DNA of 64,000 bases from Candidatus Limnocylindrales bacterium (GTDB lineage: Bacteria; Moduliflexota; Moduliflexia; Moduliflexales; JAUQPW01). Positions 1 through 64,000 of the stretch are shown here, one piece after another. The notes beneath the pieces were generated by a model. It was not told where the DNA came from. It was given only the letters and a program-made list of their open reading frames with translations, and did not search any database. The DNA lies in contig DATMBG010000058.1 of the NCBI GenBank assembly GCA_035559535.1, positions 1 to 64,000 of the forward strand, read 5' to 3'. How positions within the stretch are numbered: position 1 is the stretch's first letter; each line of letters begins with the position of its first letter. The translations under genes were made by a program, and so were the position numbers.

Positions 1-24
1 GGTGGCTCACGGTTAAAGTTGGGA

Positions 25-55
25 GGTGGGGGCCTTGGGAGAAAAGGCCCCCACC
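25..55 (+). other. Perfect 12-bp hairpin upstream of 5S rRNA
   Basis: Positions 25-36 pair perfectly with 44-55 around a 7-nt loop. The hairpin lies about 16 nt upstream of the 5S rRNA. It may be a processing stem in the 23S-5S spacer, but no 23S sequence is recognisable in the first bases of the window, so this role is inferred. Confidence 0.5.
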
Positions 56-71
56 AAGCCAGGAGAAGAAG

Positions 72-191
72 ATCCCAGTGACCATAGCGAAGGGGAAACA
101 CCCGTTACCATTCCGAACACGGAAGTTAAGCCCTTCAGCGCCGATGGTACTGCAGGGGGGACCCTGTGGGAGAGTAGGTCGTCGCTGGGAT
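72..191 (+). rRNA. rrf: 5S ribosomal RNA
   Basis: A 120-nt segment with the classic 5S layout. The ends pair (72-78 with 185-191). The conserved loop region CCGAACACGGAAGTTAAGC is at about 112-130, and the GATGGTACTGCAGG segment of helix IV/V follows. The end GGGAGAGTAGGTCG precedes the closing strand. The RNA is a component of the large ribosomal subunit. The 16S and 23S genes are presumably off the left edge; I cannot see them here. Exact mature ends are uncertain by a few bases. Confidence 0.95.
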
Positions 192-214
192 CTTTTTTTG
201 ACTTTGGCCTTACA

Positions 215-246
215 AAGGCAGGGATTTTGATCCTTGCCTTTTTTTT
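215..246 (+). terminator. Rho-independent terminator of the rRNA operon
   Basis: An 11-bp stem (AAGGCAGGGAT paired with ATCCTTGCCTT, one G-U pair) with a 4-nt loop is followed directly by an uninterrupted T run to 246. A first T run (193-199) follows the 5S closing stem, so termination may occur twice. The hairpin separates the rRNA from the sigma factor gene. Confidence 0.85.
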
Positions 247-278
247 CTCTATTCTTTATAGAAAGGAGGTACAGGATC

Positions 279-1148
279 ATGGCTATAAAAACAGCCAAAA
301 TGTCCAAAATGACAACGGATGCTTCCGGTGATAAAAACCTCTGGCTTTACCTGCAAGAAATCGGGAGGATTCCTACCACTACCCGAGAAGAAGAAAAAGA
401 ATTGGCCCAGAGAATCCAGAAAGGGGATCGTGAAGCATTGAACCGCTTAGTAGAAGGAAATCTAAAATTCGTAGTTAAAGTTGCCCAAGGTTTTCAAGGA
501 ACTGGTTTGCCTTTGAGCGACTTAATCAATGAGGGAAACCTCGGACTTATTGAAGCGGCCAAGCGATTCGATCCGGCGAAGAATGTTAAATTCATTTCCT
601 ATGCAGTCTGGTGGATTCGACAGGCTATTTTACGGGCTTTATCTGAAAAAGGTCGAACCATTCGTCTGCCCTTAAAACAAGAAGGACTTGCAGTAAAACT
701 CGGTAAAATATCCCAAGAACTCTCTCAAGAGGGAAAAGAACTTACTTTGAAAGAAATCGCTGAACGAATGGATATTTCAGAAGAGGAAGTTCGAGACATC
801 CAGGAATTCTCACAAAGACCTTTGTCCTTAGATATGTCAACGACCGATGATGAAAAAGTTACCTTGATGAACCTGATCGCCAATAAAGACGGTCTTTCAC
901 CCGATGAGATTTTGATTAAACATACCCTCATTGAAGAACTTCAAAGACTTTTGGAGGAATTAGACCCTAGGGAAGCAACCATTTTACGACTGCGCTATGG
1001 AATAGACGAGGAAGGGCCTATGACACTGGAAGAAATCGGAGAAAGGTTACATCTCAGTCGAGAAAGGGTTCGACAACTGGAGAAGCGGGCCAAAGAGAAA
1101 TTAAAAAAGCGGGCAATTGCCAAAAGCTTAAGCGACTACCTGAATTAA
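279..1148 (+). CDS. Compact sigma-70 family RNA polymerase sigma factor (RpoD/RpoS-like)
   Basis: The 289-residue product has sigma regions 1.2, 2, 3 and 4 but no region 1.1 and no non-conserved insert. It is therefore short for a classical RpoD and closer in size to RpoS or small SigA proteins. Region 1.2 starts at LWLYLQEIGRIP, the core-binding box is LSDLINEGNLGL, and the -10 recognition helix includes YAVWWIRQAI. Region 4.2 is MTLEEIGERLHLSRERVRQL near the C terminus. I chose ATG 279 because AAAGGAGG lies about 9 nt upstream; an in-frame upstream start at 234 would be inside the terminator T run. The protein directs RNA polymerase to promoters of the TTGACA/TATAAT type, several of which are visible in this window. 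Whether it is the housekeeping or an alternative group 2 factor cannot be decided. Confidence 0.9.
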   Translation: MAIKTAKMSKMTTDASGDKNLWLYLQEIGRIPTTTREEEKELAQRIQKGDREALNRLVEGNLKFVVKVAQGFQGTGLPLSDLINEGNLGLIEAAKRFDPAKNVKFISYAVWWIRQAILRALSEKGRTIRLPLKQEGLAVKLGKISQELSQEGKELTLKEIAERMDISEEEVRDIQEFSQRPLSLDMSTTDDEKVTLMNLIANKDGLSPDEILIKHTLIEELQRLLEELDPREATILRLRYGIDEEGPMTLEEIGERLHLSRERVRQLEKRAKEKLKKRAIAKSLSDYLN

Positions 1149-1175
1149 GCAGACTCGGAGGGTCTGCTTCTCCTT
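1148..1175 (+). terminator. Terminator after the sigma factor gene
   Basis: AGCAGAC (1148-1154) pairs with GTCTGCT (1162-1168), followed by a pyrimidine-rich tract (TCTCCTTCTTTTCTC). The hairpin starts at the last base of the stop codon. The T tract is interrupted by C, so termination strength is uncertain. Confidence 0.6.
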
Positions 1176-1871
1176 CTTTTCTCTTTATTCTATCTTCTTT
1201 ACCATCTCTCAACTTTCCTTCCTTTGAAAAATCTCCCTTTAAAATTTCCAAAATTGGATAGAACTCGGATTTCGTTTTTACCCCTCCGTTTTTCTTTCTC
1301 TTCTTTATCTGGTTCATTTTCTCTCAACCTTAACTCTAAAAGAAATTTTAGAGATAGGCTATTTTGACAGAGAATTTCAGGGTTTTGAAAAAAAAGCGCC
1401 ATTTTGGCTTTAAGTTTTTTTAAAAAAAGACTTGACTAAAAAATACTCATAGGATATTCAGGTTACCTTATGTGATAGGATCGGTTTTAAAAGATAGGTT
1501 GATCCTAAGAATTGGAAAGGAGGTATCCAAAGTAACCCTACCTGGCCTATCCCCATAATTTGAGTTAAGGGTTTAACTCTTTCTCAAATCCCTCTAACAG
1601 GTTGTATCAGCAGGATAAGTAAGTTCTTGTTTTGACCCTCAATCTTAAAGCGGAACCCTAAATGGGAAACATCCTGCCTGAATTTTTAATGAAGGAGGTT
1701 ATGAAGTAAACAGTAAAAATTTAAAAGATTTCTCTTTGAGATATAAAAAGTGAAAGGGGGAAGCGGCAACTTCCCCCTCGGTTATGTCTAGATAAACCCT
1801 ATCCCTCTAGGCATTGAGGATAAGGCATTTTTATTATCTTCAAGGATACGCGGGATGTCAAGATTTTTTTA
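1176..1871. other. Gene-free stretch with small hairpins and a two-codon ORF
   Basis: No convincing gene is present. A pyrimidine-rich, T-rich strand runs to about 1430. Two hairpins are visible: GAGTTAA/TTAACTC at 1562-1579 and GGGGGAAG/CTTCCCCC at 1756-1777. Two strong Shine-Dalgarno-like sites occur, AAAGGAGG near 1515 and GAAGGAGG at 1691-1698. The second is followed by ATG AAG TAA at 1701-1709, a two-codon reading frame. The layout resembles a non-coding or leader RNA, but I recognise no known family. Confidence 0.4.
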
Positions 1872-2399
1872 ATGATGTTAAGTAGATCTTACCCTGTATC
1901 AAGAATACGAACTTGCAAAAAACCTAATCTTCTTAAATCCCTGATTTTAATTCTCCTGTTCTCCTATACCCAAATCCATACCATATCTTTAACTCGTGCA
2001 GCCACCGGAAAAGTGAGTGTTTATAACTCTAATCCTCATTATCTTCAGGATGCCCATGGGTAATACATTCGTAATTATTGGATTTGATAAGGAGGAACAT
2101 AATCCTCCCGGAGTACTGGATCAGCTCAAAGGCAAATCACTTATCAACGAGCCTACGCGGCTTCATGGCAGATTAGTGAAGATCCAAATGCTTATCGATG
2201 GGGGAGGCTTTGGCCTATGGTAAATGGAAAGGCGGCTATGAACACCTGGAATGAGCGGTACCAGTCTAATCTCCGGGATTATTTGAATGCGGAAAATAAT
2301 GTCAATGTGAATCTCTCTGCGGCTGGTGATTCGTTTACTTATCAATGGTATGATCCCCGGATGGGTGCTATAGCTGCTTCAGGTCAAGTAAGCAAGTAA
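1872..2399 (+). pseudogene. Decayed secreted protein, DUF4038/glycoside-hydrolase-like remnant
   Basis: Three pieces in alternating frames read as one broken protein. Frame A (1872-2060) gives a basic start, a hydrophobic signal-peptide core and VYNSNPHYLQDAHG. Frame B continues with GNTFVIIGFDKEEH. Frame A resumes near 2142 with YAASWQISEDPNAYRWGRLW and MNTWNERYQSNLRDYLNAEN, then jumps to WYDPRMGAIAASGQVSK. The order (NPHYxxDAHG start, a W-N-E-R barrel segment, a WYDPRxG tail) is typical of DUF4038-type secreted glycoside hydrolases with a C-terminal putative collagen-binding domain. Those proteins are normally over 400 residues, so a large internal part is missing and at least two frameshifts are present. 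Family assignment is from motif memory. Confidence 0.55.
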
Positions 2400-2630
2400 G
2401 TGGGGGGGGCATTCTGTTGGTGGGTGATTCCGTAGGGTCGCCTGCCCTTTGGGCAATATTTACAGAGAATCGTTATTAAACTCCCATGAAAAATCTATTG
2501 ACCAGGGGGAATTCCACGGATTAGTATATTTTCATCTTTTTAAAGAATTTCCATGTTAATGGAATATTGAACAGAGTAAAATAAGCTGAATTTTGATGGT
2601 AAATAACCCTGGCCTGGTAAGGAGAAAAGT

Positions 2631-3527
2631 ATGAGTTGGAAATTTGAGATAATAGCCGGTCCCATGGAACTCACAGAAGGCCCTGCCTGGGATGGAACCG
2701 GGCTTCTATTCAGTAATATTCCTAAAAGTCGGATTATGCGCTATGATCCACAAACCGGACAATGTACGGAGGTCCGAAGCGGTACTAATAACGCCAATGG
2801 TCTCATGCTAGATAAAAATGGACGCCTCTATGCATGTGAAGGGGGTAGCGGGGGGCGACGGATTGTCCGTTATGAGCCTGATGGGAGTACTACCGTCATC
2901 TGTGATCGATTTGAAGGCAAGCGTTTTAACAGTCCTAACGATTTAGCTATAGATCTTCAAGGTCGGATTTGGTTTACCGACCCTCGTTATGGTGACTTCC
3001 GCGCCGATATGGAACTCGATCATGAATCTGTTTTTCGCGCCGATCCACAACTGGACGGAACCTGGAGGGTCAAACGAATGACCTATGATACCACCTGCCC
3101 TAATGGACTGCTTCTCTCGCCAGATAATAAGATTCTCTATGTGGCTCAAAGCAAGTATGGTGAAAATGAAAAGCGCGAACTGCGAGCCTATCCCATTAAA
3201 GAGGATGATACCCTAGGACCCTATGAGGTATTACATAACTTTTATCCCCATCGAGGAATTGACGGCATGGTCATGGATACGGAAGGCAATATTATTGCCA
3301 CCGCCGGATGGAAACAGAGTGGTCCCGGTCCTATGATTTATGTGTTTGCACCTAACGGTCGTGTGCTTGAAACCCATCCGGTACCCGTGGATCGACCCAC
3401 CAACTGTACTTTTGGGGATTCAGACCTACGTACCTTGTATGTAACGACTTTTGAGGGATACTTGTTACGAGCCCGAACAGAACGACAAGGCCTGTTGATT
3501 TATCCTCCTCTCCAAAAATCACCCTGA
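2631..3527 (+). CDS. SMP-30/gluconolactonase/LRE-family beta-propeller hydrolase
   Basis: A 298-residue protein of the usual family length. Repeated propeller motifs are visible: LTEGPAWDGTGLLFSNIP near the N terminus (metal-ligand Glu), NGLMLDKNGRLYACEG, NSPNDLAIDLQGRIWFTDPR with the conserved Asn, CPNGLLLSPDNKILYVAQS and IDGMVMDTEGNIIATAG with the conserved Asp. Family members hydrolyse sugar lactones or related esters using one divalent metal; the substrate here is unknown. There is no signal peptide, so it is probably cytoplasmic. AAGGAG lies just upstream of ATG 2631. The gene stands alone, convergent with the minus-strand gene at 3663-4706. Confidence 0.88.
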   Translation: MSWKFEIIAGPMELTEGPAWDGTGLLFSNIPKSRIMRYDPQTGQCTEVRSGTNNANGLMLDKNGRLYACEGGSGGRRIVRYEPDGSTTVICDRFEGKRFNSPNDLAIDLQGRIWFTDPRYGDFRADMELDHESVFRADPQLDGTWRVKRMTYDTTCPNGLLLSPDNKILYVAQSKYGENEKRELRAYPIKEDDTLGPYEVLHNFYPHRGIDGMVMDTEGNIIATAGWKQSGPGPMIYVFAPNGRVLETHPVPVDRPTNCTFGDSDLRTLYVTTFEGYLLRARTERQGLLIYPPLQKSP

Positions 3528-3662
3528 AGATTTCGGAAGCTTTTAGAGTTTGAGGCCTGATCTTTGTTTATCCTTGATCCGTTTCAAAATAGCAGGAAAG
3601 AGACACATTACCGGAGGTTGGTGTTTTCCTATTTCTTTGTATTTTGGGAGTAAACTGCAAAA

Positions 3663-4706
3663 TCAGGATTTAGTAGGTTTGAGGTTTAGAGGGATCTTAG
3701 CTGTTTTACCTTGTTCGATCTCTCCGACCTGTAGTTCTGCCCGGGTGGTAGAAACCGGTATAGAAAATATCACCTCCCCTTCTTTCGTACCACCTCGAGT
3801 TATCAATTCGCGGAAAGATTCCATAGGGGTCAGGGGCCCACTCTGTAGGAGTAAACGAAAGTTATTGGCATCTACAAAAATCCCCCCCGCCGATTTACCC
3901 TTATAAGTTACCTGCAGGGCGAGTTTTAGAAAAAGTCTACCTTCTTCGACACGTTCCCCTTGATTATCCAGATCCAGGGATAAAGCCAGGATTTTATACA
4001 GCGTATCTTTTACAGTTGCTTCCCCTTTAACCGGTAGGAAGATCGGGTATTGGGCCAGGGAAGTCAGACCATCAAAGGGTAATGTGGTCGGTTCCTTACC
4101 CGGCTGGCTTAAGATTAATTTGGCTCCTTTCCAGGAGGCATTTAAAGGTACAGGAAAGATAAGTCGGATCTCCTTGGTAACATGGGGACCGATCACATCT
4201 TTCCATTTATTCCCTTCACCGGCTGTTGGATTCATAGGGGGATTTACCTCGTAATAGAGTGTTTTATCCTCAAGTTGGAGCTTTACCAGGTTTTGGGGAA
4301 TGAATAGATCTTTTGCACTCAAGGGATTATGGACGGATAAATCAATATAAGCATAAGCCTGATCAGATTGATATTTCTGCCCCTGGTTGATAGGGCTTAA
4401 AGGCACTTGATTATTGATGATAGCCTTTGTTACGGTAAATTGTAAGTTAGCGTAACGTACCTGACCCGGTAGGGTTCCTTCCAGGGGTCGAGAAAAAGGA
4501 GCAATCTTTGATTTAGATATCTCAGCGGGTTGTGGAGAATTATCTGAAACACTCTCTTTCTGGCTACTTCCTAAAATCTCTTTCATATTTATAGTCAGCC
4601 ACTTCGAACTCAAAGGCGCAGCCAGAAGGAGAGCCACAAGTATGAAAAAACTAAAACTAACTGTAATTTTTAACTCGTCCACCGGAAAGGAATCGTCCCT
4701 AAACAT
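3663..4706 (-). CDS. Membrane-anchored protein with two DUF4352-like Ig-fold domains
   Basis: A 347-residue protein with one N-terminal membrane segment (about residues 14-32) and an extracytoplasmic remainder. Two similar beta-rich modules follow, about 85-205 and 225-345. Each has the pattern hydrophobic strand, a D(L)xVHNPL- or LxLALQVTYKGK-like strand, and a loop ending in VxFxxPV (IRLIFPVPLN; GEVIFSIPVS). That is how DUF4352-type domains look. Function is unknown; the family is associated with extracellular or ligand-binding roles. It is transcribed divergently from nothing close and convergently with the SMP-30 gene. Assignment to DUF4352 is by pattern only. Confidence 0.6.
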   Translation of the reverse strand: MFRDDSFPVDELKITVSFSFFILVALLLAAPLSSKWLTINMKEILGSSQKESVSDNSPQPAEISKSKIAPFSRPLEGTLPGQVRYANLQFTVTKAIINNQVPLSPINQGQKYQSDQAYAYIDLSVHNPLSAKDLFIPQNLVKLQLEDKTLYYEVNPPMNPTAGEGNKWKDVIGPHVTKEIRLIFPVPLNASWKGAKLILSQPGKEPTTLPFDGLTSLAQYPIFLPVKGEATVKDTLYKILALSLDLDNQGERVEEGRLFLKLALQVTYKGKSAGGIFVDANNFRLLLQSGPLTPMESFRELITRGGTKEGEVIFSIPVSTTRAELQVGEIEQGKTAKIPLNLKPTKS

Positions 4707-4807
4707 ACATAAAGATACTGCAGATTTACCGTACCGCCTGCCTTTCTGATTGGATTAGTCTGCGCGTATTGTATGTTCCTGGGAGGTTTTAATGAATATT
4801 TAATTAT

Positions 4808-6196
4808 TTAATAAGGAATGACTTTACCTCGCATATCCCTGGGAACTTCCAGACCCATGAGATTTAAGACTGTTGGCGCGATATCCATGATTTGAAGTCC
4901 GTCAACCCGTTTTCCTATTCTCTTTTGAGGATCTCGGAGAATAAAGGTTCCATATTTGGCATGATTGGCATCATCGGGACCTGTATCGTTCTCGAAAGTG
5001 TGAATGGTCTTGAGTCCGATGCTTCCTACGGATCTCCAGTCTAGATTTCCAAAATAAACGATCAAATCCGGAGGGACATTGTTACACTGGATATAAAGCT
5101 GTTCCGGTCTAAACACCCGGGTTCCAATATTTTTACCATTTTCATCGGTCATAGCCTCCAGCTTTGCGATTAACTCATCTCGAATTTTTTCGTAATCCTT
5201 GGGATCAATGGCTCCCTGGGGTTCCCGGCCCTTCACGTTCATGAATACCCGGGCATAGTAGCCACCTTCACTCCAAACCTTTGTACGTTCCCAGTCCACT
5301 TCCGCTTTGGAAAAGGGAATCACTTCGTTGGGATAAGACCTGAGCTTGAGATAACCTTCCTGGATTAACCATTCGTTAACACAGATTCCACCTTCCATAC
5401 GCTTGGCGCCATGATCTGAGACGACCAGGGTGACGGTATCTCTGTCCAGCAAGGAGAGAATTTCCCCTATCTCCTGATCGATATACCGGTAATACTCCTT
5501 AATGGCACTCTCAAAGGAATTTCCCGGTTCATATTTTCGATGTCCTTTGTCAAAATACTTCCAAAAACCGTGATGAATACGGTCAACTCCCATTTCCACC
5601 ATCATGAAAAAATCCCATTCCTTGTTCTTCAATAAGTACTTGGCGACTTTAAAACGACGACGGGTCATCTCATGGATGCGACGGAGTAAATCTTCTTTAT
5701 CCTCAGTCCTGAAGTTATCGGCATCTAGGATATATTCCCCGACCAGATCTTCCACCTCTTGTCGTAGTTCCGGGGGGTAGGTATACTGACTTTTGGTACT
5801 GGGAGTGAGAAAACAGGTGATCATCTGGCCGTTGATGGCTTTGGGGGGATAGGTTTGAGGAATTCCAACTAAGATAACCTTTCTTCCCAGACGGGAGAGA
5901 ATGTCCCATACGGTGTCTTCTCGAATAGACCGAGAGTTGGCAAAATATAGTCCATCATAGGAGTAATCTTTTCGATTCCGAAAACCATAAACCCCCAGTT
6001 GGCCGGGATCTTTGCTGGTCATCATGGTCATCCAGGCGGGTACGGTAATGGGAGGATCACAACTTTCCAGTTCTCCGTAAATACCCTGCTGTCGGAGCAG
6101 AGTTAGGTTGGGTAAATCTGCAGCCCATTGGTCAAAAATTAACTCAGGGGCCGCGCTATCCAATCCGATAATCGCAACTTTTTTTTGCGTAGCCAT
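4808..6196 (-). CDS. Alkaline-phosphatase superfamily hydrolase (type I phosphodiesterase/nucleotide pyrophosphatase-like)
   Basis: A 462-residue protein with the metal and catalytic signatures of the superfamily. VAIIGLDSAAPE supplies the first Asp, and PPITVPAWMTMMTSKDPG supplies the nucleophile Thr. GVDRIHHGFW gives Asp and His, VVSDHGA gives Asp-His, and ANHAKYGTF gives the last His. There is no signal peptide, so it is probably cytoplasmic. Members hydrolyse phosphodiesters or phosphomonoesters with two zinc ions. The substrate is not evident; many relatives lie near sulfate- or polysaccharide-related genes and sat is the upstream neighbour. ATG 6196 is preferred over TTG 6223 because the family starts right at KKVAIIG; neither has a good ribosome binding site. 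The C terminus (MDIAPTVLNLMGLEVPRDM) is complete. Confidence 0.85.
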   Translation of the reverse strand: MATQKKVAIIGLDSAAPELIFDQWAADLPNLTLLRQQGIYGELESCDPPITVPAWMTMMTSKDPGQLGVYGFRNRKDYSYDGLYFANSRSIREDTVWDILSRLGRKVILVGIPQTYPPKAINGQMITCFLTPSTKSQYTYPPELRQEVEDLVGEYILDADNFRTEDKEDLLRRIHEMTRRRFKVAKYLLKNKEWDFFMMVEMGVDRIHHGFWKYFDKGHRKYEPGNSFESAIKEYYRYIDQEIGEILSLLDRDTVTLVVSDHGAKRMEGGICVNEWLIQEGYLKLRSYPNEVIPFSKAEVDWERTKVWSEGGYYARVFMNVKGREPQGAIDPKDYEKIRDELIAKLEAMTDENGKNIGTRVFRPEQLYIQCNNVPPDLIVYFGNLDWRSVGSIGLKTIHTFENDTGPDDANHAKYGTFILRDPQKRIGKRVDGLQIMDIAPTVLNLMGLEVPRDMRGKVIPY

Positions 6197-6257
6197 GATT
6201 AAAAGGCGAAAGGCAAAAGACAAGAGAAGAGATACTTTCGTCTTTCGCTTTTCCCCT
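6197..6257. repeat. Hairpin minisatellite with 7-nt words
   Basis: The gap between the phosphohydrolase and sat holds AAGGCGA-AAGGCAA-AAGACAA-like heptamers on the left and their degenerate complement (TCTTTCGCTTTTCCCC) on the right. Together they can fold into an imperfect stem. It belongs to the hairpin minisatellite family seen elsewhere in the window. Confidence 0.5.
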
Positions 6258-6258
6258 T

Positions 6259-7443
6259 TTATTTTGTTTCACGGTAAGCTTCGATCAAAATTTTGGATAC
6301 CTCCCGTCGGGTAAATTCATCCGGAAGCATTTCACCGGCCCGGAGCATTTCTCGTACCTTGGTCCCGCTTAATATAACCCGATGTTCATCTGAATGAACA
6401 CAGGTCTTCTCAGAAGCCATGTGTCCGCAACGTCTGCAATAAAACGTGTGATCGAAGAAAACCGGCGTGATTCCAATTTCATCTTTTCCAAATCGGCTAA
6501 ATATCTTTTGGGCATCGTAAGTACCGTAATAATTACCAACCCCGGCATGATCGCGTCCTACGATGAAGTGCGTGCAACCATAATTTTTTCGTACCAGTGC
6601 ATGGAAAATGGCTTCTCTGGGCCCTGCATATCTCATGGCAGCGGGAAAAACAGCCAGCAGAACCCGATCTTTTGGATAATAATTTTCAATCAAGGCCAGA
6701 TAGCACTTCATCCGAATCTCTGCAGGGATATCATCCCCTTTCGTTTCTCCAACAAGGGGATGAATCAGGAGTCCGTCCACCGTTTCCAGGGCACACTTCT
6801 GAATGTATTCGTGGGCCCTGTGGATGGGATTTCGGGTCTGAAAGGCCACCACCCGATGCCAGCCTTTGTATCGGAATAGGTAACGAGTTTCTTTAGGATC
6901 CAGGCGATATTTGTCATAGTAATCATAATTGATTCGATTCAGGAGCGTTATCCGACCCCCCAAAAGGATCTCTTTCATTTCATATAAATAAGCAACGCCG
7001 GGATGTTTAAGCTCGGTTGTTAAAAAAACATGTTTAGCCTCTATTTCTTTATCGTACGTGTATTTCTCTTGTAAATGTAAAATACCTACCGGAACCTCGG
7101 TCTGACTATAAAGGGCTATTTCCTCACCGATCTTGAGAGTGTCCGCTTTCTCTTTAGAGACGGAAAGGGTAATAGGAATGGTCCAGGGGAGTCCATTGGC
7201 CAGACGCATCCGATAAACGACACTTTCATAGTCCTCCCGCCCCATAAACCCCTCCAGGGGAGAGAAGGCTCCTACGGCAATCATTTCCAGGTCGGAAATC
7301 TCTCGGTTGCTCAAATAAATCCTTTCCATCCGTTCGATCCGATCCAAAGCATTTTGACGTTGTTCCCCTTCCAAAACTCTGTTGATCAGCCTTCCACCAT
7401 GGGGAAGAATAGAATGCACCATCTCTTTTTCTAATGTTTTCAT
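6259..7443 (-). CDS. sat: Sulfate adenylyltransferase (ATP sulfurylase, dissimilatory/Sat type)
   Basis: A 394-residue enzyme that interconverts sulfate plus ATP with adenosine 5'-phosphosulfate plus diphosphate. Visible are the N-terminal PUA-like part with [20 protein letters not shown], the ATP-binding signature [13 protein letters not shown], and [17 protein letters not shown]. Toward the C terminus a CRRCGH...C...H cluster (about residues 338-355) resembles the zinc site of Aquifex- and Thermus-type enzymes. No APS kinase domain is fused, and no apr or cysN genes are seen nearby, so direction (assimilation or sulfur oxidation) is open. It is preceded by a clear promoter at 7600-7628 and a leader with two hairpins. 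A PAP phosphatase gene (34422-35228) elsewhere in the window would fit assimilation. Confidence 0.95.
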
Positions 7444-7485
7444 CTCTTCTGGGATTGCTTTAATAGGTGATGATCTGTGGTATAA

Positions 7486-7536
7486 GAGTAGAAATGAGGT
7501 AACCTCATCCCTACTCTAAAACAGTTTATCTGTTTT
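7486..7536 (-). promoter_or_regulatory. Tandem hairpins in the sat leader
   Basis: GAGTAG (7486-7491) pairs with CTACTC (7511-7516). The inner ATGAGG pairs with CCTCAT over a TAA loop, giving a 12-bp interrupted stem. Directly beside it AAAACAG pairs with CTGTTTT (7518-7536). Both lie between the predicted promoter and the sat start. They could be RNA control hairpins or protein-binding palindromes; no known sulfur riboswitch consensus is seen. Confidence 0.5.
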
Positions 7537-7599
7537 ATCGCTGCAAATTCCTCTGTATGTCTCTTGATTAAGAAATCAAGGAAAGATAAAATCTAGGCT

Positions 7600-7628
7600 A
7601 AAATAACAGTTCTGCCCATCTGTGTCAA
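7600..7628 (-). promoter_or_regulatory. Sigma-70-type promoter for sat
   Basis: On the minus strand a perfect TTGACA (7623-7628) and TATTTT (7600-7605) are separated by 17 nt. The 5' leader to the sat start would be about 150 nt. Confidence 0.65.
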
Positions 7629-7889
7629 GAACCCTTTATTAACTTATTGAAGTTTCCAGGAAATCCGGCAATAAATTATTGCAAATTAATTGCCAGTTAT
7701 TTGGGTCTTGCCGTTGATCCCTGAAGGAGATATATTTAGGACCAGAGTCAATTTTAGAGTATGGTCATAATTAATTTCAGGTCCCATGTAAGTTAACCAC
7801 GGTCATTCTAACCCGTTTACATTCCTTAACATAAAGGGGTTAAGTCGGGTTGTCGCCCGTAATGACCTTCCTACTGGATCCTTTTCATC

Positions 7890-8549
7890 TTGAAAAGATA
7901 TAATCGGATCCTTCGTGAAGGAACTTGCGCAACTACTGTGAAAAATACTTCTCTATCTCGTCGCGAGCGTAAAAAGATCGAGACAAAGGAAAAGATTTTT
8001 AAGGCAGCTCTCTCCCTTTTTTTGGAAAAAGGTTTTGAGAATACCACGGTAGAGGAAATTACCGAAAAAGCAGATGTGGGGAAGGGTACTTTTTTTAATT
8101 ACTTTCCCCGAAAGGAGTCTATTTTAATTTATTTAGGGGAGAGACGTATGGAGGCTATTCAAGAAGCCTTCCGTGAGACTATATCGGAGGACCTGACGAT
8201 TGAAGCAATACTTAAGAGAATTTTTGAAATCCTGGCTCAAGAAAACTTGAAAGAAAAACCTTTGGTGAAATGGATAGTGATGCAGTCCTTCAAAGCCAGG
8301 AAGTCTGTTAAAGAGGAAGTCAAGGAACAGCAACACTATTTTCGATCTCTCCTTGAGCATTTAATTGATAAAGGCCAGAGACGAGGTGAGATTCGAAGGG
8401 AGTTTAAAGCGCTCAAACTGGCCGAGATTTTGGAAGGTATTTACTTTTCTTCGGTTTTTAAATGGCTTGAATCCGAGAAGGAGGATTCCTTAGCCGGAGA
8501 TTTATTGGAAAAGATCGAGATTATTTTTGAAGGAATTCGACCAAGATGA
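7890..8549 (+). CDS. TetR/AcrR-family transcriptional regulator of the downstream efflux operon
   Basis: A protein of up to 219 residues with an N-terminal TetR DNA-binding domain. The helix-turn-helix reads TVEEITEKADVGKGTFFNYF, preceded by TKEKIFKAALSLFLEKGFEN. The remainder is a helical ligand-binding and dimerisation domain with no recognisable effector. The start is uncertain: TTG 7890 or GTG 7938; GAAGGA is at 7917-7922, rather far from the GTG. Its stop overlaps the adaptor gene start by ATGA, so it is translationally coupled to the transporter, which suggests it represses or senses the substrate of that pump. Family assignment is firm; target and effector are inferred. Confidence 0.88.
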   Translation: MKRYNRILREGTCATTVKNTSLSRRERKKIETKEKIFKAALSLFLEKGFENTTVEEITEKADVGKGTFFNYFPRKESILIYLGERRMEAIQEAFRETISEDLTIEAILKRIFEILAQENLKEKPLVKWIVMQSFKARKSVKEEVKEQQHYFRSLLEHLIDKGQRRGEIRREFKALKLAEILEGIYFSSVFKWLESEKEDSLAGDLLEKIEIIFEGIRPR

Positions 8550-9775
8550 AAGGTTTAGTTAAACAGGTCATGGGAGTGATTTTAATAGCTCTGGTGGGTT
8601 ATCTGGGAAATGATTACTATCAGAAAAAGCAAGTATTGCCTGTAAAAGCGGTTACGGTAAAGAGAGGAGATATTGTAGAAACGGTTTCTTCAACGGCCAC
8701 TGGAACAATTGAATCCGATCAAGAGGTAACTATCAGCGCCGAAGTATCGGGTCGGATTGAAAAACTTTATGTTAAAGAAGGGGATTATATAGAAGGGGGT
8801 AAACCACTCCTTCACCTGGAAAAGAGCGAAGCCCAGGCGCAAGTCCAGCAAGCCAGGGCTAATTTGCTGGCTGCAGAAGCTCGATTAAAGGAAGCTCAAA
8901 CCGGTTATCAAATGAGCAAGGCGCTTATTCAACCTCAATTGGACGAAGCCAAAGCCAATCTTCAGCATGCCGAAGGTACGTTAAATCGAATTCGGAAGTT
9001 ATATGTGCAGGGGATTATGCCCAAAGATAGGTTGGATGAGGCCGAACGGGCTTATACCATTGCACGGGCTCAATATGAAACAGCCCTAGCTAATAAATCT
9101 CAGGTTCGTGCAAAAGAACAGGAAGTTGCTTCTGCCTATGCTGCCCGGGAACAGATGAAGGCTGCTTTAACGCTGGCAGAAATCGGCCTGAGTCGTAAGG
9201 TCATTATGGCACCTTTCTCAGGTTTAATCACGGAAGTCTCTGTCAAACAGGGAGAGTTTATTACTCCTGGACAACCCATCGCAAGGATCGTTGATACTTC
9301 AAAACTGTATATCAGCGCAACCATTGATGAGGCCGATGTTAGAAAGGTTAAAGTAGGCCAAGAGGTCCGCGTAACCTTGGACGCTTTTCCCAATAAAACC
9401 TTTCAGGGAGTCGTTTCGGAAATCTCCCCGGTCATTTCGGCTAAAAAGTTAGAGACTCGAACCTCCAAAGTGAAAGTTAGACTGAATTCCGAAATGGAAG
9501 GGCTAATGCCGGGACTTTCCGCCGATATCGAGATTATTGTGGGAAAAGGTCAAAATGTTCTCTATGTTCCAACGGCGGCTATTATGGAAAGGGAAACTAA
9601 GAAGATGGTTTTTACCATCGAGAAGGGAAAAGCTCAACGGCGTGAAGTAAGAACTGGTCTATCCAATTGGGACTATACGGAGATTTTAGACGGTCTGAAG
9701 GAGGGGGAACAAATTATTACAACCCTGGATGATCCGGCTCTTAAGGAGGGAAAATCCATCATCCTCAGCCCATAA
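8546..9775 (+). CDS. Efflux periplasmic adaptor (MacA/HlyD-like membrane fusion protein)
   Basis: A 409-residue protein with an N-terminal membrane anchor (about residues 9-24, VILIALVGYLG). A first lipoyl half follows (EVSGRIEKLYVKEGDYIEGG), then a long helical hairpin (about 95-215, rich in Ala, Gln and Glu). The second lipoyl half is VIMAPFSGLITEVSVKQGEF. Beta-barrel and membrane-proximal domains end the protein. It would bridge an inner-membrane ABC transporter to an outer-membrane channel; no TolC-like gene is in the window. The gene overlaps the TetR gene by 4 nt and the ATPase gene follows after 4 nt. Confidence 0.9.
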   Translation: MKGLVKQVMGVILIALVGYLGNDYYQKKQVLPVKAVTVKRGDIVETVSSTATGTIESDQEVTISAEVSGRIEKLYVKEGDYIEGGKPLLHLEKSEAQAQVQQARANLLAAEARLKEAQTGYQMSKALIQPQLDEAKANLQHAEGTLNRIRKLYVQGIMPKDRLDEAERAYTIARAQYETALANKSQVRAKEQEVASAYAAREQMKAALTLAEIGLSRKVIMAPFSGLITEVSVKQGEFITPGQPIARIVDTSKLYISATIDEADVRKVKVGQEVRVTLDAFPNKTFQGVVSEISPVISAKKLETRTSKVKVRLNSEMEGLMPGLSADIEIIVGKGQNVLYVPTAAIMERETKKMVFTIEKGKAQRREVRTGLSNWDYTEILDGLKEGEQIITTLDDPALKEGKSIILSP

Positions 9776-9779
9776 CCCT

Positions 9780-10496
9780 ATGATTCAGCTTAAAGATATT
9801 TCAAAGGTGTATGCTCTGGGAGCCCAAGAAGTAGAGGTTTTGCGTAACATTTCTTTGGAAATTAAACCCGGAGAGTTTCTATCTTTAGTAGGTCCTTCTG
9901 GGTCTGGTAAGTCTACGTTGATGAATATCTTAGGTTGTCTGGATAAACCAACGCGCGGATCTTATTTTTTTGAAGGAGTTTCGGTTGCCGATTTAAACGA
10001 TGATCAGTTGGCCGAAATTCGAAACAAGAAAATCGGATTTGTGTTTCAATCGTTCCATCTCCTCCCCCGAATTAATGCTTTACAAAATGTGGAACTCCCC
10101 CTTATTTATGCCGGAGTACCCCGCTCAAAGAGAAAAGAGAGAGCCCGAGAGGTTCTGACAGCAGTTGACCTTGCCGATCGGATCCATCATAAACCCAATG
10201 AACTTTCCGGAGGTCAACGTCAAAGGGTTGCCATTGCCAGGGCTCTGGTTAATAACCCTCAGATTATTCTGGCAGATGAACCCACAGGAAATCTCGATAC
10301 CAGATCGGGAAATGAAATCCTACAGATTTTTGAAAAACTCAACCGGCAAGGGGTAACCCTGGTTATTGTAACCCATGATCTCTCTATTGCCCAAAGAACC
10401 CACCGTATTGTGACCTTACGGGATGGAGAGATTATTAAAGATGAAACCAGAAGGAAAGAAAGAGAGGGTGAAGGAATGGAGAGACGGTGGAGATAG
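9780..10496 (+). CDS. ABC transporter ATP-binding protein, MacB/LolD type
   Basis: A 238-residue ATPase. Walker A is GPSGSGKST, the Q-loop region is FVFQSFHLLPR, the signature is LSGGQRQRVAIARAL, Walker B is ILADEPTGNLD and the H-loop is VTHD. The pattern FQSFHLLPRINALQNVELPL is typical of the MacB/LolD group of mechanotransmitting type VII ABC systems. ATG 9780 was chosen because it lies just after the adaptor stop; an upstream in-frame start would overlap that gene. The C-terminal tail is short and strongly charged. It works with the permease at 10544-11746. Confidence 0.93.
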   Translation: MIQLKDISKVYALGAQEVEVLRNISLEIKPGEFLSLVGPSGSGKSTLMNILGCLDKPTRGSYFFEGVSVADLNDDQLAEIRNKKIGFVFQSFHLLPRINALQNVELPLIYAGVPRSKRKERAREVLTAVDLADRIHHKPNELSGGQRQRVAIARALVNNPQIILADEPTGNLDTRSGNEILQIFEKLNRQGVTLVIVTHDLSIAQRTHRIVTLRDGEIIKDETRRKEREGEGMERRWR

Positions 10497-10543
10497 AATT
10501 TTTCCCCCTGGAACTTCCATTCCTCCATGGAATTTTCTTCTTA

Positions 10544-11746
10544 ATGGCTGTCTTAGAAAGTATCCGCGTTGCTTTAGAAGCTCTGTCCTCCAATAAAATT
10601 CGTTCAACTTTGACTATGTTGGGGGTCATTATCGGGGTTTTTGCTGTCATCTGCCTGGTTTCTATTGGAGAAGGCGCCAAAGCTTATGTTTCCAAAGAAT
10701 TGATGGGAATCGGATCCAATCTCCTGGTTGTAACCCCTGGAAAGGCAAAGACCTCGGGTGGACCTCCCATAAGCGTGGATAGTGCCAAAAAACTTACCTA
10801 CGAAGATGCCGAGTTCATAGCCCGGCGATCTACGGCTGTTAAACAGGTAGCCCCCATCGTAATGGGAACAGGAAAGGTTAAATACGAAAACCGGAGTCGG
10901 GATACAACGGTTTTAGGCGTTACCTATGACTTCCAGCAAGTCCGAAACCTCCATGTAGAAATCGGCTCTTTTATCAGTGCCGATGATGTGGACGCCCGAC
11001 GTAAGGTTTGTACCCTGGGTAGGGTAGTCAAGCAGGAACTTTTCGGAGAAAGTAATCCTCTGGGAAAAATGGTTAAAATCAATGACGTCAGCTTTCGGGT
11101 TATTGGAATCATGGAAAAAAAAGGGATCACCTTTGGATTTAATATCGACGACATCGTATTTATACCAGTTAAAACGGCCCAGGAATTGTATGACACAGAT
11201 AAACTCTTTGAAATTCTGGCCGCAGCTACCAGTGAAAAGGAAGTTGATGAAGCAAAGCGACAGATTACCCAACTTTTGATCAAACGTCACCGGGAAGAGG
11301 ATTTTACCATAACGACCCAGGCAGCCATGTTAGAAAGTATGAATTCTATTTTAACTACCTTAACCTGGGTTTTAGGGGCTATAGCCGGAATCTCTTTGGT
11401 GGTGGGAGGAATAGGAATTATGAATATCATGTTGGTTTCTGTCAGTGAACGAACCCACGAGATTGGAATTCGGAAGGCTGTAGGGGCCAAGAGACGAGAT
11501 ATTCTTTCTCAATTCCTGGTAGAGTCTATTACCATCAGTGCATTGGGAGGATTACTGGGGATGATTCTAGGGGTTGGTCTGGCTCGAGGGCTGGCTTTTA
11601 GCTTTCCTTCGTTGCCGGTTAAAGTTTCACTGTGGTCTATCATTTTAGCCCTTAGTTTTTCCATTTTCGTCGGGATCTTTTTCGGTGTTTACCCGGCACA
11701 TAAAGCTTCTGAACTGGATCCCATCGAAGCCCTTCGACATGAATAG
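10544..11746 (+). CDS. ABC transporter permease, MacB/FtsX-like
   Basis: A membrane protein of 400 residues from ATG 10544. TM1 (about residues 20-40, LTMLGVIIGVFAVICLVSIG) is followed by a periplasmic MacB-type core domain of about 220 residues. Three C-terminal TM helices carry the FtsX signature GIMNIMLVSVSERTHEIGIRKAVGAKR. A GTG at 10487 with GGAATGGAGA upstream overlaps the ATPase gene and would add 19 residues. The start was set at 10544 because family members begin a few residues before the SIRVALEAL segment. It completes an adaptor-ATPase-permease export unit of unknown substrate. Confidence 0.9.
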   Translation: MAVLESIRVALEALSSNKIRSTLTMLGVIIGVFAVICLVSIGEGAKAYVSKELMGIGSNLLVVTPGKAKTSGGPPISVDSAKKLTYEDAEFIARRSTAVKQVAPIVMGTGKVKYENRSRDTTVLGVTYDFQQVRNLHVEIGSFISADDVDARRKVCTLGRVVKQELFGESNPLGKMVKINDVSFRVIGIMEKKGITFGFNIDDIVFIPVKTAQELYDTDKLFEILAAATSEKEVDEAKRQITQLLIKRHREEDFTITTQAAMLESMNSILTTLTWVLGAIAGISLVVGGIGIMNIMLVSVSERTHEIGIRKAVGAKRRDILSQFLVESITISALGGLLGMILGVGLARGLAFSFPSLPVKVSLWSIILALSFSIFVGIFFGVYPAHKASELDPIEALRHE

Positions 11747-11888
11747 TCAGAATAAAGTGGATCTTAGACCTTTCTCTCTATTGCCCATCATGACCTCTCA
11801 AAGGTTCCTTTTCAGGTTGAAGAAGTATTATAATTAAAAAGGGTCTGGTCTAAATCTCTAAATCAGTAACTATTTTAAATCTATTATC

Positions 11889-12590
11889 ATGGCCGGTATC
11901 TTATATATTGTTTCAACACCCATTGGAAACTACGAGGATATAACCTTACGAGCCCTTCGTATTTTGAGGGAAGTAGATCTGGTTGTTTGTGAAGAGTTTA
12001 AAGAAGGAAAAAAGCTCCTCCACCATTATGAGATCCAAACCGAACTGGAAAGCCTCAATGAGCATAATGAAGCCCAAATAACTCCCTATCTTCTTGATCA
12101 GTTGGTTCAGGGGAAAAGGATTGCCCTGATCTCGGATGCTGGTACTCCTGTTTTTTCTGATCCAGGATTGTCATTGGTTCAGAAAGCCCTTGAGGCGAGC
12201 ATACCCGTACATCCTGTTCCAGGGCCCTCTTCCCTCATGGCAGCGCTGGTTGTTTGTGGATTTGACCTGAGTAAATTCCTTTATTACGGCTGGCTCTCTC
12301 CTAAAAAAGAAATACGACGCAGGGAACTCTCTGCTCTCAAGAAAGAGAGAAAACCTATTGTGTTATTAGACACGCCGTATCGGCTTATTCCCGTTTTAGA
12401 AGATATTACTTTGATTTTTGGCCCGGATCAGGAAATAGCCGTTGCTTTGGATTTGACCCTTCCTTCTGAAGAAATTCGACGAGGACCGGTCGGGAAGGTA
12501 CGGGATTACTATAAAGAAAAGAAAACATCGGGGGAATTTGTACTCATCATCAATAGCCCACAACCTCCGAGAAAATCAACGGGGAGATAA
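11889..12590 (+). CDS. rsmI: RsmI-like 16S rRNA (cytidine-2'-O)-methyltransferase
   Basis: A 233-residue SAM-dependent enzyme of the tetrapyrrole-methylase fold. Visible are ILYIVSTPIGNYEDITLRAL at the start (the family signature has TPIGNLxDIT), VDLVVCEE, ALISDAGTPVFSDPG and VHPVPGPSS. The protein is shorter than the usual 270-290 residues because the C-terminal small domain is missing. The EAPHR-type motif reads LLDTPYRL. Family members methylate C1402 of 16S rRNA. With two departures from the norm, activity on another substrate is possible. Confidence 0.8.
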   Translation: MAGILYIVSTPIGNYEDITLRALRILREVDLVVCEEFKEGKKLLHHYEIQTELESLNEHNEAQITPYLLDQLVQGKRIALISDAGTPVFSDPGLSLVQKALEASIPVHPVPGPSSLMAALVVCGFDLSKFLYYGWLSPKKEIRRRELSALKKERKPIVLLDTPYRLIPVLEDITLIFGPDQEIAVALDLTLPSEEIRRGPVGKVRDYYKEKKTSGEFVLIINSPQPPRKSTGR

Positions 12591-12776
12591 CTTTACCGAT
12601 CTATCCTTCACAGTCCCGGTTCCATAGTTTCTGGTTCTGTTCCAGGCTATTAACCCGAGATTTAAACGGCCCTTAAAGGATACATTACCTTCGATTTCCC
12701 TAAAGGGAGAGCTGTTTTCTCAGAGAAAAAAGCCTTATTTTATTACGATATCTTTAAATTAATTTAAATTTTTCTC

Positions 12777-12805
12777 TTGAACTTCCCGTTGCTATGTGGT
12801 AATCT
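12777..12805 (+). promoter_or_regulatory. Possible promoter of the SNF2 operon
   Basis: TTGAAC and TAATCT are separated by 17 nt, 94 nt upstream of the helicase start, in a 308-bp gap (12591-12898). An AT-rich tract with TAAATTAATTTAAATT lies directly upstream. The -10 match is weak. The rest of the gap holds nothing I recognise. Confidence 0.35.
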
Positions 12806-12898
12806 TCTTTTTTCAAGAAAGCCCATAGCAGGCTGATTTCACAGAATTTTCAACAGCTCAGAAGCTGGAAGAGGGACCTGCCGGGAGGCCAAAACAAA

Positions 12899-14818
12899 AT
12901 GGATATAGAAAGATTCGAATGGCTTGAAATACCCGAGGAGAAAAGGGTCAAATCGGAACTGAAAAGAGAAACTCCTGATGTTTCTGCTAAACGATGCCCC
13001 AAGTGTGGCTGGCTTGATCATATCAGTGTGGTAGAATGCTTCCGTTGTGGATATGATTATCAAACCGGCCATCTTTATGCCGATTTTCTGAAAAATCGAA
13101 ATCTGGAGATTCCCGAACCGGTTGTGAAAGTTACCTTGGATTTTAATAGAATTCTCAACAGCCGTCGCGTGGATAGTTATCAAGATTACCTCTTGCGCCT
13201 GCAGGTTGAAGAACACGCCTTAATTAAGGGTTTTGATAAACTTATCTCCCTCTCCAGTTCGAATATCATCCATTATCAACACCAGTTAGATACCGCCCTT
13301 AAGGTGTTAAACCAAATGCGGGGCCAGGCCTTATTAGCCGATGAAGTAGGATTGGGGAAGACCATTGAAGCCGGGATTATCATGAAAGAACTTATGGAGA
13401 GGGGTCTGATCAAAAAGATTCTTATTCTTACGCCGGCTTCTCTGGTCACCCAGTGGCAGGAAGAGCTTTTAACTAAATTCGGAGAAACCTTCATCATTGC
13501 TGAAAATCCAGCCGATTGGAAGGAAGATAAAATTATTGCCTCTTTGTCGAAAGCTCAACGTCCTGAGATAGCCAAACTTATTTACCCCTATAGCTATGAT
13601 CTGTTAATCATTGATGAGGCCCATAAGCTCAAGAGCCGATTTACCCAGCGCTTTAAGTTTGTCAATCAAATTAAGAAAAAATATGTCTTGATGTTGACAG
13701 CAACCCCGGTCCATAACGATCTCACCGAGCTTTATAGTCTGGTTACCATCTTGAAACCGGGGTTATTGGGAACCATACGGGCTTTTAAGAGGCAATATGT
13801 CTCAAAGCAAGACCCCAGGCAGCCCAAGAATGAAGCCAGGTTAAAGAAACTGCTCTCCGAGGTGATGGTTCGAAACCGCCGATCAAGTGTCGGTATTCAG
13901 TTCCCCTCACGTCGGGCGGCCATTTATCATTTTAATCTGACCCCTGAAGAACAGCGCCTCTACCAGGAGGTAACCAATTACATTCGAGAAGAATTCAAAG
14001 CCGAAACCAGAAATCAATACCATTTGCTTTCCCTGACCACCCTACAGAAGGAACTCTGTAGCAGCGCCAGAGCTGTTAAAGCAACCCTTGCAAAAATGGC
14101 AGACCGGGAGCAATATCCCCGAATTACCCGACAGAGATTTCAATTTTTCATGGAGTTGGCCGATAAGATTCGATCTCCTCGTAAAGTGGAAGCCCTACTT
14201 GAAATCATCCATCAATTCAAAGGGAAGTTTGTTATTTTTACGGAGTTCTTGAATACCCTCTTTTATCTTCAAGAAACCTTAGAAACCCACGGGATCTCTA
14301 CCAGGATATTCCACGGTGGTATGAGTCTATCCCAACGTTTAGAAGCCATCCGGGATTTAGAACGATCTGCCCAGGTTTTAATCTCTACCCAGGCCGGTGG
14401 AGAAGGGCTTAATCTCCAGTTTTGTCATCAGATGATTAACTATGATTTACCCTGGAATCCTATGATGGTAGAACAACGTATCGGAAGGTTACATCGTTTA
14501 GGACAAAGTAAAGAGGTTTTAATTTTTAACCTCTCTACCAACGCGACAATTGAAGCCCACATCCTGGAACTCCTGGCTAAAAAGATTCGATTATTTGAAC
14601 TGGTTATCGGTGAGCTGGATTTAATCCTGGGAGCTATGGATGACAAAAGAAGTTTTGAGCAGGTCATAACGGATATCTGGATTTCAAGTCAAAATAATGA
14701 GGAATTAGACCAAAGATTCCAGGAACTGGGAAATAAGATCTTGAAAGCGAGGCAGAAATTTCGTAAGATTAAAGAAGCCGATGCCATCTTATCAGAAATA
14801 TTCGAGCCGGAAATATGA
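12899..14818 (+). CDS. SNF2-family DNA/RNA translocase with N-terminal zinc ribbon
   Basis: A 639-residue protein. An N-terminal zinc ribbon (Cys33, Cys36, Cys47, Cys50) precedes a full SNF2 motor. Walker A is DEVGLGKTIEAG (about 148-159), motif II is IIDEAH (about 236), motif III is LTATPVHN and motif V is STQAGGEGLNLQ (about 496). Motif VI is EQRIGRLHRLGQ (about 525). The motor resembles RapA/HepA-type ATPases that remodel protein-nucleic acid complexes. No nuclease domain is seen. Its stop overlaps the next start by ATGA, so the two products are probably made together and may form a complex. The operon continues with a cysteine-rich protein and DUF1257- and DUF2997-like proteins. The biological role is not known from anything here. 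Confidence 0.9.
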   Translation: MDIERFEWLEIPEEKRVKSELKRETPDVSAKRCPKCGWLDHISVVECFRCGYDYQTGHLYADFLKNRNLEIPEPVVKVTLDFNRILNSRRVDSYQDYLLRLQVEEHALIKGFDKLISLSSSNIIHYQHQLDTALKVLNQMRGQALLADEVGLGKTIEAGIIMKELMERGLIKKILILTPASLVTQWQEELLTKFGETFIIAENPADWKEDKIIASLSKAQRPEIAKLIYPYSYDLLIIDEAHKLKSRFTQRFKFVNQIKKKYVLMLTATPVHNDLTELYSLVTILKPGLLGTIRAFKRQYVSKQDPRQPKNEARLKKLLSEVMVRNRRSSVGIQFPSRRAAIYHFNLTPEEQRLYQEVTNYIREEFKAETRNQYHLLSLTTLQKELCSSARAVKATLAKMADREQYPRITRQRFQFFMELADKIRSPRKVEALLEIIHQFKGKFVIFTEFLNTLFYLQETLETHGISTRIFHGGMSLSQRLEAIRDLERSAQVLISTQAGGEGLNLQFCHQMINYDLPWNPMMVEQRIGRLHRLGQSKEVLIFNLSTNATIEAHILELLAKKIRLFELVIGELDLILGAMDDKRSFEQVITDIWISSQNNEELDQRFQELGNKILKARQKFRKIKEADAILSEIFEPEI

Positions 14819-16488
14819 AAGAGTTCATTGTAGATTTCTTTAAAAGCTACGGAAGCAGAGTTACAGAACAAGATCATGTTCTACGCATTGATTTATCCCC
14901 GGAACTGACTACGTACTTTCAGCGACCTACCCTACAATTGGTTTTTAACTCCCAGTATTTGAGCCCGGAAACTGAACTGGTTACTTATGGAAGTTATATC
15001 TTTAACCAGATCTATGATCTGTTGAAAGATCGTGGGATTAAAACCTTTTTAAAACTTCCCAGGCGGATATCTACTACAAAAAGAACTTCTTTAGAAACTA
15101 TTCAATTCTGTAATGGAGAGCTTGTTGGTAAAAAAACCCAACGGACCTATCAGGTCGATTGGTATTTCAATTTTAAAATAACCTACTGGTTTGATGAAAA
15201 AATAGAGGAAACCTATGCCCTTAAGATAGATTCTCGAGGAGTTATAACCCGATGTCCTGATCCCTTCTCCGAATTATTTTGGATTCAGGGAGAATTAAAC
15301 GGGCAAAAATCTCGACCTCCCTTATCCCGGAACAAAATACGTCAGTTGTATGAGCGATGCCTGACCGAAGTACAGGCCTATGCCCGAGAGCAGAGTATCA
15401 AACTTCAGGAAAAGTTAATGGAGAGGCTCTATAATAATCTTTCTCGTTTGGAGGTTTATTATCGTCAATGTCAGGATGAGGTAACAGGAACCGATGAGAG
15501 ACAGCGAGAAAAAAAACTGGAACTTCTCCAACAAGAATATCGGTTAAAAGTTGAAGAAGAATTAGATAATCATCAAATTCAAATTTTAATATCCCTGATC
15601 AATTTTTGTAGTGTTCAAACCCCTGTTTTGTATCGGCGATTTCTTTTGAGAGCGTATGGTAAGGAAGAGGAACTGGTTTTAGTTAAAAATCTTTTTTCAG
15701 GTAAGGTAGAATACCCGGTCTGTAGTTCCTGTGATACCCAACTTTACATAGCCGGGATGTGTGGACTTGGGGCTCATATAGCCTGTAATAAGTGCCTGGG
15801 TCATTGCCAGGAATGCGATCAAGACGTCTGTTCCAGTTGTGGAATTCATGCCTGTGAGTATTGCCAAATCGATGTTTGCCAGGATTGCAGACGGATTTGT
15901 AATGAGTGTGGCAAGTGGTTTTGTAACCAACATGTCCTGGGATGCCGATTGTGTAAAATCGAATTTTGTGAAACCTGCGCCGAAACTTGTCAGGTCTGTG
16001 GCTGGACGGTATGCGGCAGACATCTTATTCGATGTACCGTCTGTGAGGGAAAAACCTGTTCCCGGTGCAAAACTTCCTGTGCCCATTGTGAAGAAGAGGT
16101 TTGTAATACCCATTTAATTGCCTGCAGCTTTTGTGGACAACTCACCTGCACCCATTGTATAGAGATTTGTGAGACCTGTAGTTGTCAGATTTGTACCCGT
16201 CATGCGTACACCTGTACCCTCAGTAAAAAACGACTTTGTCAGAAAGATTCCGCCCGCTGCCAAAGTTGTTATACAAGGGTTAGTAAAGAATTTATCCGAA
16301 GTTGTGACATTGGCAGTGAAAAAATTTGTGTCCTATGTGCCGAAATTTGCTCGCAGTGTCAATTGCCGTTCTGTTATGAGCATAGGGATGAACTAAAATC
16401 CTGTGGCAGGTGTGGAAAGGCCTATTGCCTGCTCTGTCGAGATCGAAGGAAGGCCTGTCCAACTTGTGAAAGTTTAGAATATGTCTAG
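14815..16488 (+). CDS. Protein with a helical N-terminal half and 54 cysteines in a C-terminal multi-zinc array
   Basis: A 557-residue product unlike any family I recognise. Residues 1-160 are mixed alpha/beta and 175-270 are a charged coiled-coil region. From about residue 302 to the end 54 cysteines follow, in repeats of roughly 20 residues built as CxxC-x4-C-x2-C or CxxC-x4-C-x2-H (for example CNECGKWFCNQH, CQVCGWTVCGRH, CAHCEEEVCNTH). The spacing suggests a chain of RING- or B-box-like zinc knuckles, about a dozen metal sites. It may be a scaffold or nucleic-acid/protein binding partner of the SNF2 motor, with which it overlaps by 4 nt; its stop overlaps the DUF1257 gene by 8 nt. The role is inferred from context only. 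Iron-sulfur binding is an alternative to zinc. Confidence 0.8.
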   Translation: MKEFIVDFFKSYGSRVTEQDHVLRIDLSPELTTYFQRPTLQLVFNSQYLSPETELVTYGSYIFNQIYDLLKDRGIKTFLKLPRRISTTKRTSLETIQFCNGELVGKKTQRTYQVDWYFNFKITYWFDEKIEETYALKIDSRGVITRCPDPFSELFWIQGELNGQKSRPPLSRNKIRQLYERCLTEVQAYAREQSIKLQEKLMERLYNNLSRLEVYYRQCQDEVTGTDERQREKKLELLQQEYRLKVEEELDNHQIQILISLINFCSVQTPVLYRRFLLRAYGKEEELVLVKNLFSGKVEYPVCSSCDTQLYIAGMCGLGAHIACNKCLGHCQECDQDVCSSCGIHACEYCQIDVCQDCRRICNECGKWFCNQHVLGCRLCKIEFCETCAETCQVCGWTVCGRHLIRCTVCEGKTCSRCKTSCAHCEEEVCNTHLIACSFCGQLTCTHCIEICETCSCQICTRHAYTCTLSKKRLCQKDSARCQSCYTRVSKEFIRSCDIGSEKICVLCAEICSQCQLPFCYEHRDELKSCGRCGKAYCLLCRDRRKACPTCESLEYV

Positions 16489-16846
16489 ATTTGTATCCAT
16501 TAAAACTGAATTACGAGATGGGGATATCCTGAAGGAGAGCTTACGGGAGTTAAAATGTACCGTAATCCCTCAAACAGAAATGACCCTGTACGCAAAAACA
16601 CAACCCATTAGCTTCCTATCTGTAACCCCTTTTGGAAGGGTTGGATTCAGGATCAATGATCAGGGTCAGTATGAAATGGTGGGAGATGAAGAAGTCCTCA
16701 AGAAACAAGGAAACTTCCTGGATAGATTAACCCAACGATATGCCTATAATAAAGTAGTTAAGGAAGCTAAAAAAGCTGGATTTTCCTTCATAAAAGAGGA
16801 GGTTATGGAAGACAATAGCATTCGGGTTGTCATTCGCAAATGGTAA
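16481..16846 (+). CDS. DUF1257/Ycf35-like protein
   Basis: A 121-residue protein starting MSRFVSIKTELRDGDILKES, close to the MSHFxxIKTxIKDxxxL opening of DUF1257 (Ycf35 of plastids and cyanobacteria). The middle part (VGFRINDQGQYEMVGD) and the end (YAYNKVVKEAKKAGF) also fit that family. Its function is unknown; the family is commonly encoded next to a DUF2997 gene, as here. The start overlaps the upstream gene by 8 nt and the next gene begins 1 nt after its stop. Confidence 0.75.
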   Translation: MSRFVSIKTELRDGDILKESLRELKCTVIPQTEMTLYAKTQPISFLSVTPFGRVGFRINDQGQYEMVGDEEVLKKQGNFLDRLTQRYAYNKVVKEAKKAGFSFIKEEVMEDNSIRVVIRKW

Positions 16847-16847
16847 T

Positions 16848-17042
16848 ATGGAAAAAAAAGAGATCGAATTTATTATAAAACCCAATGGGGAGGTGGAATT
16901 TACCGTTAAAGGGGTCAAAGGAAAAAAGTGTGTGCCTCTGGCAGATCTGTTTAAAACCCTGGGAGAAATAACAAATGCCAGGAATACCTCGGAGTATTAC
17001 GAAGAGGATAAAGAAGATAAGGTAAAAACCTATAAATTCTAA
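16848..17042 (+). CDS. DUF2997-like small protein
   Basis: A 64-residue acidic protein with the opening IEFIIKPNGEVEFTVKGVKG, a cysteine at KKCVPL and an end with TSEYYEEDKED. This matches the DUF2997 layout (IxIxPDGxVxxxVxGxxGxxC). ATG 16848 directly follows the DUF1257 stop (TAATATG), so coupling is very tight. The pair DUF1257-DUF2997 usually travels with an AAA ATPase and a ferredoxin in cyanobacteria. Here an SNF2 motor and a cysteine-rich protein occupy the same operon. Function unknown. Confidence 0.7.
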   Translation: MEKKEIEFIIKPNGEVEFTVKGVKGKKCVPLADLFKTLGEITNARNTSEYYEEDKEDKVKTYKF

Positions 17043-17325
17043 GAAGGGGTCCTATAGGGTGGGAGGGAAAATCTGTAAGATAATGAGGATAGGTAATTTG
17101 GCCATTCTGATTTGCAAGAACATCCGGAATGAAACGTGGAAAAGCAGAAACACAGATAAAGCGAAAGATCCTTACCCTATGTGGGCTTCTTCTGGGTCCG
17201 GGTCTCATCCCGGATGCTTCGGGGGGTTCCAAAATTTCTAGAACTTCCTTTTAATGAAAAATTTCTTCTCCCCTTCAAGTTAAATTCTTCCAGCCCGACT
17301 ATGTTTTCTTCACCCCGCAAGTTCC

Positions 17326-17811
17326 TTATTTAACCGGATTAAAATCGGCTGGTTTATCTCTCATGACGTAAAACAGGCAATCTTCCTCATCACCGCAACG
17401 GCCTTGATGGATCATACCGGCCGGTATATATCCATACGTACCCGGGCCAATCACCAACTCCTTTCCCCCCTCAAGGGGAAGGGTGAGTTTGCCTTTCACT
17501 CCAACAATTTGTTCGGCATTACTATGCCAGTGTTTTACGCCCACAAAGGATTTAGGCAGTCGGATCAAAACATCGGATGGTTCTTTTGTTGGATCTCCTC
17601 GAAGAACGGCGACTTCACAGCCATCCGGCGCATCGGGTCTACAGGGGCTCCATTTGACGCTGTCCGGAGTAATATTCAACGGATTGGCAGTAACCTGGGG
17701 TCGTTGCTTTTCCTGGGAAGAAGCTGTATCGGATAAGATCCAGGTAGCTGATACCACAAAAATCAGAATAACGGAAACAAACTTATGGGAATAGGCAAGA
17801 TTGGGTAACAT
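17326..17811 (-). CDS. Secreted cupin-domain protein
   Basis: A 161-residue protein with an N-terminal signal peptide (about 1-33, hydrophobic core VSVILIFVVSATWIL). A single cupin barrel follows, with motif 1 HWHSNAEQIVGVKGKLTL (metal-binding His, His and Glu) and motif 2 GPGTYGYIPAGMIHQGRC (His). The cysteine pairs (SPCRP...DGCE and RCGDEEDC) could form disulfides, consistent with export. Substrate unknown. It is the last gene of a minus-strand run; the next gene upstream ends 14 nt before it. Confidence 0.8.
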   Translation of the reverse strand: MLPNLAYSHKFVSVILIFVVSATWILSDTASSQEKQRPQVTANPLNITPDSVKWSPCRPDAPDGCEVAVLRGDPTKEPSDVLIRLPKSFVGVKHWHSNAEQIVGVKGKLTLPLEGGKELVIGPGTYGYIPAGMIHQGRCGDEEDCLFYVMRDKPADFNPVK

Positions 17812-17825
17812 AGGTGCTCTCCTTT

Positions 17826-18524
17826 CTAAAAGAAATCAAAGTTAGGAAGTGAAAAAAGGTCGCGCAGTTCTTTATGGATTACAGCCTGGAGCGTCTCCTG
17901 ATAAATGTGGGGACTCATATTTTCTTTATAAGGTACTAATTTTTGTTCAGCTTGCACGAAGAGACGTTCTATCTGAGTAACCGGTAATGTTTTCTTAATG
18001 GTCAGGATCAATTTCTCTTCCAGCTCCTTCAACTGACCGTGAACCTGGGCAGGGTCAAAAGTCGAAGGCGTTTCTTCAACCTGGGAGCGAAGGGAATTCA
18101 GAGAGGAAGTAGTTTGCTGTAGAGCCTCAAAAATCTGTTGATATGCCGGCATTTCTAAGAACCGGGTGAGTTGGGTAATAAGTTTATTCAGGTGTTGGAG
18201 CATCTTCTCGTGTTCTTTTTGCAAAGGTCTGGCCTTTTGTAATTCCGATTCGGGTTTCCCCAGAACCATCTCTTGATAGGTCTGCCAGCAATTCTCCACA
18301 TCGTACTGACAATAGGCCAGGGAACGAATGACCTCTTCTTCCGAATCTTTTTTTTCCTGGAAGCGGGCAAAGGCGGTATCGATTCCCTTAAAAACAACTT
18401 CCAGGGGAATACCTCGTTCTTCCCAGGATTTAACAATAGGCCAGTCAATGGGGGCCAGGCTTGCTGCACGCTCACGTTTTTGGATGAAGTATTTTTCAAT
18501 TTCTTCAAGGTACATAGAATCCAT
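17826..18524 (-). CDS. Unrecognised helical protein
   Basis: A 232-residue cytoplasmic protein. The N-terminal part contains PIDWPIVKSWEERGIPLEVV and a SLAYCQYDVENCW segment, a pattern I associate with uncharacterised proteins of delta-proteobacteria-like genomes. The rest is predicted helical, with Leu-, Gln- and Glu-rich stretches (about 95-190) that could coil. No catalytic motif is visible. It lies between coaX (16 nt upstream) and the cupin gene (14 nt downstream), so it is probably co-transcribed with coaX. No function is proposed. Confidence 0.65.
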   Translation of the reverse strand: MDSMYLEEIEKYFIQKRERAASLAPIDWPIVKSWEERGIPLEVVFKGIDTAFARFQEKKDSEEEVIRSLAYCQYDVENCWQTYQEMVLGKPESELQKARPLQKEHEKMLQHLNKLITQLTRFLEMPAYQQIFEALQQTTSSLNSLRSQVEETPSTFDPAQVHGQLKELEEKLILTIKKTLPVTQIERLFVQAEQKLVPYKENMSPHIYQETLQAVIHKELRDLFSLPNFDFF

Positions 18525-18539
18525 CTTAGGGATCTGAAG

Positions 18540-19316
18540 TCAGGACCGTTGACCTCTGTTTTTTTCAAATATAATCCGTAGCCCTTCCAGCGTCAAATGA
18601 GGAAGAACTTTTTGAATTTCTTGAGATTCATCCCCGATGAGATGGGCCAGCCCACCCGTTGCGATAATGATCGGATTGGAACCGAGCTCTCTTTTCATCC
18701 GCCCAATAATTCCATCAACCAGAGAAACATATCCATAAAAAAGTCCTGATTCTATACTGGATACGGTATTTTTTCCTATTACCTTTTCCGGTTTACGGAT
18801 ACCCACTTTCGGTAGCTTAGCGGTTCGTTGAAACAGAGCTTCTGCGGAGATAGAAATTCCAGGAGTTATCACGCCCCCCAGATACTCTCCTCGCTCTGAT
18901 ACAGCACAAAAAGTAGTTGCAGTCCCAAAATCGACAATGATGAGAGGTCCTCCAAACATATCAAAGGCCGCCACGGCATTAACAATTCGATCTGCACCGA
19001 CTTCTTTGGGATTATCATAGAGAATCGGCATGCCGGCATGAAGGCTCGGCTCGATAACTAAGGGATCCTGATGGAAATACCGACGGGAGGTTTCTTCTAA
19101 AACTCCTGTCAAAGGTGGGACTACAGAAGAAATTGCAACACCTCTGACCTGTTCGGGATTGAGACCTGCAATTTGGAAAAATTCCCGTATGAGAATACCG
19201 TGTTCATCGACCGTTCGCTCTCGCTGGGTTGAGATACGCCAGCTATTTAAAAGGACTTTTCCCTTATAAACTCCAAGGACAATGTTGGTATTACCAATAT
19301 CAATAACAAGTAACAA
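18540..19316 (-). CDS. coaX: Type III pantothenate kinase
   Basis: A 258-residue enzyme that phosphorylates pantothenate, the first step of CoA synthesis. The ASKHA-fold motifs are visible: phosphate 1 [12 protein letters not shown], the [13 protein letters not shown] helix, phosphate 2 [20 protein letters not shown] and the adenosine motif IATGGLA. Length is normal. It is downstream of birA (179-bp gap with a minisatellite hairpin). The later CoA enzyme CoaBC is encoded at 37124-38404. Confidence 0.95.
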
Positions 19317-19318
19317 GG

Positions 19319-19425
19319 GGAGTATGGGAGTATGGGAGTGTGGGAGTGTGGGAGTACGGGCGTGTGGGGGAATTTACCCCCCTTACCTCCATACTCCTAT
19401 ACGCTCATGCCCCCATACCTTCTAT
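19319..19425. repeat. Hairpin minisatellite with 8-nt words
   Basis: The left arm has octamers GGAGTATG, GGAGTGTG, GGAGTGTG, GGAGTACG, GGCGTGTG. The right arm carries degenerate complements (CCCCTTACCTCCATACTCCTATACGC is the type, here across 19378-19420). The whole element fills the gap between coaX and birA. Confidence 0.7.
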
Positions 19426-19495
19426 CCTCTTCAAGATCTTTTTCATGGGTTGACAGTTAAAAACGGCAAGGGAATAGAACTTAGAATACTTTAAC

Positions 19496-20284
19496 TCATT
19501 TTTGAGCCACCAGGGCTACGTCTCCTGTTACGATGGGCCTTTCTTGACCGGAATCTTCTCTTACATAAAGGGTTCCGTCCTGTTCGACCCGGGTTGCCAG
19601 GCCACGGATAATTTCCTCACCAATTTTAATTTCCACTTGATTTCCCAGCGTACAGGATAAGGAGCACCAGGTCTCAAAGAGTTTGGGGAAATTTCCTTCT
19701 AAAATCAGAAAATACCATTTTTCGAAATTTCTTAAAAGTCTTTGTATTAAAGGAATACGCCGAACGGGGTAACCTGATTCCAGCATCAATGAAGTGACCT
19801 GATCCTGTAATTCCTGGGGGAACTGAACGATATTCGCATTGATTCCAATTCCTGTGACGACCCAATGAATTCGATCCGGTCCTGCTTTAAGTTCGGTCAG
19901 AATGCCTCCTACCTTTTTATTTCTGATCATGAGATCATTCGGCCATTTAATTTGTACATCCAGGCCAGACAAATGACGCAATGTTTCAGCGGCTGCTACG
20001 GCAGCCATGAAAGTGATCTGATAAGCTTTTTGGGGAGGAAGAGGAGGTTTTAGAATAACCGATATATAGATTCCCTCTCCGGGTGGAGAATACCAGGACC
20101 GCCCCATACGTCCTCTCCCCCGTGTCTGTGATTCCGCCAGCACCACAGTACCTTCCAAAGCTCCTTTAGAAGCCAGTTCTAAGGCAACCTCGTTGGTTGA
20201 AGGGACTTCGTATTCCCAGATAATAGAATTACCTATTAATCGGGTATTCAGATAATTTTGAATTTCGAGGGGATTTAACTTCAT
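19496..20284 (-). CDS. birA: Biotin--[acetyl-CoA-carboxylase] ligase
   Basis: A 262-residue ligase that transfers biotin to the biotin carrier protein. The biotinyl-AMP motif is TRGRGRMGRSWYSPPGEG, followed by QIKWPNDLMI, KVGGILTEL and VTGIGINAN. A C-terminal SH3-like domain reads GLATRVEQDGTLYVRED. The N terminus is short, without a winged helix, so this is a class I enzyme without a repressor function. ATG 20284 was chosen over an upstream start at 20332 that would add a low-complexity peptide. It lies between valS and coaX on the minus strand. Confidence 0.94.
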   Translation of the reverse strand: MKLNPLEIQNYLNTRLIGNSIIWEYEVPSTNEVALELASKGALEGTVVLAESQTRGRGRMGRSWYSPPGEGIYISVILKPPLPPQKAYQITFMAAVAAAETLRHLSGLDVQIKWPNDLMIRNKKVGGILTELKAGPDRIHWVVTGIGINANIVQFPQELQDQVTSLMLESGYPVRRIPLIQRLLRNFEKWYFLILEGNFPKLFETWCSLSCTLGNQVEIKIGEEIIRGLATRVEQDGTLYVREDSGQERPIVTGDVALVAQK

Positions 20285-20366
20285 AACCCTAAGTCCACAT
20301 CCCTGGAGGCCTACTCCATGACACCTCCGCAAAAAACCTAACCTGGAAAAAGGGTAGGGGAAGGGA

Positions 20367-23093
20367 TTACGAAACCAAATCTTTAAGCCTCTGCAAGTGC
20401 CCTTCTAGCTTTTTTCGGGTGGTTATCATCTCTTCCTGTCGCGCTTTTTCTTTATCAACCACATCAGGAGGTGCTTTACTTAAAAACTCTGGATTGGAAA
20501 GTCTTACCTCAATCCTATGGATCTCTTTCTCGATTTTATCAATCTCTTTATGAAGCCGATTTAATTCATCGGTTATATTGATCAAACCCTTAAGAGGTAG
20601 GAAGATCTCGACCCCGCCATAGATATCGGTTGCCGAAAATTCGGGTCTAACCAGTTCCTTGCCTATCTGGATATTTTCAGCCCTTGTAAGGGTAGACAGG
20701 TAAGATCGGTATTGATGGAGTAAGGACTCCACGTCCGGATTCTGCGTCCTCAGCAGAAGTTCTATTTTGGTCGCCGGGGGTAAATTAACTTCACTTCGGA
20801 TATTTCTCACCTTTGCAATGACACCCATCAATAGACCCATTTTCTGCTCGGCTTCTGGATCCTGGTAGTGGGATTCTACCGTGGGGAATGGGGCGATCAT
20901 GATACTTTCGGCCTCAGACCCATGGGGTAGCTTCTGCCAGATTTCTTCGGTAACAAAGGGCATAACGGGATGAAGAAGTCGTAAACTCGTCTCTAAAACT
21001 TTAGCTAAAACGTATTGGGCTGCCATTCGCCGACCAGATTTGGTCGGTTCATGAAGGGAAGGCTTGGCCAATTCAATGTACCAATCACAGAACTCATGCC
21101 AGATAAATTGATAAAGAATGTGGGCATACTCATTGAATTTATACTCTGTAAGGGCTTGATTTACCTCCCGAATAACCGATTGAAGTCGACTGAGGATCCA
21201 GCGATCGGCCAGGGAGTACTCCGGCCGGGGTTGGGAAATGGCTTCCATATCTCTGGGTTGTCCTGTCTCTTCGGTTTCATATTCCTTGGTCTTAACCTTC
21301 CCAGAGGAGGAATAATCCTTTAAATTCATCAAGACAAATCGGGAGGCGTTCCAGATTTTATTAACAAAGTTGCGGTAGCCTTCCGTACGCTCCTCAGAAA
21401 ATCGGATATCTCGACCTTGGGCGGCAAAAGCAGCCAGGGTAAATCGAAAAGCATCGGTTCCGTATTTATCCATCATCTGGAGAGGATCTATAACATTACC
21501 CTTTGACTTGCTCATTTTTTGTCCTTCTGCATCCCGAACCAGGGCATGGATATAAACATCCCGAAAGGGGACTTCGTGACAGAACTTGAGTCCCATCATA
21601 ATCATTCGGGCCACCCAGAAAAAGAGGATATCGAAGGCCGTCACCAGGACCGATGTAGGATAAAAAAGTTCCAATTCTCTGGTTTTATCGGGCCACCCTA
21701 GAGTAGAGAAAGGCCAGAGCGCGGAACTAAACCAGGTATCCAGAACATCAGTTTCCCTTACCAGGGACGAACTTCCGCATCGCCGGCACTGTGGAGGGGT
21801 TTCCCTGGCCACATTGATTTCCTGGCAATTTTGACAAAACCAGGCCGGGATTTGATGTCCCCACCAGATTTGGCGTGAAATGCACCAATCTTTAATATGG
21901 AACATCCAATCGTAGTAAGTTTTTTCCCAGACAGAAGGAATAATCCGAATACGCCCCTCCCGAACTGCTTCAATGGCTGGTTCGGCCAGCTCTTTCATTC
22001 TAACGAACCACTGGAAAGATAGATAAGGTTCCACCACCGTTTGACATCGATAACAGTGTCCGACGGCATGGGTATATTTCTCGGTTTGAATCAAATAACC
22101 TTCTGCATTCAGGTCTTTAAGGACATCCTCACGGGCGGCAAATCGATCCAATCCCTGGTATTTTCCTGCCTCCCGGGTCATCTTCCCGTCTTCATCGATG
22201 ACGACCACTCGAGGGAGATTATGGGTCAGTCCGATTTCAAAATCCACCGGATCGTGAGCCGGGGTTATTTTTAAAGCGCCTGTTCCAAACTCCTTATCCA
22301 CACGGGGATCCGCGATAATGGGGAGCTCTCGATTCATCAAAGGTAATAGAACTTTTTTCCCGATAAAAGCCTGATAGCGCTCATCGGTGGGATTTATAGC
22401 CACAGCCGTATCCCCCAGCATAGTTTCCGGACGTGTCGTGGCAATGGTTAATCCACCCGACTCTCCAACCAGGGGATAGCGGATATAATACAACTTTCCC
22501 TCAACCTCTTTATGCTCCACTTCCAGATCCGAAAGGGCAGTCTTACAGCGTGGACACCAGTTGATAATATAATTACCACGATAAATAAGACCTTCCTCGT
22601 AGAGTCGGACAAAGACTTCTCGGACGGCCCGAGATAATCCTTCATCCATGGTAAAGCGTTCACGGCTCCAATCGCATGAAGCCCCGAGTCGCTTTAATTG
22701 ACGTACAATAGTTCCTCCAGATTCTTTTCGCCACCGCCAGACTCGCTCTATAAATTTCTCCCGGCCCAGATCATATCGGCTTTTTCCTTCTGCCGCCAGT
22801 TGTCTTTCCACCACATTTTGGGTTGCAATTCCCGCATGATCCGTTCCCACTACCCACAGGGTATTATACCCCGACATTCGTTTCCATCGAATCAAAATAT
22901 CCTGAAGGGTATTGTTTAGGGCATGTCCCATATGGAGGGATCCTGTGACGTTGGGTGGGGGAATCACAATACTGTAGGGTGGCTTTGAAGCATTTAAATC
23001 GGGACTAAAAAAATTTTTTTCAGACCAAAAGGCGTACCATTTTTCTTCCACCCCTTTCGGTTCATACGTTTTGGGTAATTCACCAACCTGCAT
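20367..23093 (-). CDS. valS: Valyl-tRNA synthetase
   Basis: A 908-residue class I aminoacyl-tRNA synthetase of bacterial type. The HIGH motif is [16 protein letters not shown]. The editing CP1 domain carries [14 protein letters not shown]. The KMSKS motif is [17 protein letters not shown]-terminal coiled-coil arm ([16 protein letters not shown] onward) ends the protein. Cysteine pairs near residues 420-445 (CQNC...CRRC) form a zinc knuckle. ATG 23093 lies 1 nt after the stop of the acidic response regulator; the 14-residue longer start would overlap that gene. Confidence 0.97.
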
Positions 23094-23094
23094 A

Positions 23095-24234
23095 TTACTT
23101 TTTCCTTTCCAATTCAGGAAGAATCTCCTCCACAAGCTTTTGACTCAGATTACGAATCACATGTTCAAAAATAGGTAGTCTAATAAGATAATTCGCCAAT
23201 TCCTGGCTAAGGAGAGGAAGTAATTTCCCGGCCACTTTTTCGGCAATTTGATCTGCTATGGCATCCATCCTTTCAGCTGAAAGGGCCATAGAAGGTTTTT
23301 GCGGTTCAGGGGTCGTCACTTCCTCAACAATTGATTTTTCCTGGAGTCCTTTCCCCTCTGGAACAACCTCTTCTACAGGTTCTTCTTCTAAAAATTCCTC
23401 AATCTGGGGCTCCTCTTCCTGGAACTCTTCTGAAACAACCGCTTCCTCTTCTACAAGTTCTTCCTCCGCTTCTTCCTCTGCAATCCCTTCCTCCGGCAGA
23501 ACCTCCTCAAGGATTTCTTCTTCTAAAGCCTGCTCAGTCCCCGGCTCATCAAACTCGAGGTCCTCTTCCACAGCAGCGGGTTCCTGAATAACTTCAGAAG
23601 TTGCCTTACCAACCGGTTGAGCCTGTTCTGCTTCGGCCTCTTCCAGCCTGAACTCTTCCTCCAGTACTTCTAGATCTTCTTCGGCAAATTCTTCCTCAAA
23701 CTTGGGCTCATAAATTTCCCTTCTTACTTCTTTTATAGTTAACTCTTCTTCGTCCCTGGAAGCAAGTCCTTTTTCTTTAGAAGATTGCTTAGAAATATCT
23801 GTAGGTGCTTTGGTTTTAGTGCCCTGGGGCTTCGAAGCGATTACTTCAGGGGCACTTTTGGATTTACGAGCCAGCAGTAATTCCTTAACCTTTGAAACCA
23901 ATATTTGAGGTTTACAGGGTTTATTAAGAATGGCATCGGCTCCAGATTGTTTACCCTTTTTCTCGTCGAAGTCTTCGAAGGTTCCTGCTAAAAGTACAAT
24001 GGGTAAATTACCGAATTCCTTTGTTTGTTTAAGGGTTTTACAAACTTGGTAACCATCCAGGCCCGGCATAATGGCGTCGATAAGAGCAATATCCGGCTTT
24101 TTCTGCCGTACATGATCCAGTGCGTCTGCCCCAGACCCTACGGTCACAACTTTAAAGCCCTCTTTGGTCAATGCCATTTCGCAAAGCCGTTGGGTAGCAA
24201 TGCTATCGTCTGCAACTAAAACGGTTTCATTCAT
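23095..24234 (-). CDS. Receiver-domain protein with a long Glu-rich linker
   Basis: A 379-residue protein. Residues 1-120 are a CheY-like receiver ([21 protein letters not shown] with the phospho-acceptor Asp, VLLAGT, LNKPCKP). Residues about 160-315 are a low-complexity acidic segment made mostly of Glu with Val, Leu and Ala, poor in Lys. The last about 60 residues ([20 protein letters not shown] onward) are amphipathic helix. This tripartite layout resembles receiver proteins of type IV pilus or polarity systems, but I cannot name an orthologue. It is last in the chemosensory run and adjoins valS. Confidence 0.8.
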
Positions 24235-24238
24235 GAGT

Positions 24239-24376
24239 GGTTAGTTGTCTGTTGTCTATTGTCCGTTGTTCTTTGTTAAAAAATAGAAAAGACCCAGAAA
24301 TAGATTTTTGTTTTAATTTCTTCGAGTTCTGTGTATCTCCGGGCAAAACAAACAATGGACAACAGGCAACAGGCAA
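24239..24376. repeat. Hairpin minisatellite with 7-nt words
   Basis: Left arm: TTGTCTG, TTGTCTA, TTGTCCG, TTGTTCT. Right arm near 24345-24376: ACAAACA, ATGGACA, ACAGGCA, ACAGGCA. The arms are separated by about 70 nt. The element fills the gap between the cheW-like gene and the acidic receiver gene. It uses the same words as the element at 30489-30598. Confidence 0.7.
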
Positions 24377-24380
24377 AAAA

Positions 24381-24836
24381 CTACGCTTTTAGAACTTCCA
24401 GCTCATTATCGTCAATTAAATTTTTCTCGTTCAGGACGATTACCAAGTCATCATGAATTTTTGCAATCCCTTCAAAATATCTATCTTCCAGGGTAGAAGC
24501 CATCTTTGGATAGGGATAAAGCTTTTTTGGAACTGCAACGCCTCCTATCCGATCCACCCGTAACCCCATCAACTGCCCCTGAATCTCGAGAATAAGTATA
24601 TTTCCCTGGTTAGACGCAGAGATTTCTCCGGAGGGAAGTTCCAGTCCAAACAAGTCTGTTAAATCTATAATAAAAATTTCTTTACCTCGATACCATCCTT
24701 TTCCTCGGAGGATAGGTATGGGAAAATAACTTTTCTCATAAGGTCCAGCGGTCACAACTTCGATAACAGAGCCCATACTAATGGCAAATTTATCTTGCCT
24801 TATATCAAAATACAGAAGATTCCGAGAAATTTCCAT
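24381..24836 (-). CDS. CheW-like chemotaxis coupling protein (second copy)
   Basis: A 151-residue single CheW domain. The opening LLYFDIRQDKFAISMGSVIE, PILRGKGWYRGKEIFIIDL and LRVDRIGGVAVPKK map to the two beta barrels. It would bridge a receptor and CheA. Its 5' end overlaps the cheB 3' end by 32 nt, an unusually long overlap that suggests translational coupling. Differences from the other CheW (30603-31103) suggest that the two have separate partners. Confidence 0.82.
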   Translation of the reverse strand: MEISRNLLYFDIRQDKFAISMGSVIEVVTAGPYEKSYFPIPILRGKGWYRGKEIFIIDLTDLFGLELPSGEISASNQGNILILEIQGQLMGLRVDRIGGVAVPKKLYPYPKMASTLEDRYFEGIAKIHDDLVIVLNEKNLIDDNELEVLKA

Positions 24837-25917
24837 GCCTTACAAGGTCCATCAAGCGTCTGGCAATCAAAGGAAGGGGAACAATGTAATCCACCCCTCC
24901 CAACTCAATAGCCGCCTTCGGCATTCCAAAAACTGTACAGGTTTGCTCATCTTGAACCAGGGTCTTTCCCTGGGCCTGCTTGACCTTATAAAGTCCCTGG
25001 GCCCCGTCAGAGCCCATACCGGTTAGAAGGACGGCAACAGCCTTCTTCCCATATACTTCAGATACAGAGCTCATAAGTACATCTACCGAAGGCCTATAAC
25101 CATTCACTTTTTCGCCCCGACTTAATCGGATGATCCCGGTAGAGGTTACCTTCATATGATGGGACCCTGGAGCAATATACACCATACCTGTCTTGATTTT
25201 ATCCCCATCCTGGGCTTCTACCACTTTTAAGGCCGTCCTCTGGTCTAATTGCTTAGCCAGTTCTTTGGTAAACTTTTCGGGCATATGCTGAACAATCAAG
25301 ATAGGACAGGGAAAATAAATGGGCAATTCACTTAAAATTACATTTAGGGCCTGAGGACCCCCTGTGGAGGAACCTATGGCCACGACAGATACACCCTCCG
25401 TGGGGGAGGTTGTGAATAATTTTGAGATATACATGGGGTTCAATTGTAAGGCGCGTGTCGAACCCTTCGGGGAGCGGACGGATTTACTCACCGTACGAAC
25501 AACTTTAATCTTAGAAGCCGTTTTTACCTTGGCAATAATCTCTTCCCGTAAACTTTCAATATCCAGAGAGATATCTCCAGAGGGTTTGGCTATAAAATCA
25601 ACCGCGCCTAATTCCAGTGCCTTTAAAGTCACTTCGGCTCCATATTGAGTGACAGAACTGATCATAACAATGGGAGTGGGATAAGATTTCATAATATGTT
25701 CAACGGCCAAAATCCCATTCATTTTAGGCATGTTCACATCCATCGTAATAACATGGGGACGAAAAGAGGCTACTTTTTCAATAGCTTCAATCCCGTTGGC
25801 TGCCGTCTCGATCACTTCCAGTTCTTCATCTTGTTGAATGATATCCGAGAGTATCTTCCGCATGACCCCTGAATCATCTACAACGAGCACTCTAATTTTT
25901 TTCATAGGATCCTTCAC
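24805..25917 (-). CDS. cheB: Protein-glutamate methylesterase/glutaminase CheB
   Basis: A 370-residue two-domain protein. The receiver has VLVVDDSGVMRKILSDI, VITMDVNMPKMNG (phospho-acceptor Asp) and FIAKPSG. After a linker the methylesterase domain carries the catalytic triad: Ser in AIGSSTGGPQAL, His in QHMPEKFTKELA and Asp in LTGMGSDGAQG. It demethylates or deamidates receptor glutamates. No cheR is found in the window, so its partner methyltransferase must be elsewhere or absent. It lies 17 nt after cheA. Confidence 0.95.
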   Translation of the reverse strand: MKDPMKKIRVLVVDDSGVMRKILSDIIQQDEELEVIETAANGIEAIEKVASFRPHVITMDVNMPKMNGILAVEHIMKSYPTPIVMISSVTQYGAEVTLKALELGAVDFIAKPSGDISLDIESLREEIIAKVKTASKIKVVRTVSKSVRSPKGSTRALQLNPMYISKLFTTSPTEGVSVVAIGSSTGGPQALNVILSELPIYFPCPILIVQHMPEKFTKELAKQLDQRTALKVVEAQDGDKIKTGMVYIAPGSHHMKVTSTGIIRLSRGEKVNGYRPSVDVLMSSVSEVYGKKAVAVLLTGMGSDGAQGLYKVKQAQGKTLVQDEQTCTVFGMPKAAIELGGVDYIVPLPLIARRLMDLVRHGNFSESSVF

Positions 25918-25934
25918 TTGTTCTAGCAGACATT

Positions 25935-28505
25935 CTACCGGGAGAGAGTAACCGGGGATTGGAGAAGCTTTTGAACGCTCTCCAGTAATTTCCTGTCATC
26001 AAAAGGTTTAACCAGATAATCATTAGCTCCCAGGGCGATAGCTTTCTGATAGTGTTTTTCTCCGGCTCGGGAGGTCAAAACGATAATGGGAAGGTCTTGG
26101 AGCTCGGGTTTACTACGAACCTTTGCAATAAGCTCATAGCCATGCATTTTGGGCATCTCCAGATCGGTAATCAGTAAGTCGAACCGATGGGGCGAATTTA
26201 ATTTGTTCCAGGCTTCCAGACCATCATGGGCTACCTGAACGGTATATCCTGCTTGATTTAAGAAATGGCTGACCACCTTTCGAATGCTGATAGAATCATC
26301 GGCAATCAACACTTCAGGAATATGTTCATGGGAATCGGGCAGTACTTCCTCGTGTTCTTCGATTTCCCCTTTACCTTCTTTTATTTCTGGCTCATTACCC
26401 ACGATCCAGGGTCTGGCCTCTTCGGCTTGCCCTGCTACGGTTTCCAGGATATAAGAAGCATCTAGGATTAATCGAACGGCTCCTTCTCCAGAAATCGTGG
26501 CCCCAGAGAACATGCGAGCCCTTTTAAGATAATCTCCTAAAGGTTTGATGACGATCAGTTGTTGACCGATCAGCTCATCTACTTTTACAGCAATTTTTCT
26601 TTCCACAGAACCCAGGATAATCACCGGCAGATAAGGTGATTTGGAAGACCCTTCCGGAAGGGGGGGTTCTACTTCTGAAAGTTGGAGAAGTTTATTTAGC
26701 CGGATAAAGGTTAAAATTTGATCCCTTATTCGAATGACCTCCTGGCCTGTAACCACATGGATTTGGTTGGGAGTGACGCGAAGCGTTTCTTCCACGGAAT
26801 TGAGAGGGATCGCAAATTCTTGGCCACCCACCCGGACTAAAAGGGCCTGATAAATAATCAGGGTCAGGGGTAGCTTGATCACAAAGAGGGTTCCCTTTCC
26901 CGGCTCCGATTTAATATCTATAGAACCTCCCAGCTTGGTAAGATTCGTTTTCACCACATCCATCCCAACCCCTCTTCCGGATACACTGGTTACTTTCTCC
27001 TTGGTAGAAAATCCTGGAAGAAATATAAGTTGATAGGTCTCTGGATCACTTAATCGATCTACTTCTGCTTGAGATTTTATACCTTTTTTTACAGCCGTTT
27101 CTCGTAGCTTTTGGGGGTTCATCCCTGCGCCATCATCACGAATTTCAATGATAATCTGACTCCCCTGTTGATAAGCATTTAAAGAAATAGTTCCTACTCT
27201 AGGCTTACCCAATTTCTCCCGTACATCCGGGGGTTCAATTCCATGGGAAACTGCATTTCGAACCAGGTGCATGAGAGGATCTGCCATTTCTTCGATCACG
27301 GTTTTATCTAATCGGGTCTCTTCCCCTGCAGTAATAAGTACCACTTCTTTTCCCTCTTCCTTGGATACATCCCGGACCGGTCTGTGAAATCGATTAAAAA
27401 GATTGCTCACCGGAACCATTCGAATATTGGTAAGTCCTTCTTGTAGCTGCTCGGTGGTACTGCGGACCTGGGAAGATTCTACCTCAAAGGCTTCAAAAAA
27501 ATTATTGAGCTGGTCAATAATTTCTGAAATATCGGAACCTATCTCGATCAAACTTCGAGATAAGATATTAAAATCATCATACTTATCAAACTCTAGTTCA
27601 GAAAACCCATTTAACAGGTCTTCTGGATGGGGGGAGGTGGGGAGGTGGGGGCTGAGAGATGGGGGGGAATGTCTCTGTGTCTCCGCGTCTCCATGTCTCC
27701 GCGTCTCCGTGTCTCCGCGTCTCCATGTCTCCGCGTCTCCATTTGGGTCCCTGAACAGGCTATATTCATATTTTTCTTTGAAATCCCGTATTACTTTAAG
27801 TAATTTCGCCTTACTGAAATTGAGTTCTGTACTCACCTTATTGAGGTAGCTAATGTGCTGATCGAGCCGGTTCTGATTAATCACCAGGGCCCCCACCAGG
27901 TTCATCAGTTTATTCAGGTCATTGATATTGACCTTAGCAAATTGTTTCTCGCTGGGTGCGACCAGGGATTTGGACGTTGGGGCAGATTTCGAATCTGTTT
28001 GGGTTTTTAGCTCGGAGGGGGGAATTTCTACTTTTAGCTCCGGCTTTGAGGTTTGTACTTTTTTAACAAAGGTGGAGGGTTTTACCTCAACAGGGGTACC
28101 GGTACCGAGATCCGATTCCAAAAATTCCCGATACTGGTCTTCAAACATAGGAATCAAGGAATCATCCTCTCCGGTTCCATTTGAGATATTCTCCACCTGA
28201 CTTGCCAGGGCATCAATGGATTGTAGAAGTAGCGTAATGACCGGCTCCGTAGGTTTGATCTCCTGGCTTCGAATCTTCCCTAACAGGTCCTCCATCTTGT
28301 GAGCCAGCTTACTGACCACATTAAATCCCAGCATTGCGGCAGATCCTTTAATGGTGTGGGCGGATCGGAAGATCTCATCCACAATGCCTATATTTTCACT
28401 GTTTGCCTCCAGGGCCAGAAGTCCATCATTGATTACCTGGATGTGTTCTCCAGCTTCAACCAAAAATATCTCGGCTATCTCGGATTTGTTAAGTCCTTGG
28501 GTCAT
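25935..28505 (-). CDS. cheA: Hybrid chemotaxis histidine kinase CheA with C-terminal receiver (FrzE/PilL-like)
   Basis: An 856-residue protein. The Hpt domain is about 1-110 with the phospho-acceptor His50 in RSAHTIKGSAAMLG. A dimerisation/MRM segment starts near 195. The ATPase has LVRNAVSHGIEP, DDGAGMNP and GRGVGMDVVK. A CheW-like domain follows (QALLVRVGGQEFAIPLNS), then a receiver from about 735 (VLIADDSISIRKV, LLITDLEMPKMHG, YLVKPFDDRK). Residues about 255-295 in the dimerisation region are encoded by an in-frame octamer minisatellite and read as Gly-Asp-Ala-Glu-Thr/Arg-Arg-His repeats. The hybrid layout is typical of alternative or type IV pilus chemosensory systems. No P2 CheY-binding domain is evident. 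Confidence 0.93.
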   Translation of the reverse strand: MTQGLNKSEIAEIFLVEAGEHIQVINDGLLALEANSENIGIVDEIFRSAHTIKGSAAMLGFNVVSKLAHKMEDLLGKIRSQEIKPTEPVITLLLQSIDALASQVENISNGTGEDDSLIPMFEDQYREFLESDLGTGTPVEVKPSTFVKKVQTSKPELKVEIPPSELKTQTDSKSAPTSKSLVAPSEKQFAKVNINDLNKLMNLVGALVINQNRLDQHISYLNKVSTELNFSKAKLLKVIRDFKEKYEYSLFRDPNGDAETWRRGDTETRRHGDAETQRHSPPSLSPHLPTSPHPEDLLNGFSELEFDKYDDFNILSRSLIEIGSDISEIIDQLNNFFEAFEVESSQVRSTTEQLQEGLTNIRMVPVSNLFNRFHRPVRDVSKEEGKEVVLITAGEETRLDKTVIEEMADPLMHLVRNAVSHGIEPPDVREKLGKPRVGTISLNAYQQGSQIIIEIRDDGAGMNPQKLRETAVKKGIKSQAEVDRLSDPETYQLIFLPGFSTKEKVTSVSGRGVGMDVVKTNLTKLGGSIDIKSEPGKGTLFVIKLPLTLIIYQALLVRVGGQEFAIPLNSVEETLRVTPNQIHVVTGQEVIRIRDQILTFIRLNKLLQLSEVEPPLPEGSSKSPYLPVIILGSVERKIAVKVDELIGQQLIVIKPLGDYLKRARMFSGATISGEGAVRLILDASYILETVAGQAEEARPWIVGNEPEIKEGKGEIEEHEEVLPDSHEHIPEVLIADDSISIRKVVSHFLNQAGYTVQVAHDGLEAWNKLNSPHRFDLLITDLEMPKMHGYELIAKVRSKPELQDLPIIVLTSRAGEKHYQKAIALGANDYLVKPFDDRKLLESVQKLLQSPVTLSR
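27625..27742. repeat. Octamer minisatellite inserted in frame in cheA
   Basis: Positions 27671-27742 are exactly nine octamers of the GTCTCCGC/GTCTCCAT/GTCTCTGT type (72 nt, 24 codons). A G-rich partner tract (27628-27668) lies to the left and can pair imperfectly with the C-rich octamers. The reading frame of cheA is kept. The flanking protein sequence (EYSLF and GFSELEFDKYDDFN) looks like continuous kinase sequence in relatives. Confidence 0.85.
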
Positions 28506-28565
28506 TCTTCAATTCTCCCTGAACCCTGATTAATTCTTCGGTACCAGTCCATGATTCAAGGCTAA

Positions 28566-30488
28566 TCAGATTCCGAAATCCTTATCGGTAATGAGATCTT
28601 CATCATCAGAATCTTCTCCAAATCCTTCATCCTCTTCGGCAAGGGAGGTAGTGGAGGAGGAGACTATCTTTTCCCTGGATGCCCGGGGAAGGAATCGAGG
28701 ATCTCTTTCACGGAGTTTAAATCTCCCAATCGCTTCGGTAAGGCGGTCCGATAAGGTTGCCAGTTGTTTAATGGTCTCGGTGGTTTGTCTGACAAATTCC
28801 ACGTGTTGGGCGGTGATATCAGAAATGCTCTCCATGGATTTAACGACCCCTTCGGTTCCACGAACCTGTTGTTTTGCGGCGAGGGAAATTTCATGGATAA
28901 GGTCCGCCACCTGTCCGACAATTTTGTCGATTTCCTTAAGGGAGGCACCTGCAATATCGGCCAGGCGGGTTCCTTCTTCCACTTCCCGGGTACCCTCTTC
29001 CATGGCCCGGACTGCTTCGGTAGTCTCGGCCTGAATTCCTTTAATGAGTTCTGCGATATTTTCCGTGGCTTTACTGGATCGTTCGGCCAATTTTCGCACT
29101 TCTTCAGCTACCACCGCAAACCCTCGTCCATGTTCACCTGCTCGAGCTGCTTCGATGGCAGCATTAAGGGCCAGGAGGTTGGTTTGAGAGGCAATATCAT
29201 CGATAACTTCTACAATTTCACCAATCTCCAGGGATCGATCTCCTAAACTTTTAATCTTCTTACTGGTCACCTGAACGGTATTTCTAATGCGATGCATCCC
29301 CTTGATGGTTTCTGCTACGGATTTCTCACCCTTCTGAGCTGCTTCGGTAGCCCTTTGAGACGCCTGGCTGGCCGCTTCGGCGTTATTAGAAACCTGCTGC
29401 ATGGAAATAGAAATCTCATCGACCGCACTGGAAGTATTGTTAATATGAACCCGTTGTTCTTCAGCTCCTTTTAACATATGGGGGACAGCGGCTAAAATCT
29501 GTGTGGTAGCAGAACCGATATCTCCTGCAGCATCTCGAACCTGCTCTACCAGAGACGCTAAACCCGTAATCATCAAATTAAACGCGTCGGCCAAAGAACC
29601 CAGAACATCGGCAGTTACCTCTGCTTCTTTTGTTAAATCTCCCTGAGCAGCGGCGGCGACAATATTAAGCATGTTTAAGATGTGGGATTGAATGGTATTC
29701 ATGGCTTCCTCGGCTCGTGCTCCAGCCTGCTTCTGTTGTTGAATATGATCCATCATCTCATTCAGTGCATGACCCAATAGGCCAATTTCGTTCATGGCGG
29801 TAATTTCTGCCTTTTGCCCCAAATTCCCTTTCTTTACTCGATTAGCTAAATCTAACAATTCCCGAACAGGATTTAGAACCTGTGAGAGCGTGATATAACG
29901 CATAAAGAAGATGCCGAGAATTATCATGACCAGAGCGACTAACGCGAATTTCAAAATCTTGGAGTAAAGATAATTTTGTACCTCTGTTCTCACCCCCACG
30001 TGAAGCTCTGCTTTTTGTTCCGGTATAACTCTAACTCCTGCATCGATAACTTCTTGTTCTGTACCATCCAATTTAACAAAAAACCTCCGGTAACTGATCG
30101 CCTGGTCCTTAGAAAGTGGATTGGGAGTTACACTGACCAAAGAGGAGGCTCTGGCCACTACGTTTCCACCGGCATCCCGGACATAGATATAGACGATTTC
30201 GGGTTCCAGGGTTTTCATCAGCTCCAACTCTTTCTGCACGCCTGCATAATCTCCTCGAGCGAAGTTCCCAGAAATATGAGCCGCAAGTACTCTGGCTACT
30301 GCACCTGCCTTTGTCTGTAGTTCTTTATCCAGGAAATTTTCCTGATTAAAGTTTAAAATGAAATACCCCATAAGGCCAAAAACAATAAGTAAAAGAATAC
30401 TTCCCCCAATAAATTTGGTTCCCAGCCGGTGAATAACTGGAAGGTTATCCAGGGAAACTTCCCCTGGTTTTGCTTGATCTTTCAGCAT
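28566..30488 (-). CDS. Methyl-accepting chemotaxis protein (PilJ-like receptor)
   Basis: A 640-residue receptor. TM1 (IGGSILLLIVFGLMGYFIL) is followed by an extracytoplasmic domain of about 150 residues and TM2 (FALVALVMIILGIFFM). A HAMP domain with NRVKKGNLGQKAEI follows, then a linker and a signalling domain whose hairpin tip reads IASQTNLLALNAAIEAARAG. ATG 30488 was chosen; a longer frame begins at 30584, but those residues are encoded by the minisatellite upstream. The C-terminal tail is Glu- and Asp-rich, with no NWETF-type CheR-binding pentapeptide. It lies between cheW and cheA. Confidence 0.93.
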   Translation of the reverse strand: MLKDQAKPGEVSLDNLPVIHRLGTKFIGGSILLLIVFGLMGYFILNFNQENFLDKELQTKAGAVARVLAAHISGNFARGDYAGVQKELELMKTLEPEIVYIYVRDAGGNVVARASSLVSVTPNPLSKDQAISYRRFFVKLDGTEQEVIDAGVRVIPEQKAELHVGVRTEVQNYLYSKILKFALVALVMIILGIFFMRYITLSQVLNPVRELLDLANRVKKGNLGQKAEITAMNEIGLLGHALNEMMDHIQQQKQAGARAEEAMNTIQSHILNMLNIVAAAAQGDLTKEAEVTADVLGSLADAFNLMITGLASLVEQVRDAAGDIGSATTQILAAVPHMLKGAEEQRVHINNTSSAVDEISISMQQVSNNAEAASQASQRATEAAQKGEKSVAETIKGMHRIRNTVQVTSKKIKSLGDRSLEIGEIVEVIDDIASQTNLLALNAAIEAARAGEHGRGFAVVAEEVRKLAERSSKATENIAELIKGIQAETTEAVRAMEEGTREVEEGTRLADIAGASLKEIDKIVGQVADLIHEISLAAKQQVRGTEGVVKSMESISDITAQHVEFVRQTTETIKQLATLSDRLTEAIGRFKLRERDPRFLPRASREKIVSSSTTSLAEEDEGFGEDSDDEDLITDKDFGI

Positions 30489-30598
30489 CTTTTTTTGTCC
30501 GTTATCCGTTGTCCATAGTCCGCAGTTTACTTTCCTAGATAACGAACAGAGGACAACAGGCAAAGGACAATGGACAGAAGACAAACTACAGACATAAA
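30489..30598. repeat. Hairpin minisatellite with 7-nt words
   Basis: Left arm heptamers: TTGTCCG, TTATCCG, TTGTCCA, TAGTCCG. Right arm heptamers: GACAACA, GGCAAAG, GACAATG, GACAGAA, GACAAAC. The element fills the gap between cheW and the receptor gene and abuts the receptor start codon. Confidence 0.75.
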
Positions 30599-30602
30599 GC
30601 GG

Positions 30603-31103
30603 TTATAACTGAATTTTTTCATAAATCTTATCAAAATCTAAAAGAACGAGAAAATCATCTTGAAATTGAATAACTTCCGATACAAATTGAAGATTGGATA
30701 CCGGATTTTGGATATAGGAAGGTTCGATAATATTTTTTTCAAGATGGTAAACTCCTAAAACCGCATCCACTCTAAAGCCAATTCGGTTTCCTGCGAGGTT
30801 CACAATCAGAATCCGATTTTCTTTACTGACCTCTTTTAAGCTAAGTCCTAAAACTTCTCGAATATCGACTACAGGGATAATATCTCCTCTCAGGTTAATA
30901 ACCCCCAATAAAAAAGAAGGCGTGGTCGGCACCGGGGTTATATCTATCATTTTTATAATTTCCTGAACCTTCAGGGCATAAATACCGAAAGGGGTACCTC
31001 CTAATTTAAACAGGCATACCTGGATGGTTTCAAGCGTTTGTTCGGATTCCGGAGCCTTTTCTCCTTCCTGGGAAATTTCTACTTGTTTAAGTGGATCGGG
31101 CAT
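30603..31103 (-). CDS. cheW: CheW-like coupling protein (first copy)
   Basis: A 166-residue CheW domain with a 25-residue charged leader. It reads VCLFKLGGTPFGIYALKVQE, TTPSFLLGVINLRGDIIPVV (the classic CheW signature), FRVDAVLGVYHLEK and DDFLVLLDFDKI. It should link the receptor at 28566-30488 to the hybrid CheA. A short gap of about 60 nt upstream holds a degenerate hairpin (GTAGC/GCTAC). Confidence 0.9.
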   Translation of the reverse strand: MPDPLKQVEISQEGEKAPESEQTLETIQVCLFKLGGTPFGIYALKVQEIIKMIDITPVPTTPSFLLGVINLRGDIIPVVDIREVLGLSLKEVSKENRILIVNLAGNRIGFRVDAVLGVYHLEKNIIEPSYIQNPVSNLQFVSEVIQFQDDFLVLLDFDKIYEKIQL

Positions 31104-31165
31104 GGGAGTGGGCGAATGGGCAATGGACCGTAGCTGGTTTGACCTGGCTCGCTACGCATCGTCCA

Positions 31166-31531
31166 CTATGTCTTCAAATACTTTTTCACAATAGCCAGTA
31201 AATCCTCAGGATTGTAGGGTTTTACCAGATAATCGGACGCGCCTTGCTGTTTACCCCAGACTTTATCAAAATCTTTATCCTTAGAAGATACGAGAATAAT
31301 AGGCGTATTTTTAAACTGGGGGTCATTTCTCAATTCCCGGCAAACCTGAAATCCATTTTTCTTAGGCATAACCACATCCATAAGTATCAATTGAGGTTTA
31401 ATAGCCCTGGCTTTTTCAATCCCATCCTCCCCATCTTTGGCAATAGCTAAAGTATGTGGAGTAGATTGTAAAACGCGTTTCATGATCTCTATCTCAACCA
31501 GACTGTCCTCAATGATGAGAATCCGTCCCAT
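31166..31531 (-). CDS. Single-domain response regulator (CheY/PilH-like)
   Basis: A 121-residue stand-alone receiver: ILIIEDSLVEIEIMKRVL (acidic pair), LILMDVVMPKKNGFQVCREL (phospho-acceptor Asp), PIILVSSK (Ser at the switch position) and DYLVKPYNPEDLL (Lys). It most likely takes phosphate from the hybrid CheA. The pattern FQVCRELRNDPQFKNTPIIL is close to PilH/PilG-like regulators of type IV pili. Confidence 0.9.
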   Translation of the reverse strand: MGRILIIEDSLVEIEIMKRVLQSTPHTLAIAKDGEDGIEKARAIKPQLILMDVVMPKKNGFQVCRELRNDPQFKNTPIILVSSKDKDFDKVWGKQQGASDYLVKPYNPEDLLAIVKKYLKT

Positions 31532-31545
31532 AAAACCTCCTACTT

Positions 31546-32748
31546 CTATTGTTTAGATTTCCTGATAAATTCTATAATTTTATCGACCTTATCCTGAACT
31601 CCCTTGACCCTATCCTGGATTAACTTTTCCATATGCTTTAGAATCTTTTCCTGAAACACTTTGGAAAGCCGGGCTTCAATCATCTTTTCTATCTTAGCTT
31701 CAAGGTCCCCTGAGGTTAACCACTTGTTTATCTCTTCCTGTACAAGGACCTGGATATTCTGCTGGGCGGAAAGGGTGGTAGCGGGAGTTTCAGGCGCTTT
31801 CACCCCATCTAGGGAGGGGTGGAGAGGAATCTGGGACTCCGGGGTAGGGGAACCCTCAACGGCTTGTTGGGGAGATGTGGCTATTGCAGGCGTAAGGGAA
31901 ACTTTTTGGGTATTGTGGCTTTCAAGGGTCTGACGAATTTTTGTAATAAGTTCTTCCGGTTGAAAAGGTTTAGTAATATATCCTGTAACCCCCAACTCGC
32001 TTACAAATTTATCTCCTACTTTATCTCCTTTGGAAGTGACAAGAATCACCGGAATATGTTTTAACTGTTCATCTTTCTGAAGAAGTCGGCAAACCTGAAA
32101 ACCGTTCATCCGCGGCATAACGAAATCTAACAGGATGAGATCCGGCATGATTTCTCTGGCTTTGTTGATTCCATCCAGGCCGTCGGAAGCCGTTATCACC
32201 TTAAAACCTTCAGCGGTTAAAATCATACTCACCAGTTTTCGAACTACCGAGCTGTCATCCACAGAGAGGATTTTGATAGCGGAACTATCCTTTTTTATTG
32301 CCGAATCCGGAGGGCTTCCTGCCTTTGTCTCCGACGAACTTTCCCCCTCACCTCCGGTTCCCTTCTCCCAACTTGGGAGAGGGGAAACCAGGGAGTGAGG
32401 AAGTGAAGCAATTTGAGACCGTGTTTCTTCAGGATCTAAGGGCTTTTGTAGTAAACCTTTGAAATTAGACAGATTTTTAATCTCTTCGCTAACCTGGGAA
32501 TTATTTGAAATAAAGAAAACAGGGATCGATTGGAAGCCCTTGTGTTTGGTAATGGTGGAAGAGAATTTTTCTTCTTTTATTCTTAACGAATCCGTGTCTA
32601 CCAACACTGCAGCCGGCCTGATCATCAAGGCTAAGACTAAACCATCTATCTCATTGGGAACCCGAAGGGATTCAAATTGACCGGATGCGATTTCATCTAA
32701 TTCTTTCTGGAGAGATTCTTCCCCTGTAACTAAGAGTAAAGTTTTCAT
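31546..32748 (-). CDS. Tandem receiver protein with a C-terminal coiled coil
   Basis: A 400-residue protein. Residues 1-112 form a degenerate receiver (TLLLVTGEE instead of VVDDD; AAVLVDTDSL at the acceptor position). After a Pro/Ser/Gly-rich linker (113-155) comes a complete receiver (ILSVDDSSVVRKLVS, LILLDFVMPRMNG, VTSKGD, YITKPFQPEEL). A second linker (280-330) leads to a long helix (about 335-400) rich in Glu, Lys and Ile. Both linkers contain palindromic repeats in frame (32358-32387 and 31799-31822). It is first in the chemosensory operon, directly behind its promoter. The output role is unknown; the helix could be a localisation or oligomerisation element. Confidence 0.85.
   Translation of the reverse strand: MKTLLLVTGEESLQKELDEIASGQFESLRVPNEIDGLVLALMIRPAAVLVDTDSLRIKEEKFSSTITKHKGFQSIPVFFISNNSQVSEEIKNLSNFKGLLQKPLDPEETRSQIASLPHSLVSPLPSWEKGTGGEGESSSETKAGSPPDSAIKKDSSAIKILSVDDSSVVRKLVSMILTAEGFKVITASDGLDGINKAREIMPDLILLDFVMPRMNGFQVCRLLQKDEQLKHIPVILVTSKGDKVGDKFVSELGVTGYITKPFQPEELITKIRQTLESHNTQKVSLTPAIATSPQQAVEGSPTPESQIPLHPSLDGVKAPETPATTLSAQQNIQVLVQEEINKWLTSGDLEAKIEKMIEARLSKVFQEKILKHMEKLIQDRVKGVQDKVDKIIEFIRKSKQ
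32358..32387. repeat. GGGAGAGGG-type palindrome inside a receiver-protein gene
   Basis: TTCCC..TCTCCCAA and TTGGGAGA..GGGAA form an interrupted palindrome within the linker-coding part of the gene at 31546-32748. It encodes a Pro/Trp/Gly-rich peptide (SPLPSWEKGTGGEGE). Similar words occur between genes near 44943-45060 and 63817-63925. Confidence 0.6.
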
Positions 32749-32868
32749 GGATGGTACCTTCTTTTAAGCAGAGTAAAATACCTGTATAAATGATCTTTAT
32801 ATTTAAATTCTAAAGTTTAAGATAACTCTCTAAGATTGCGAATACTCTACGCTATAGAATGTGGGTGT

Positions 32869-32896
32869 ATTTTATCGTTTATAAAGATTTTGTCAA
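32869..32896 (-). promoter_or_regulatory. Strong sigma-70 promoter of the chemosensory operon
   Basis: On the minus strand a perfect TTGACA (32891-32896) is followed after 16 nt by TAAAAT (32869-32874). The leader to the first start codon at 32748 would be about 115 nt. This is the closest to consensus of all promoters seen here. Confidence 0.75.
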
Positions 32897-32996
32897 GAAT
32901 AATTGATAAGATCTCTAATTTTAGTAGCTTAAAGCAGGTAGAGGGGATTGGGAGAGGTAACTGTAACCATTTCGTAGGGATCCCTTTTTCTGTCTG

Positions 32997-33082
32997 AACA
33001 CCCTCCTGGCCCCCCTCCAGGGGGAACTGACGTGGGGTTGCTACTGCTGAAGTCCCCCCTGGAGGGGGGCCAGGAGGGTGTT
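32997..33082. repeat. Long GC-rich palindrome, CTCCTGGCCCCCC type
   Basis: The arms 32997-33025 and 33053-33082 match over 29 bp with one extra G, around a 27-nt loop, and a T-rich tract follows on the plus strand (33080-33089). It lies 3' of the membrane phosphoesterase gene. A 16-nt word (33002-33017) recurs exactly at 62199-62214. It may also act as a terminator. Confidence 0.8.
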
Positions 33083-33098
33083 TATTTTTCCACGTTGA

Positions 33099-34235
33099 CT
33101 AACCCCGTGTAAGGGTAATTTCGGATATCTCACCGGATACATTAAGGCGAACGGGTGGACCTGTGGTACCTGCGCCTCGGGACACATAGAGGGTACTGGA
33201 TCCTATTCGGTAGAGGCCGGCTACAAAGCGGTGATAAAGACGCGACAGGTTTAAGGTTTTAGGTGCTATAGGAAAGGCAACCTGCCCTCCATGGGTATGT
33301 CCGGAAAGGGTTAAATCCACATGGTTTTCGACGGCTTCCGGGAATAGGGAAGGGTCATGGGCGAGAAGGATGGTCGGGACCCCTTTCGGCCTTTCTGCAA
33401 GGGCTAATTTTATATCTGCCCGACGCGTCCAGGTGTCGTCCACACCAGCCAGGAAAAGGGGTGGTTTATGAGGATTTAGGATCCTTCCTTGATTCCGAAG
33501 GACCTTGATGCCCGCTCGCTCCAAGGCCAAAATTAATCGCCTGGTATCCCCGAAATAATCATGATTTCCCAGAATGGCGACCACTCCATCTGGGGCCGAC
33601 AATCCGGATAAAGCTTCCCCTAACTCTTCAATATACAGGTCTCCAGCGGAGATATAATCCCCTGTGAGAACAATGAGATGAGGAGCCAGTGCATTCACCT
33701 GCTCAGCCCACCGGGCAATCCAAGAGCCCGGCGTGAAACGACTACAGTGTAAATCGGTCATCTGAACAATCCGATATCCTTCATAGGCTTCAGGTAAATT
33801 GGAAATGGGAACTGTAACCCGGTTCACACAAAGGTTTTGTCGACGCCAGAGGACTAAGTAACCTGCGTGGGTTAAGGCCCATAGAAAGGCACTTTGGGAA
33901 AATAAATCTAAAAAAGCATGTTCTCCCATAGTCGTCATGGGTGAAAATAAAAGGTGAGCCAGGAGAATAGGTACCTTAATACAGGTATAAAGCAGGGAAG
34001 CCGTCCACCAAATATAAAAAGGAAACTCTGTAAGATAAAGTCTCCATAAAGATCGAGGGGGTTCGTAAAAACCTCCGGCCAGGATGCGAAAAATGAAAGG
34101 AAAGTTGATCCAACTACCTAAAACTATAACCGGATAACTTCCCATCCATCGGAGTAAGTCCAGGAATACAGGAATCTGAATACTGAAAGCGATCAGGATG
34201 GATAAACTAAAAAGACGAAAAAATCTACACTTCAT
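33099..34235 (-). CDS. Membrane-anchored calcineurin-like metallophosphoesterase (YkuE-type)
   Basis: A 378-residue protein. Several hydrophobic segments cover residues 1-140, followed by a metallophosphoesterase domain. Metal ligands are visible as VQMTDLHCSR, VLTGDYIS, AILGNHDYFGD, LLAHDP and LSGHTHGGQV. This is the order of the YkuE/UDP-diacylglucosamine-hydrolase-like class with a two-metal centre. The number of TM helices (about 4) is estimated by eye. ATG 34235 was chosen over TTG 34268, which has no ribosome binding site. It stands alone on the minus strand, divergent from cysQ. Substrate unknown, possibly a phospholipid or cell-wall precursor. Confidence 0.85.
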   Translation of the reverse strand: MKCRFFRLFSLSILIAFSIQIPVFLDLLRWMGSYPVIVLGSWINFPFIFRILAGGFYEPPRSLWRLYLTEFPFYIWWTASLLYTCIKVPILLAHLLFSPMTTMGEHAFLDLFSQSAFLWALTHAGYLVLWRRQNLCVNRVTVPISNLPEAYEGYRIVQMTDLHCSRFTPGSWIARWAEQVNALAPHLIVLTGDYISAGDLYIEELGEALSGLSAPDGVVAILGNHDYFGDTRRLILALERAGIKVLRNQGRILNPHKPPLFLAGVDDTWTRRADIKLALAERPKGVPTILLAHDPSLFPEAVENHVDLTLSGHTHGGQVAFPIAPKTLNLSRLYHRFVAGLYRIGSSTLYVSRGAGTTGPPVRLNVSGEISEITLTRG

Positions 34236-34327
34236 ATGGTTAATATACTTATAATCTAAAAAACCCAATCCGGTAGGTCAAGAAAAAACGTATTGACGTC
34301 TTTAAGGCTTTCTGACAGAATAAACCC

Positions 34328-34403
34328 AGAAGCCAAAACTCAGAATGGATAACCCTTTTTGAATCTATTTTGGCTTCTAAACTTTGACTTCTGATTTTTG
34401 ACC
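34328..34403. repeat. Hairpin minisatellite with 7-nt words
   Basis: AGAAGCCAAAA (34328-34338) is the exact reverse complement of TTTTGGCTTCT (34368-34378). Degenerate copies of the same words follow (TTTGACTTCTGATTTTTGACC). The element lies directly before the cysQ start. Confidence 0.65.
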
Positions 34404-34421
34404 CCTTACCGATTATAATCT

Positions 34422-35228
34422 ATGAAAGAATTAGACGCTGCCAAACAAGCTGCACAGGAAGCAGGCCAGATTATCCGTTCCTATTATCAGAAGGTTTATC
34501 AAACCTCTTACAAGGAAGGTTATCGAGATGAAAGTGGGATTAAAATAAATCCGGTCACCGAAGTGGATCTTAAATCCAATGAAAAAATACGAGAGGTTCT
34601 AAAAGGCACTTTCCCTGACTATGGTTGGTTATCGGAGGAAACCAAGGACTCTGAGGAGAGATTTCATAAGAAAAGGGTTTGGATTGTAGATCCCCTGGAT
34701 GGAACCAAGGAGTTTATCGGTGGAATTCCAGAATTTACGGTTTCTATTGGGTTAGTAGAAGAAGGGGTACCGGTGGTGGGGGTGATCTATAATCCCATCA
34801 CAGGGGAGTTATTTTGGGCCTCAAGGGGAAGTGGCTCGTTTTGCGGAGATCAGCGTCTCCAATGCTCTCGTCAGGAGGATCTCCCCAAGATCCGACTCAT
34901 CGTGAGCCGTTCTGAATATCAAAAAGGTAAGACAGAATCGTTCAAGTCCCTGGTTTCTGAAATCATTCCTTTGGGAAGCAGTGCTTATAAATTGGGGGTT
35001 TTAGCCCAAGGCCGGGGGGACCTCTACCTGAGCCATCATCCTTTGAACGAGTGGGATATCTGTGGGGGTCACCTGATTTTACAAGAAGCCGGAGGAATTC
35101 TGTTGGATTTTAATGGGAAGGAAATAAAATACAATCAGAGGAGGGTTGAAACCGGTGGAGGGATCATTGCAGGAAACGAAGCCTTGGTGAGAAAAACACT
35201 TCAGAAGCTGGATCTCTTCTTAACTTGA
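34422..35228 (+). CDS. cysQ: 3'(2'),5'-bisphosphate nucleotidase, inositol-monophosphatase family
   Basis: A 268-residue Mg-dependent phosphatase. The metal-site motifs are LSEETKDS (Glu) and WIVDPLDGTKEFIGG (Asp, Asp, with the Leu-Asp-Gly-Thr-Lys-Glu-Phe signature of the CysQ subgroup). The C-terminal motif is EWDICGGHLILQEAGG. It degrades 3'-phosphoadenosine 5'-phosphate to AMP, a by-product of sulfate activation, which fits the sat gene in the same window. No ribosome binding site is obvious; the hairpin minisatellite abuts the start. Confidence 0.9.
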   Translation: MKELDAAKQAAQEAGQIIRSYYQKVYQTSYKEGYRDESGIKINPVTEVDLKSNEKIREVLKGTFPDYGWLSEETKDSEERFHKKRVWIVDPLDGTKEFIGGIPEFTVSIGLVEEGVPVVGVIYNPITGELFWASRGSGSFCGDQRLQCSRQEDLPKIRLIVSRSEYQKGKTESFKSLVSEIIPLGSSAYKLGVLAQGRGDLYLSHHPLNEWDICGGHLILQEAGGILLDFNGKEIKYNQRRVETGGGIIAGNEALVRKTLQKLDLFLT

Positions 35229-35230
35229 AC

Positions 35231-35259
35231 TTGACACATAACCGGAAATTGGTTAATTT
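35231..35259 (+). promoter_or_regulatory. Promoter of the yicC-remA-gmk-coaBC run
   Basis: A perfect TTGACA (35231-35236), a 17-nt spacer and TAATTT (35254-35259), 28 nt before the yicC start. A GGGGAG ribosome site precedes ATG 35287. Confidence 0.5.
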
Positions 35260-35286
35260 TAACTTACTCATAGGGGAGCGTAACCT

Positions 35287-36168
35287 ATGCTCAAAAGCAT
35301 GACCGGATATGGCTCTGTAAACCTCCAACAGGGTAATCGAACTTACATCTTAGAGGTTAAATCGGTTAACCATCGATATTGCGATGTCAACGTGAAGGTA
35401 CCCTCTCAATATGGATTTTTGGAGAATGAAATCAAAAAGTTTATCAAGGAAAGATTTTCCAGAGGTCGATTCGATGTTTATCTAGATATAGATGAATTGG
35501 AGGGGAATTCCAGGAAGATCTCCTTTGATCATGCTCTGGCTGCCAGGTACCTGAAAGAGCTAAAGGAATTGGGAACCGAACTCGGTATAGAGACTCCTAT
35601 AGACCTCTTCTCGCTGATTAAACTGCCCGAGGTGATTAAAATAGAAAAAGAGCCGGAGGATCAGGAAGAAATTATCCAGTCTGTTCAGAAAACTCTGGAA
35701 CTGGCACTGGCTCAACTTGAGGAGATGCGGAAGAAAGAAGGGGAATTGCTTCGTCAAGAAATTTTAACGATTTTAAATCGTATCCAGGCAGCTACCCTCC
35801 GTATTAGTCAACGCGCTCCCCTGATTCCTGTAGAGTATAAAAAGAACCTCCAGGAACGTGTCAGGAATCTCCTGGAAAACACCCTAGAAGTCGATGAAGC
35901 CAGACTTCTTCAAGAAGTGGTCATCTTCGCGGAGCGAATGGATATAACCGAAGAGCTTGCCAGATTAAATAGCCATCTTACCCAGTTTTATAAACTTACA
36001 GAGTCCGAAGAACCGGTTGGAAAAAGGTTAGATTTTCTCATTCAAGAAATGAACCGGGAGGTAAACACCATAGGCTCTAAAGCTAATGATGCCCTGGTCT
36101 CTCAGGAAGTGGTAGAAATCAAAACTGAAATGGAAAGAATGAGAGAACAGGTCCAGAATATTGAGTGA
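35287..36168 (+). CDS. yicC: YicC family protein (endoribonuclease-type)
   Basis: A 293-residue protein starting MLKSMTGYGSVNLQQGNRTY and ending with LDFLIQEMNREVNTIGSKAN, the two hallmark blocks of the YicC/YloC family. Family members act as an RNA-degrading factor in stress responses in Escherichia coli and Bacillus. It is the first gene of a run with remA, gmk and coaBC, a classical neighbourhood across many bacteria. The spacing to remA is 3 nt. Confidence 0.93.
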   Translation: MLKSMTGYGSVNLQQGNRTYILEVKSVNHRYCDVNVKVPSQYGFLENEIKKFIKERFSRGRFDVYLDIDELEGNSRKISFDHALAARYLKELKELGTELGIETPIDLFSLIKLPEVIKIEKEPEDQEEIIQSVQKTLELALAQLEEMRKKEGELLRQEILTILNRIQAATLRISQRAPLIPVEYKKNLQERVRNLLENTLEVDEARLLQEVVIFAERMDITEELARLNSHLTQFYKLTESEEPVGKRLDFLIQEMNREVNTIGSKANDALVSQEVVEIKTEMERMREQVQNIE

Positions 36169-36171
36169 AGG

Positions 36172-36447
36172 ATGAAAGTGGGTCCAAAACTTATTAATAT
36201 CGGATTTGGAAATGTTGTGGTTGCATCTCGCATTGTTGCAGTCGTGGCGCCGAGTTCGGCGCCTATGAAACGGCTCAAGGAAGAAGCCCGTCAGAATAAA
36301 AAGCTCATTGATGCAACTCAGGGTCGAAAAACCCGTGCGGTTATTATTACCGATAGCGATCACGTAATTCTTTCGGCTGTACAACCAACCACCGTAGCTC
36401 AAAGATTTCTGGCAGAAGAATCAGCCGAAGAATCCCCCGAAGCATAG
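36172..36447 (+). CDS. remA: RemA/DUF370 family DNA-binding protein
   Basis: A 91-residue protein. The block [20 protein letters not shown], then [13 protein letters not shown], and [20 protein letters not shown] are diagnostic of DUF370. In Bacillus, RemA activates biofilm matrix genes and forms rings that bind DNA. The family is also common in Gram-negative lineages, next to gmk. The acidic tail ([10 protein letters not shown]) is short. Its target here is unknown. Confidence 0.92.
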
Positions 36448-36500
36448 GGGGAAATAGATAAATAGGCTATACCTATGTGGGTCGGTACATATTTACTTAA

Positions 36501-37127
36501 ATGTACATGGATATAGAGTTTAAGAAGAGTCAAAAGGGGCTCCTTTATGTGGTATCGGCCCCCTCAGGAGCCGGAAAAACCTCATTATGTAAAGAAGTCA
36601 TCCGACGTATTCCTAACCTGGAGCATTCCATCTCTTATACGACCCGAAAACCTCGACGGGATGAAGTGGATGGGGTAGATTACCATTTTGTGACCCCCGA
36701 GGTTTTCAAGGACATGATTCGGAAGGGCGAGTTCGCCGAATATGCCCTCGTACATGGACATCTTTACGGAACCGGCTTAAAAATAACCGAAGAAAAATTA
36801 GCTAAGGGAATCAGCCTTGTTTTAGCTATTGATGTTCAAGGGGCTGATCAATTGAGGAGAAGATATCCGGAAGGTGTTTTTATTTTTGTTCTCCCTCCGT
36901 TTTTTTCCCTTTTAAGAAAAAGATTGTTGGAAAGGCATTCTGATTCTGCCGATGAGATCGAACGTCGGTTGGCTAAGGCCTATGAAGAAATAAAACACTA
37001 TAAAAAATATCACTACGTTATTATTAACGATAATCTGGAGAAGGCCGTAGAAGAGTTTTGTGCCATTATCCTGGCCGAGCAGTGTCGTGCCTTTAGAATA
37101 ACGGCCCATCCAAACATTTGTCTATGA
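36501..37127 (+). CDS. gmk: Guanylate kinase
   Basis: A 208-residue kinase (GMP to GDP). The P-loop is VVSAPSGAGKTSLCKEVI, the GMP-binding block is SISYTTRKPRRDEVDGVDYHF, and IDVQGADQLR is the ATP-lid-proximal block. The start ATG 36501 is followed by MDIEFKKSQKGLLYVV; ATG 36507 could also be used. The last codons overlap coaBC by ATGA. An rpoZ gene, often found between gmk and coaBC, is missing. Confidence 0.95.
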   Translation: MYMDIEFKKSQKGLLYVVSAPSGAGKTSLCKEVIRRIPNLEHSISYTTRKPRRDEVDGVDYHFVTPEVFKDMIRKGEFAEYALVHGHLYGTGLKITEEKLAKGISLVLAIDVQGADQLRRRYPEGVFIFVLPPFFSLLRKRLLERHSDSADEIERRLAKAYEEIKHYKKYHYVIINDNLEKAVEEFCAIILAEQCRAFRITAHPNICL

Positions 37128-38404
37128 CCACATTACAAGGTAAAAATATTCTTCTGGGTGTCACCGGGGGTATTGCAGCCTATAAATCGGCTGAAATAGT
37201 CCGGGGGTTTAAAAAAGCAGGAGCTCAGGTTCAGGTGGTCATGACCCGAAATGCCCGGCGTTTCATAACCCCTCTTACCTTAGAGACTCTCTCCCAAAAT
37301 CGGGTTATGACCGAGATGTTTCCGTCTTCCTACGAGGATGAGGAAGAAGCCGGAACCCTTCTCCGATCTACTTCTACGAATCTCCAGGAGATCGATCACA
37401 TTGCCCTCGCCCAGAGGGCCGATGTGGTTCTCATTGCTCCGGCGACAGCCAATATAATCGGTAAACTGGCTCATGGGATCTGCGATGATTTGCTCTCAAC
37501 CCTTGTCATTGCGACCAAAGCTCCAGTGATCCTGGCTCCGGCCATGAATTGCTATATGTATGAACATCCGGTAGTCCAGGGCAACCTGGAAAAGTTAAAA
37601 TCCCTGGGGGTTCAGGTTATAGAACCCGAGGCAGGCTTTCTGGCCTGCCAGATGGAAGGAAAAGGACGACTGCCGGACCCTGATGTTATTGTGACCTTTG
37701 TTGTAAAATTTTTACACAATCGGCAACGTCTCCTGGGTAAAAAGGTGTTGGTTACGGCGGGTCCGACCCGAGAAGCCATCGATCCGGTCCGTTTTATTTC
37801 CAACCGATCTTCTGGACGGATGGGTTATGCCATTGCTAAGGTCGCCCAACAATGGGGTGCCGAAGTATTTTTAGTTAGTGGACCTACGGCCTTAGCCGTT
37901 CCCCCCGGAGTTCATTTAACTCGAGTGGAAACGGCGGCTGAAATGCGGGAAGCAGTGCTGAAATACTTTCCCGAAATGGATGTGGTCATCAAGGCCGCCG
38001 CAGTGGCCGATTATCGGGTTAAGGAGGTTAAAGATCAAAAGATTAAAAAGGAAGCCCCAGGGTTAGTTCTGGAACTCGAAAAAACTCCGGATATTTTAGA
38101 AGAGTTAGGCCGGATCAAGGAAAAACAAGTTCTGGTCGGATTTGCAGCCGAGACCCAAAACCTTCTTTCCTATGCCGAAGAAAAACTCCGAAGAAAAAAC
38201 CTGGATTTCATCGTTGTGAACGACGTGAGTCGTAAAGATACCGGGTTTGAAGTGGAAACCAATGCCATTCAAATCGTTCATCGAAATGGAAAGGTTACAG
38301 ACTATCCCCTTATGCCTAAGGAAAAAGTAGCCGAGGTCATTCTGGAAGAAATCTTGCCTTTTCTGGCCGATAAGGAGACTCAAAGCCGTCATCGCGGGGA
38401 GTGA
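37124..38404 (+). CDS. coaBC: Bifunctional phosphopantothenoylcysteine decarboxylase/phosphopantothenate-cysteine ligase
   Basis: A 426-residue fusion. The N-terminal FMN-dependent CoaC half has GVTGGIAAYKSAEIVRGF, a His in IDHIALAQRADVVLIAPAT, LAPAMNCYMYEHP and the catalytic Cys in FLACQMEGKGRLPDP. The C-terminal CoaB half starts at VLVTAGPTREAIDPVRFISN. It has KAAAVADYRVKEVKDQKIKK and ends with VGFAAETQNLL and NDVSRKDTGFE. It makes 4'-phosphopantetheine for CoA. An extra acidic stretch near residues 66-87 (YEDEEEAGTLLRSTSTN) enlarges the N-terminal half. Confidence 0.96.
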   Translation: MTTLQGKNILLGVTGGIAAYKSAEIVRGFKKAGAQVQVVMTRNARRFITPLTLETLSQNRVMTEMFPSSYEDEEEAGTLLRSTSTNLQEIDHIALAQRADVVLIAPATANIIGKLAHGICDDLLSTLVIATKAPVILAPAMNCYMYEHPVVQGNLEKLKSLGVQVIEPEAGFLACQMEGKGRLPDPDVIVTFVVKFLHNRQRLLGKKVLVTAGPTREAIDPVRFISNRSSGRMGYAIAKVAQQWGAEVFLVSGPTALAVPPGVHLTRVETAAEMREAVLKYFPEMDVVIKAAAVADYRVKEVKDQKIKKEAPGLVLELEKTPDILEELGRIKEKQVLVGFAAETQNLLSYAEEKLRRKNLDFIVVNDVSRKDTGFEVETNAIQIVHRNGKVTDYPLMPKEKVAEVILEEILPFLADKETQSRHRGE

Positions 38405-38434
38405 ACAGAAAGATTCTCCAGATCCAGGTTATTT

Positions 38435-39685
38435 TTAGGGGCGGGGAGACCCTATATCTTCCACTACCCAGGTGGGTCCTTCATAATCCTGGACAATTTC
38501 CCGTCCATAAGCCTGGGTAACTACTTCGAGGCGATTCTGGGTAACGTTAAATCGAAGGGTCCAGGTTATTTCATTGGGTCCCATAAATTTCACCCAACGC
38601 TTTCCCGGTGGAAAATACCAACTGTACCACTGGTAGATTTTATGGGTTTGGGGTAGGCCTGCTTTGGAAGACCCCGATAAAAAATCCCTGGCGTCTATGG
38701 AAGATTTGGCAATTCTATAAGCATCTGCTACTTTCATGGTTCCTTCGGCATCCAAAACCCATGAACTCCCTTCATAAGGTGCCATTGGACCTGAGGGTTT
38801 GGCAGGTGGGTCATAGGTAAGACCTAAAATTCCTCGGAAGGGCGAAGGCTTGGTAATGGTTCTAATGGTCTCCCCAATATAGATACCCTCTAAACTTCCC
38901 CCTGAGCTGGTAAAGGTATGAATCCAATGTCCCCCATAATACCTCGGTAAAGGGGTTACAAATACCTGTGAACTGGCTATACCTGTCGGAACAGCCTGAA
39001 TGGTTAAAATATTATCTGTAAATACAGTAGGTTCTGCAGCATCTGTGGCCCGCACGGTGATGGAACCACTTCTGCCCTCTGCCGGGGTAATCACTCCGGT
39101 ATTACTGTCAATGGTTGCGCCATAGGTATTTCCTATAATAGACCATTTTACTGTCCGATTGGGAGGTAGTGTCTCTGCCGAAGCTGTACTTCGTGCCAAA
39201 ATATCATCCAGAGGCCAGGCTTTGGGTGGATCGAAGGTGACCCGAAGAATTTTTGGTAAGACCTTAACATTCACACCGGCCTGGGACGGGATCCCAGAAT
39301 TATAAGAATATCCAATTGTTATGACCACCTCTCCCGGGGTGTCAGCCTTTAAAGTTAAAGTCAGTTTTAATCTTGGAGTTAGTAAAGGTTCGATTACCGT
39401 CGTTTCTGATTGGATCAGGATCGCCGATCCCCAGTTTAGATTCGTAAAACTTCCAGGGACAGGTCCTCCTTCGGCTTCGATGGTAAACATGTCCCCTACC
39501 GAAACTTTCGTAGGAGAGGTAACGACACGCACAAAGGTTTTCGGGGCTTCATCTGCCGGCAATGGATTTCTCCCGATCTTCCATCCTATGAAAACAGGGG
39601 TTTGTGGAATAGCTTGAGCCGCGATGATTTGATGAGGTATCCCCAGCATAAAGAATCCCATTAAAAAAAACCACTTTATTTTCAT
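38435..39685 (-). CDS. Secreted Big/Ig-like domain protein of unknown function
   Basis: A 416-residue protein with a signal peptide (core WFFLMGFFMLGIPHQIIA). A beta-rich region holds an Ig-like module (about 60-145). Another bacterial-Ig-like module follows (RTVKWSIIGNTYGATIDSNTGVIT type; about 175-230). The C-terminal half has a conserved look with WYFPPGKRWVKFMGPNEITW near the end. Start uncertain: ATG 39685 or upstream starts at 39718/39730. It follows the mxaL-like gene in the same direction after 64 bp, so it may belong to the methanol-oxidation accessory operon, but no known accessory protein looks like this. Confidence 0.6.
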   Translation of the reverse strand: MKIKWFFLMGFFMLGIPHQIIAAQAIPQTPVFIGWKIGRNPLPADEAPKTFVRVVTSPTKVSVGDMFTIEAEGGPVPGSFTNLNWGSAILIQSETTVIEPLLTPRLKLTLTLKADTPGEVVITIGYSYNSGIPSQAGVNVKVLPKILRVTFDPPKAWPLDDILARSTASAETLPPNRTVKWSIIGNTYGATIDSNTGVITPAEGRSGSITVRATDAAEPTVFTDNILTIQAVPTGIASSQVFVTPLPRYYGGHWIHTFTSSGGSLEGIYIGETIRTITKPSPFRGILGLTYDPPAKPSGPMAPYEGSSWVLDAEGTMKVADAYRIAKSSIDARDFLSGSSKAGLPQTHKIYQWYSWYFPPGKRWVKFMGPNEITWTLRFNVTQNRLEVVTQAYGREIVQDYEGPTWVVEDIGSPRP

Positions 39686-39748
39686 TTTTATATGATCTGG
39701 TAATCTTGATATTTGCATGTCTAGTCTCAATTAGATTTTATTTTCCTT

Positions 39749-40783
39749 TCATCCCTCCTCCAGCCTATAAAAAATAAGAAGAAGAATGAAAGCGCCTAAA
39801 AAGAAAAAAGAACGAAGCGGATAAGGATAGGTATATTCTCGTTGGTTTTGACTCCCTTGTTTTTGGATGATATCCTGAAGCGTTGCAAACAATTCCCCGC
39901 GGTTTTCAAGGGTATAATACGTTCCACCTGTTTTCTCTGCGATAAATTGAAGAACATCTGCTTTAAGGGCCGTTGTGACCGGTTGACCCTTTTGATCCGT
40001 GAGATAGCCCAGGGGAGAAAGGGGATCTGGAATGTAGGTGGGATCTTCAGATCCGATTCCAATGGTAAAAACCGGAACGCTACTTCCCCGCCTGGCAAGG
40101 AGATTATACATATCCCGTGTGAGAGGCCTATCTCCATCACTGATTAAAATCAAGGAGGTAATCGGGGGAGCTGAGGAAGCAGGAATGCCTTCTTTATACA
40201 TCCGTAAAAAAGTGTCTATCAGGTTGAATCCCTCCTGCAACGCGGTAGTCAGATCGGTACCCTGTTTATAAAAAAAGTTACGGGGAAGATGTCGAATTTT
40301 GGCGATGATCTCATCGTGATCATCGCTAAAACCACTGGTAATGGGGATTGCATACTCGGAAAAAGGGACCAGGCTGATCTTGACCCCTTTAGGAAGGGAA
40401 GAAATAAATTCCTGAAGACTCTTTTTGGTCTCTGCAAAACGACTGGTGGCATTTTCCTCACCGGGGTGATAGGGAGCCTCCATACTTCTAGAAACATCCA
40501 ATAGAATGACCAAAACCACGTTCTCCCAGATGGGTTCCCGGTCAGAACGTTGAATAACCGGGGAAGCAAAACCAAGTAGACTGAGTGTAAAGCCGACAAG
40601 GAAAAGACTTGTGGTAAGAAAATACTTTTTTTTTGAAAGAAGTACGCTTTGCTTACGTACAAAGGGAAGCCTACCCCATAGGTCCCAGGAGGCTTTTTTC
40701 TGATGCCATAAACGCAAAAAAAGGCCTATCAGGAACGGAATAGTGAGTAATCCCCATAAAATCCAGGGATATTCCCAGGTCAT
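39749..40783 (-). CDS. VWA-domain membrane protein, MxaL-like
   Basis: A 344-residue protein with an N-terminal TM (about 8-24), a second TM near 55-75, a von Willebrand A domain with MIDAS motif LLDVSRSME (about residue 93), a TSLILISDGDR block, and a C-terminal TM just before a Glu-Glu-Gly end. In methylotrophs MxaL with MxaC are VWA proteins needed for assembly of active methanol dehydrogenase. The position here, last after moxR, MxaA-, MxaC- and MxaK-like genes, matches the mxaR-S-A-C-K-L order. Alternative: the BatA/BatB group of MoxR-associated VWA proteins, which is not separable by motif alone. Confidence 0.7.
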   Translation of the reverse strand: MTWEYPWILWGLLTIPFLIGLFLRLWHQKKASWDLWGRLPFVRKQSVLLSKKKYFLTTSLFLVGFTLSLLGFASPVIQRSDREPIWENVVLVILLDVSRSMEAPYHPGEENATSRFAETKKSLQEFISSLPKGVKISLVPFSEYAIPITSGFSDDHDEIIAKIRHLPRNFFYKQGTDLTTALQEGFNLIDTFLRMYKEGIPASSAPPITSLILISDGDRPLTRDMYNLLARRGSSVPVFTIGIGSEDPTYIPDPLSPLGYLTDQKGQPVTTALKADVLQFIAEKTGGTYYTLENRGELFATLQDIIQKQGSQNQREYTYPYPLRSFFFLGAFILLLIFYRLEEG

Positions 40784-40790
40784 AGATCTA

Positions 40791-40880
40791 AAGTGCCTAG
40801 AGTGAACTAGAGGGCCTAAAGTTGTATTTATTTTAGTTCACTTTAGACGCTTTAGGCCCTTTAGCTCACTCTAGGCACTT
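40791..40880. repeat. Long perfect-armed hairpin between accessory genes
   Basis: AAGTGCCTAGAGTGA (40791-40805) pairs exactly with 40866-40880, and GGGCCTAAAG (40812-40821) with 40850-40859. The arms are built of 9-nt words (CTAAAGTGC, CTAGAGTGA, CTAGAGGGC). It fills the gap between the mxaL- and mxaK-like genes and touches the stop codon of the latter. It could be a terminator or processing site or another minisatellite. Confidence 0.75.
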
Positions 40881-41866
40881 CAATGCAACTGTCCCTCACT
40901 GCCTGCATCGGCACTGCCGGGGCCAGCTTTAGAACCCGAGGCATCCGGGGGCCGGCTCCCCCGTTCTGAAATTACATTGGGACTTTTGCTCTTATCCAAA
41001 AGGAATTCTTTCATGGTATTCTCCTCTTCCGGAGAGAGCGATTTGGATTCAAGATTTCCCTTTTTAAGCATTTCTCCAATGGGTTCTATTTCCGGCATTG
41101 TAAGGGCATCTTTGAGAATGCCTTCGATTTGCTTGCGTTCTCTTTCTTCGATTTCAGGGTTCTGCTGGAAGCGGGTCAGGGTTTCTAATAGAAGTACGGC
41201 ATTCAATTCATCGGTTAGAGAAGCACGGACTTGATCGGCATAAAGTGCGTGGAGGGCCCTCTGGAGTGATTTGACGGCATATACCAGCCCCTGCCTTAAA
41301 CTGGAGGAGTTCCGGGGTTGCTTTTCAAGAAAATCTTTTACAAGAAAAGTCGGAACCATGGCCCGGACTCCGTTGACGGTTGCCACAAACTGCCAGTAGG
41401 GATTCCGGGTCTGTTCCTGAATTTGTTTATAGTGATCTTCAGCCGCATTAAAGTGTTCCATGACCTCTTCGATAGAAGGTTTATCAGTACGATCTTTATC
41501 TAAGGGGTTGGTAATCGGAACGTTGGAAGAAACAAGCTGAACCGGTCCGTATAACGCCAGTAAACGTTCACCTTCTCGAAATTCCATCTCAGCCAGTCGA
41601 AGTTGAAGGTAGGAACGGGTTTCGGCCCCCAAGCGATGGAGAACATTCAAAATCGGTCCCTGAGGGATGCCTAAAAGCGTTTGAGAGTATTGGGCATCTG
41701 CCTTCCGATAAGCTTTCAAGGCCTCTACAAATTTTCCTTCAGCGGCAAGTACTTCTGCTTCACCCAGTAGCTGTTGCTGTCTATAATAGATCCAACTCAT
41801 CAGTCCCAGGGTTAATCCCAGGAGAATCATTATACCAAAAAGAATTCTTAAAAGTTTATTTTTCAT
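40880..41866 (-). CDS. Membrane-anchored MxaK-like protein
   Basis: A 328-residue protein with one N-terminal TM (LLRILFGIMILLGLTLGLMSW) and a periplasmic TPR-like repeat (AEVLAAEGKFVEALKAYRKA). The C-terminal tail is Pro-, Ser- and Gly-rich (SERGSRPPDASGSKAGPGSA). Its place between two VWA genes is that of mxaK. MxaK proteins are about 190-200 residues, so this one is longer and the call rests on position plus topology. It is probably a scaffold for the VWA/MoxR machine. Confidence 0.55.
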   Translation of the reverse strand: MKNKLLRILFGIMILLGLTLGLMSWIYYRQQQLLGEAEVLAAEGKFVEALKAYRKADAQYSQTLLGIPQGPILNVLHRLGAETRSYLQLRLAEMEFREGERLLALYGPVQLVSSNVPITNPLDKDRTDKPSIEEVMEHFNAAEDHYKQIQEQTRNPYWQFVATVNGVRAMVPTFLVKDFLEKQPRNSSSLRQGLVYAVKSLQRALHALYADQVRASLTDELNAVLLLETLTRFQQNPEIEERERKQIEGILKDALTMPEIEPIGEMLKKGNLESKSLSPEEENTMKEFLLDKSKSPNVISERGSRPPDASGSKAGPGSADAGSEGQLH

Positions 41867-41874
41867 CGGTTTTT

Positions 41875-41935
41875 TACCTGCTGGCCGTTATCCGTCATCT
41901 TTGCTTTGTATTACGGATACCGGGCAAAAAATAGA
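41875..41935. repeat. Degenerate hairpin minisatellite
   Basis: TTATCCGTCAT and ATTACGGATAC form an imperfect inverted repeat with words like those at 24239-24376 and 30489-30598. It occupies the gap between the MxaK- and MxaC-like genes. Confidence 0.45.
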
Positions 41936-41937
41936 CT

Positions 41938-43080
41938 TTAAGGAAAGTGCTTAAATCTTTTTTGAAATCGTAAACCCAAAGCCAACCCTGGTAAGAGCAA
42001 GCTGGGTAAAAACACCTGGAACAGAGGTTGTTCTTTGATTCGTGTTGCTACCACACTTTGACTCTGCTCCATTCCGTCAATATCCTTTGCGATCTTTTGA
42101 AACATATCTTGTAAGCCGGTCGCCGTACTATCCCAGGTGTAAGCTTTCCAGGAGGGGTTCTTATTCAAATGTGCATCCAATTGATAAGGACGATTTTTAA
42201 GGCTGACAAAGTAGACATGGTGGAATCCTAGTCGTTCATAATAATCAAGAATTTTTAAATAATCAACCCGCTCCGCCGGAGAAGTTGGATCTAGAAGCTG
42301 TCCATCGGTCACAACAATAAGCGCTTTGCCGGAACCTACCTCTTCAAGCCTGGAGACGAGGGGAATTTTAAGCGGATAGATCTCTTCATTATTTTTCTGC
42401 CGCCAATGCCAGAGAAACCTTTGAAGGTCGTTTTGGAGTTCTTGATAGATTTTATCCTGTTCTACAGGGTCGAATTGTTGTATAGCCATGCGGGTCTCCA
42501 CTTCATCTTCAAGAAAGCTGGCCAGGGCTTTAAACAAACCCAGACCGATTTGAGTTCCTTTCTCTTTGGAAGTCGTCTGATCCAGACTATCTAAATTGAA
42601 CTCTTGAATGACCGAGGGTCGGGTAACCTCCATAATCAGCCCTGCGTGGTTCCGGGTAAAAATACCGCCGCTCGCATCGGAGTCAAACCGTACCAGGGCC
42701 ATGCGGTCTTCTTTAGGTCTTTTATAAATAAAATCAACCAGGGCGTCCCTTACGACCATTTCCAATAGCCTGGTTTGGGTCATGCTGGCAGAGGTATCTA
42801 AAAGAATCAGAATACTACGGGCTTCTTTAACTTCATAGGTCTCTTTTTTTCCCAAGAAAGGCTCGCCCATTAAAAATATTAAGATGAAGAGAAAAGCATA
42901 AAGGCAATAAGAGGGAAGGTTTTTAATCCAGCCAGGTCTTGCGACTTCCCGGGCTTGCTGCCTTACCTGAGGTGGCATACTCACAGAAAGATGGGGAGGT
43001 ACCTGTCGTCGGGAGAACCCCTTAAGAAGGATCAGTGGAAGTAAAAGCAAAAAGGCTATGGGATATTGAAAGTGAAGCAT
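41938..43080 (-). CDS. VWA-domain membrane protein, MxaC-like
   Basis: A 380-residue protein. Two N-terminal TMs (about 9-21 and 56-75) are followed by a VWA domain with MIDAS motif LLDTSASMTQT (about residue 95), a VVTDGQLLDP block and a C-terminal TM (FLPSLLLPGLALGLRF). This is the layout of MxaC. It sits 4 nt after the MxaA-like gene, so the genes are coupled. Family membership is firm (VWA plus TM); the MxaC label is inferred from gene order. Confidence 0.75.
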   Translation of the reverse strand: MLHFQYPIAFLLLLPLILLKGFSRRQVPPHLSVSMPPQVRQQAREVARPGWIKNLPSYCLYAFLFILIFLMGEPFLGKKETYEVKEARSILILLDTSASMTQTRLLEMVVRDALVDFIYKRPKEDRMALVRFDSDASGGIFTRNHAGLIMEVTRPSVIQEFNLDSLDQTTSKEKGTQIGLGLFKALASFLEDEVETRMAIQQFDPVEQDKIYQELQNDLQRFLWHWRQKNNEEIYPLKIPLVSRLEEVGSGKALIVVTDGQLLDPTSPAERVDYLKILDYYERLGFHHVYFVSLKNRPYQLDAHLNKNPSWKAYTWDSTATGLQDMFQKIAKDIDGMEQSQSVVATRIKEQPLFQVFLPSLLLPGLALGLRFQKRFKHFP

Positions 43081-43083
43081 TTT

Positions 43084-44901
43084 TTAAAGAATCTGTTTGG
43101 TAATTTCTTCTACCCTGGCCAGTAAGCTCTGGGCCTCAACAGGTGAAAGGGATAAGGATTTTTTAAGAACTTGTTTCTCAAGGGAATGTAACAGGCTCAA
43201 GGCTTCGGCAACAGGATCTTTATCGGGGTCTAAAACCATCCCTGAAGCTTGCCGGGGAGGTACCCGCTTCATATACTGCTTGATAGATTCACTGGAAGTA
43301 CCTAATCCACCCAAGAAATGTGTTTCATCTTGATAGTAGCGCTCTCCAAGGAGATGTTTTAAAAGGATGATCAGGAAGTGAAGCCATTCTCTTTCCTGAT
43401 CCATACTACCTTGAAAGGTTAAAGATTCCAGCATTCTCTGGGCTTCTTTAAGACGTCCTTGATATTTTGTGGTCAGAGTTTTAAGGAGCCGGTCTAGAGA
43501 GTAAGATTCCTGTTCTAACTTTGCCAGATCCAGAGACCGCCGGGATAGGCTCCAGGTTCCTATCATTCCGACTATGAAAAGTAAAATTCCTACGGTAGCT
43601 CCGGTCGGTACAATCCAGGAGGGTATGTTATAGGGGGTTAAGGAAATGAGCTGGCCAGGTATCCTGGTAAGCCGTTGGGGGAGATGGGTTGGAATAGTAA
43701 TGGCCGTATACATGCTTGCCCGAAAGACCTTAATACGTTTTTGATCATTCAGCTCTTTATAAGCTACCTGGACAGGATAAGCCGGAAGAATATAAGTGCC
43801 TGTTTTAGATAAACGAAAAATGATGGCTACTTCCTCGAGGATCCTACCGTCTTGGAGGTTTTGGGTCTTTTTTTCAATCTGATCTACTTGAATAAGTTCA
43901 TCGGGAAGACGGGTATTTTCAGAAATCCAGGCATAAACGGCCTCTTTTGTAAAGGTTTTCGGTAATAGCTCAACGTCCTGGTCTCGTTCGATTCGCAAGG
44001 TGTAGTGGATCGGTTCCCAAATGCCGAAGGTGTTGATTCCAACGGGTTGAGCCTGGACTTCAACGGGCATACGTAACCTCAACCACCGAAGTTTAGCACG
44101 CTTCACCACTCCGGACATTTGTTGGTAGCGAAGGACGGTAGCCAGAATATTGGTGGGAGCTCCTTTCTTTAGCTGTAAAACCACAGGAGTTTTAAAATTA
44201 TCGTTATGTCCTATTTCTTTGACATAGTTCGCTTCGTTAGTCTCTCTGATTTGGGTAACTCCTCCCGGGATGAGTTCTGGAGGGAGGAATTCCACCTCAA
44301 ATTGGACGAAGGGAGCAACCATTTTATCTGGAAATAAAAAAACCGGCAGTACAAAATCAAATCCGGGTATTTGGGCCAGATTATCCAGGACGACCAGGAG
44401 TTTTTCCACAGCCAGGATATCCTTAAAAGTTACCAGGTAAGCTTCAAATTCTGGAGCCGCCTTTATTTTGGGTTTTGCATCCGCCGCAAGATATCCAATG
44501 GCATAAACTTCTTCCTTTTCCGGAGAGGGCAAGGCCTGAAAAGTATCTATTTCTGGAAAATCCTCTGGAGGCTTCTTCAAGAAGTTTTGTACCCTTTCTT
44601 TTTGAGAGTTATCGGGTTGTTCTAAAACAATCACTATCCGTTGGCGGGAAAGGAATGGGAAGAGATCCTCCTGTTTGAATCGATCATTTTCAACATGGAT
44701 CCACACAAAGTGTTCTCGTTGATAGTAGAGCGGTTTCTGCCCTGGACCTGGGCCTGTCTGACTCTGGGCCAAAACCTGTCCTGAATCCGGTCGAAGAAGG
44801 AGAGGGAGGTCTTGGATTTTGTTGGGGAATCTCACAGGAATCCGCTCAGGGGGGAGAAGGATTAAAACCAGGCAAAGGGATAAGAGGGTAAATTTTTTCA
44901 T
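43084..44901 (-). CDS. MxaA/BatD-like membrane protein
   Basis: A 605-residue protein with a signal peptide (FTLLSLCLVLILLPPER) and a large extracytoplasmic part of about 400 residues containing beta-rich stretches. One TM follows (WIVPTGATVGILLFIVGMIG, about 425-447), then a cytoplasmic helical tail of about 150 residues. Its place before the VWA gene and after moxR matches mxaA (usually about 300 residues) or batD (about 500-600). By size it resembles BatD. It may guide calcium or another cofactor into the dehydrogenase, but this is inference. An mxaS/DUF58 gene, normally between moxR and mxaA, is not found. Confidence 0.6.
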   Translation of the reverse strand: MKKFTLLSLCLVLILLPPERIPVRFPNKIQDLPLLLRPDSGQVLAQSQTGPGPGQKPLYYQREHFVWIHVENDRFKQEDLFPFLSRQRIVIVLEQPDNSQKERVQNFLKKPPEDFPEIDTFQALPSPEKEEVYAIGYLAADAKPKIKAAPEFEAYLVTFKDILAVEKLLVVLDNLAQIPGFDFVLPVFLFPDKMVAPFVQFEVEFLPPELIPGGVTQIRETNEANYVKEIGHNDNFKTPVVLQLKKGAPTNILATVLRYQQMSGVVKRAKLRWLRLRMPVEVQAQPVGINTFGIWEPIHYTLRIERDQDVELLPKTFTKEAVYAWISENTRLPDELIQVDQIEKKTQNLQDGRILEEVAIIFRLSKTGTYILPAYPVQVAYKELNDQKRIKVFRASMYTAITIPTHLPQRLTRIPGQLISLTPYNIPSWIVPTGATVGILLFIVGMIGTWSLSRRSLDLAKLEQESYSLDRLLKTLTTKYQGRLKEAQRMLESLTFQGSMDQEREWLHFLIILLKHLLGERYYQDETHFLGGLGTSSESIKQYMKRVPPRQASGMVLDPDKDPVAEALSLLHSLEKQVLKKSLSLSPVEAQSLLARVEEITKQIL

Positions 44902-44942
44902 AGTGTATACGCGTTAGAGTGTTAAAATTGTTGTAATGGTTC

Positions 44943-45060
44943 CCCCTTACCTTCTCTTACAGCATGGGAGAGGGAAGAGGGTAAGAGGCTAAAATCTCTT
45001 TTTTTCTGTTCCTTCCTTCTTCCTTCCGAAGCCTCGGAAGAGGGGTTAGGGATGAGGATC
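44943..45060. repeat. GGGAGAGGG-type palindrome cluster
   Basis: The gap between moxR and the MxaA-like gene (44902-45137) holds CCCTTACCTTCTCTTAC facing GGGAGAGGGAAGAGGGTAAG, and later CTTCCTTCCGAAGCCTCGG with GGAAGAGGGGTTAGG. Imperfect stems of the same word class as at 32358-32387 and 63817-63925. Confidence 0.55.
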
Positions 45061-45137
45061 TGAATCATTTCCATTATTTACCATCCGTTTTTAAGTATTT
45101 CTTCAAAAGGGACAGCACCTGAAGGCTTGCCGGGTTA

Positions 45138-46289
45138 TTACGCTATAACTTTGAGAGGAACCCCTCGGAGGATTCTCCGAACAACCTGGCGTAGAAATCC
45201 GATATCATCTCGCAGGTCGAATATCTTTTCCCCTTGTGGGATTAGATTTTCATCCAGATATTGAATAGGCTTACTCACCCGTTGAGCCAGGAGCGTGCTG
45301 TCCAGTACAATCCGGTGATTGAATACATCGAAGGCGAGATCTTGAATATCTTCGTACCACACCTCATCCCGTCCTTCCAGAAAGGCTCTGGTTTTAGCCA
45401 GGTTGATGAGGACGAGATGGGTTCGGGGGGAACATCCCACTAAAACCGGCGAACGGTTTCCCACATAAAGATCTTGAAGGCAATTCCTATGAAGGGCTAC
45501 TTCTTCACCGCCTGCCTTGGGTCGGGTTGCATAGACCAGCCGTACTGCATAGGCTCTACAGGCATCATCTACATAAACGTGGGAGCGGATAAACTCCCGA
45601 ATGGCTATTACTTCTTCTTTTTCCATGACCGGTTTGAGGGATAATCTGGCGAAGGAGTCTTCACGTTTTGACAAAGCCAGTTCGTCTTCTTCTGAGAGAT
45701 AATCCAGGATGACCCGCATGGCAAAGCGATCAAGAAGGGCCTCCGGAAGGGGGTAGGTTCCTTCCTGTTCCAGAGGGTTTTGTGTGGCGATAACAAAAAA
45801 GGGATCCTCGATAAAAAAACGTTCATGGCCGATATCTACTTTTCCCTCTGCCATGGCTTGCAGAGCAGCACTTAAAGTGCGAGGCGGGGTTCGATTAATT
45901 TCATCCAGGAGTACATTATTGGAAAAAATCGGACCCCGTAGAAATGCAAACTCTTTTTTACCGTTTGGGCTTTCAAGAATGGGAGTTCCAAGAATATCCG
46001 AGGGTAACATATCGGCTACCAACTGAATTCTTCGAAAAGCCCCTCCAATGAGGTGAGCGATGGTCTCCCCGGCCGTAGATTTTCCAAGGCCTGGATAAGC
46101 TAAAAGCAAAAGATGTGCACAGGTCGTCCGTCCCAGGGTTTTCTGACCATCTGAGAAAAGACCATAAAGAATTCGACGGACTAACTTATCATAACCCACC
46201 ATGACCTGACGAACCTGTTGATCTAACAGAGTCAGTTTCTCTCGATACTTTCTTTTTTCTTCCGAATGAACGTTCATAACTCCCATCAT
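45138..46289 (-). CDS. moxR: MoxR-family AAA+ ATPase (MxaR-like)
   Basis: A 383-residue ATPase with MoxR hallmarks. The Walker A region is LLLAYPGLGKSTAGE; AYPGLGKS departs from the usual GxPGxGKT. Walker B is SNNVLLDEINRTPPRTLSAAL, sensor 1 is FFVIATQNPLEQEGTYPLPEA and the arginine-finger region is DRFAMRV. MoxR ATPases with VWA partners act as chaperones that mature metal-containing enzymes; in methylotrophs MxaR serves methanol dehydrogenase. It is the first gene of the accessory operon and has a near-consensus promoter. Confidence 0.9.
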   Translation of the reverse strand: MMGVMNVHSEEKRKYREKLTLLDQQVRQVMVGYDKLVRRILYGLFSDGQKTLGRTTCAHLLLLAYPGLGKSTAGETIAHLIGGAFRRIQLVADMLPSDILGTPILESPNGKKEFAFLRGPIFSNNVLLDEINRTPPRTLSAALQAMAEGKVDIGHERFFIEDPFFVIATQNPLEQEGTYPLPEALLDRFAMRVILDYLSEEDELALSKREDSFARLSLKPVMEKEEVIAIREFIRSHVYVDDACRAYAVRLVYATRPKAGGEEVALHRNCLQDLYVGNRSPVLVGCSPRTHLVLINLAKTRAFLEGRDEVWYEDIQDLAFDVFNHRIVLDSTLLAQRVSKPIQYLDENLIPQGEKIFDLRDDIGFLRQVVRRILRGVPLKVIA

Positions 46290-46370
46290 AATTTATTTAA
46301 CTCTTATTTTTTCCTTTGTTTTCTCCTTTAATACTTATATACGCCAATTAAAATCTACGCTACGCTTTAA

Positions 46371-46400
46371 ACTATACTTTACCCGCTATCCCCTTGTCAA
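46371..46400 (-). promoter_or_regulatory. Promoter of the moxR accessory operon
   Basis: On the minus strand TTGACA (46395-46400), an 18-nt spacer and TATAGT (46371-46376), about 85 nt before the moxR start codon at 46289. Confidence 0.7.
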
Positions 46401-46792
46401 GAACCCTAATCTACATCGGTATTAATTTGGTGAATAAAAGAAAAAACACCCCTTTACTCCCCGGGAGGGGCGACTTATAGGAATCACTCCTTTAGAATTC
46501 CCCTTTAAAAGGGGTAGGAAAGTGTTTGGAAAAGAAATCCTTTGACCGAATTGGGAGAGTGTTCTTCGATAAGGTAGAAGCAGGATAGAAAAGAAAAACA
46601 ACCAAAAATAAAAAAATATCGAAATGGATTAACTACCTCTATCGGTTACAGCGTTTAGTGGGCTTCCATTTTTTATAGATTTTATGGAAGCCCATCTAGG
46701 GAGTGGCTATAACCCTCAGATCAGGTTGATAAAAGGATTACTTCTTGCCTACGGATAAGCAAAACAATTTCAGATTAACTCCAGTTAAAGAG
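46401..46792. other. Gap between the moxR promoter and the dehydrogenase operon, with a hairpin
   Basis: No gene is seen. TGGGCTTCCAT (46659-46669) pairs perfectly with ATGGAAGCCCA (46684-46694) around a 14-nt loop; no T run follows, so it may be a factor-dependent stop for the dehydrogenase operon. A CCCCTTTACTCC/GGGAGGGGC stem and a CCCCTTTAAAAGGGG palindrome are near 46447-46517. Confidence 0.5.
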
Positions 46793-47239
46793 TTAGGGGA
46801 TGTAATCTATCAAGTTCTTCTCATCTGTCCACCCGGCATATACGATCCGTGAGATCTGGTGGTGGAGAAGCTCGTAGCGTTTACGAAACTCCACGGCGAA
46901 GGTTACCTTGATTTTATCGCCCTGACGTTCAAGGACTTTAACCGATGGATGCATGATCTTTTCGGCGTATTCATGGTCTAAATACATGCAGAGCTTTTTA
47001 TCCAGTAATTGTTTTTTTAACTCCTCCAGATCTTTACCCTGCCATTTTCGTTGTTCTTCAATAGCCTGGTCATAGGCTTCTGGCCCGGTGCATATCCAGG
47101 AACCTTCTTTCAAAGTTTTCAGGTACTCAGCTTGTTCTCCTTCGGATTTATTGGTGTAACCTCCAGAAGATTCTTCAGCCGCATAGGCCAATCCAACCAT
47201 CATACTTCCCAGCAACAATACAAGGCAAATCGTCTTCAT
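46793..47239 (-). CDS. Small secreted protein of the PQQ-dehydrogenase operon, unrecognised
   Basis: A 148-residue protein with a cleavable-looking signal peptide (ICLVLLLGSMMVGLAYAAEE). The mature part has two Cys (GSWICTGPE and KKLCMYLD) and a C-terminal beta-rich half (KVLERQGDKIKVTFAVEFRK). I do not recognise the family. It follows the cytochrome c gene by 12 nt, with its own GGAGG site. Being exported and co-transcribed, it may be a periplasmic partner or assembly factor of the dehydrogenase. Confidence 0.7.
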   Translation of the reverse strand: MKTICLVLLLGSMMVGLAYAAEESSGGYTNKSEGEQAEYLKTLKEGSWICTGPEAYDQAIEEQRKWQGKDLEELKKQLLDKKLCMYLDHEYAEKIMHPSVKVLERQGDKIKVTFAVEFRKRYELLHHQISRIVYAGWTDEKNLIDYIP

Positions 47240-47251
47240 GTTTCCTCCTTC

Positions 47252-47794
47252 TTACTTTCCAGGATCTTTCCAGTTGGCTCCTTCAATAGCCAGTGTTTCC
47301 AGGTATGCCCCGATCTGAGAGATTTGTTGTTCATTGAGAACCTCCTTCCAGGGGGGCATTTGTCTTTGAGGTCTTCCGTTCTTTACAATGGTAACAAACT
47401 CGCTGTAACCCCGCCAAAACTTGCGTAAATCGGCGGCATAACTACCAAATCGGGATTCACCATTGGCTTTTGGACCATGGCATTGGGTACACCAGGTAAA
47501 ATAAAGCTTACGTCCGGCTTCGATGGCTTCTGGTTTACCCGATAAAGGATTGGAAGAAGGGATCGGCATGGAGAGTTTCTTCTCCTCCGATTTTTGTTCT
47601 TCTGCAGGTTTATCTGTTTTCTGTTCTTCGGCCGGTTGACTTGATTTTGGTTCTTCTGCGGGTTTATCAGACTTTTGTTCTTCTTTTTGCTTTTCCATGG
47701 CAAAAACGTTAAATCCTTTGATGCCTGATCCAAGCGAAACGATGAGGGTGATTGCAAGCAAAAGTACCCACCCTTTGTACCGGTTGAATGTCAC
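47252..47794 (-). CDS. Secreted c-type cytochrome, likely electron acceptor of the PQQ dehydrogenase (XoxG-like)
   Basis: A 180-residue protein with a signal peptide (VLLLAITLIVSLGSGIKGF). A 40-residue linker follows, made of four imperfect ten-residue repeats (EEQKSDKPAE, EEPKSSQPAE, EEQKTDKPAE, EEQKSEEKK). One cytochrome c domain carries the heme site CTQCH (about residue 101) and the Met ligand in RQMPPWKEV (about 144). The gene is between the dehydrogenase (279-bp gap with a terminator) and a small secreted protein. It would pass electrons from PQQ to a terminal oxidase. The repeated linker is probably flexible, tethering the domain if the signal is an anchor. The XoxG label rests on context only. 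Confidence 0.82.
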   Translation of the reverse strand: MTFNRYKGWVLLLAITLIVSLGSGIKGFNVFAMEKQKEEQKSDKPAEEPKSSQPAEEQKTDKPAEEQKSEEKKLSMPIPSSNPLSGKPEAIEAGRKLYFTWCTQCHGPKANGESRFGSYAADLRKFWRGYSEFVTIVKNGRPQRQMPPWKEVLNEQQISQIGAYLETLAIEGANWKDPGK

Positions 47795-48004
47795 GTCTGA
47801 GTCTCCTTTTTGTTAAGAACGTGAACTAAATAAGATCAAAATCTCTTGATTACCTGTTTACAAGAAAAAAGATAGATTATTTAATTCACGTTCCCTGATC
47901 GTTGATGAAGGGAAACTATTCTTGAAAGATATCGTTAAAGAATATCGGATAAAAAATAAAGAATTGCAACTTATTTAATTTAAGTTCTTGAGTAAGGATA
48001 TCAA

Positions 48005-48055
48005 GAAAAAAGGTGGGACAAGAGAAAATGAAGAAGATAATTTCTTGTCCCACCT
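48005..48055 (-). terminator. Rho-independent terminator after the PQQ dehydrogenase gene
   Basis: AGGTGGGACAAGA (48011-48023) pairs perfectly over 13 bp with 48043-48055. On the minus strand the hairpin is followed by TTTTTTC (48005-48010), 19 nt past the dehydrogenase stop. Confidence 0.85.
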
Positions 48056-48073
48056 TTCAGCGTTTAACTTACC

Positions 48074-49828
48074 TTATGGGAGAGAGAAAACGACGATGGC
48101 GGCGCTTTCCTTCATATTAATGAGTTGATCCTTATAGTAATGATCTGCAAGGGCACGACCCACATAGGAGCCATGACCACTGGCTACGGCAATGTACTGT
48201 TTACCGTCCACCGCGTAGGAAATAATACCTCCATTGTGGCCAGAACCGTTGTTAAACCGCCACAGCCTATCGCCCGTCTTGGCATCTAAAGCTTCCACCC
48301 AACCATCGGTGGTACCTACAAAGACCAGACCGCCGGCCGTAGAGAGAAGGGCTGAATGGGGAATGATATCATACCGTTTCTCCCAGGCGATTTTTCCGGT
48401 GAGTGGATCACGGGCCGTGAGGCGACCATGGGCTTTATCGTTGGGGGGATTGGTACCTACCCATTCAGCATTCATAAAGGCCTGGGCAAAAGGCTCCAGA
48501 ATACGGGTTTCAGCACCGGCCGTGATGGTCGTTCCACCCCCTTTTGGAGCAACGGTCAGATACATACACCATTCATTGGCAATACGATAGAACAACTTGG
48601 TTTGTGGACTATAAGTACCGGCATTCCAGCTATGTCCTCCGTCGATGGCCGGGCAAACCAGAGTTTTCTCTCCGGGCTTTGGCCACAGCATGTTTTCCCA
48701 CTCGCCTTTTTCCAAATTAAAACCACTGGTCCAGTTGAAGTTTTTCATGTCGGGATAGACATTGACGGGTTTACCGGTTTTCAGGTCATGGACATGGTTA
48801 AATCCGTTTTTGCCGGGATGGAGGACGAGTCTTCGGCCCTTGTCATCCTGGAAGATTACATATTCTCCCGGAGCCGCATCGTAATCATAAGGATCACTGG
48901 GGGCTTCCTGGAAATACCATTTCAGCTTACCGGTATTCAGATCTAAAGCAACGGTAGAGGAGGTATAGAGGTTGTCTCCAGGCCGCCAACCATCGGCTTT
49001 AGGATCTCTACACTTGTCGCCACAGTAATCATAGTCTGGATTGGGGTTACCGGTTCCTATGAGGATCTGGTTGTTCTCGTAATCCACCGTTCCAGGTTGC
49101 CAGGATCCTCCTCCGCCATACTTCCAGGAGTCTCCACCCCAGGTCGCCAGGGCTTTGGGATCATCTCGTCCGGTGGTATAGAAGATCCACTTAATATCAC
49201 CGGTTTTGGGGTTGAGACCGAAGATTTTACCTTCAATGGGATATTCTCCACCATTCTGTCCGATAACGAACAGGTCAGAGTTTACAAAGGTACCGGCCCC
49301 ACTGAAACCGACCGTCTCCTTTTTAGCGTTTACTAATTGCTTGTCCCATATGACCTTACCGTCTTTTTCATCCAGGGCCACCACCCGACCATCGGCAGTA
49401 CCCATATAAACCCGTCCGTCACCGATTGCCAGGCCTCGAGTATGGGCGAAGAATGAACGGGAAACTACGGCTTCATCCATTTTTGGAACCCAGGCCCAAA
49501 TCCTTTCACCGGTTTTAGCATCCAGTTTCCAAACCGTCGACGGGTTAGTCGATACATACATCATCCCATCAATAACCAGAGGGGTGCTATGTAGACCCAT
49601 GCGGGGATCTCCGGGTTGGAAAATCCAGGCAGGACGTAAATCCTTAACATTTTTGGTATTAATCTGATCCAAGGGGCTATACCGCCAGCCTGTGTCTACG
49701 GTTCGATGGTAGGCACACCAATTCTCAGGAGGACAATTCTTAATTTTATCCGCGGAAGAATCGGCTAAAACAACCGAAGCCGTGAACATGACGGTTAGAG
49801 TAAGTAAAATAGCTGAATATTTTCTCAT
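48074..49828 (-). CDS. xoxF: Lanthanide-type PQQ-dependent alcohol (methanol) dehydrogenase
   Basis: A 584-residue exported quinoprotein (signal core SAILLTLTVMFTASVVLA). Eight-bladed propeller W-motifs recur (LDAKTGERIWAWV, LDEKDGKVIWDKQ, LDLNTGKLKWYFQ, LDAKTGDRLWRFN). The metal site is visible as Glu in GGEYP (about 194), Asn in GTGNPN (about 261) and the pair Asp-Tyr-Asp in PSDPYDYDAAP (about 312-316). The second Asp, two residues after the catalytic one, is the hallmark of lanthanide enzymes (MxaF has Ala there). The adjacent Cys-Cys pair typical of MxaF and XoxF disulfide rings is not seen. It oxidises alcohols, presumably methanol, in the periplasm. AAGGAGG lies 7 nt before ATG 49828. 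Gene symbol is tentative because it may belong to a related PQQ-ADH clade. Confidence 0.88.
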   Translation of the reverse strand: MRKYSAILLTLTVMFTASVVLADSSADKIKNCPPENWCAYHRTVDTGWRYSPLDQINTKNVKDLRPAWIFQPGDPRMGLHSTPLVIDGMMYVSTNPSTVWKLDAKTGERIWAWVPKMDEAVVSRSFFAHTRGLAIGDGRVYMGTADGRVVALDEKDGKVIWDKQLVNAKKETVGFSGAGTFVNSDLFVIGQNGGEYPIEGKIFGLNPKTGDIKWIFYTTGRDDPKALATWGGDSWKYGGGGSWQPGTVDYENNQILIGTGNPNPDYDYCGDKCRDPKADGWRPGDNLYTSSTVALDLNTGKLKWYFQEAPSDPYDYDAAPGEYVIFQDDKGRRLVLHPGKNGFNHVHDLKTGKPVNVYPDMKNFNWTSGFNLEKGEWENMLWPKPGEKTLVCPAIDGGHSWNAGTYSPQTKLFYRIANEWCMYLTVAPKGGGTTITAGAETRILEPFAQAFMNAEWVGTNPPNDKAHGRLTARDPLTGKIAWEKRYDIIPHSALLSTAGGLVFVGTTDGWVEALDAKTGDRLWRFNNGSGHNGGIISYAVDGKQYIAVASGHGSYVGRALADHYYKDQLINMKESAAIVVFSLP

Positions 49829-50010
49829 ACGAAACCCTCCTTTTGGTTTCATGAAGGCGAGACATGTTATCCCGATGACCCATGTCCGCCTTTGGTTGTC
49901 ACTGGTACTCTCGTCCGCACTCTACCCTTTGTAGAGTAACCAGTGGAGCCCGAGTGATACAATGACCGCCTGCATCAGTTGAAAACCACTTCCTGCTGCG
50001 GTGATACACT
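49829..50010 (-). ncRNA. Candidate structured leader (riboswitch-like) of the PQQ dehydrogenase mRNA
   Basis: The about 180-nt leader between the promoter and ATG has three helical domains in transcript order. The first is an outer GAGTG/CACTC stem with inner ACCGC/GCGGT. The second (49900-49906 with 49939-49945, CACTGGT/ACCAGTG) encloses a 7-bp hairpin (49919-49925 with 49931-49937). The third (GGCG-GACATG, 49856-49866 with CATGTC-CGCC at 49881-49890) lies shortly before the AAGGAGG site. ACTCT occurs twice (49907-49911 and 49919-49923) and can compete for one complement. I recognise no published riboswitch consensus. Confidence 0.5.
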
Positions 50011-50014
50011 CCAT

Positions 50015-50043
50015 TTTGTACTGGGTATTTATATGGCTGTCAA
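50015..50043 (-). promoter_or_regulatory. Promoter of the PQQ dehydrogenase gene
   Basis: On the minus strand a perfect TTGACA (50038-50043), a 17-nt spacer and TACAAA (50015-50020). It gives a leader of about 180 nt. Confidence 0.6.
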
Positions 50044-50233
50044 GAAAAAATTAGGAAAAAAAGAAAAATTTCTAAATAAAGGGTATAATAAGCTCTATTC
50101 GCCTTTCCATGGGGCTTTACACCTTCTTCTTTTCCTTTGTCTAACGTTTATTACTTTTCTTTGAGAACCTTTCAAAGAAAATTTCCCTACGGTCCCCCCT
50201 TCTTCGTATAAGGAGAATTCATTAAACATTTGT

Positions 50234-50340
50234 TTGATTTGCATATTTTATTGATTTTACATATGTTATTATGGAATGGAAGTCGAGAGTAAAAATTTTT
50301 TATCTTCTCTCTTGACATCTTGATTTACGTATGTTAATTA
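50234..50340 (+). promoter_or_regulatory. Three TTGATTT..CATATGTTA direct repeats with a TTGACA box before the TPR genes
   Basis: Copies: TTGATTTGCATATTTTA (50234-50250), TTGATTTTACATATGTTATTA (50251-50271) and TTGATTTACGTATGTTAATTA (50320-50340). A TTGACA (50312-50317) with TAATTA 17 nt later overlaps the third copy, so the repeats could be operators of a factor acting on this promoter. The rest of the 50044-50435 gap is AT-rich and shows no gene on either strand. Confidence 0.5.
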
Positions 50341-50435
50341 AACAGCAAATCTATAGACCCTCTCCCAAAGACTTTAAAGCAGGCAGGTTTCCAGAACTTT
50401 TTAAAGCCCCATTAAGAAAGGAGGAGACAACTCTT

Positions 50436-50948
50436 ATGGAAGAAAATCTTCTTATCTCTTATCTGAAAGGATATTTTTATCGGTTATCCCGAAATCCCGA
50501 AAGGGCTCTCAAGGTCTATCGCAAAATCCTGAACCACCATCCTCAAAAAGTTTGGCTTTATCCGCTTATTGTTAAACTTCATGGTAAAGCAAAAAAAGAT
50601 ATCCTGGAACTGGATCTTCCCACACTAAGAAGAGCGTTATTTCTTAGACCTCATCAGAAAGCCATCGTAATGGCTGCGGCAAATTATTATTTAAGGAAAA
50701 ATATCATGACCCCGGAAGCGGCCAAAATTTATAACATAGCTTTGGCGTTTGACCCGGATAATATCGATTTGCTCAATGCCCTGGGTCGCATTTACCTGCA
50801 AGACACAAAGAATTATGCCAAAGGGCTAGATATTTATCATAAGCTGGCCAGTTTGGGGCAAGGCGAGCTTTTGAACAATCAAAATCTGGTCCGCGCTTTC
50901 CTCAAGCGAAACTCTGAAAAGCTTTATGGAGTGAGCTCTATTAATTAA
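50436..50948 (+). CDS. Small TPR-repeat protein, truncated paralogue of the next gene
   Basis: A 170-residue cytoplasmic protein of about four TPR-like helical pairs (for example GYFYRLSRNPERALKVYRKI and AANYYLRKNIMTPEAAKIYN). ATG 50436 was chosen because AAAGGAGG is 11 nt upstream; a 35-residue longer form from 50331 would start inside the promoter. The sequence aligns with the N-terminal part of the following TPR-STAND protein (SFYRLIRKYDKAADLYETLL; ANFYLRKGATDDKALSIYEN). It looks like a partial duplication that kept only the TPR half. Confidence 0.75.
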   Translation: MEENLLISYLKGYFYRLSRNPERALKVYRKILNHHPQKVWLYPLIVKLHGKAKKDILELDLPTLRRALFLRPHQKAIVMAAANYYLRKNIMTPEAAKIYNIALAFDPDNIDLLNALGRIYLQDTKNYAKGLDIYHKLASLGQGELLNNQNLVRAFLKRNSEKLYGVSSIN

Positions 50949-51020
50949 AGGCTGAAGGATAAAGGCTGAAGGATGAAAGAAGCTTGGCTCTAAACATCCT
51001 CCACCCTTCATCCTTTACGA
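50946..51020. repeat. Hairpin minisatellite with 7-nt words
   Basis: AAAGGCT-GAAGGAT occurs twice in tandem, followed by a complementary arm ending CCTTCATCCTTTA near 51005-51017. It fills the gap between the two TPR genes, immediately before the second start codon. Confidence 0.7.
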
Positions 51021-51022
51021 AA

Positions 51023-54000
51023 ATGGTTGTACCGAAATTTTTATCCTTAGGGGGCAGCTTTTATCGGTTAATAAGAAAATATGATAAGGCTGCCGATTTG
51101 TATGAAACCCTCCTGAAAAAATATCCCCATCAGCCGGATCTATATCCAGTTATTGCCGATACCTATCTGAAAGTCAATAAATCCGGAGCCAAATTTATGC
51201 CTGTTTTTGAAAAGGCCCTCTTTCTGAACCCCCGTAACCCAGAAATTGCCCTTCTGGTTGCTAATTTTTATCTACGCAAAGGGGCTACCGATGATAAAGC
51301 CCTGTCCATTTATGAAAATGCCCTGCAATTTGCCCCGGAGAATATTCAACTCCTCCGGACCCTGGCCACCCTCTATTTAAAGAAAAAAAACCATCCCAAA
51401 GCCATTGAAATGCACGAGCGCCTCCTTAAACTCGGCCAGGCCGATGCCCAGGTGTACCGAAACCTTGCCAAAGTTTATATTCAAGAGAAACGTACCGATG
51501 AAAAAGCTGTGGAGGTTTATCGGAAAAGTTTGGATCTTGAACCGGGAAATCGTTCCCTTAACCTGATCCTGAGTCAGATTTACTTGAAAAATAAACGGGT
51601 CGATGAGGAAGCCCTTCCGGTTTATGAAAAGGCGTTGGAATTTATCCCGGAAGACCTCAAACTTCGGGAAATGCTCTGCCAGGCCTATCTGCAAAAAGGT
51701 GACCTGGAGAAAGTAAGATATACTGCCAATACCTGGCTATCAAGCCCTAATTTTGTCTATACCACCGAATCAGTGGGACTCCTCTCAGCTTTTATCGAAG
51801 CCAGTCTTCAGTTGGGTACTTATAATGAACTGGTTCTCTTCCTAACCCGGTTGCTCAAGATCCATCCCAATGATAAATACCTGTTGGAGCGACTCTCTCG
51901 GGTCTATCAACAGATGCAGTGTCTGGACAAAAACGCCCTGGAGGTTTATGAAAAAGCTTTAAAGATTCAGCCTACCAATCTGGACCTTCACAAGATCCTG
52001 GCTCAAGCTTATCTACAAAATGAAAAAATCGGTGAATGCATGAATGAGTTCAAGATCATTCTTCAACTGGATCCAGACTCCCTGGAAGAAGTCCTGGAAG
52101 GATATAAAAAGATTCTCACCAGATTCCCAAATAACGCCCAGGCCCACACAGAGATAGGGAATCTTTATTTGAGAAAGAAAATGATTCCAGAAGCTCTGGA
52201 TAGCTATCGAAAATGTGCAGCGTTAAGTTCCGAACTCATCGATGAGATTATCAAAGAACTGCAAAACTTCCTGGCCACTAATCCCAACGACAACCATTTA
52301 ACAGAAATTTACTGGGAGATCGGTCAGTTATATCTGAAAAAGGGTCATATCCTCAATACCTTAACCTACTTTAAGAGGGTATCCGAACTGGAACCCGAGT
52401 ACATCGACCAGATGTTGACGGTCCTCGAGGAGGTTTTAAAAGAACGACCCGAAAGTCCTGAATTTGTTACAACCCATGCCTTCTTGACGAATTTATATTT
52501 CCAAAAGCAGGCTTACCGGCAGGCGAGGGATCATATCGAAATTGTCTCCAAATATGCCCCTCAAGCCCCAGGAGTGACCAACTGGTTATTTAAGATTTAT
52601 GAGTGTTTATTAAACGAAAATAAAGACGACCATGAGACCCGATTTAAATTGGCTGTCCTTTATCAAAAACAGGGGAAGTTAGAGGAAGCTATTAAAAATT
52701 TACAGATTACTTCCCGGGAACCCGGTCTGGAACAGGCTTCTAAAAAATTATTGGAACAATGTCTGGAAGAAAGAGCCCTCGGATTCACGCCGGTCTTACT
52801 TGCCATGGAATTTTTCAAACAAAGTGGGTTCGAAGTAATCCGGGAATCTGAAGAAGAGCTCTCCATTTCTTCTAACCTACCCCGGTATGAAAAGTTTGGA
52901 AACATTCTCGTCCAAATTCTGGTGACCAAACCTCTCCACAGTTCTGAGATTCGAGGCGTCTTCGAAAAAGCCATGAAAAAATATCAGGGGAAAGTGGAGG
53001 GAAAAATTGCCTTTGTCATTGTTTCTACCCCTCCAGAGAGTGGGGTTTATCATCAGATTTATACCTATAAATCCGAAAACGGATTTACCGTGATTCCTCT
53101 CAGCGATGTTCTCTTAAAAAAATCCATTATCGATTCGGTTTGTGCCCAGGAACTTGAAAAAAATATCAGTCTGTTTACCGGCCAGGGAGATCTCTACAGT
53201 AATAACTCCCCCATTGTCGACCCTTTAAACTTCTTCGGTCGGGAACGTATTATCGATGAGCTTCTCGATTACATCAATAACCTTCAACATGTGGGTTTGT
53301 TTGGAATGAGGAAGATAGGAAAAACCTCTTTAATCTGGCAGCTTAAAGAGCGGCTGTCTAAACACCTGGTGGCCTATGTGGATCTCCAGGAAGTGCCTAA
53401 AGACTGCAATTTCCTTTATAAGAAGCTCGTTCAAGAATTAGCCCGCGATTTTAAATTTAAATTTCCGCATATCGAATTACCGGAACTGGAACTTATGGAA
53501 TCCGACCTTACCCGGGGAGATGCCAAAGTGGATTTCAGTTCTGATCTGTTAACCCTGAACGATTACCTGCGGGAAAAATACGGCAATACCAAAATCGTTC
53601 TGATGCTGGATGAGATCGAGCAACTTATTCCAAGTTCCCTGGAAGAGGAAGGATTTGTGGGTTTTAATGAATTTCTGGGTGCTATTCGAGGTATTTCGCA
53701 AAGATATCGTTTTTTAGTTTCCATCGTGGGGGGGGTAAATCCTAAAATTTCAAGGACCGATCGCTGGGGAACTCAAGATAATCCCATGTTTCAGTTTTAT
53801 AAGGAAGTTTTTCTCCCCTTTTTCAATGAAAAAGATTGTAGTCGGATGATTGTGAATATCGGAGAGCAATTGGGTCTTGCTTATTCGGAGGAGAGCCTGA
53901 GTCGAATTTATCAGGAAACAGGGGGTCATCCTTTCATTACCCGGCAGGTTTGCAGTCTAATCCTGGGAAAAGTAACCCATAGACCTTGCCAAATCCAGGT

Positions 54001-54307
54001 TGACCAGGTGGAAGAAGCCGTCTCTTACTACATTGAGAATCGCACAGACTATCTGGAAAGTATCTGGCAACGGCTTTCACGCATAGAGCAGGAGTGCGTG
54101 ATCAAAATTGCCAAACAGGGTTCTTGCTCACAAGAGGAGCTGGTTCCTTCTAAACTCCCGGCAGACAGGAAAAAAGCTCTTCGTAAGGGTATTGTAAATC
54201 TCACAGAAAATTCGCTCATAAAGAAAAGTGAAAACAGATATACCCTCACAGCCGAATTATTCAGAAAATGGGTTCTTATGAGCCAGCTCAGCTTACCTGC
54301 CTCGTGA
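51023..54307 (+). CDS. TPR-STAND NTPase with an intermediate nuclease-like or sensor-like domain
   Basis: A 1094-residue protein. Residues 1-about 590 are about 15 TPR-like repeats (YEKALEFxPE- and YxKALKIxPT-type units). Residues about 600-715 form an alpha/beta module (LAMEFFKQSGFEVI; GNILVQILVTKP; GKIAFVIVSTPPESGVYHQI) of a kind often placed before STAND ATPases. I cannot say whether it is catalytic. Residues about 725-980 are an AAA/STAND NTPase with Walker A GLFGMRKIGKTSL and Walker B IVLMLDEIEQ. The GGHPFITRQVCSLI block is typical of STAND sensor regions. A C-terminal winged-helix-like region (IEQECVIKIAKQGSCSQEEL) ends the chain. It is probably a signalling switch; a role in defence or stress is inferred from family habits. 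Confidence 0.8.
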   Translation: MVVPKFLSLGGSFYRLIRKYDKAADLYETLLKKYPHQPDLYPVIADTYLKVNKSGAKFMPVFEKALFLNPRNPEIALLVANFYLRKGATDDKALSIYENALQFAPENIQLLRTLATLYLKKKNHPKAIEMHERLLKLGQADAQVYRNLAKVYIQEKRTDEKAVEVYRKSLDLEPGNRSLNLILSQIYLKNKRVDEEALPVYEKALEFIPEDLKLREMLCQAYLQKGDLEKVRYTANTWLSSPNFVYTTESVGLLSAFIEASLQLGTYNELVLFLTRLLKIHPNDKYLLERLSRVYQQMQCLDKNALEVYEKALKIQPTNLDLHKILAQAYLQNEKIGECMNEFKIILQLDPDSLEEVLEGYKKILTRFPNNAQAHTEIGNLYLRKKMIPEALDSYRKCAALSSELIDEIIKELQNFLATNPNDNHLTEIYWEIGQLYLKKGHILNTLTYFKRVSELEPEYIDQMLTVLEEVLKERPESPEFVTTHAFLTNLYFQKQAYRQARDHIEIVSKYAPQAPGVTNWLFKIYECLLNENKDDHETRFKLAVLYQKQGKLEEAIKNLQITSREPGLEQASKKLLEQCLEERALGFTPVLLAMEFFKQSGFEVIRESEEELSISSNLPRYEKFGNILVQILVTKPLHSSEIRGVFEKAMKKYQGKVEGKIAFVIVSTPPESGVYHQIYTYKSENGFTVIPLSDVLLKKSIIDSVCAQELEKNISLFTGQGDLYSNNSPIVDPLNFFGRERIIDELLDYINNLQHVGLFGMRKIGKTSLIWQLKERLSKHLVAYVDLQEVPKDCNFLYKKLVQELARDFKFKFPHIELPELELMESDLTRGDAKVDFSSDLLTLNDYLREKYGNTKIVLMLDEIEQLIPSSLEEEGFVGFNEFLGAIRGISQRYRFLVSIVGGVNPKISRTDRWGTQDNPMFQFYKEVFLPFFNEKDCSRMIVNIGEQLGLAYSEESLSRIYQETGGHPFITRQVCSLILGKVTHRPCQIQVDQVEEAVSYYIENRTDYLESIWQRLSRIEQECVIKIAKQGSCSQEELVPSKLPADRKKALRKGIVNLTENSLIKKSENRYTLTAELFRKWVLMSQLSLPAS

Positions 54308-54320
54308 GGAAAACCAGAGT

Positions 54321-54515
54321 ATGGAGACGCGGGGATGCGGGGACGCGGAGATATGGAGAAATGATATATAACAGCTCAGTAGATCTAGTCGTGCAGAAAA
54401 ATTCCCTCGAAGATACAAACAGAGAGTTACTTTTTCTAACTGCACATCTCCGCGTCTCTGTGTCCCTGCATCTTCCCATCCCTACATCTCCGCGTCCCCG
54501 CATCCCCGCGTCTCT
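54321..54515. repeat. Octamer hairpin minisatellite (same words as in cheA)
   Basis: Left arm (54321-54356): GGAGACGC, GGGGATGC, GGGGACGC, GGAGATAT. Right arm (54445-54515): ATCTCCGC, GTCTCTGT, GTCCCTGC, ATCTCCGC, GTCCCCGC, ATCCCCGC, GTCTCT. Separated by about 90 nt, the arms are complementary. It lies between the convergent TPR-STAND and response-regulator genes. Confidence 0.8.
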
Positions 54516-54518
54516 AAA

Positions 54519-55913
54519 TTACTTAAAATCTTCAGGATTAATTCCGTATTTATTTAACTTATCGTAGAAATTCTGACGATAAATCCCGGTCTCCAGAGCC
54601 GCATTGGTTACATTCCCTTTATTGCGTTGGAGAGCGTGGATGATAAACTCCCGTTCGAACCGTTCTTTAGCCTCTTTGTAGTTGAGAATACCCGAAGTAG
54701 AAAGAGGGGGTGGCTTGGGAACCTCCCTTAACGGTGCGGGAAGATCCTTGATCTCTAAAACAGGTCCTTCACTTAATAGAACCATTCGCTCGATAACATT
54801 TTCCAGTTCTCGAACGTTTCCAGGCCAGGAGTAGGCTTTGAGAGCCTCTAAAACATCGGGGGAAATTTTTCGAATCCGCTGTTGGGGATCCAGTTTATTT
54901 AAAAAATGTTTGACCAGCAGGGGGATATCCTCTTTTCGCTCCCGAAGTGGCGGAATAACCATATTGATCACATTCAGTCGATAATAAAGGTCCTCCCGGA
55001 ATTGTCCTTTTTTAACCAGTTCAGCCAGATCCACATTGGTTGCAGCAATGACTCGAACATCGATGGGAATAACCTGAGTCCCTCCTATTCGGATGATTTC
55101 CTTCTCCTGGAGTACCCTTAGCAGTTTACTCTGAAGAGAGGGGCTCATTTCACCGATTTCATCCAGGAAGAGGGTTCCGGTATGGGCCGCTTCAAAGAAA
55201 CCTTTTTTCTGGTGGTGGGCCCCTGTAAAGGCTCCTTTTTCATAGCCGAAGAATTCGCTCTCCAGAAGATTAGCCGGAATGGCGCTGCAATTGACTCCTA
55301 CAAAGGGACGTCCCTTCCGCTCGCTATAAGCATGTAAGGCCCTTGCGATTAATTCCTTACCGGTCCCGCTCTCCCCTTGAATGAGTACCGTAGCCGTACT
55401 GTTGGCAACCTTATGGACCATTTCATAAATCTTCTCCATTTGAGGAGAGATTCCTACCATGTTTTCAAGGTGATACTTCTCTTCCACCTGCTGACGAAGG
55501 TTTCGATTTTCCTGAAGTAGCCAGCGATATTCCAGTGCCCGATTGACATATAAACGAATCTCCTCGGCTTCAAAGGGTTTGAGTACATAATCATAGGCCC
55601 CTATCTTCATGGCCTGAACCGCAGATTCTACCGTACCATAGGCGGTCATCATGATAACTATCAGTTCTGGCGAAAGATCCCGGATAACCTTCAATACTTC
55701 TATTCCATCCATGCCCGGCATTTTGTAATCCAACAAAACCACATCATACTCATTGGATCGAACCTTCTCAATGGCGCAGGGCCCTGTATAACAAACTTCC
55801 ACAATACCACCGATTTTATTTAGAGCTGAGGATATAGCCCGGCACATATTTTTCTCGTCGTCTACTACGAGAATTTTTGGCCGGGGTATAATTTTGGGTG
55901 GGTCCAGAGTCAT
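54519..55913 (-). CDS. Sigma-54-dependent response regulator, NtrC/ZraR family
   Basis: A 464-residue regulator. The receiver has ILVVDDEKNMCRAI, VVLLDYKMPGMDG (phospho-acceptor Asp), MMTAYGTVESA and VLKPFEAEEI. The AAA domain has GESGTGKELIARALH (Walker A), GAFTGAHHQKKGFFEAAHTG (sigma-54-contact loop), LFLDEIGEMSP (Walker B) and WPGNVRELENVIERM. The C-terminal Fis-type helix-turn-helix ends NVTNAALETGIYRQNFYDKL. It activates sigma-54 promoters; a matching rpoN is not in the window. The partner kinase may be the HAMP kinase at 59359-60879, which is not adjacent. Confidence 0.95.
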   Translation of the reverse strand: MTLDPPKIIPRPKILVVDDEKNMCRAISSALNKIGGIVEVCYTGPCAIEKVRSNEYDVVLLDYKMPGMDGIEVLKVIRDLSPELIVIMMTAYGTVESAVQAMKIGAYDYVLKPFEAEEIRLYVNRALEYRWLLQENRNLRQQVEEKYHLENMVGISPQMEKIYEMVHKVANSTATVLIQGESGTGKELIARALHAYSERKGRPFVGVNCSAIPANLLESEFFGYEKGAFTGAHHQKKGFFEAAHTGTLFLDEIGEMSPSLQSKLLRVLQEKEIIRIGGTQVIPIDVRVIAATNVDLAELVKKGQFREDLYYRLNVINMVIPPLRERKEDIPLLVKHFLNKLDPQQRIRKISPDVLEALKAYSWPGNVRELENVIERMVLLSEGPVLEIKDLPAPLREVPKPPPLSTSGILNYKEAKERFEREFIIHALQRNKGNVTNAALETGIYRQNFYDKLNKYGINPEDFK

Positions 55914-56428
55914 AATTCAATATTTCTTATCTAGGTCGGAATTAAATCTAAAAAGCGTGGATCCCAGGATCTTCCCCGGGGATCCCTACTACTCTGATTA
56001 TCAGACTTTATTTTAAAACAAAAGGTATATAAAGGATCCCACAGGTTTCTCCGGTTCTGGCATCAACCCGGTGAAACGGAAAGCCTCTCCAGATAACCTT
56101 TTGACAATCCTATGAACTCTGGCTTCCGGAACCCCTTTACCTTATTCTATCGACTTTGTTCGCCTCCAGAGCCGAAATTAACCTCGTAGGACTTCCACAA
56201 CTCGTTAAAAAAGAGCATAAAAACTACTCCCGTGAACAGAACCACGGGGTTCTCCATACAGAGTAAGGGTTGTCTTCCCCTCTACCCCATTATTCATTCT
56301 CTGGGATCTCCTTGATTTTTTAAATAAAACTTATCATCCAATTCTATATGTAAAAATATTACCTTTCTTCAGATCAAGCAGTAATTTTTGTTCTAACAGT
56401 TGAAAAATCAAAGAGATTACCTGGATAC
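55914..56428. other. Gene-free stretch between regulator and TPR relic
   Basis: I see no gene or pattern of decayed coding here. One hairpin is present: CCCGTG (56229-56234) with CACGGG (56243-56248). The promoter of the response regulator should lie in its right part, but no clear boxes were found. Confidence 0.4.
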
Positions 56429-56719
56429 CTATTTATCTCTGGATAGGGGAAAAAACAAATAAGACTGTAATAATTGATAGGTTTCTGGAAATTCTTCGTC
56501 TGTAAACACTCTGAATACTTCCTCATAGGCTTTAATGGCCTTTTCCAGATTCTCAAACTCATCTTCTACCCGGGAGAGCGTAATATAAGCGTTTCCGAGA
56601 TTGTTTTGGATAATACCATACTGAACCGGGAAACGATCCGGGGTGTAAACTTTAAGAGCTTCCTCACAGAGGGCAATGAGATTTTTACAATTTTCAATGA
56701 GGGCTTTCATGTCCTTCAT
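56429..56719 (-). pseudogene. Short TPR relic
   Basis: A 96-residue frame with one good tetratricopeptide pair in the style of CHAT-associated TPRs (YTPDRFPVQYGIIQNNLGNA; NLEKAIKAYEEVFRVFTDEE). It ends abruptly after YQLLQSYLFFP, where homologues continue with more repeats. ATG 56719 is preceded by AAGGAAG (weak). It may be a functional mini-protein, but the sudden end and the surrounding gene-poor, decayed region suggest a remnant of a longer gene. Confidence 0.5.
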
Positions 56720-56974
56720 TTTCTTCTTCCTTTTTAAGGTAAAGTCGCAAAGGATCCAGGAAACCATCCCATTCAGATATCTTGGAATCTTCCTGTTCCT
56801 GGGATTAAACAGCTACAGCATGTTCCTCTTCGTCTCTCTCCTAAACCAAGGGTACAAACCTTGTGCCAGGATTAAGGAAGAGTTCTTCGGTGGGTAGATT
56901 AAAAACAACTATTTAATTTTTCTATAATTACAGAAAAACGCCCCTGGTATGGGAAGGATTATAGAAAAAAACCG

Positions 56975-57166
56975 TCATGAAAAGGTGACATTATAAAAAG
57001 AGTTAGATTCTCCCGGGGTTAAATATGATTTAAGTTCAGGTTTTCCCTTGTCATTAAACCATGACAACCAAAACTGAGAATCCAATCTCAATAAGATCAG
57101 GGTCTCTTCATTTGCCTTTGCGCTACCCTGGGATCGAAAGTCAATCCTCCCTTCTAAAGGGTCCAT
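56975..57166 (-). CDS. Small ORF with an LSWFNDKG motif, possible member of a decayed family
   Basis: A 63-residue frame (MDPLEGRIDFRSQGSAKANE start, LILLRLDSQFWLSWFNDKGK, end GESNSFYNVTFS). It begins 8 nt after the stop of the secreted protein gene at 57175-58251, so it may be translated with it. Degraded copies of the same DNA occur at 58602-58880 and 59090-59314. It may be the C-terminal part of a broken protein. No function known. Confidence 0.4.
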   Translation of the reverse strand: MDPLEGRIDFRSQGSAKANEETLILLRLDSQFWLSWFNDKGKPELKSYLTPGESNSFYNVTFS

Positions 57167-57174
57167 GGGATAAT

Positions 57175-58251
57175 TTATTTTGTAGGGGAATAAGTCGGCC
57201 AGTTTCCATCGAAGGCTTCGACTAAACTTTGCAAAACAACCAGGGTGGTATGTAAGTAAAGATGTTGATCCACCAGGTTACCTATTTCCGCTCTGATATC
57301 TTCGTAATGGCCCCACGTCCCGTTGTTATTTTGAGATTGTAAAAGATAAAGAATGGCAGGTTGGTAAATAGCCTCATCCTGCATTCCTAGATAAGTAAGG
57401 CAGGAAATCAGTTCTGCGCCTAAATCTACGTCCCCTTCCGCCAGAGAGCGATCCAGAAGGGGAATAAGAGTTTTTCGCAAATACTCCCGGTCCTCTGGAT
57501 TAAATCCGGAAGAAATTTTACGGTGTCCATACTCATAAGCATTAAAAACTTCATGGGTTAAGTCATAAGCCAGATCCTTATTATATTGAGAGAGGGGCAA
57601 CCGACTGGCAATCACTCCCTTCACTTGGGACTCTTGTTGGAGAATAGGCGGTTTAGGTAATGAAAAGTAATCATAATAAAAGGCAAAAACTTTACGCTGC
57701 CATGCCCCCCGCTCTTTCATGTGGGCATTTAACTCGGGAAGGATGGCCTGTATTTGTCTCCGATAATCCCCGGTAGGCAGAGAGAACTGATCCATCAAAT
57801 AGCAGATCCTTAAATAGGACGTTGAGTCCTGATTGAATTCAGTGAGAGGGATATACTTTAGGTTATGATATTCGGGCCGAGCTGTGACGGCCACCAGGTC
57901 TTTGACACGATGGAGAATGTTGGTTCGATCTTCAGGATTTGAAGTATATTCATAGAGGGTCAGATAGGCATCCAGGATCTCAGCTAATTTCTTTTTGCCT
58001 TTAATACCCTGTTGTCGAAGTTTTATAGGATCTACTTCCAGGGCATCGAGCCATTTACGCGCCTGGGCTCTGGCGTTTTCGTATGTTCTGCGTAAAGTGG
58101 GATTTATCCATGAAGGGGAAGAGGCAACATCAACGGTTTTCGTAGCAAGGGTATCTAATCCCTCCGCACCGGCAGGATTAGCCTGTAAATAACCGATGAA
58201 AATAACCACCAGAATCCAACGATAAAAACTAAAGCGGTAGAAAACCATCAT
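57175..58251 (-). CDS. Secreted alpha-toroid-like protein of unknown function
   Basis: A 358-residue exported protein (signal peptide with core YRWILVVIFIGYL and cleavage near NPAGAEG). The mature part is helical: a DLTHEVFNAYEYGHRK segment, LGAELISCLTYLGMQDEAI, LLQSQNNNGTWGHYED and YLHTTLVVLQSLVEAF. The QNNNGTWG block followed by helices resembles the repeat of terpenoid-cyclase or prenyltransferase-like alpha-toroids; DUF6895 shows a similar DLTH...ELL pattern. It starts 11 nt after the tatA stop, so the two genes are probably co-transcribed. Substrate unknown. Confidence 0.6.
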   Translation of the reverse strand: MMVFYRFSFYRWILVVIFIGYLQANPAGAEGLDTLATKTVDVASSPSWINPTLRRTYENARAQARKWLDALEVDPIKLRQQGIKGKKKLAEILDAYLTLYEYTSNPEDRTNILHRVKDLVAVTARPEYHNLKYIPLTEFNQDSTSYLRICYLMDQFSLPTGDYRRQIQAILPELNAHMKERGAWQRKVFAFYYDYFSLPKPPILQQESQVKGVIASRLPLSQYNKDLAYDLTHEVFNAYEYGHRKISSGFNPEDREYLRKTLIPLLDRSLAEGDVDLGAELISCLTYLGMQDEAIYQPAILYLLQSQNNNGTWGHYEDIRAEIGNLVDQHLYLHTTLVVLQSLVEAFDGNWPTYSPTK

Positions 58252-58262
58252 TTCCGGTCATT

Positions 58263-58484
58263 TTAATGGATCTGCTCTTCGGAAGATGAGGTAGAAGTTG
58301 GGGTAGAAGGTTTTGAAAGGGGCTTTGGTTCGGATTCCTCTGTCTCCAAAGTATGAAGGGCTTTTTTAAAATTATGAATCGCCCGACCTAAGGAGCCCCC
58401 TAACTCAGGTAGTTTACCCGGACCGAAAATAATAAGGGCTATGAGCAAAATAACCATCAATTCCGGAGTTCCAATACCAAACAT
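58263..58484 (-). CDS. tatA: Sec-independent protein translocase component TatA/TatE
   Basis: A 73-residue protein with the TatA signature: a short N-terminal stretch [20 protein letters not shown], the Phe-Gly-Pro-Gly-Lys-Leu-Pro-Glu hinge, an amphipathic helix ([14 protein letters not shown]) and a Ser/Thr/Glu-rich tail. It oligomerises to form the twin-arginine export pore with TatC, which is not in the window. GAAAGGAG precedes the start. It is followed by the secreted protein gene. Confidence 0.92.
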
Positions 58485-58601
58485 ACTATCTCCTTTCTTG
58501 ATTTTTGAGTAATTTACCAGGCGGTAAGCCGGATAAAGAAGAAATAAATTCTCTTTTATTTTAAGTACAAATTATGTGCCAGGAAACCGTTTGCTGCTTT
58601 T

Positions 58602-58880
58602 CTATTCTGAAAAGAAGGTTACACTGGTATTCTTATGATATCTTATTAAGCCTTCTTGAAATCTTTTTGTCATTAAACCATGACAGATTAACATAAGAAT
58701 AAGACAGTTGCTATTTTTTATCCCGCAGGTTAAATCCCAGGGAAACATCTTCTTTTTAGAAAAGATCATGTTTCCATGACAATCTAAAACCGGCCTTCTA
58801 TCTGGAGAATAATTCAAAAAGTTCCGGTTCTTTTGGATCAGCTTTTTAAGCATAGGTTCTTTTATTTTAGAAATTGGCAT
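58602..58880 (-). pseudogene. Degraded copy of the LSWFNDKG small ORF
   Basis: Part of this region aligns with the ORF at 56975-57166: the stretch TGTCATTAAACCATGACA is shared exactly on the plus strand. Its translation in another frame gives LSWFNDKK, while the end reads NTSVTFFS beside FYNVTFS of the other copy. Stops and a frameshift break the reading frame. Confidence 0.45.
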
Positions 58881-59089
58881 TATCTTTGTACTTGAATAAA
58901 GATATATTCAACAAGGCATGGTTCAGGTCTCCTGGAGTTAATTTTGGATTCATAATAATAAGAACCATGCCTGAAACCCTCCTTTTATCTTATCTACTCT
59001 TACAGTTATAGATTCATCAGGATCCCCAAAGGGGGAAGCTTTCATGGGCAAGTTTTTTTCTAACCTAACCTCCTTCCCACGTCAGGAAG

Positions 59090-59314
59090 GGGGAACTCAG
59101 GGACCTGGGCGGTCCTCAAATTTTCCCGGTCAGAAAGGGAGTTAAGGAACCGGGTGAATAAAAAAGATACCCCTGAAGGGTTGAAGATCAAGACCCGGTA
59201 TAAGATTTCCCCTTGCGTTTGGAAATTCATCAAGATAACATGATAAACAAAGGCAGAAAACCGGAAGCCTGGTATAGGGTCGGCTCTTGGGCTTATAATT
59301 TTATTGCTGGTCAT
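59090..59314 (-). pseudogene. Third, weaker copy of the LSWFNDKG small ORF region
   Basis: One minus-strand frame gives FCLCLSCYLDEFPNARGNLI and PGLDLQPFRGIFF, alignable by eye with FWLSWFNDKGKPELKSYL and TPGESNSFYNVTF. The similarity is weak and could be chance. The 45 bp between this and the kinase start hold an AT-rich tract. Confidence 0.3.
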
Positions 59315-59358
59315 AAGACTATCATAAGACTAAAATAAAAAAGGATTTATTTTTACCG

Positions 59359-60879
59359 ATGTTTACCCGTATCTTCGAAAGGTTAAAATCTCGAATTCAG
59401 TTAAAGTTAATAGTAGGTACATCGATTCTCCTTATTCTGGTAATGGGAATATCCAGTTATGGAATCTTGATCGTTCAGCAAAGGATTTTAAAGAAGGAAT
59501 TGGAAGAAGAAGGTAAAAGGTTTGCGATAACCCTGGGAGAACATATTGTAAATGCTTTAGATCCTCCAGATATAAACTATTTAAGGCAGGTGCTTCGACC
59601 TATTCTTTATGAAGATAACGTGCGTCGGGTTTCTGTTTACAATGCGGAAGGGATGATTCTTTCTGATGGGACTGAAGAGACCTCCTCTCAAAACCCGAAG
59701 CTTCCCAATTTACCTGCGGGTAAAACCTTATCGGTTCCTCAGCAAGTCGCGTTCCGATATACAAGGGATGTACTTGAGATTACCAACCCGTTATTTTCGA
59801 AGAATCGATATGTGGGGAGTATTCAAATTGAAATGTCCCTTAAAGAGGTGAGAACCCTTACCCGGCGTCTAACCCAGGCTTTAATCATTATCTCCACAAT
59901 TACCTTAGGAGTTACCTTAATCCTTACAGCCTGGTGGTCTGCGAAGATTTCACGGCCCCTTATTCAGTTGGTAGACAAAGCGGCAAGATTTTCCCAGGGA
60001 CATTTAGAAGAGCGTATAGAAGTGGAGGGAACCGATGAAATCAGTTTATTGGCCTCTACTTTTAATGTTATGGCAGAAAACCTGAGTAAAATCCTGGAGG
60101 AAAAGGAAATCGCTTTACAAAATGCACGGGCTTTTAACCAGGAATTAAAAAAGGCTCAGACACGATTGATTAAAGCCGAGCGACTCAGTGCCATAGGTTT
60201 ACTTACTTCGGGAATTTCCCATGAAATTAATAATCCCCTTGGAATTATTCTGACCACTGTGGGATGTATTCTGGAAGAGTTAAGTCCGGAAAGCCCCTTT
60301 TATGAAGATTTAAAAATCGTAGAAGGAGAAGCCCTACGATGTAAGAAAATTTTGCGGGATTTATTAAATTTTGCTTCTAAAAGAAAAACGGTTCGAGAGC
60401 AGGTGGATTTGAACAAGGTCATCGATGAGATTATTACCCTGGCAAGTTATGAAAAAAGGGTTAAATCCATCCAGATCCAGAAAAATTTTCATCCCGACCT
60501 TCCTCCCATATTTATTGATATTGCCCAGATCAAACAAGTTTGTCTCAATCTTATTCTGAACGCAGCCGACGCCATGCAGGGAGAAGGGCACTTAGTCATC
60601 TCGACCGGACTTGTGGAAGAGAATGGAAAAAAACACGTATTGATTCAATTTCAGGACTCGGGATGTGGAATTCCTGAGGAAGATCTTTTGAGAATCTTCG
60701 AACCTTTCTTTACCACGAAGGATGTAGGAGAAGGTTCCGGATTAGGGCTTTCGGTAAGTTATCAACTGGTAGAAAATCATGGGGGTCGAATTGAGGTGAC
60801 CAGCGAAGTCGGTAAAGGCACCACTTTTTATGTCTATTTACCTTTAGAGAATTCTTTTACAGAGAATTCCCCTACCTGA
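59359..60879 (+). CDS. Membrane sensor histidine kinase
   Basis: A 506-residue kinase. TM1 (LIVGTSILLILVMGISSYGI) leads to an extracytoplasmic sensor of about 130 residues. TM2 is ALIIISTITLGVTLILTAWW. A HAMP domain follows (ISRPLIQLVDKAARFSQGHL), then HisKA with the phospho-acceptor His in GISHEINNPLGII, N box LILNAADAM, G1 DSGCGIPEED and F/G2 FEPFFTTK...GSGLGLSVSY. The His-box type HEINNPLG is usual for kinases paired with NtrC-type regulators, such as the one at 54519-55913. No regulator is adjacent. The start is ATG 59359 with a weak AAGGA site. Confidence 0.93.
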   Translation: MFTRIFERLKSRIQLKLIVGTSILLILVMGISSYGILIVQQRILKKELEEEGKRFAITLGEHIVNALDPPDINYLRQVLRPILYEDNVRRVSVYNAEGMILSDGTEETSSQNPKLPNLPAGKTLSVPQQVAFRYTRDVLEITNPLFSKNRYVGSIQIEMSLKEVRTLTRRLTQALIIISTITLGVTLILTAWWSAKISRPLIQLVDKAARFSQGHLEERIEVEGTDEISLLASTFNVMAENLSKILEEKEIALQNARAFNQELKKAQTRLIKAERLSAIGLLTSGISHEINNPLGIILTTVGCILEELSPESPFYEDLKIVEGEALRCKKILRDLLNFASKRKTVREQVDLNKVIDEIITLASYEKRVKSIQIQKNFHPDLPPIFIDIAQIKQVCLNLILNAADAMQGEGHLVISTGLVEENGKKHVLIQFQDSGCGIPEEDLLRIFEPFFTTKDVGEGSGLGLSVSYQLVENHGGRIEVTSEVGKGTTFYVYLPLENSFTENSPT

Positions 60880-60965
60880 TGAGAGGAGGATAAGGAAATT
60901 GAGAAGCCTATTCTCCCCAAAATGCGACCCCAGGAGGGCAAAGCTTTAGCGAACCGACCGCCGAG

Positions 60966-62081
60966 TCATGGTAGGTTCTTTCCCTGGATCATAGTAACCG
61001 AGGGGGCCCTCTGGGATAAGGAGGGGATCGAGATCTCTCTCCATCCTCCCGCATCGAAGAAGATAAACCGTCTTTCCAGCTTGATGAATATCCGCTCTGC
61101 CGGAAGCAGAACCGAAAGTGGGAGTAAAATTTTTCCTTTCCAGCAAGTACCCTCAAAAAGAGCAGATGTAACGACAGTCCCAGAGATAACATCACGCACA
61201 TCAACCTTTGCAGACTTCACAGGAAGTTTTACAGATAAACAGGTAGTACCTTTACCCGGGGGATCCCCCAGGAAGTAAAGAAGGGATCTCCCTGACAGGC
61301 TTGGAAGTATCCGGATAACCATATCTAATTGCAAAGTTGAGTCCGAAGGAATAACCTGGCGTATAGGATGTCGGTCGTAGAGCGAGATCGGTTCTGGAAC
61401 AGGCAGAAACTTTTCTGAATCCTTGACAAACGCAAGTAATTTGCCACGGCTCAACTTAAGCTGGCTTTGATGACAGAGAATTGCTTCGCGTTTATGGAGT
61501 TGCTGTTCCTGGCTCAGCGGAAGATAAATAAAATCCGTAGGAGTCCACCTCCGTTGTGGGGGATGCACCAGGTAACTGAGTTGGGTAAGGGGGGATTGAT
61601 GCCGGCCTAGATAGGCCAGGGCAAGGCGAACCAGGACTGCAAGTGCGTTGTGATCGGGATGGATATCGAGGATGGATGGAATAATCAGAAGGGTCGGGTT
61701 CCAGTTAGCAATTTCTGAAGCAATTTTTATCAGAATCTCTTGACTTCCGGTAAGTAAGAGTTTTGTGAGTCCCTGATCGGGATATCCCAGGAAGACCGTG
61801 CAGGTAGATGGAATACCCAGGCACTTCAAAGCTGCCAGTGCCTCATCACGGCGTTTCGCTCCCCATCGGACCTGGTCAGTAATTCCAATCCGCCAGCGGT
61901 GCTCGATAACGCGCTGAGGCCAGGGGTTATTATCTCCGTTGGTGGCAAAGATCACACGGACGGGTGCACCAACGGCTGTTGCTTGTTGGAGGAGTCCACC
62001 GGTGGCCAACGTTTCATCATCCGGGTGGGGTGCAAAAATCATAACCCGACACTTATCGGTAAGGTTTAAGGACATTATCAT
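60966..62081 (-). CDS. PIG-L (LmbE-like) family deacetylase
   Basis: A 371-residue protein. The N-terminal PIG-L domain (about 1-220) has the zinc motif MIFAPHPDDETLATGG, the GYPDQGL segment and a third-ligand block IHPDHNALAV. The C-terminal about 150 residues (SLYDRHPIRQVIPSDST onward) are a beta-rich extension that I do not recognise. Family members de-N-acetylate sugars such as GlcNAc derivatives. It stands between the kinase and the DegT-type aminotransferase, both of which could belong to sugar modification. ATG 62081 or ATG 62075; no ribosome site is clear. Confidence 0.85.
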   Translation of the reverse strand: MIMSLNLTDKCRVMIFAPHPDDETLATGGLLQQATAVGAPVRVIFATNGDNNPWPQRVIEHRWRIGITDQVRWGAKRRDEALAALKCLGIPSTCTVFLGYPDQGLTKLLLTGSQEILIKIASEIANWNPTLLIIPSILDIHPDHNALAVLVRLALAYLGRHQSPLTQLSYLVHPPQRRWTPTDFIYLPLSQEQQLHKREAILCHQSQLKLSRGKLLAFVKDSEKFLPVPEPISLYDRHPIRQVIPSDSTLQLDMVIRILPSLSGRSLLYFLGDPPGKGTTCLSVKLPVKSAKVDVRDVISGTVVTSALFEGTCWKGKILLPLSVLLPAERIFIKLERRFIFFDAGGWREISIPSLSQRAPSVTMIQGKNLP

Positions 62082-62198
62082 AATAATAAAAACCCCGTTC
62101 TACAATCTATATCCATCCAACTGCCATATCTGGAGATTGGGTAGAACCCTATACGCATCCAGCTAAGAAGGGGAAAAGCCTTAGTTTTGGTCTGGACG

Positions 62199-62250
62199 CC
62201 TCCTGGCCCCCCTCAGGGGGGGATTTAGCAGGTTGCCTGCTAAATCCCCC
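62199..62250. repeat. GC-rich palindrome, CTCCTGGCCCCCC type
   Basis: CCTCCTGGCCCCCCTC (62199-62214) matches 33002-33017 exactly. It is followed by a perfect 15-bp hairpin (62218-62232 with 62236-62250) with a 3-nt loop. Confidence 0.75.
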
Positions 62251-62539
62251 CTTGGAGAGGGTTAGACATACATGCTAGAGTAAGAAGGTTAGCCCCAGCG
62301 GGGGTGACCCGTTTAACTTGAAAAAAAATTCTGAATTTCTGAATCTCCCGACGCAAGTCGGGGGCTACCAACCGTTCGCCCCTGACGGGGCTTTTCAGCT
62401 TATTCTGGCCCGCATAGGGGTTAGGAGGGGGTGTCGATCCCAGGTTTAATCCTTCACTTAATGCAGATGGGGTAGAATCCCTGATAGCCGGCAGCCAGAA
62501 AGCAGGCATTCGGATAAACTACTCCATCCAACAGGCCTG
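62251..62539. other. Gene-free gap with three short GC hairpins
   Basis: No gene is seen. Three short hairpins lie in a row: CCCC/GGGG at 62293-62303, CCCGAC/GTCGGG at 62347-62362 and GCCCC/GGGGC at 62378-62391. The last is followed by TTTT on the plus strand, giving it a terminator look although both neighbours are on the minus strand. They resemble intergenic repeat units. Confidence 0.4.
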
Positions 62540-63709
62540 TTACAGGGTTAGAAATTCCTTAATAGACTGGGTGATATAGAGAATTTCATCTTCCGTTAGC
62601 TCCGGAAACATCGGCAGCGAGATAATCTCTTGAACCACACTTTCTGTTTTTGGTAAAGCAGGAGGTCGACCGGAAAAGGTCTTCATGACCGGTTGGAGGT
62701 GACAGGGGATAGGGTAGTGGATACCGGTATGAATTCCCTTTTCTTGTAAGAATTGAATCAGTCGATCTCTTTGATTGGAATGTCCTGGAGAGGGAATTCG
62801 AATGACATACAGATGATAAACCGCATAGGCCCAATCCTGTTCGGAGGGGAGAAGAAGGGCTTTCCGTGGGCTCAGGGTTGAATCTGAGTTTGTTGAAGAA
62901 TTAACTTCTTCCATCCCTTCCAGTACCTCCTTCAAACACTTTGAATAAAAGTCTGCCAGGACTCTTCGTCTTTGGTTAAACCCCTCCAGTTTTTGAAGTT
63001 GTAATCTGCCGACCGCAGCCTGTATCTCATTAAATCGGAGGTTATGGCCCAGAATTTCATGCCGATACTTTCCCACAAGCCCATGGTTCCGGAGCAATCG
63101 GATCTTCTCTGCAAGCTCCGGGTCGGAGGTAGTTACCATACCCCCATCTCCGTAAACTGTCATATTTTTAGATGGATAGAATGAAAAACATCCTGCTTTT
63201 CCCCAGGATCCAACCTTTTTTCCTTTATAGGTAGCACCGTGTGCCTGGCAGCAGTCTTCCAGGACAAACAGATGATATTTTTCGGCCACCCTTTGAATAG
63301 GATCCAGATGGGCCGGGTGTCCATACAGGTGAACCGGGATGATTCCTACCGTACGGGGCGTTATTTTCTCCTCGAGGAGGGAGGGATTTAGAGTATAAGT
63401 TTCGTCAATATCGACAAAGATAGGGGTTGCACCCAGAAGAAGGATAGGCTCTACAGTAGGAAAAGCAGTATGAGAGGGGACAATTACTTCATCCCCTGCT
63501 TTAACCCCTAAGGCTTGTAAAGTCAGAAGAATTGCAGCCGTACCCGAAGAGGTCACAATAGCCTCGGAAGTCCCTATAAATTCGGCAAATTCCTTTTCGA
63601 ATAACTGGCATTGTTCCCCTAAGATATACCAGCCCTGTTCGGCGATCTCCAGGATTTTCTGCTTGATTTCCGCATCGATATAAGCTTTAGATAAGGGAAT
63701 TGTTCGCAT
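62540..63709 (-). CDS. DegT/DnrJ/EryC1/StrS-family aminotransferase
   Basis: A 389-residue PLP enzyme. Visible are IVTSSGTAAILLTLQALGVKAG (cofactor phosphate), VEDCCQAHGA (Asp) and FSFYPSKNMTVYGDGGM with the Schiff-base Lys. NHGLVGKYRHEILGHNLRFN and EIQAAVGRLQLQKL also match the family. It transfers an amino group to a nucleotide-linked keto sugar, for a cell-surface polysaccharide or secondary metabolite. The next gene upstream is outside the window. Confidence 0.93.
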   Translation of the reverse strand: MRTIPLSKAYIDAEIKQKILEIAEQGWYILGEQCQLFEKEFAEFIGTSEAIVTSSGTAAILLTLQALGVKAGDEVIVPSHTAFPTVEPILLLGATPIFVDIDETYTLNPSLLEEKITPRTVGIIPVHLYGHPAHLDPIQRVAEKYHLFVLEDCCQAHGATYKGKKVGSWGKAGCFSFYPSKNMTVYGDGGMVTTSDPELAEKIRLLRNHGLVGKYRHEILGHNLRFNEIQAAVGRLQLQKLEGFNQRRRVLADFYSKCLKEVLEGMEEVNSSTNSDSTLSPRKALLLPSEQDWAYAVYHLYVIRIPSPGHSNQRDRLIQFLQEKGIHTGIHYPIPCHLQPVMKTFSGRPPALPKTESVVQEIISLPMFPELTEDEILYITQSIKEFLTL

Positions 63710-63816
63710 GTTACTCTTCTTAACTCTTTCCAGGCGAACATATTAAATTATCTATCTTATCGAAAAAAGATAACCTCATAAATCCTTGACTGCAAGCAGC
63801 ACCTTTAGTAACTGTT

Positions 63817-63925
63817 CTGCCCTTACCCCCAACCCTCTCCCCCAAGGCTCCGGGAGAGGGGGAATGGACCCGGAGATCCACCTGTTTCCCCTCTTCCACA
63901 CCGGAGGAGAGGGGCTGGGGGTGGG
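63817..63925. repeat. Nested GGGAGAGGG-type palindromes
   Basis: An inner stem CCCTCTCCC.../CGGGAGAGGGGG lies inside an outer stem (ACCCCCAACCCTCTCC and GGAGAGGGGCTGGGGGT). The words match 32358-32387 and 44943-45060. No gene is visible between 63710 and the right edge. Confidence 0.65.
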
Positions 63926-64000
63926 AGCCAGAACCCAGAAAAATCACCTCCCTCCAAAACCCGATACCGGAACATCTCCACTCTGTCCCCACACTAACAC

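Follow-up and report, generated by a model that had tools for sequence, protein, structure and literature searches.

An operon combining a putative split RapA-like translocase, its zinc-array subunit, and DUF1257-DUF2997 in KSB3/Modulibacteria

Described relatives and the layout of the operon

Among the closest described relatives of the locus analysed here are the YqhH-YqhG pair of B. subtilis, the RapA/HepA protein of E. coli, which recycles RNA polymerase, and the Ycf35 gene cluster of cyanobacteria and plastids. B. subtilis YqhH has been named HepA/RapA and is listed among RNA polymerase interactors (PMC7385302), while B. thuringiensis yqhH shows helicase as well as ATPase activity, and mutants deleted for it are UV-sensitive (PMC10054049). 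In solved complexes, it is the N-terminal domain of RapA that touches RNA polymerase (PMC8666675). A defence protein, BrxHII of BREX type 3, has an architecture described as parallel to that of RapA, C-terminal alpha+beta domains included (PMC12839542). In cyanobacteria, DUF2997 and ycf35 adjoin a ferredoxin gene (PMC4284462; locus L098), and in red algae the loss of ycf34, ycf35, and ycf46 tracks habitat, which the authors link to iron (PMC5940233). In the literature found, no biochemical role has been assigned to YqhG, DUF1257 (Ycf35), DUF2997, or Ycf46.

The window, i.e., the whole 64,000-nucleotide stretch of DNA that was analysed, derives from an uncultured, filament-forming bacterium of the phylum KSB3/Modulibacteria. 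ORF coordinates bear out the first-pass annotation of four co-directional genes coupled by overlaps of 4 and 8 nt and a 1-nt gap (Table 1), which encode an SNF2 protein, a Cys-rich protein (CYS), DUF1257, and DUF2997. The domain calls were likewise confirmed: the first product matches SNF2-rel_dom (6e-35) and Helicase_C (4e-24) and carries a zinc ribbon, and both small proteins pass the curated Pfam cut-offs (DUF1257, PF06868, E=5e-16, 59.2 bits vs. 22.2; DUF2997, PF11211, E=2e-11, 44.3 bits vs. 24.1). The order SNF2-CYS-DUF1257-DUF2997 is common to all four KSB3/Modulibacteria genomes examined (the window's assembly, G001, G002, and G003), although the latter three do not share the exact overlaps of the window, and it is maintained across KSB3 families at 33-60% identity; the proposed operon is conserved. 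Between the window and its sister genome G001, the four genes show dN of 0.014-0.033 and dS of 0.21-0.23. The first-pass annotation named no described system of this composition, and the open-access literature searched yielded none either.

Table 1. Features of the four-gene operon (positions in the window)
Feature	Position	Strand	Details
SNF2 gene	12899..14818	+	639 aa; YqhH/HepA type translocase with N-terminal zinc ribbon
Zn ribbon CPKC-x10-CFRC	12995..13048	+	SNF2 residues 33-50 (CPKC 33-36, CFRC 47-50)
Walker A DEVGLGKT	13340..13363	+	SNF2 residues 148-155; invariant in 13 homologues
DEAH box	13613..13624	+	SNF2 residues 239-242
CYS gene	14815..16488	+	4-nt overlap with SNF2 gene
YqhG-type domain	14815..15702	+	CYS residues 1-296; long helical hairpin H172-222, H228-252
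CxxC/CxxH knuckle array	15703..16485	+	CYS residues 297-557; 54 Cys
DUF1257 (Ycf35) gene	16481..16846	+	121 aa; 8-nt overlap with CYS gene
DUF2997 gene	16848..17042	+	64 aa; ATG at 16848; 1-nt gap after DUF1257

The SNF2 protein and its YqhG-type partner

The SNF2 protein has the ATPase motifs of the RapA/HepA group and shares 29% identity with E. coli RapA (E=1e-37), with the similarity lying in the SNF2 lobes. Residues before 128 do not align to RapA, and the zinc ribbon is found there instead. The alignment thus reveals no counterpart of the RapA N-terminal domain, the one that contacts RNA polymerase, and this absence counts against a RapA-like reading. The zinc ribbon resembles Pfam Zn_ribbon_3 weakly (0.017), and its pattern occurs in all nine members of a clade (SH-aLRT 99) that comprises the window protein and eight other zinc-ribbon SNF2 proteins. 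The genomes of these eight clade-mates all encode a zinc-array partner.

That partner, CYS, yields no meaningful Pfam hit. Nonetheless, the possibility that it is an orphan zinc protein was ruled out, because its N-terminal ~300 residues form a YqhG-type domain: against few-Cys YqhG-like partners of SNF2 proteins, hhalign gives a probability of 100% and E=3e-42 over 352 columns. The YqhG family of Pfam (PF11079) matches two of eight CYS homologues weakly (best 0.0018) and not the window CYS, and direct comparison with Bacillus-type YqhG is weak (probability 51%). Since the homology runs only indirectly, through the few-Cys proteins, CYS should be regarded as a distant YqhG relative and not as a member of the Pfam family. 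Its gene follows that of the SNF2 protein through the 4-nt overlap, in the same order as in the B. subtilis YqhH(HepA)-YqhG pair, intact examples of which were found at loci L109 and L111 (PF11079, E=2e-46 and 7e-50); YqhG-like genes are coupled to SNF2 in many bacteria and on cyanobacterial and haloarchaeal plasmids. Judging from these comparisons, CYS is a zinc-expanded YqhG-type subunit, the second member of the widespread SNF2 pair yqhH(hepA)-yqhG. Unlike the Bacillus pair, the KSB3 locus adds a zinc ribbon on the SNF2 protein, a zinc array of ~260 residues on the partner, and DUF1257-DUF2997. The first-pass annotation missed both the YqhG-type identity of the Cys-rich protein and its pairing with SNF2.

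The N-terminal domain of CYS resembles the C-terminal region of RapA, of which it would be a remote relative. When the predicted CYS structure was compared with the PDB using Foldseek, the two best matches were both RapA (E=2.6e-5), at low TM-scores (0.17-0.19), and a merged profile of the YqhG-like family scored 43 against RapA_C, with 60 shuffles scoring at most 20. CYS alone reached 21-25 in that comparison, hardly above the shuffles; its profile against the single E. coli RapA sequence was not significant, and none of the KSB3 genomes gave a Pfam hit to RapA_C (PF12137). Sequence and predicted fold support well the view that the SNF2 protein and the YqhG-type domain of CYS would constitute one motor, in which CYS supplies a RapA-like C-terminal region. 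The pair is best interpreted as a RapA-like translocase that is split over two chains, where RapA has one, and to which a zinc array has been added. If so, YqhG would be the C-terminal portion of such a motor, detached into a protein of its own.

The zinc array and its possible uses

CYS contains 59 Cys in total. The array comprises about 26-30 CxxC/CxxH knuckles, mostly spaced by 7 and 8 residues in alternation, so that, at four ligands per site, some 13 zinc sites would be formed. Across 13 CYS homologues, 32 alignment columns are invariant, 21 of which are array Cys, and the array is therefore not a product of chance. The predicted structure has a pLDDT of mostly about 90 over this region, and a search of PDB sequences with the CYS profile returned only zinc fingers of the RING/FYVE type and the like (E >=0.01). 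With so many putative sites, the array could in principle be a metal store or redox switch, with the operon tying transcription to the metal or redox status of the cell, and the ferredoxin neighbourhood of cyanobacterial DUF2997-ycf35 and the iron-linked habitat pattern in red algae would fit such a role. However, the model shows an ordered array of knuckles, in which zinc would be structural, and no ferredoxin gene was seen adjoining the KSB3 operon, which makes this role very improbable.

Haloarchaea acquired a similar array independently. In the plasmid-encoded partners there, too, a zinc array, with up to 115 Cys, comes after the YqhG-type domain, and their SNF2 proteins lie on a branch of the SNF2 tree separate from the KSB3 clade; long zinc arrays have evolved repeatedly on this subunit of the motor. 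At three haloarchaeal plasmid loci, SNF2, zinc-array partner, and an Mrr_cat nuclease stand in a row (in one of them the partner lacks a single intact annotated gene), whereas the KSB3 locus differs from L200 and L201 in having DUF1257-DUF2997 and no nuclease. Such loci raise the question of whether the operon is an anti-phage module akin to the SNF2 helicases of BREX, DISARM, and Dpd, in which the array senses foreign nucleic acid. Indeed, BrxHI/BrxHII, DrmD, and DpdE are the nearest PADLOC/NCBIfam resemblances of the SNF2 protein, and copies in cyanobacteria are carried by mobilizable plasmids, with toxin-antitoxin genes next to two of these copies. However, the scores fall far below the curated NCBIfam cut-offs (DrmD, 275/950 bits; DpdE, 209/500 bits; the PADLOC profile for BrxHI, matched at 278 bits, has no cut-off), and unlike BrxHII, a single chain from a defence locus, the KSB3 protein is accompanied by no other BREX genes. 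Neither a nuclease nor a methylase gene lies inside the four-gene operon, its flanks are housekeeping genes (RsmI-like methylase, pantothenate kinase, biotin ligase, and ValS), and none of the four KSB3 genomes lacks it, while defence genes are usually patchy. A defence function is thus improbable.

Association with the Ycf35/Ycf46 system

DUF2997 adjoins DUF1257 or lies within about 1 kb of it at all ten loci scanned, and the two are paired in KSB3 as in the cyanobacterial/plastid cluster. Unlike in that cluster, the KSB3 pair is joined to the SNF2 operon, and the gene for the AAA ATPase Ycf46, which adjoins DUF1257 in several other bacteria, is unlinked: a Ycf46-type ATPase is encoded away from the operon in the three KSB3 relatives G001-G003, and no copy is detectable in the window's own assembly. 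Consequently, the first-pass notion that SNF2 had taken the slot of the ATPase was not upheld, as Ycf46 is retained elsewhere in these relatives and even occurs within the SNF2-CYS operon of G123, a genome from a different lineage (Ycf46-SNF2-CYS).

Of 385 genomes, ten, from four lineages, have the present SNF2 type, and exactly these ten also encode zinc-array CYS. DUF1257 is found in eight of these ten vs. nine of the other 375, and Ycf46 in nine of the ten; among the 17 genomes with DUF1257, 15 have Ycf46 (62/385 overall). At the lineage level, the association of SNF2-CYS with DUF1257 holds in three of four lineages (p=2e-4), which are few. The link suspected earlier thus extends beyond adjacency, for this SNF2 type and DUF1257 co-occur even where they are not neighbours. 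The expectation that CYS would keep to the other three genes held only in part: its gene stands away from them in G056, G202, G246, and G333, in which SNF2 and CYS are themselves non-adjacent, but SNF2 and DUF1257-DUF2997 are encoded elsewhere in those same genomes.

It could be argued that two unrelated units merely share a transcript in KSB3, with SNF2-CYS performing one job and DUF1257-DUF2997 belonging to the Ycf35/Ycf46 system. The separation of the pairs in the four genomes just named is consistent with this, as are G123 and G260, which have SNF2-CYS but in which DUF1257 was not detected (completeness of the two assemblies is 83-84%, and widening the test within the class of G123 brought in only the same two genomes), and three sampled cyanobacteria, which carry Ycf35, Ycf46, and DUF2997 but show no SNF2 of the same type at E<1e-60. 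However, the skewed distribution of DUF1257, the gene order kept between KSB3 families, and the placement of Ycf46, which lies inside the SNF2-CYS operon in G123 and adjoins SNF2 in G260, make independence rather unlikely. A functional link of the SNF2-CYS motor to Ycf35/Ycf46/DUF2997 is probable.

The best explanation, to which we would give even chances, is that the operon encodes a split SNF2 translocase of the RapA/HepA type together with two adaptors of the Ycf35 system. The biochemical part of this explanation is inferred. The zinc array may serve as an arm contacting nucleic acid or RNA polymerase; the motor, powered by ATP, would travel along duplex DNA and displace or recycle RNA polymerase that has stalled, or other roadblocks, above all after damage; and DUF1257 and DUF2997, with the separately encoded Ycf46, would load, remodel, or regulate it. 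The few lineages, the failure in G123 and G260, the cyanobacteria without this SNF2, the low TM-scores, and the absence of Ycf46 from the window's assembly all count against this explanation. On a broader and more tentative reading, which we hold at well below even, Ycf46, Ycf35, and DUF2997 would together make up an adaptor, driven by the AAA ATPase, for loading or remodelling a split RapA-like translocase armed with zinc. The KSB3 and G123 operons would each display one half of this connection, and the orphan plastid proteins Ycf35 and Ycf46 would belong to a machine for transcription or DNA maintenance and not be photosynthesis factors.

The KSB3 locus ties YqhG, DUF1257, DUF2997, and Ycf46 together, and genes retained in cyanobacteria and red-algal plastids here share one operon with a RapA-like motor. 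For the orphans DUF1257 and DUF2997, found also in cyanobacteria and some plastids, this link is a first clue to function. Their sequence profiles retrieved nothing from the PDB, and the AF2 model of DUF1257 (pLDDT 89) has no confident fold match, with the best PDB match, the relaxase TrwC (E=7.5e-3), not being trusted. DUF2997 has a single Cys, C28, which is invariant in 12 homologues.

A conserved four-gene operon

The first-pass annotation had read four genes as one coupled operon; their coordinates match (table): the first three genes overlap successively by 4 and 8 nt, and the last follows after a gap of 1 nt. Pfam bears out the domain identities (SNF2, 6e-35; DUF1257, 5e-16; DUF2997, 2e-11), while a Pfam search of the Cys-rich product, CYS, gave no meaningful match. 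Each gene shows dN/dS below 0.2 against the same-genus genome G001. The operon neighbours are housekeeping genes, which speaks against a defence island. The relatives of the window belong to candidate division KSB3/Modulibacteria (UASB270, DOLJORAL78), filaments associated with wastewater bulking (PMC4312070). CYS and the identical order of the four genes were found in all four KSB3 genomes examined, and identity between families is 33% for CYS vs 57-59% for SNF2. The four-gene combination is real and conserved and, as had been claimed, no description of a system of such composition was found in the literature library searched. Elsewhere in the window are a 5S rRNA gene, which opens it (Rfam RF00001, 113 bits), and two short tandem arrays with 8- and 16-base units (TGTCTCCG; GGGAGTAT).

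Coordinates of the operon, its relatives and other features (L, locus; G, genome)
Feature	Locus	Coordinates
SNF2 (+)	window	12899-14818
CYS (+)	window	14815-16488
DUF1257 (+)	window	16481-16846
DUF2997 (+)	window	16848-17042
5S rRNA gene	window	74-190
Tandem array	window	27670-27742
Tandem array	window	19318-19368
Haloarchaeal SNF2, array, Mrr_cat	L200	4052-10088
Haloarchaeal SNF2, array, Mrr_cat	L201	3922-8450
Haloarchaeal SNF2, array, Mrr_cat	L202	3557-9986
Cyanobacterial plasmid pair	L203	4950-7719
Cyanobacterial plasmid pair	L204	4074-6843
Cyanobacterial plasmid pair	L209	4938-7707
Homologue with C-terminal segment	L102	7719-9716
Homologue with C-terminal segment	L103	1709-3706
Homologue with C-terminal segment	L168	8354-10363
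Homologue with C-terminal segment	L167	8146-9870
SNF2 and PorX-type gene (G056)	L089	7119-10762
Ycf46 cluster	L104	7679-11983
Ycf46 cluster	L105	6301-11755

CYS as a YqhG relative and the likeness to RapA

CYS has 59 Cys, 54 of them within residues 297-557, arranged as CxxC/CxxH knuckles whose spacing is mostly 7 and 8 residues, alternating; the array probably binds zinc. The AlphaFold2 model is confident (mean pLDDT 86) and shows the knuckles as an ordered array, together with a long helical hairpin. Homologues exist beyond the KSB3 phylum. Several of these, and the haloarchaeal ones, carry an additional C-terminal segment beyond the array that they seem to have in common and that the KSB3 proteins lack.

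Among weaker SNF2 relatives (about 35-47% identity), a coupled downstream gene is frequent: at loci L109 and L111 it is YqhG itself (PF11079, 2e-46 and 7e-50), at L115 a YqhG-like protein with 39 Cys, and at others a YqhG-like protein with a single small Cys cluster. CYS matches the few-Cys partners at E=3e-42 across 352 columns, and a weak PF11079 match occurs in two of eight CYS homologues. RapA takes the top two places among PDB matches of the CYS model (E=2.6e-5 and 3.6e-5); the TM-scores are low. A profile merging CYS N-domains with few-Cys partners scored 43 against an alignment of RapA C-terminal regions (E=4e-5, 232 columns), compared with at most 20 for 60 column shuffles, 20 for the reversed alignment and 13 for an SNF2 alignment; CYS alone scored 21-25 against the RapA alignment, below significance. 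An alignment of the SNF2 protein to RapA covers the lobes, at 29% identity, and leaves the RapA N-terminal domain unmatched. Given the YqhG-like match, the fold match, the merged-profile score and the lobe alignment, SNF2 and CYS together resemble a two-chain RapA-type motor to which a zinc array has been added, and sequence and fold support both the motor and the split-subunit reading.

Genomic partners and proposed function

In a sample of 385 diverse genomes, 10 have Zn-ribbon SNF2 (E<1e-200, or a split match in genome G002), and these same 10, with no others, have zinc-array CYS (E up to about 1e-100); weaker matches to both fall in the other, few-Cys clade. DUF1257 occurs in 17 genomes, among them 8 of the 10. 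A Ycf46-type AAA gene (E<1e-60) is present in 62 genomes, which take in 9 of the 10 SNF2-CYS genomes and 15 of the 17 with DUF1257. Fisher tests, which ignore phylogeny and use thresholds set after hits were seen, gave 6e-20 for SNF2-CYS, 9e-11 for SNF2-DUF1257 and 3e-11 for DUF1257-Ycf46, or 6e-9, 2e-4 and 1e-7 when collapsed to lineages. Because the genes are non-adjacent in G056, G202, G246 and G333, co-occurrence is no by-product of linkage. Downstream of SNF2 in G056, on the same strand, lies the gene for a response regulator-PglZ domain protein (PorX type).

A Ycf46-type gene adjoins DUF1257 in seven genomes (G050, G166, G197, G225, G267, G278, G328); G123 has the order Ycf46-SNF2-CYS with 4-nt overlaps, and the three are adjacent in G260. 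The earlier suggestion that SNF2 had taken the ATPase slot is unsupported, since KSB3 genomes G001, G002 and G003 retain the AAA gene away from the operon (in G001, near a contig end). No clear Ycf46 orthologue was detected in the window's whole assembly (95.8% complete). Two genomes of different families have a cluster of Ycf46 AAA, DUF1257, a TPR protein, DUF2997 and a PilT-like ATPase.

B. subtilis YqhH is named HepA/RapA and listed among RNA polymerase-interacting helicases (PMC7385302); B. thuringiensis YqhH has ATP-hydrolysing and DNA-unwinding activity, and its deletion causes UV sensitivity (PMC10054049). RapA recycles RNA polymerase (PMC8666675). Ycf35, the DUF1257 protein, is grouped with DUF2997 and ferredoxin in Synechocystis (PMC4284462), and red-algal plastids show similar, habitat-linked losses of ycf35 and ycf46 (PMC5940233). 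As an ATP-driven translocase, the motor would most likely remove stalled RNA polymerase or recycle it; the zinc array would be its contact arm, and the Ycf35/DUF2997/Ycf46 group may serve as regulator or loader. Every part is of a known kind, and the combination belongs with YqhH-YqhG/RapA; its interest is the link to the orphan Ycf35, Ycf46 and DUF2997 proteins.

Origin of the zinc array and plasmid relatives

In a quick SNF2 tree, where L115, L118 and RapA are long branches of unsure placement, the window SNF2 lies in a nine-member clade (SH-aLRT 99) whose members all have a Zn ribbon and come from genomes that encode a zinc-array partner. Haloarchaeal plasmids with the array (Halorhabdus, 1095 aa and 115 Cys; Halocatena, 44 Cys) form a separate branch. 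The distribution of the array requires three changes on the tree, at least two of them forced by well-supported branches. The haloarchaeal plasmids carry SNF2, zinc-array partner and Mrr_cat nuclease in tandem, a candidate defence module; given the nuclease, that branch may have a defence role. At the Haloferax locus, the partner lacks a single intact annotated gene. Mobilizable cyanobacterial plasmids carry a near-identical pair of SNF2 and a 346-aa YqhG-like protein (3-4 Cys), which in two of three cases adjoins partition and toxin-antitoxin genes.

Follow-up and report, generated by a model that had tools for sequence, protein, structure and literature searches.

The octamer array inside the chemotaxis gene cheA is best read as the G-rich arm of a dispersed, genus-specific palindromic repeat, elements of which spread and survive inside genes where the reading frame is kept and the linker is tolerant; we give this reading a probability of about 0.8. 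The array lies within a minus-strand open reading frame (ORF) of the window (the whole 64,000-nucleotide stretch analysed), identified as CheA by its Pfam domains (Hpt, H-kinase_dim (P3 dimerisation), HATPase_c, CheW and Response_reg) and sharing 91% nucleotide identity with the gene of the sister species (the closest relative, MAG JZ-2.bins.100). TRF returns a period of 8 with 8.9 copies (27670–27740) and a period of 16 with a 95% match (27678–27742). Together with the ORF translation, this confirms the array position and in-frame location given by an earlier sequence-only reading, as well as its nine octamers (72 nt, 24 codons) and their peptide. That reading assigned the whole interval 27625–27742 to the array; the array is there, but the insert spans about 118 bp or 39 codons, not 24, since 27625–27666 is the opposite palindrome arm (array detector score 17.9). 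Because this second segment is a degenerate array of opposite sense, 27625–27742 forms a single imperfect palindrome of 118 bp. The same insertion site is occupied in the sister's cheA, where the second arm resembles the family words more closely. The features are as follows.

25935–28505, minus strand: cheA, hybrid chemotaxis histidine kinase, 856 amino acids (Pfam domains; sister-gene identity)

27625–27742, minus strand: entire octamer palindrome, in frame, about 39 codons, residues 254–293 (array detector, reading, sister site, AlphaFold)

27670–27742, minus strand: arm 1, nine GGAGACNN octamers, peptide GDAETWRRGDTETRRHGDAETQRH (TRF, translation)

27625–27666, plus strand: arm 2, degenerate GGGGAGGT-type octamers of opposite sense, SPPSLSPHLPTSPH in CheA (array detector)

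Searching the 5.6 Mb assembly with a three-octamer pattern (GGAGACNNGGAGACNNGGAGAC, up to 3 mismatches) gave 159 matches against 4 for a reversed-pattern control, so the cheA array is not a chance occurrence. We read 49 copies, from 40 stretches taken around pattern matches plus the window, a sample that is drawn via the pattern and hence biased to well-preserved arrays. Most lie between genes. Both arms are recognisable in 37 of the 49, two-armed copies commonly measuring 60–200 bp, and arm order is constant in all 37 (G-rich array 5', loop, C-rich array 3'; the reverse order never occurs). The family consensus is 5'-(GGRGAYNN)n, short loop, (NNRTCYCC)n-3', with stems made of tandem degenerate octamers. 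A further copy in the window is the hairpin near 54321–54515, which had been described as built from the same words as the cheA array; reading both arms bears this out, 54479–54514 being 92% complementary to the 5' arm.

54321–54359, plus strand: second copy, 5' arm, between convergent genes (array detector, reading)

54440–54514, minus strand: second copy, 3' arm (array detector, reading)

Ten of the 49 fall within ORFs that the sister also conserves, all of them in frame in both species; as the sample is pattern-drawn, this genic share applies as an estimate to well-preserved copies only. The host genes encode CheA, MetH, an Eco57I-type methylase, a LivM–LivG fusion, a NurA-domain protein, a glycosyltransferase, the E2 component of a 2-oxoacid dehydrogenase, an AsmA-like protein (named from its sequence alone, without a profile search), an amidohydrolase and RecG. 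In inserts with two surviving arms, the G-rich arm encodes GDxETxRR and the C-rich arm SPRPxVSxSP; four of the ten genic copies retain one recognisable arm only. The MetH insert (about 42 residues) separates the two B12-binding domains, a stretch of about 14 residues in human MetH and without extra residues in a MetH-like protein of a KSB3 relative; that of E2 lies between the lipoyl and E3-binding domains, and that of RecG directly before the wedge domain. Comparison of inserts with homologues covered MetH and CheA, the RecG insert falling outside the aligned part. Conservation of frame suggests that the octamer inserts are translated within their proteins.

The sister retains all ten genic inserts in frame, and the net length changes of its copies relative to those here (+15, −24, +48, −3, +30, +3 and +18) are multiples of 3 in 7 of 7 non-zero cases. 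For the glycosyltransferase copy, a computed value of −1 is an anchor artefact (the proteins are of equal length and align without gaps), and other single-base values may have the same source. Among intergenic copies, 2 of the 18 measured changed by a multiple of 3. Two of the genic changes (−24 and +48) are also multiples of 8; the others (15, 3, 18 and 30) do not correspond to whole octamer units. The suggestion that copy number changes is upheld by cheA itself, whose array numbers 11 units in the sister, ten of them octamers and one a heptamer on reading the sequences, as compared with nine octamers here. The sister's +15 nt is thus two octamers minus one base (+16, −1), and whole octamer triplets are not the sole route to keeping the frame, contrary to the earlier proposal that only gains of three octamers would do so. 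Substitution rates by codon position are 0.19/0.18/0.24 in the inserts and 0.05/0.03/0.15 over the remainder of those genes; hence there is almost no constraint on the peptide, but there is on the frame. Median identity between the species is 77% for the elements and 93% for their flanks. The sister lacks the element at several sites, and because flanking sequence there has been replaced, no target-site duplication or clean insertion is readable.

CheA illustrates how such an insert may be accommodated. Homologues carry a variable linker of about 15–30 residues at this position, and AlphaFold models the insert as coil (pLDDT <50) between the long P3 helices 194–246 and 294–362. The insert of about 39 residues is thereby predicted to be disordered and to extend the turn that joins the two dimerisation helices, so that the repeat lengthens a linker in frame, as the earlier reading had allowed. 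It is probably near-neutral for the kinase, its frame selected and its sequence nearly free.

The stems themselves turn over in a characteristic way. In 14 of 19 palindromic pairs, an element's own arms pair better with each other than chimeric arms combining the two species do (p = 0.0014); the two arms thus evolve in concert, which copying of one arm onto the other would produce. From this pairing pattern and general knowledge of template switching in hairpins, we consider that arm-to-arm copying probably rewrites the stems. The predicted fold energy of the cheA element is −27 kcal/mol here against −55 in the sister: the hairpin of the window's copy is decaying, whereas its GGAGAC arm stays uniform. 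Palindromes in genes are, overall, weaker than intergenic ones. Since 8 divided by 3 leaves a remainder of 2, an octamer array yields one and the same 8-residue peptide whichever frame of a strand is read. All 11 octamer words tested lack stop codons in every one of the six frames; the same is true of 46% of random octamers, and this background rate makes six-frame openness weak evidence when taken alone; real copies have a mean of 4.4 open frames, shuffled ones 2.6. Such openness would ease in-frame survival.

Simple-sequence contingency loci carry a short tandem unit, not a multiple of 3, inside an ORF, and the cheA array had been proposed to act in this way, with octamer slippage toggling the kinase. 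The unit is indeed not divisible by 3, its nine copies are fairly pure (the 16-base period included) and their number differs from that in the sister. Yet the sister's two extra octamers come with a one-base loss that keeps the frame, so that neither species compared shows an off state, and all ten genic copies, nine of them in other genes, are likewise in frame in both species, within a family that is genome-wide and mostly intergenic. The units are moreover degenerate and the architecture palindromic, unlike those of contingency loci. In-frame inserts in both species, with length changes in multiples of 3, therefore indicate a tolerated, frame-selected insert and not a contingency switch, and we regard phase variation as very improbable. 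The sequence-only reading had held that a constant copy number, or the peptide occurring elsewhere as a normal CheA linker, would speak against it: copy number proves variable, and the peptide is indeed found elsewhere, in further genes and genomes, but there it belongs to a dispersed DNA repeat and is not a normal CheA linker. That the array is an ordinary low-complexity linker of local origin might be argued from the variable linker of CheA homologues, but the same words, arm order and peptides appear at dozens of loci and in unrelated proteins, which leaves this explanation scarcely credible.

It is also conceivable, though in our judgement unlikely, that the hairpins serve the host, as transcript 3' ends or as sites for nucleoid or repair proteins, and that genic copies are by-products. 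Many intergenic copies lie about 15 bases or less from a stop codon, several lie between convergent genes, the predicted hairpins are strong and their arms co-vary. However, no T run follows the copies whose flanks were read, the stems change fast in sequence and length between the species, and the family is absent from two other genomes of the order; a position next to genes is expected too if insertions into genes are mostly lost.

Under the preferred reading, that of a spreading palindromic repeat, the element would propagate as small non-autonomous DNA, through a mover or by template switching between copies. Copies in genes would persist where the frame is kept and the linker is tolerant, and stems would turn over by gain and loss of units and probable arm copying, faster than their flanks. 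A profile for the Y1 transposase (PF01797) has no match in the assembly and does match control genomes; a constant terminal inverted repeat, as MITEs have, was not found, the end GGACCC..TTTTGRGAC occurring in a minority of copies only. Because there is no Y1 transposase and the terminal motifs are variable, we treat movement as an inference. The family is shown to have multiplied through the chromosome of the genus, and the cheA copy to predate the split of the two known species. A bolder version, which we think rather doubtful, holds that this is self-propagating DNA of a new kind: six-frame-open octamer hairpins, rewritten by template switching and pre-adapted to insert almost anywhere, essential genes included.

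The sister genome carries the family at a load at least equal to that found here. KSB3 DOLJORAL78 and UASB270 belong to the same order, and the family is absent from both. A four-octamer pattern matches 12 of 385 sampled genomes, this genome and the sister included. The family is ill-defined: its words are degenerate and occur sparsely in unrelated genomes too. The octamer word also turns up in certain unrelated genomes and viral contigs, now and then in hairpin form; two unrelated contigs labelled viral (L209 and L211) hold GGAGACGC octamer hairpins of the same design, which may represent horizontal spread or independent origin. Searching plasmid DNA with the element gave no match, and tblastn of the peptide against plasmids found only tandem arrays in Burkholderia, Rhodococcus and Shewanella, with no link to CheA. 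An Rfam scan of the window identified 5S rRNA only. The exact octamer word had no literature matches, papers on octanucleotide repeats were unrelated, and the literature on octamer palindromes yielded REPINs and nothing alike. In its passages on repeats, the KSB3 genome paper mentions CRISPR arrays and rRNA repeats, and no such palindromes.

A second octamer family has the same design and is several times more abundant than the first. Its word, GGGAGTNN, has 634 matches here, 533 in the sister, and 1 and 0 in the KSB3 relatives (reversed controls, 5 each here and in the sister), and two-armed copies run G-rich then C-rich in 11 of 11. One lies in the window.

19308–19402, no strand assigned: second octamer family copy (GGGAGTNN), beside the predicted TTG start of a coaX-like ORF (TRF, reading)

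This copy abuts the TTG and may supply the start region of the coaX-like gene; another (L150) apparently lies within an ORF. The handedness noted above, with the G-rich array as 5' arm, holds for every two-armed octamer palindrome seen in either family. Several palindrome families seem to be abundant in this genome. At 32331–32450, a different palindrome (CCTCACTCCCTGGTTTCCCCTCTCCC / GGGAGAAGGGAACCGGAGGTGAGG) lies apparently in frame in a minus-strand ORF of 400 amino acids, possibly a third coding palindrome family, and a similar insert is present in the Eco57I-type methylase (L115, near 4841). Degenerate inverted words (GTCCGTTATCCGTTGTCC / GGACAACAGGCAAAGGACAATGGACA) occur at 30498–30582, at the 5' end of the ORF of a methyl-accepting protein (28566–30584). 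Long hairpins with arms of 22–32 nt and 85–97% complementarity lie at 32997–33082, 40788–40880 and 62207–62261, one sharing CTCCTGGCCCCCCTC with another. The 27-base tandem repeat at 47589–47684 (3.6 copies), its unit a multiple of 3, is possibly an ordinary coding repeat.

Several known systems invite comparison. Cyanobacterial STRR are dispersed arrays of short degenerate words, which are heptamers; to our knowledge they are not known as in-frame palindromes. The present family is likewise dispersed and built of degenerate short words, differing in its octamers. PARCELs are coding DNA with dyad symmetry, dispersed and of variable copy number, as here, but form tandem 25-residue domains in ORFs of their own, whereas our elements are short inserts in ordinary genes with an 8-base unit. 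REPINs and REP palindromes depend on a Y1 (RAYT) transposase and are extragenic; here there is no Y1 transposase, and about a fifth of the sampled copies lie in genes. Common to both is dispersed short palindromic DNA, there moved by RAYT (PMC3116915). Inverted repeats within protein-coding genes are shared with the coding palindromes of nematomorph mitochondria, in which both arms encode conserved protein (PMC6649704), while our insert is nearly unconstrained and its family dispersed.

The closest parallel is with the Rickettsia palindromic elements (RPE; PMC2229807, PMC10969869): palindromes of about 100–150 bp in many copies, a large share of them in frame in unrelated conserved genes, encoding the same peptide each time in apparently tolerant proteins. 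The stems set the two apart, being tandem degenerate octamers here and conserved unique sequence in RPE; by description, this distinguishes the octamer stem from described RPE. A constant terminal repeat, not found here, is another point of difference, and so is the phylum (a KSB3 order with free-living relatives, not Rickettsiales). Judged by its organisation, the octamer repeat appears to work as RPE do, with stems of a different, octamer-built kind. What is new, on our best reading, is a protein-coding palindromic repeat specific to a genus, with octamer stems open in six frames.

In-frame palindromic inserts have been regarded mainly as a Rickettsia speciality, with scattered other reports (PMC2229807, PMC10969869). 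An apparently unrelated second case, in a candidate phylum and with a sister species at hand, makes the entry and survival of inserts in proteins directly testable, and the octamer grammar offers a simple possible explanation for the tolerance of such inserts.
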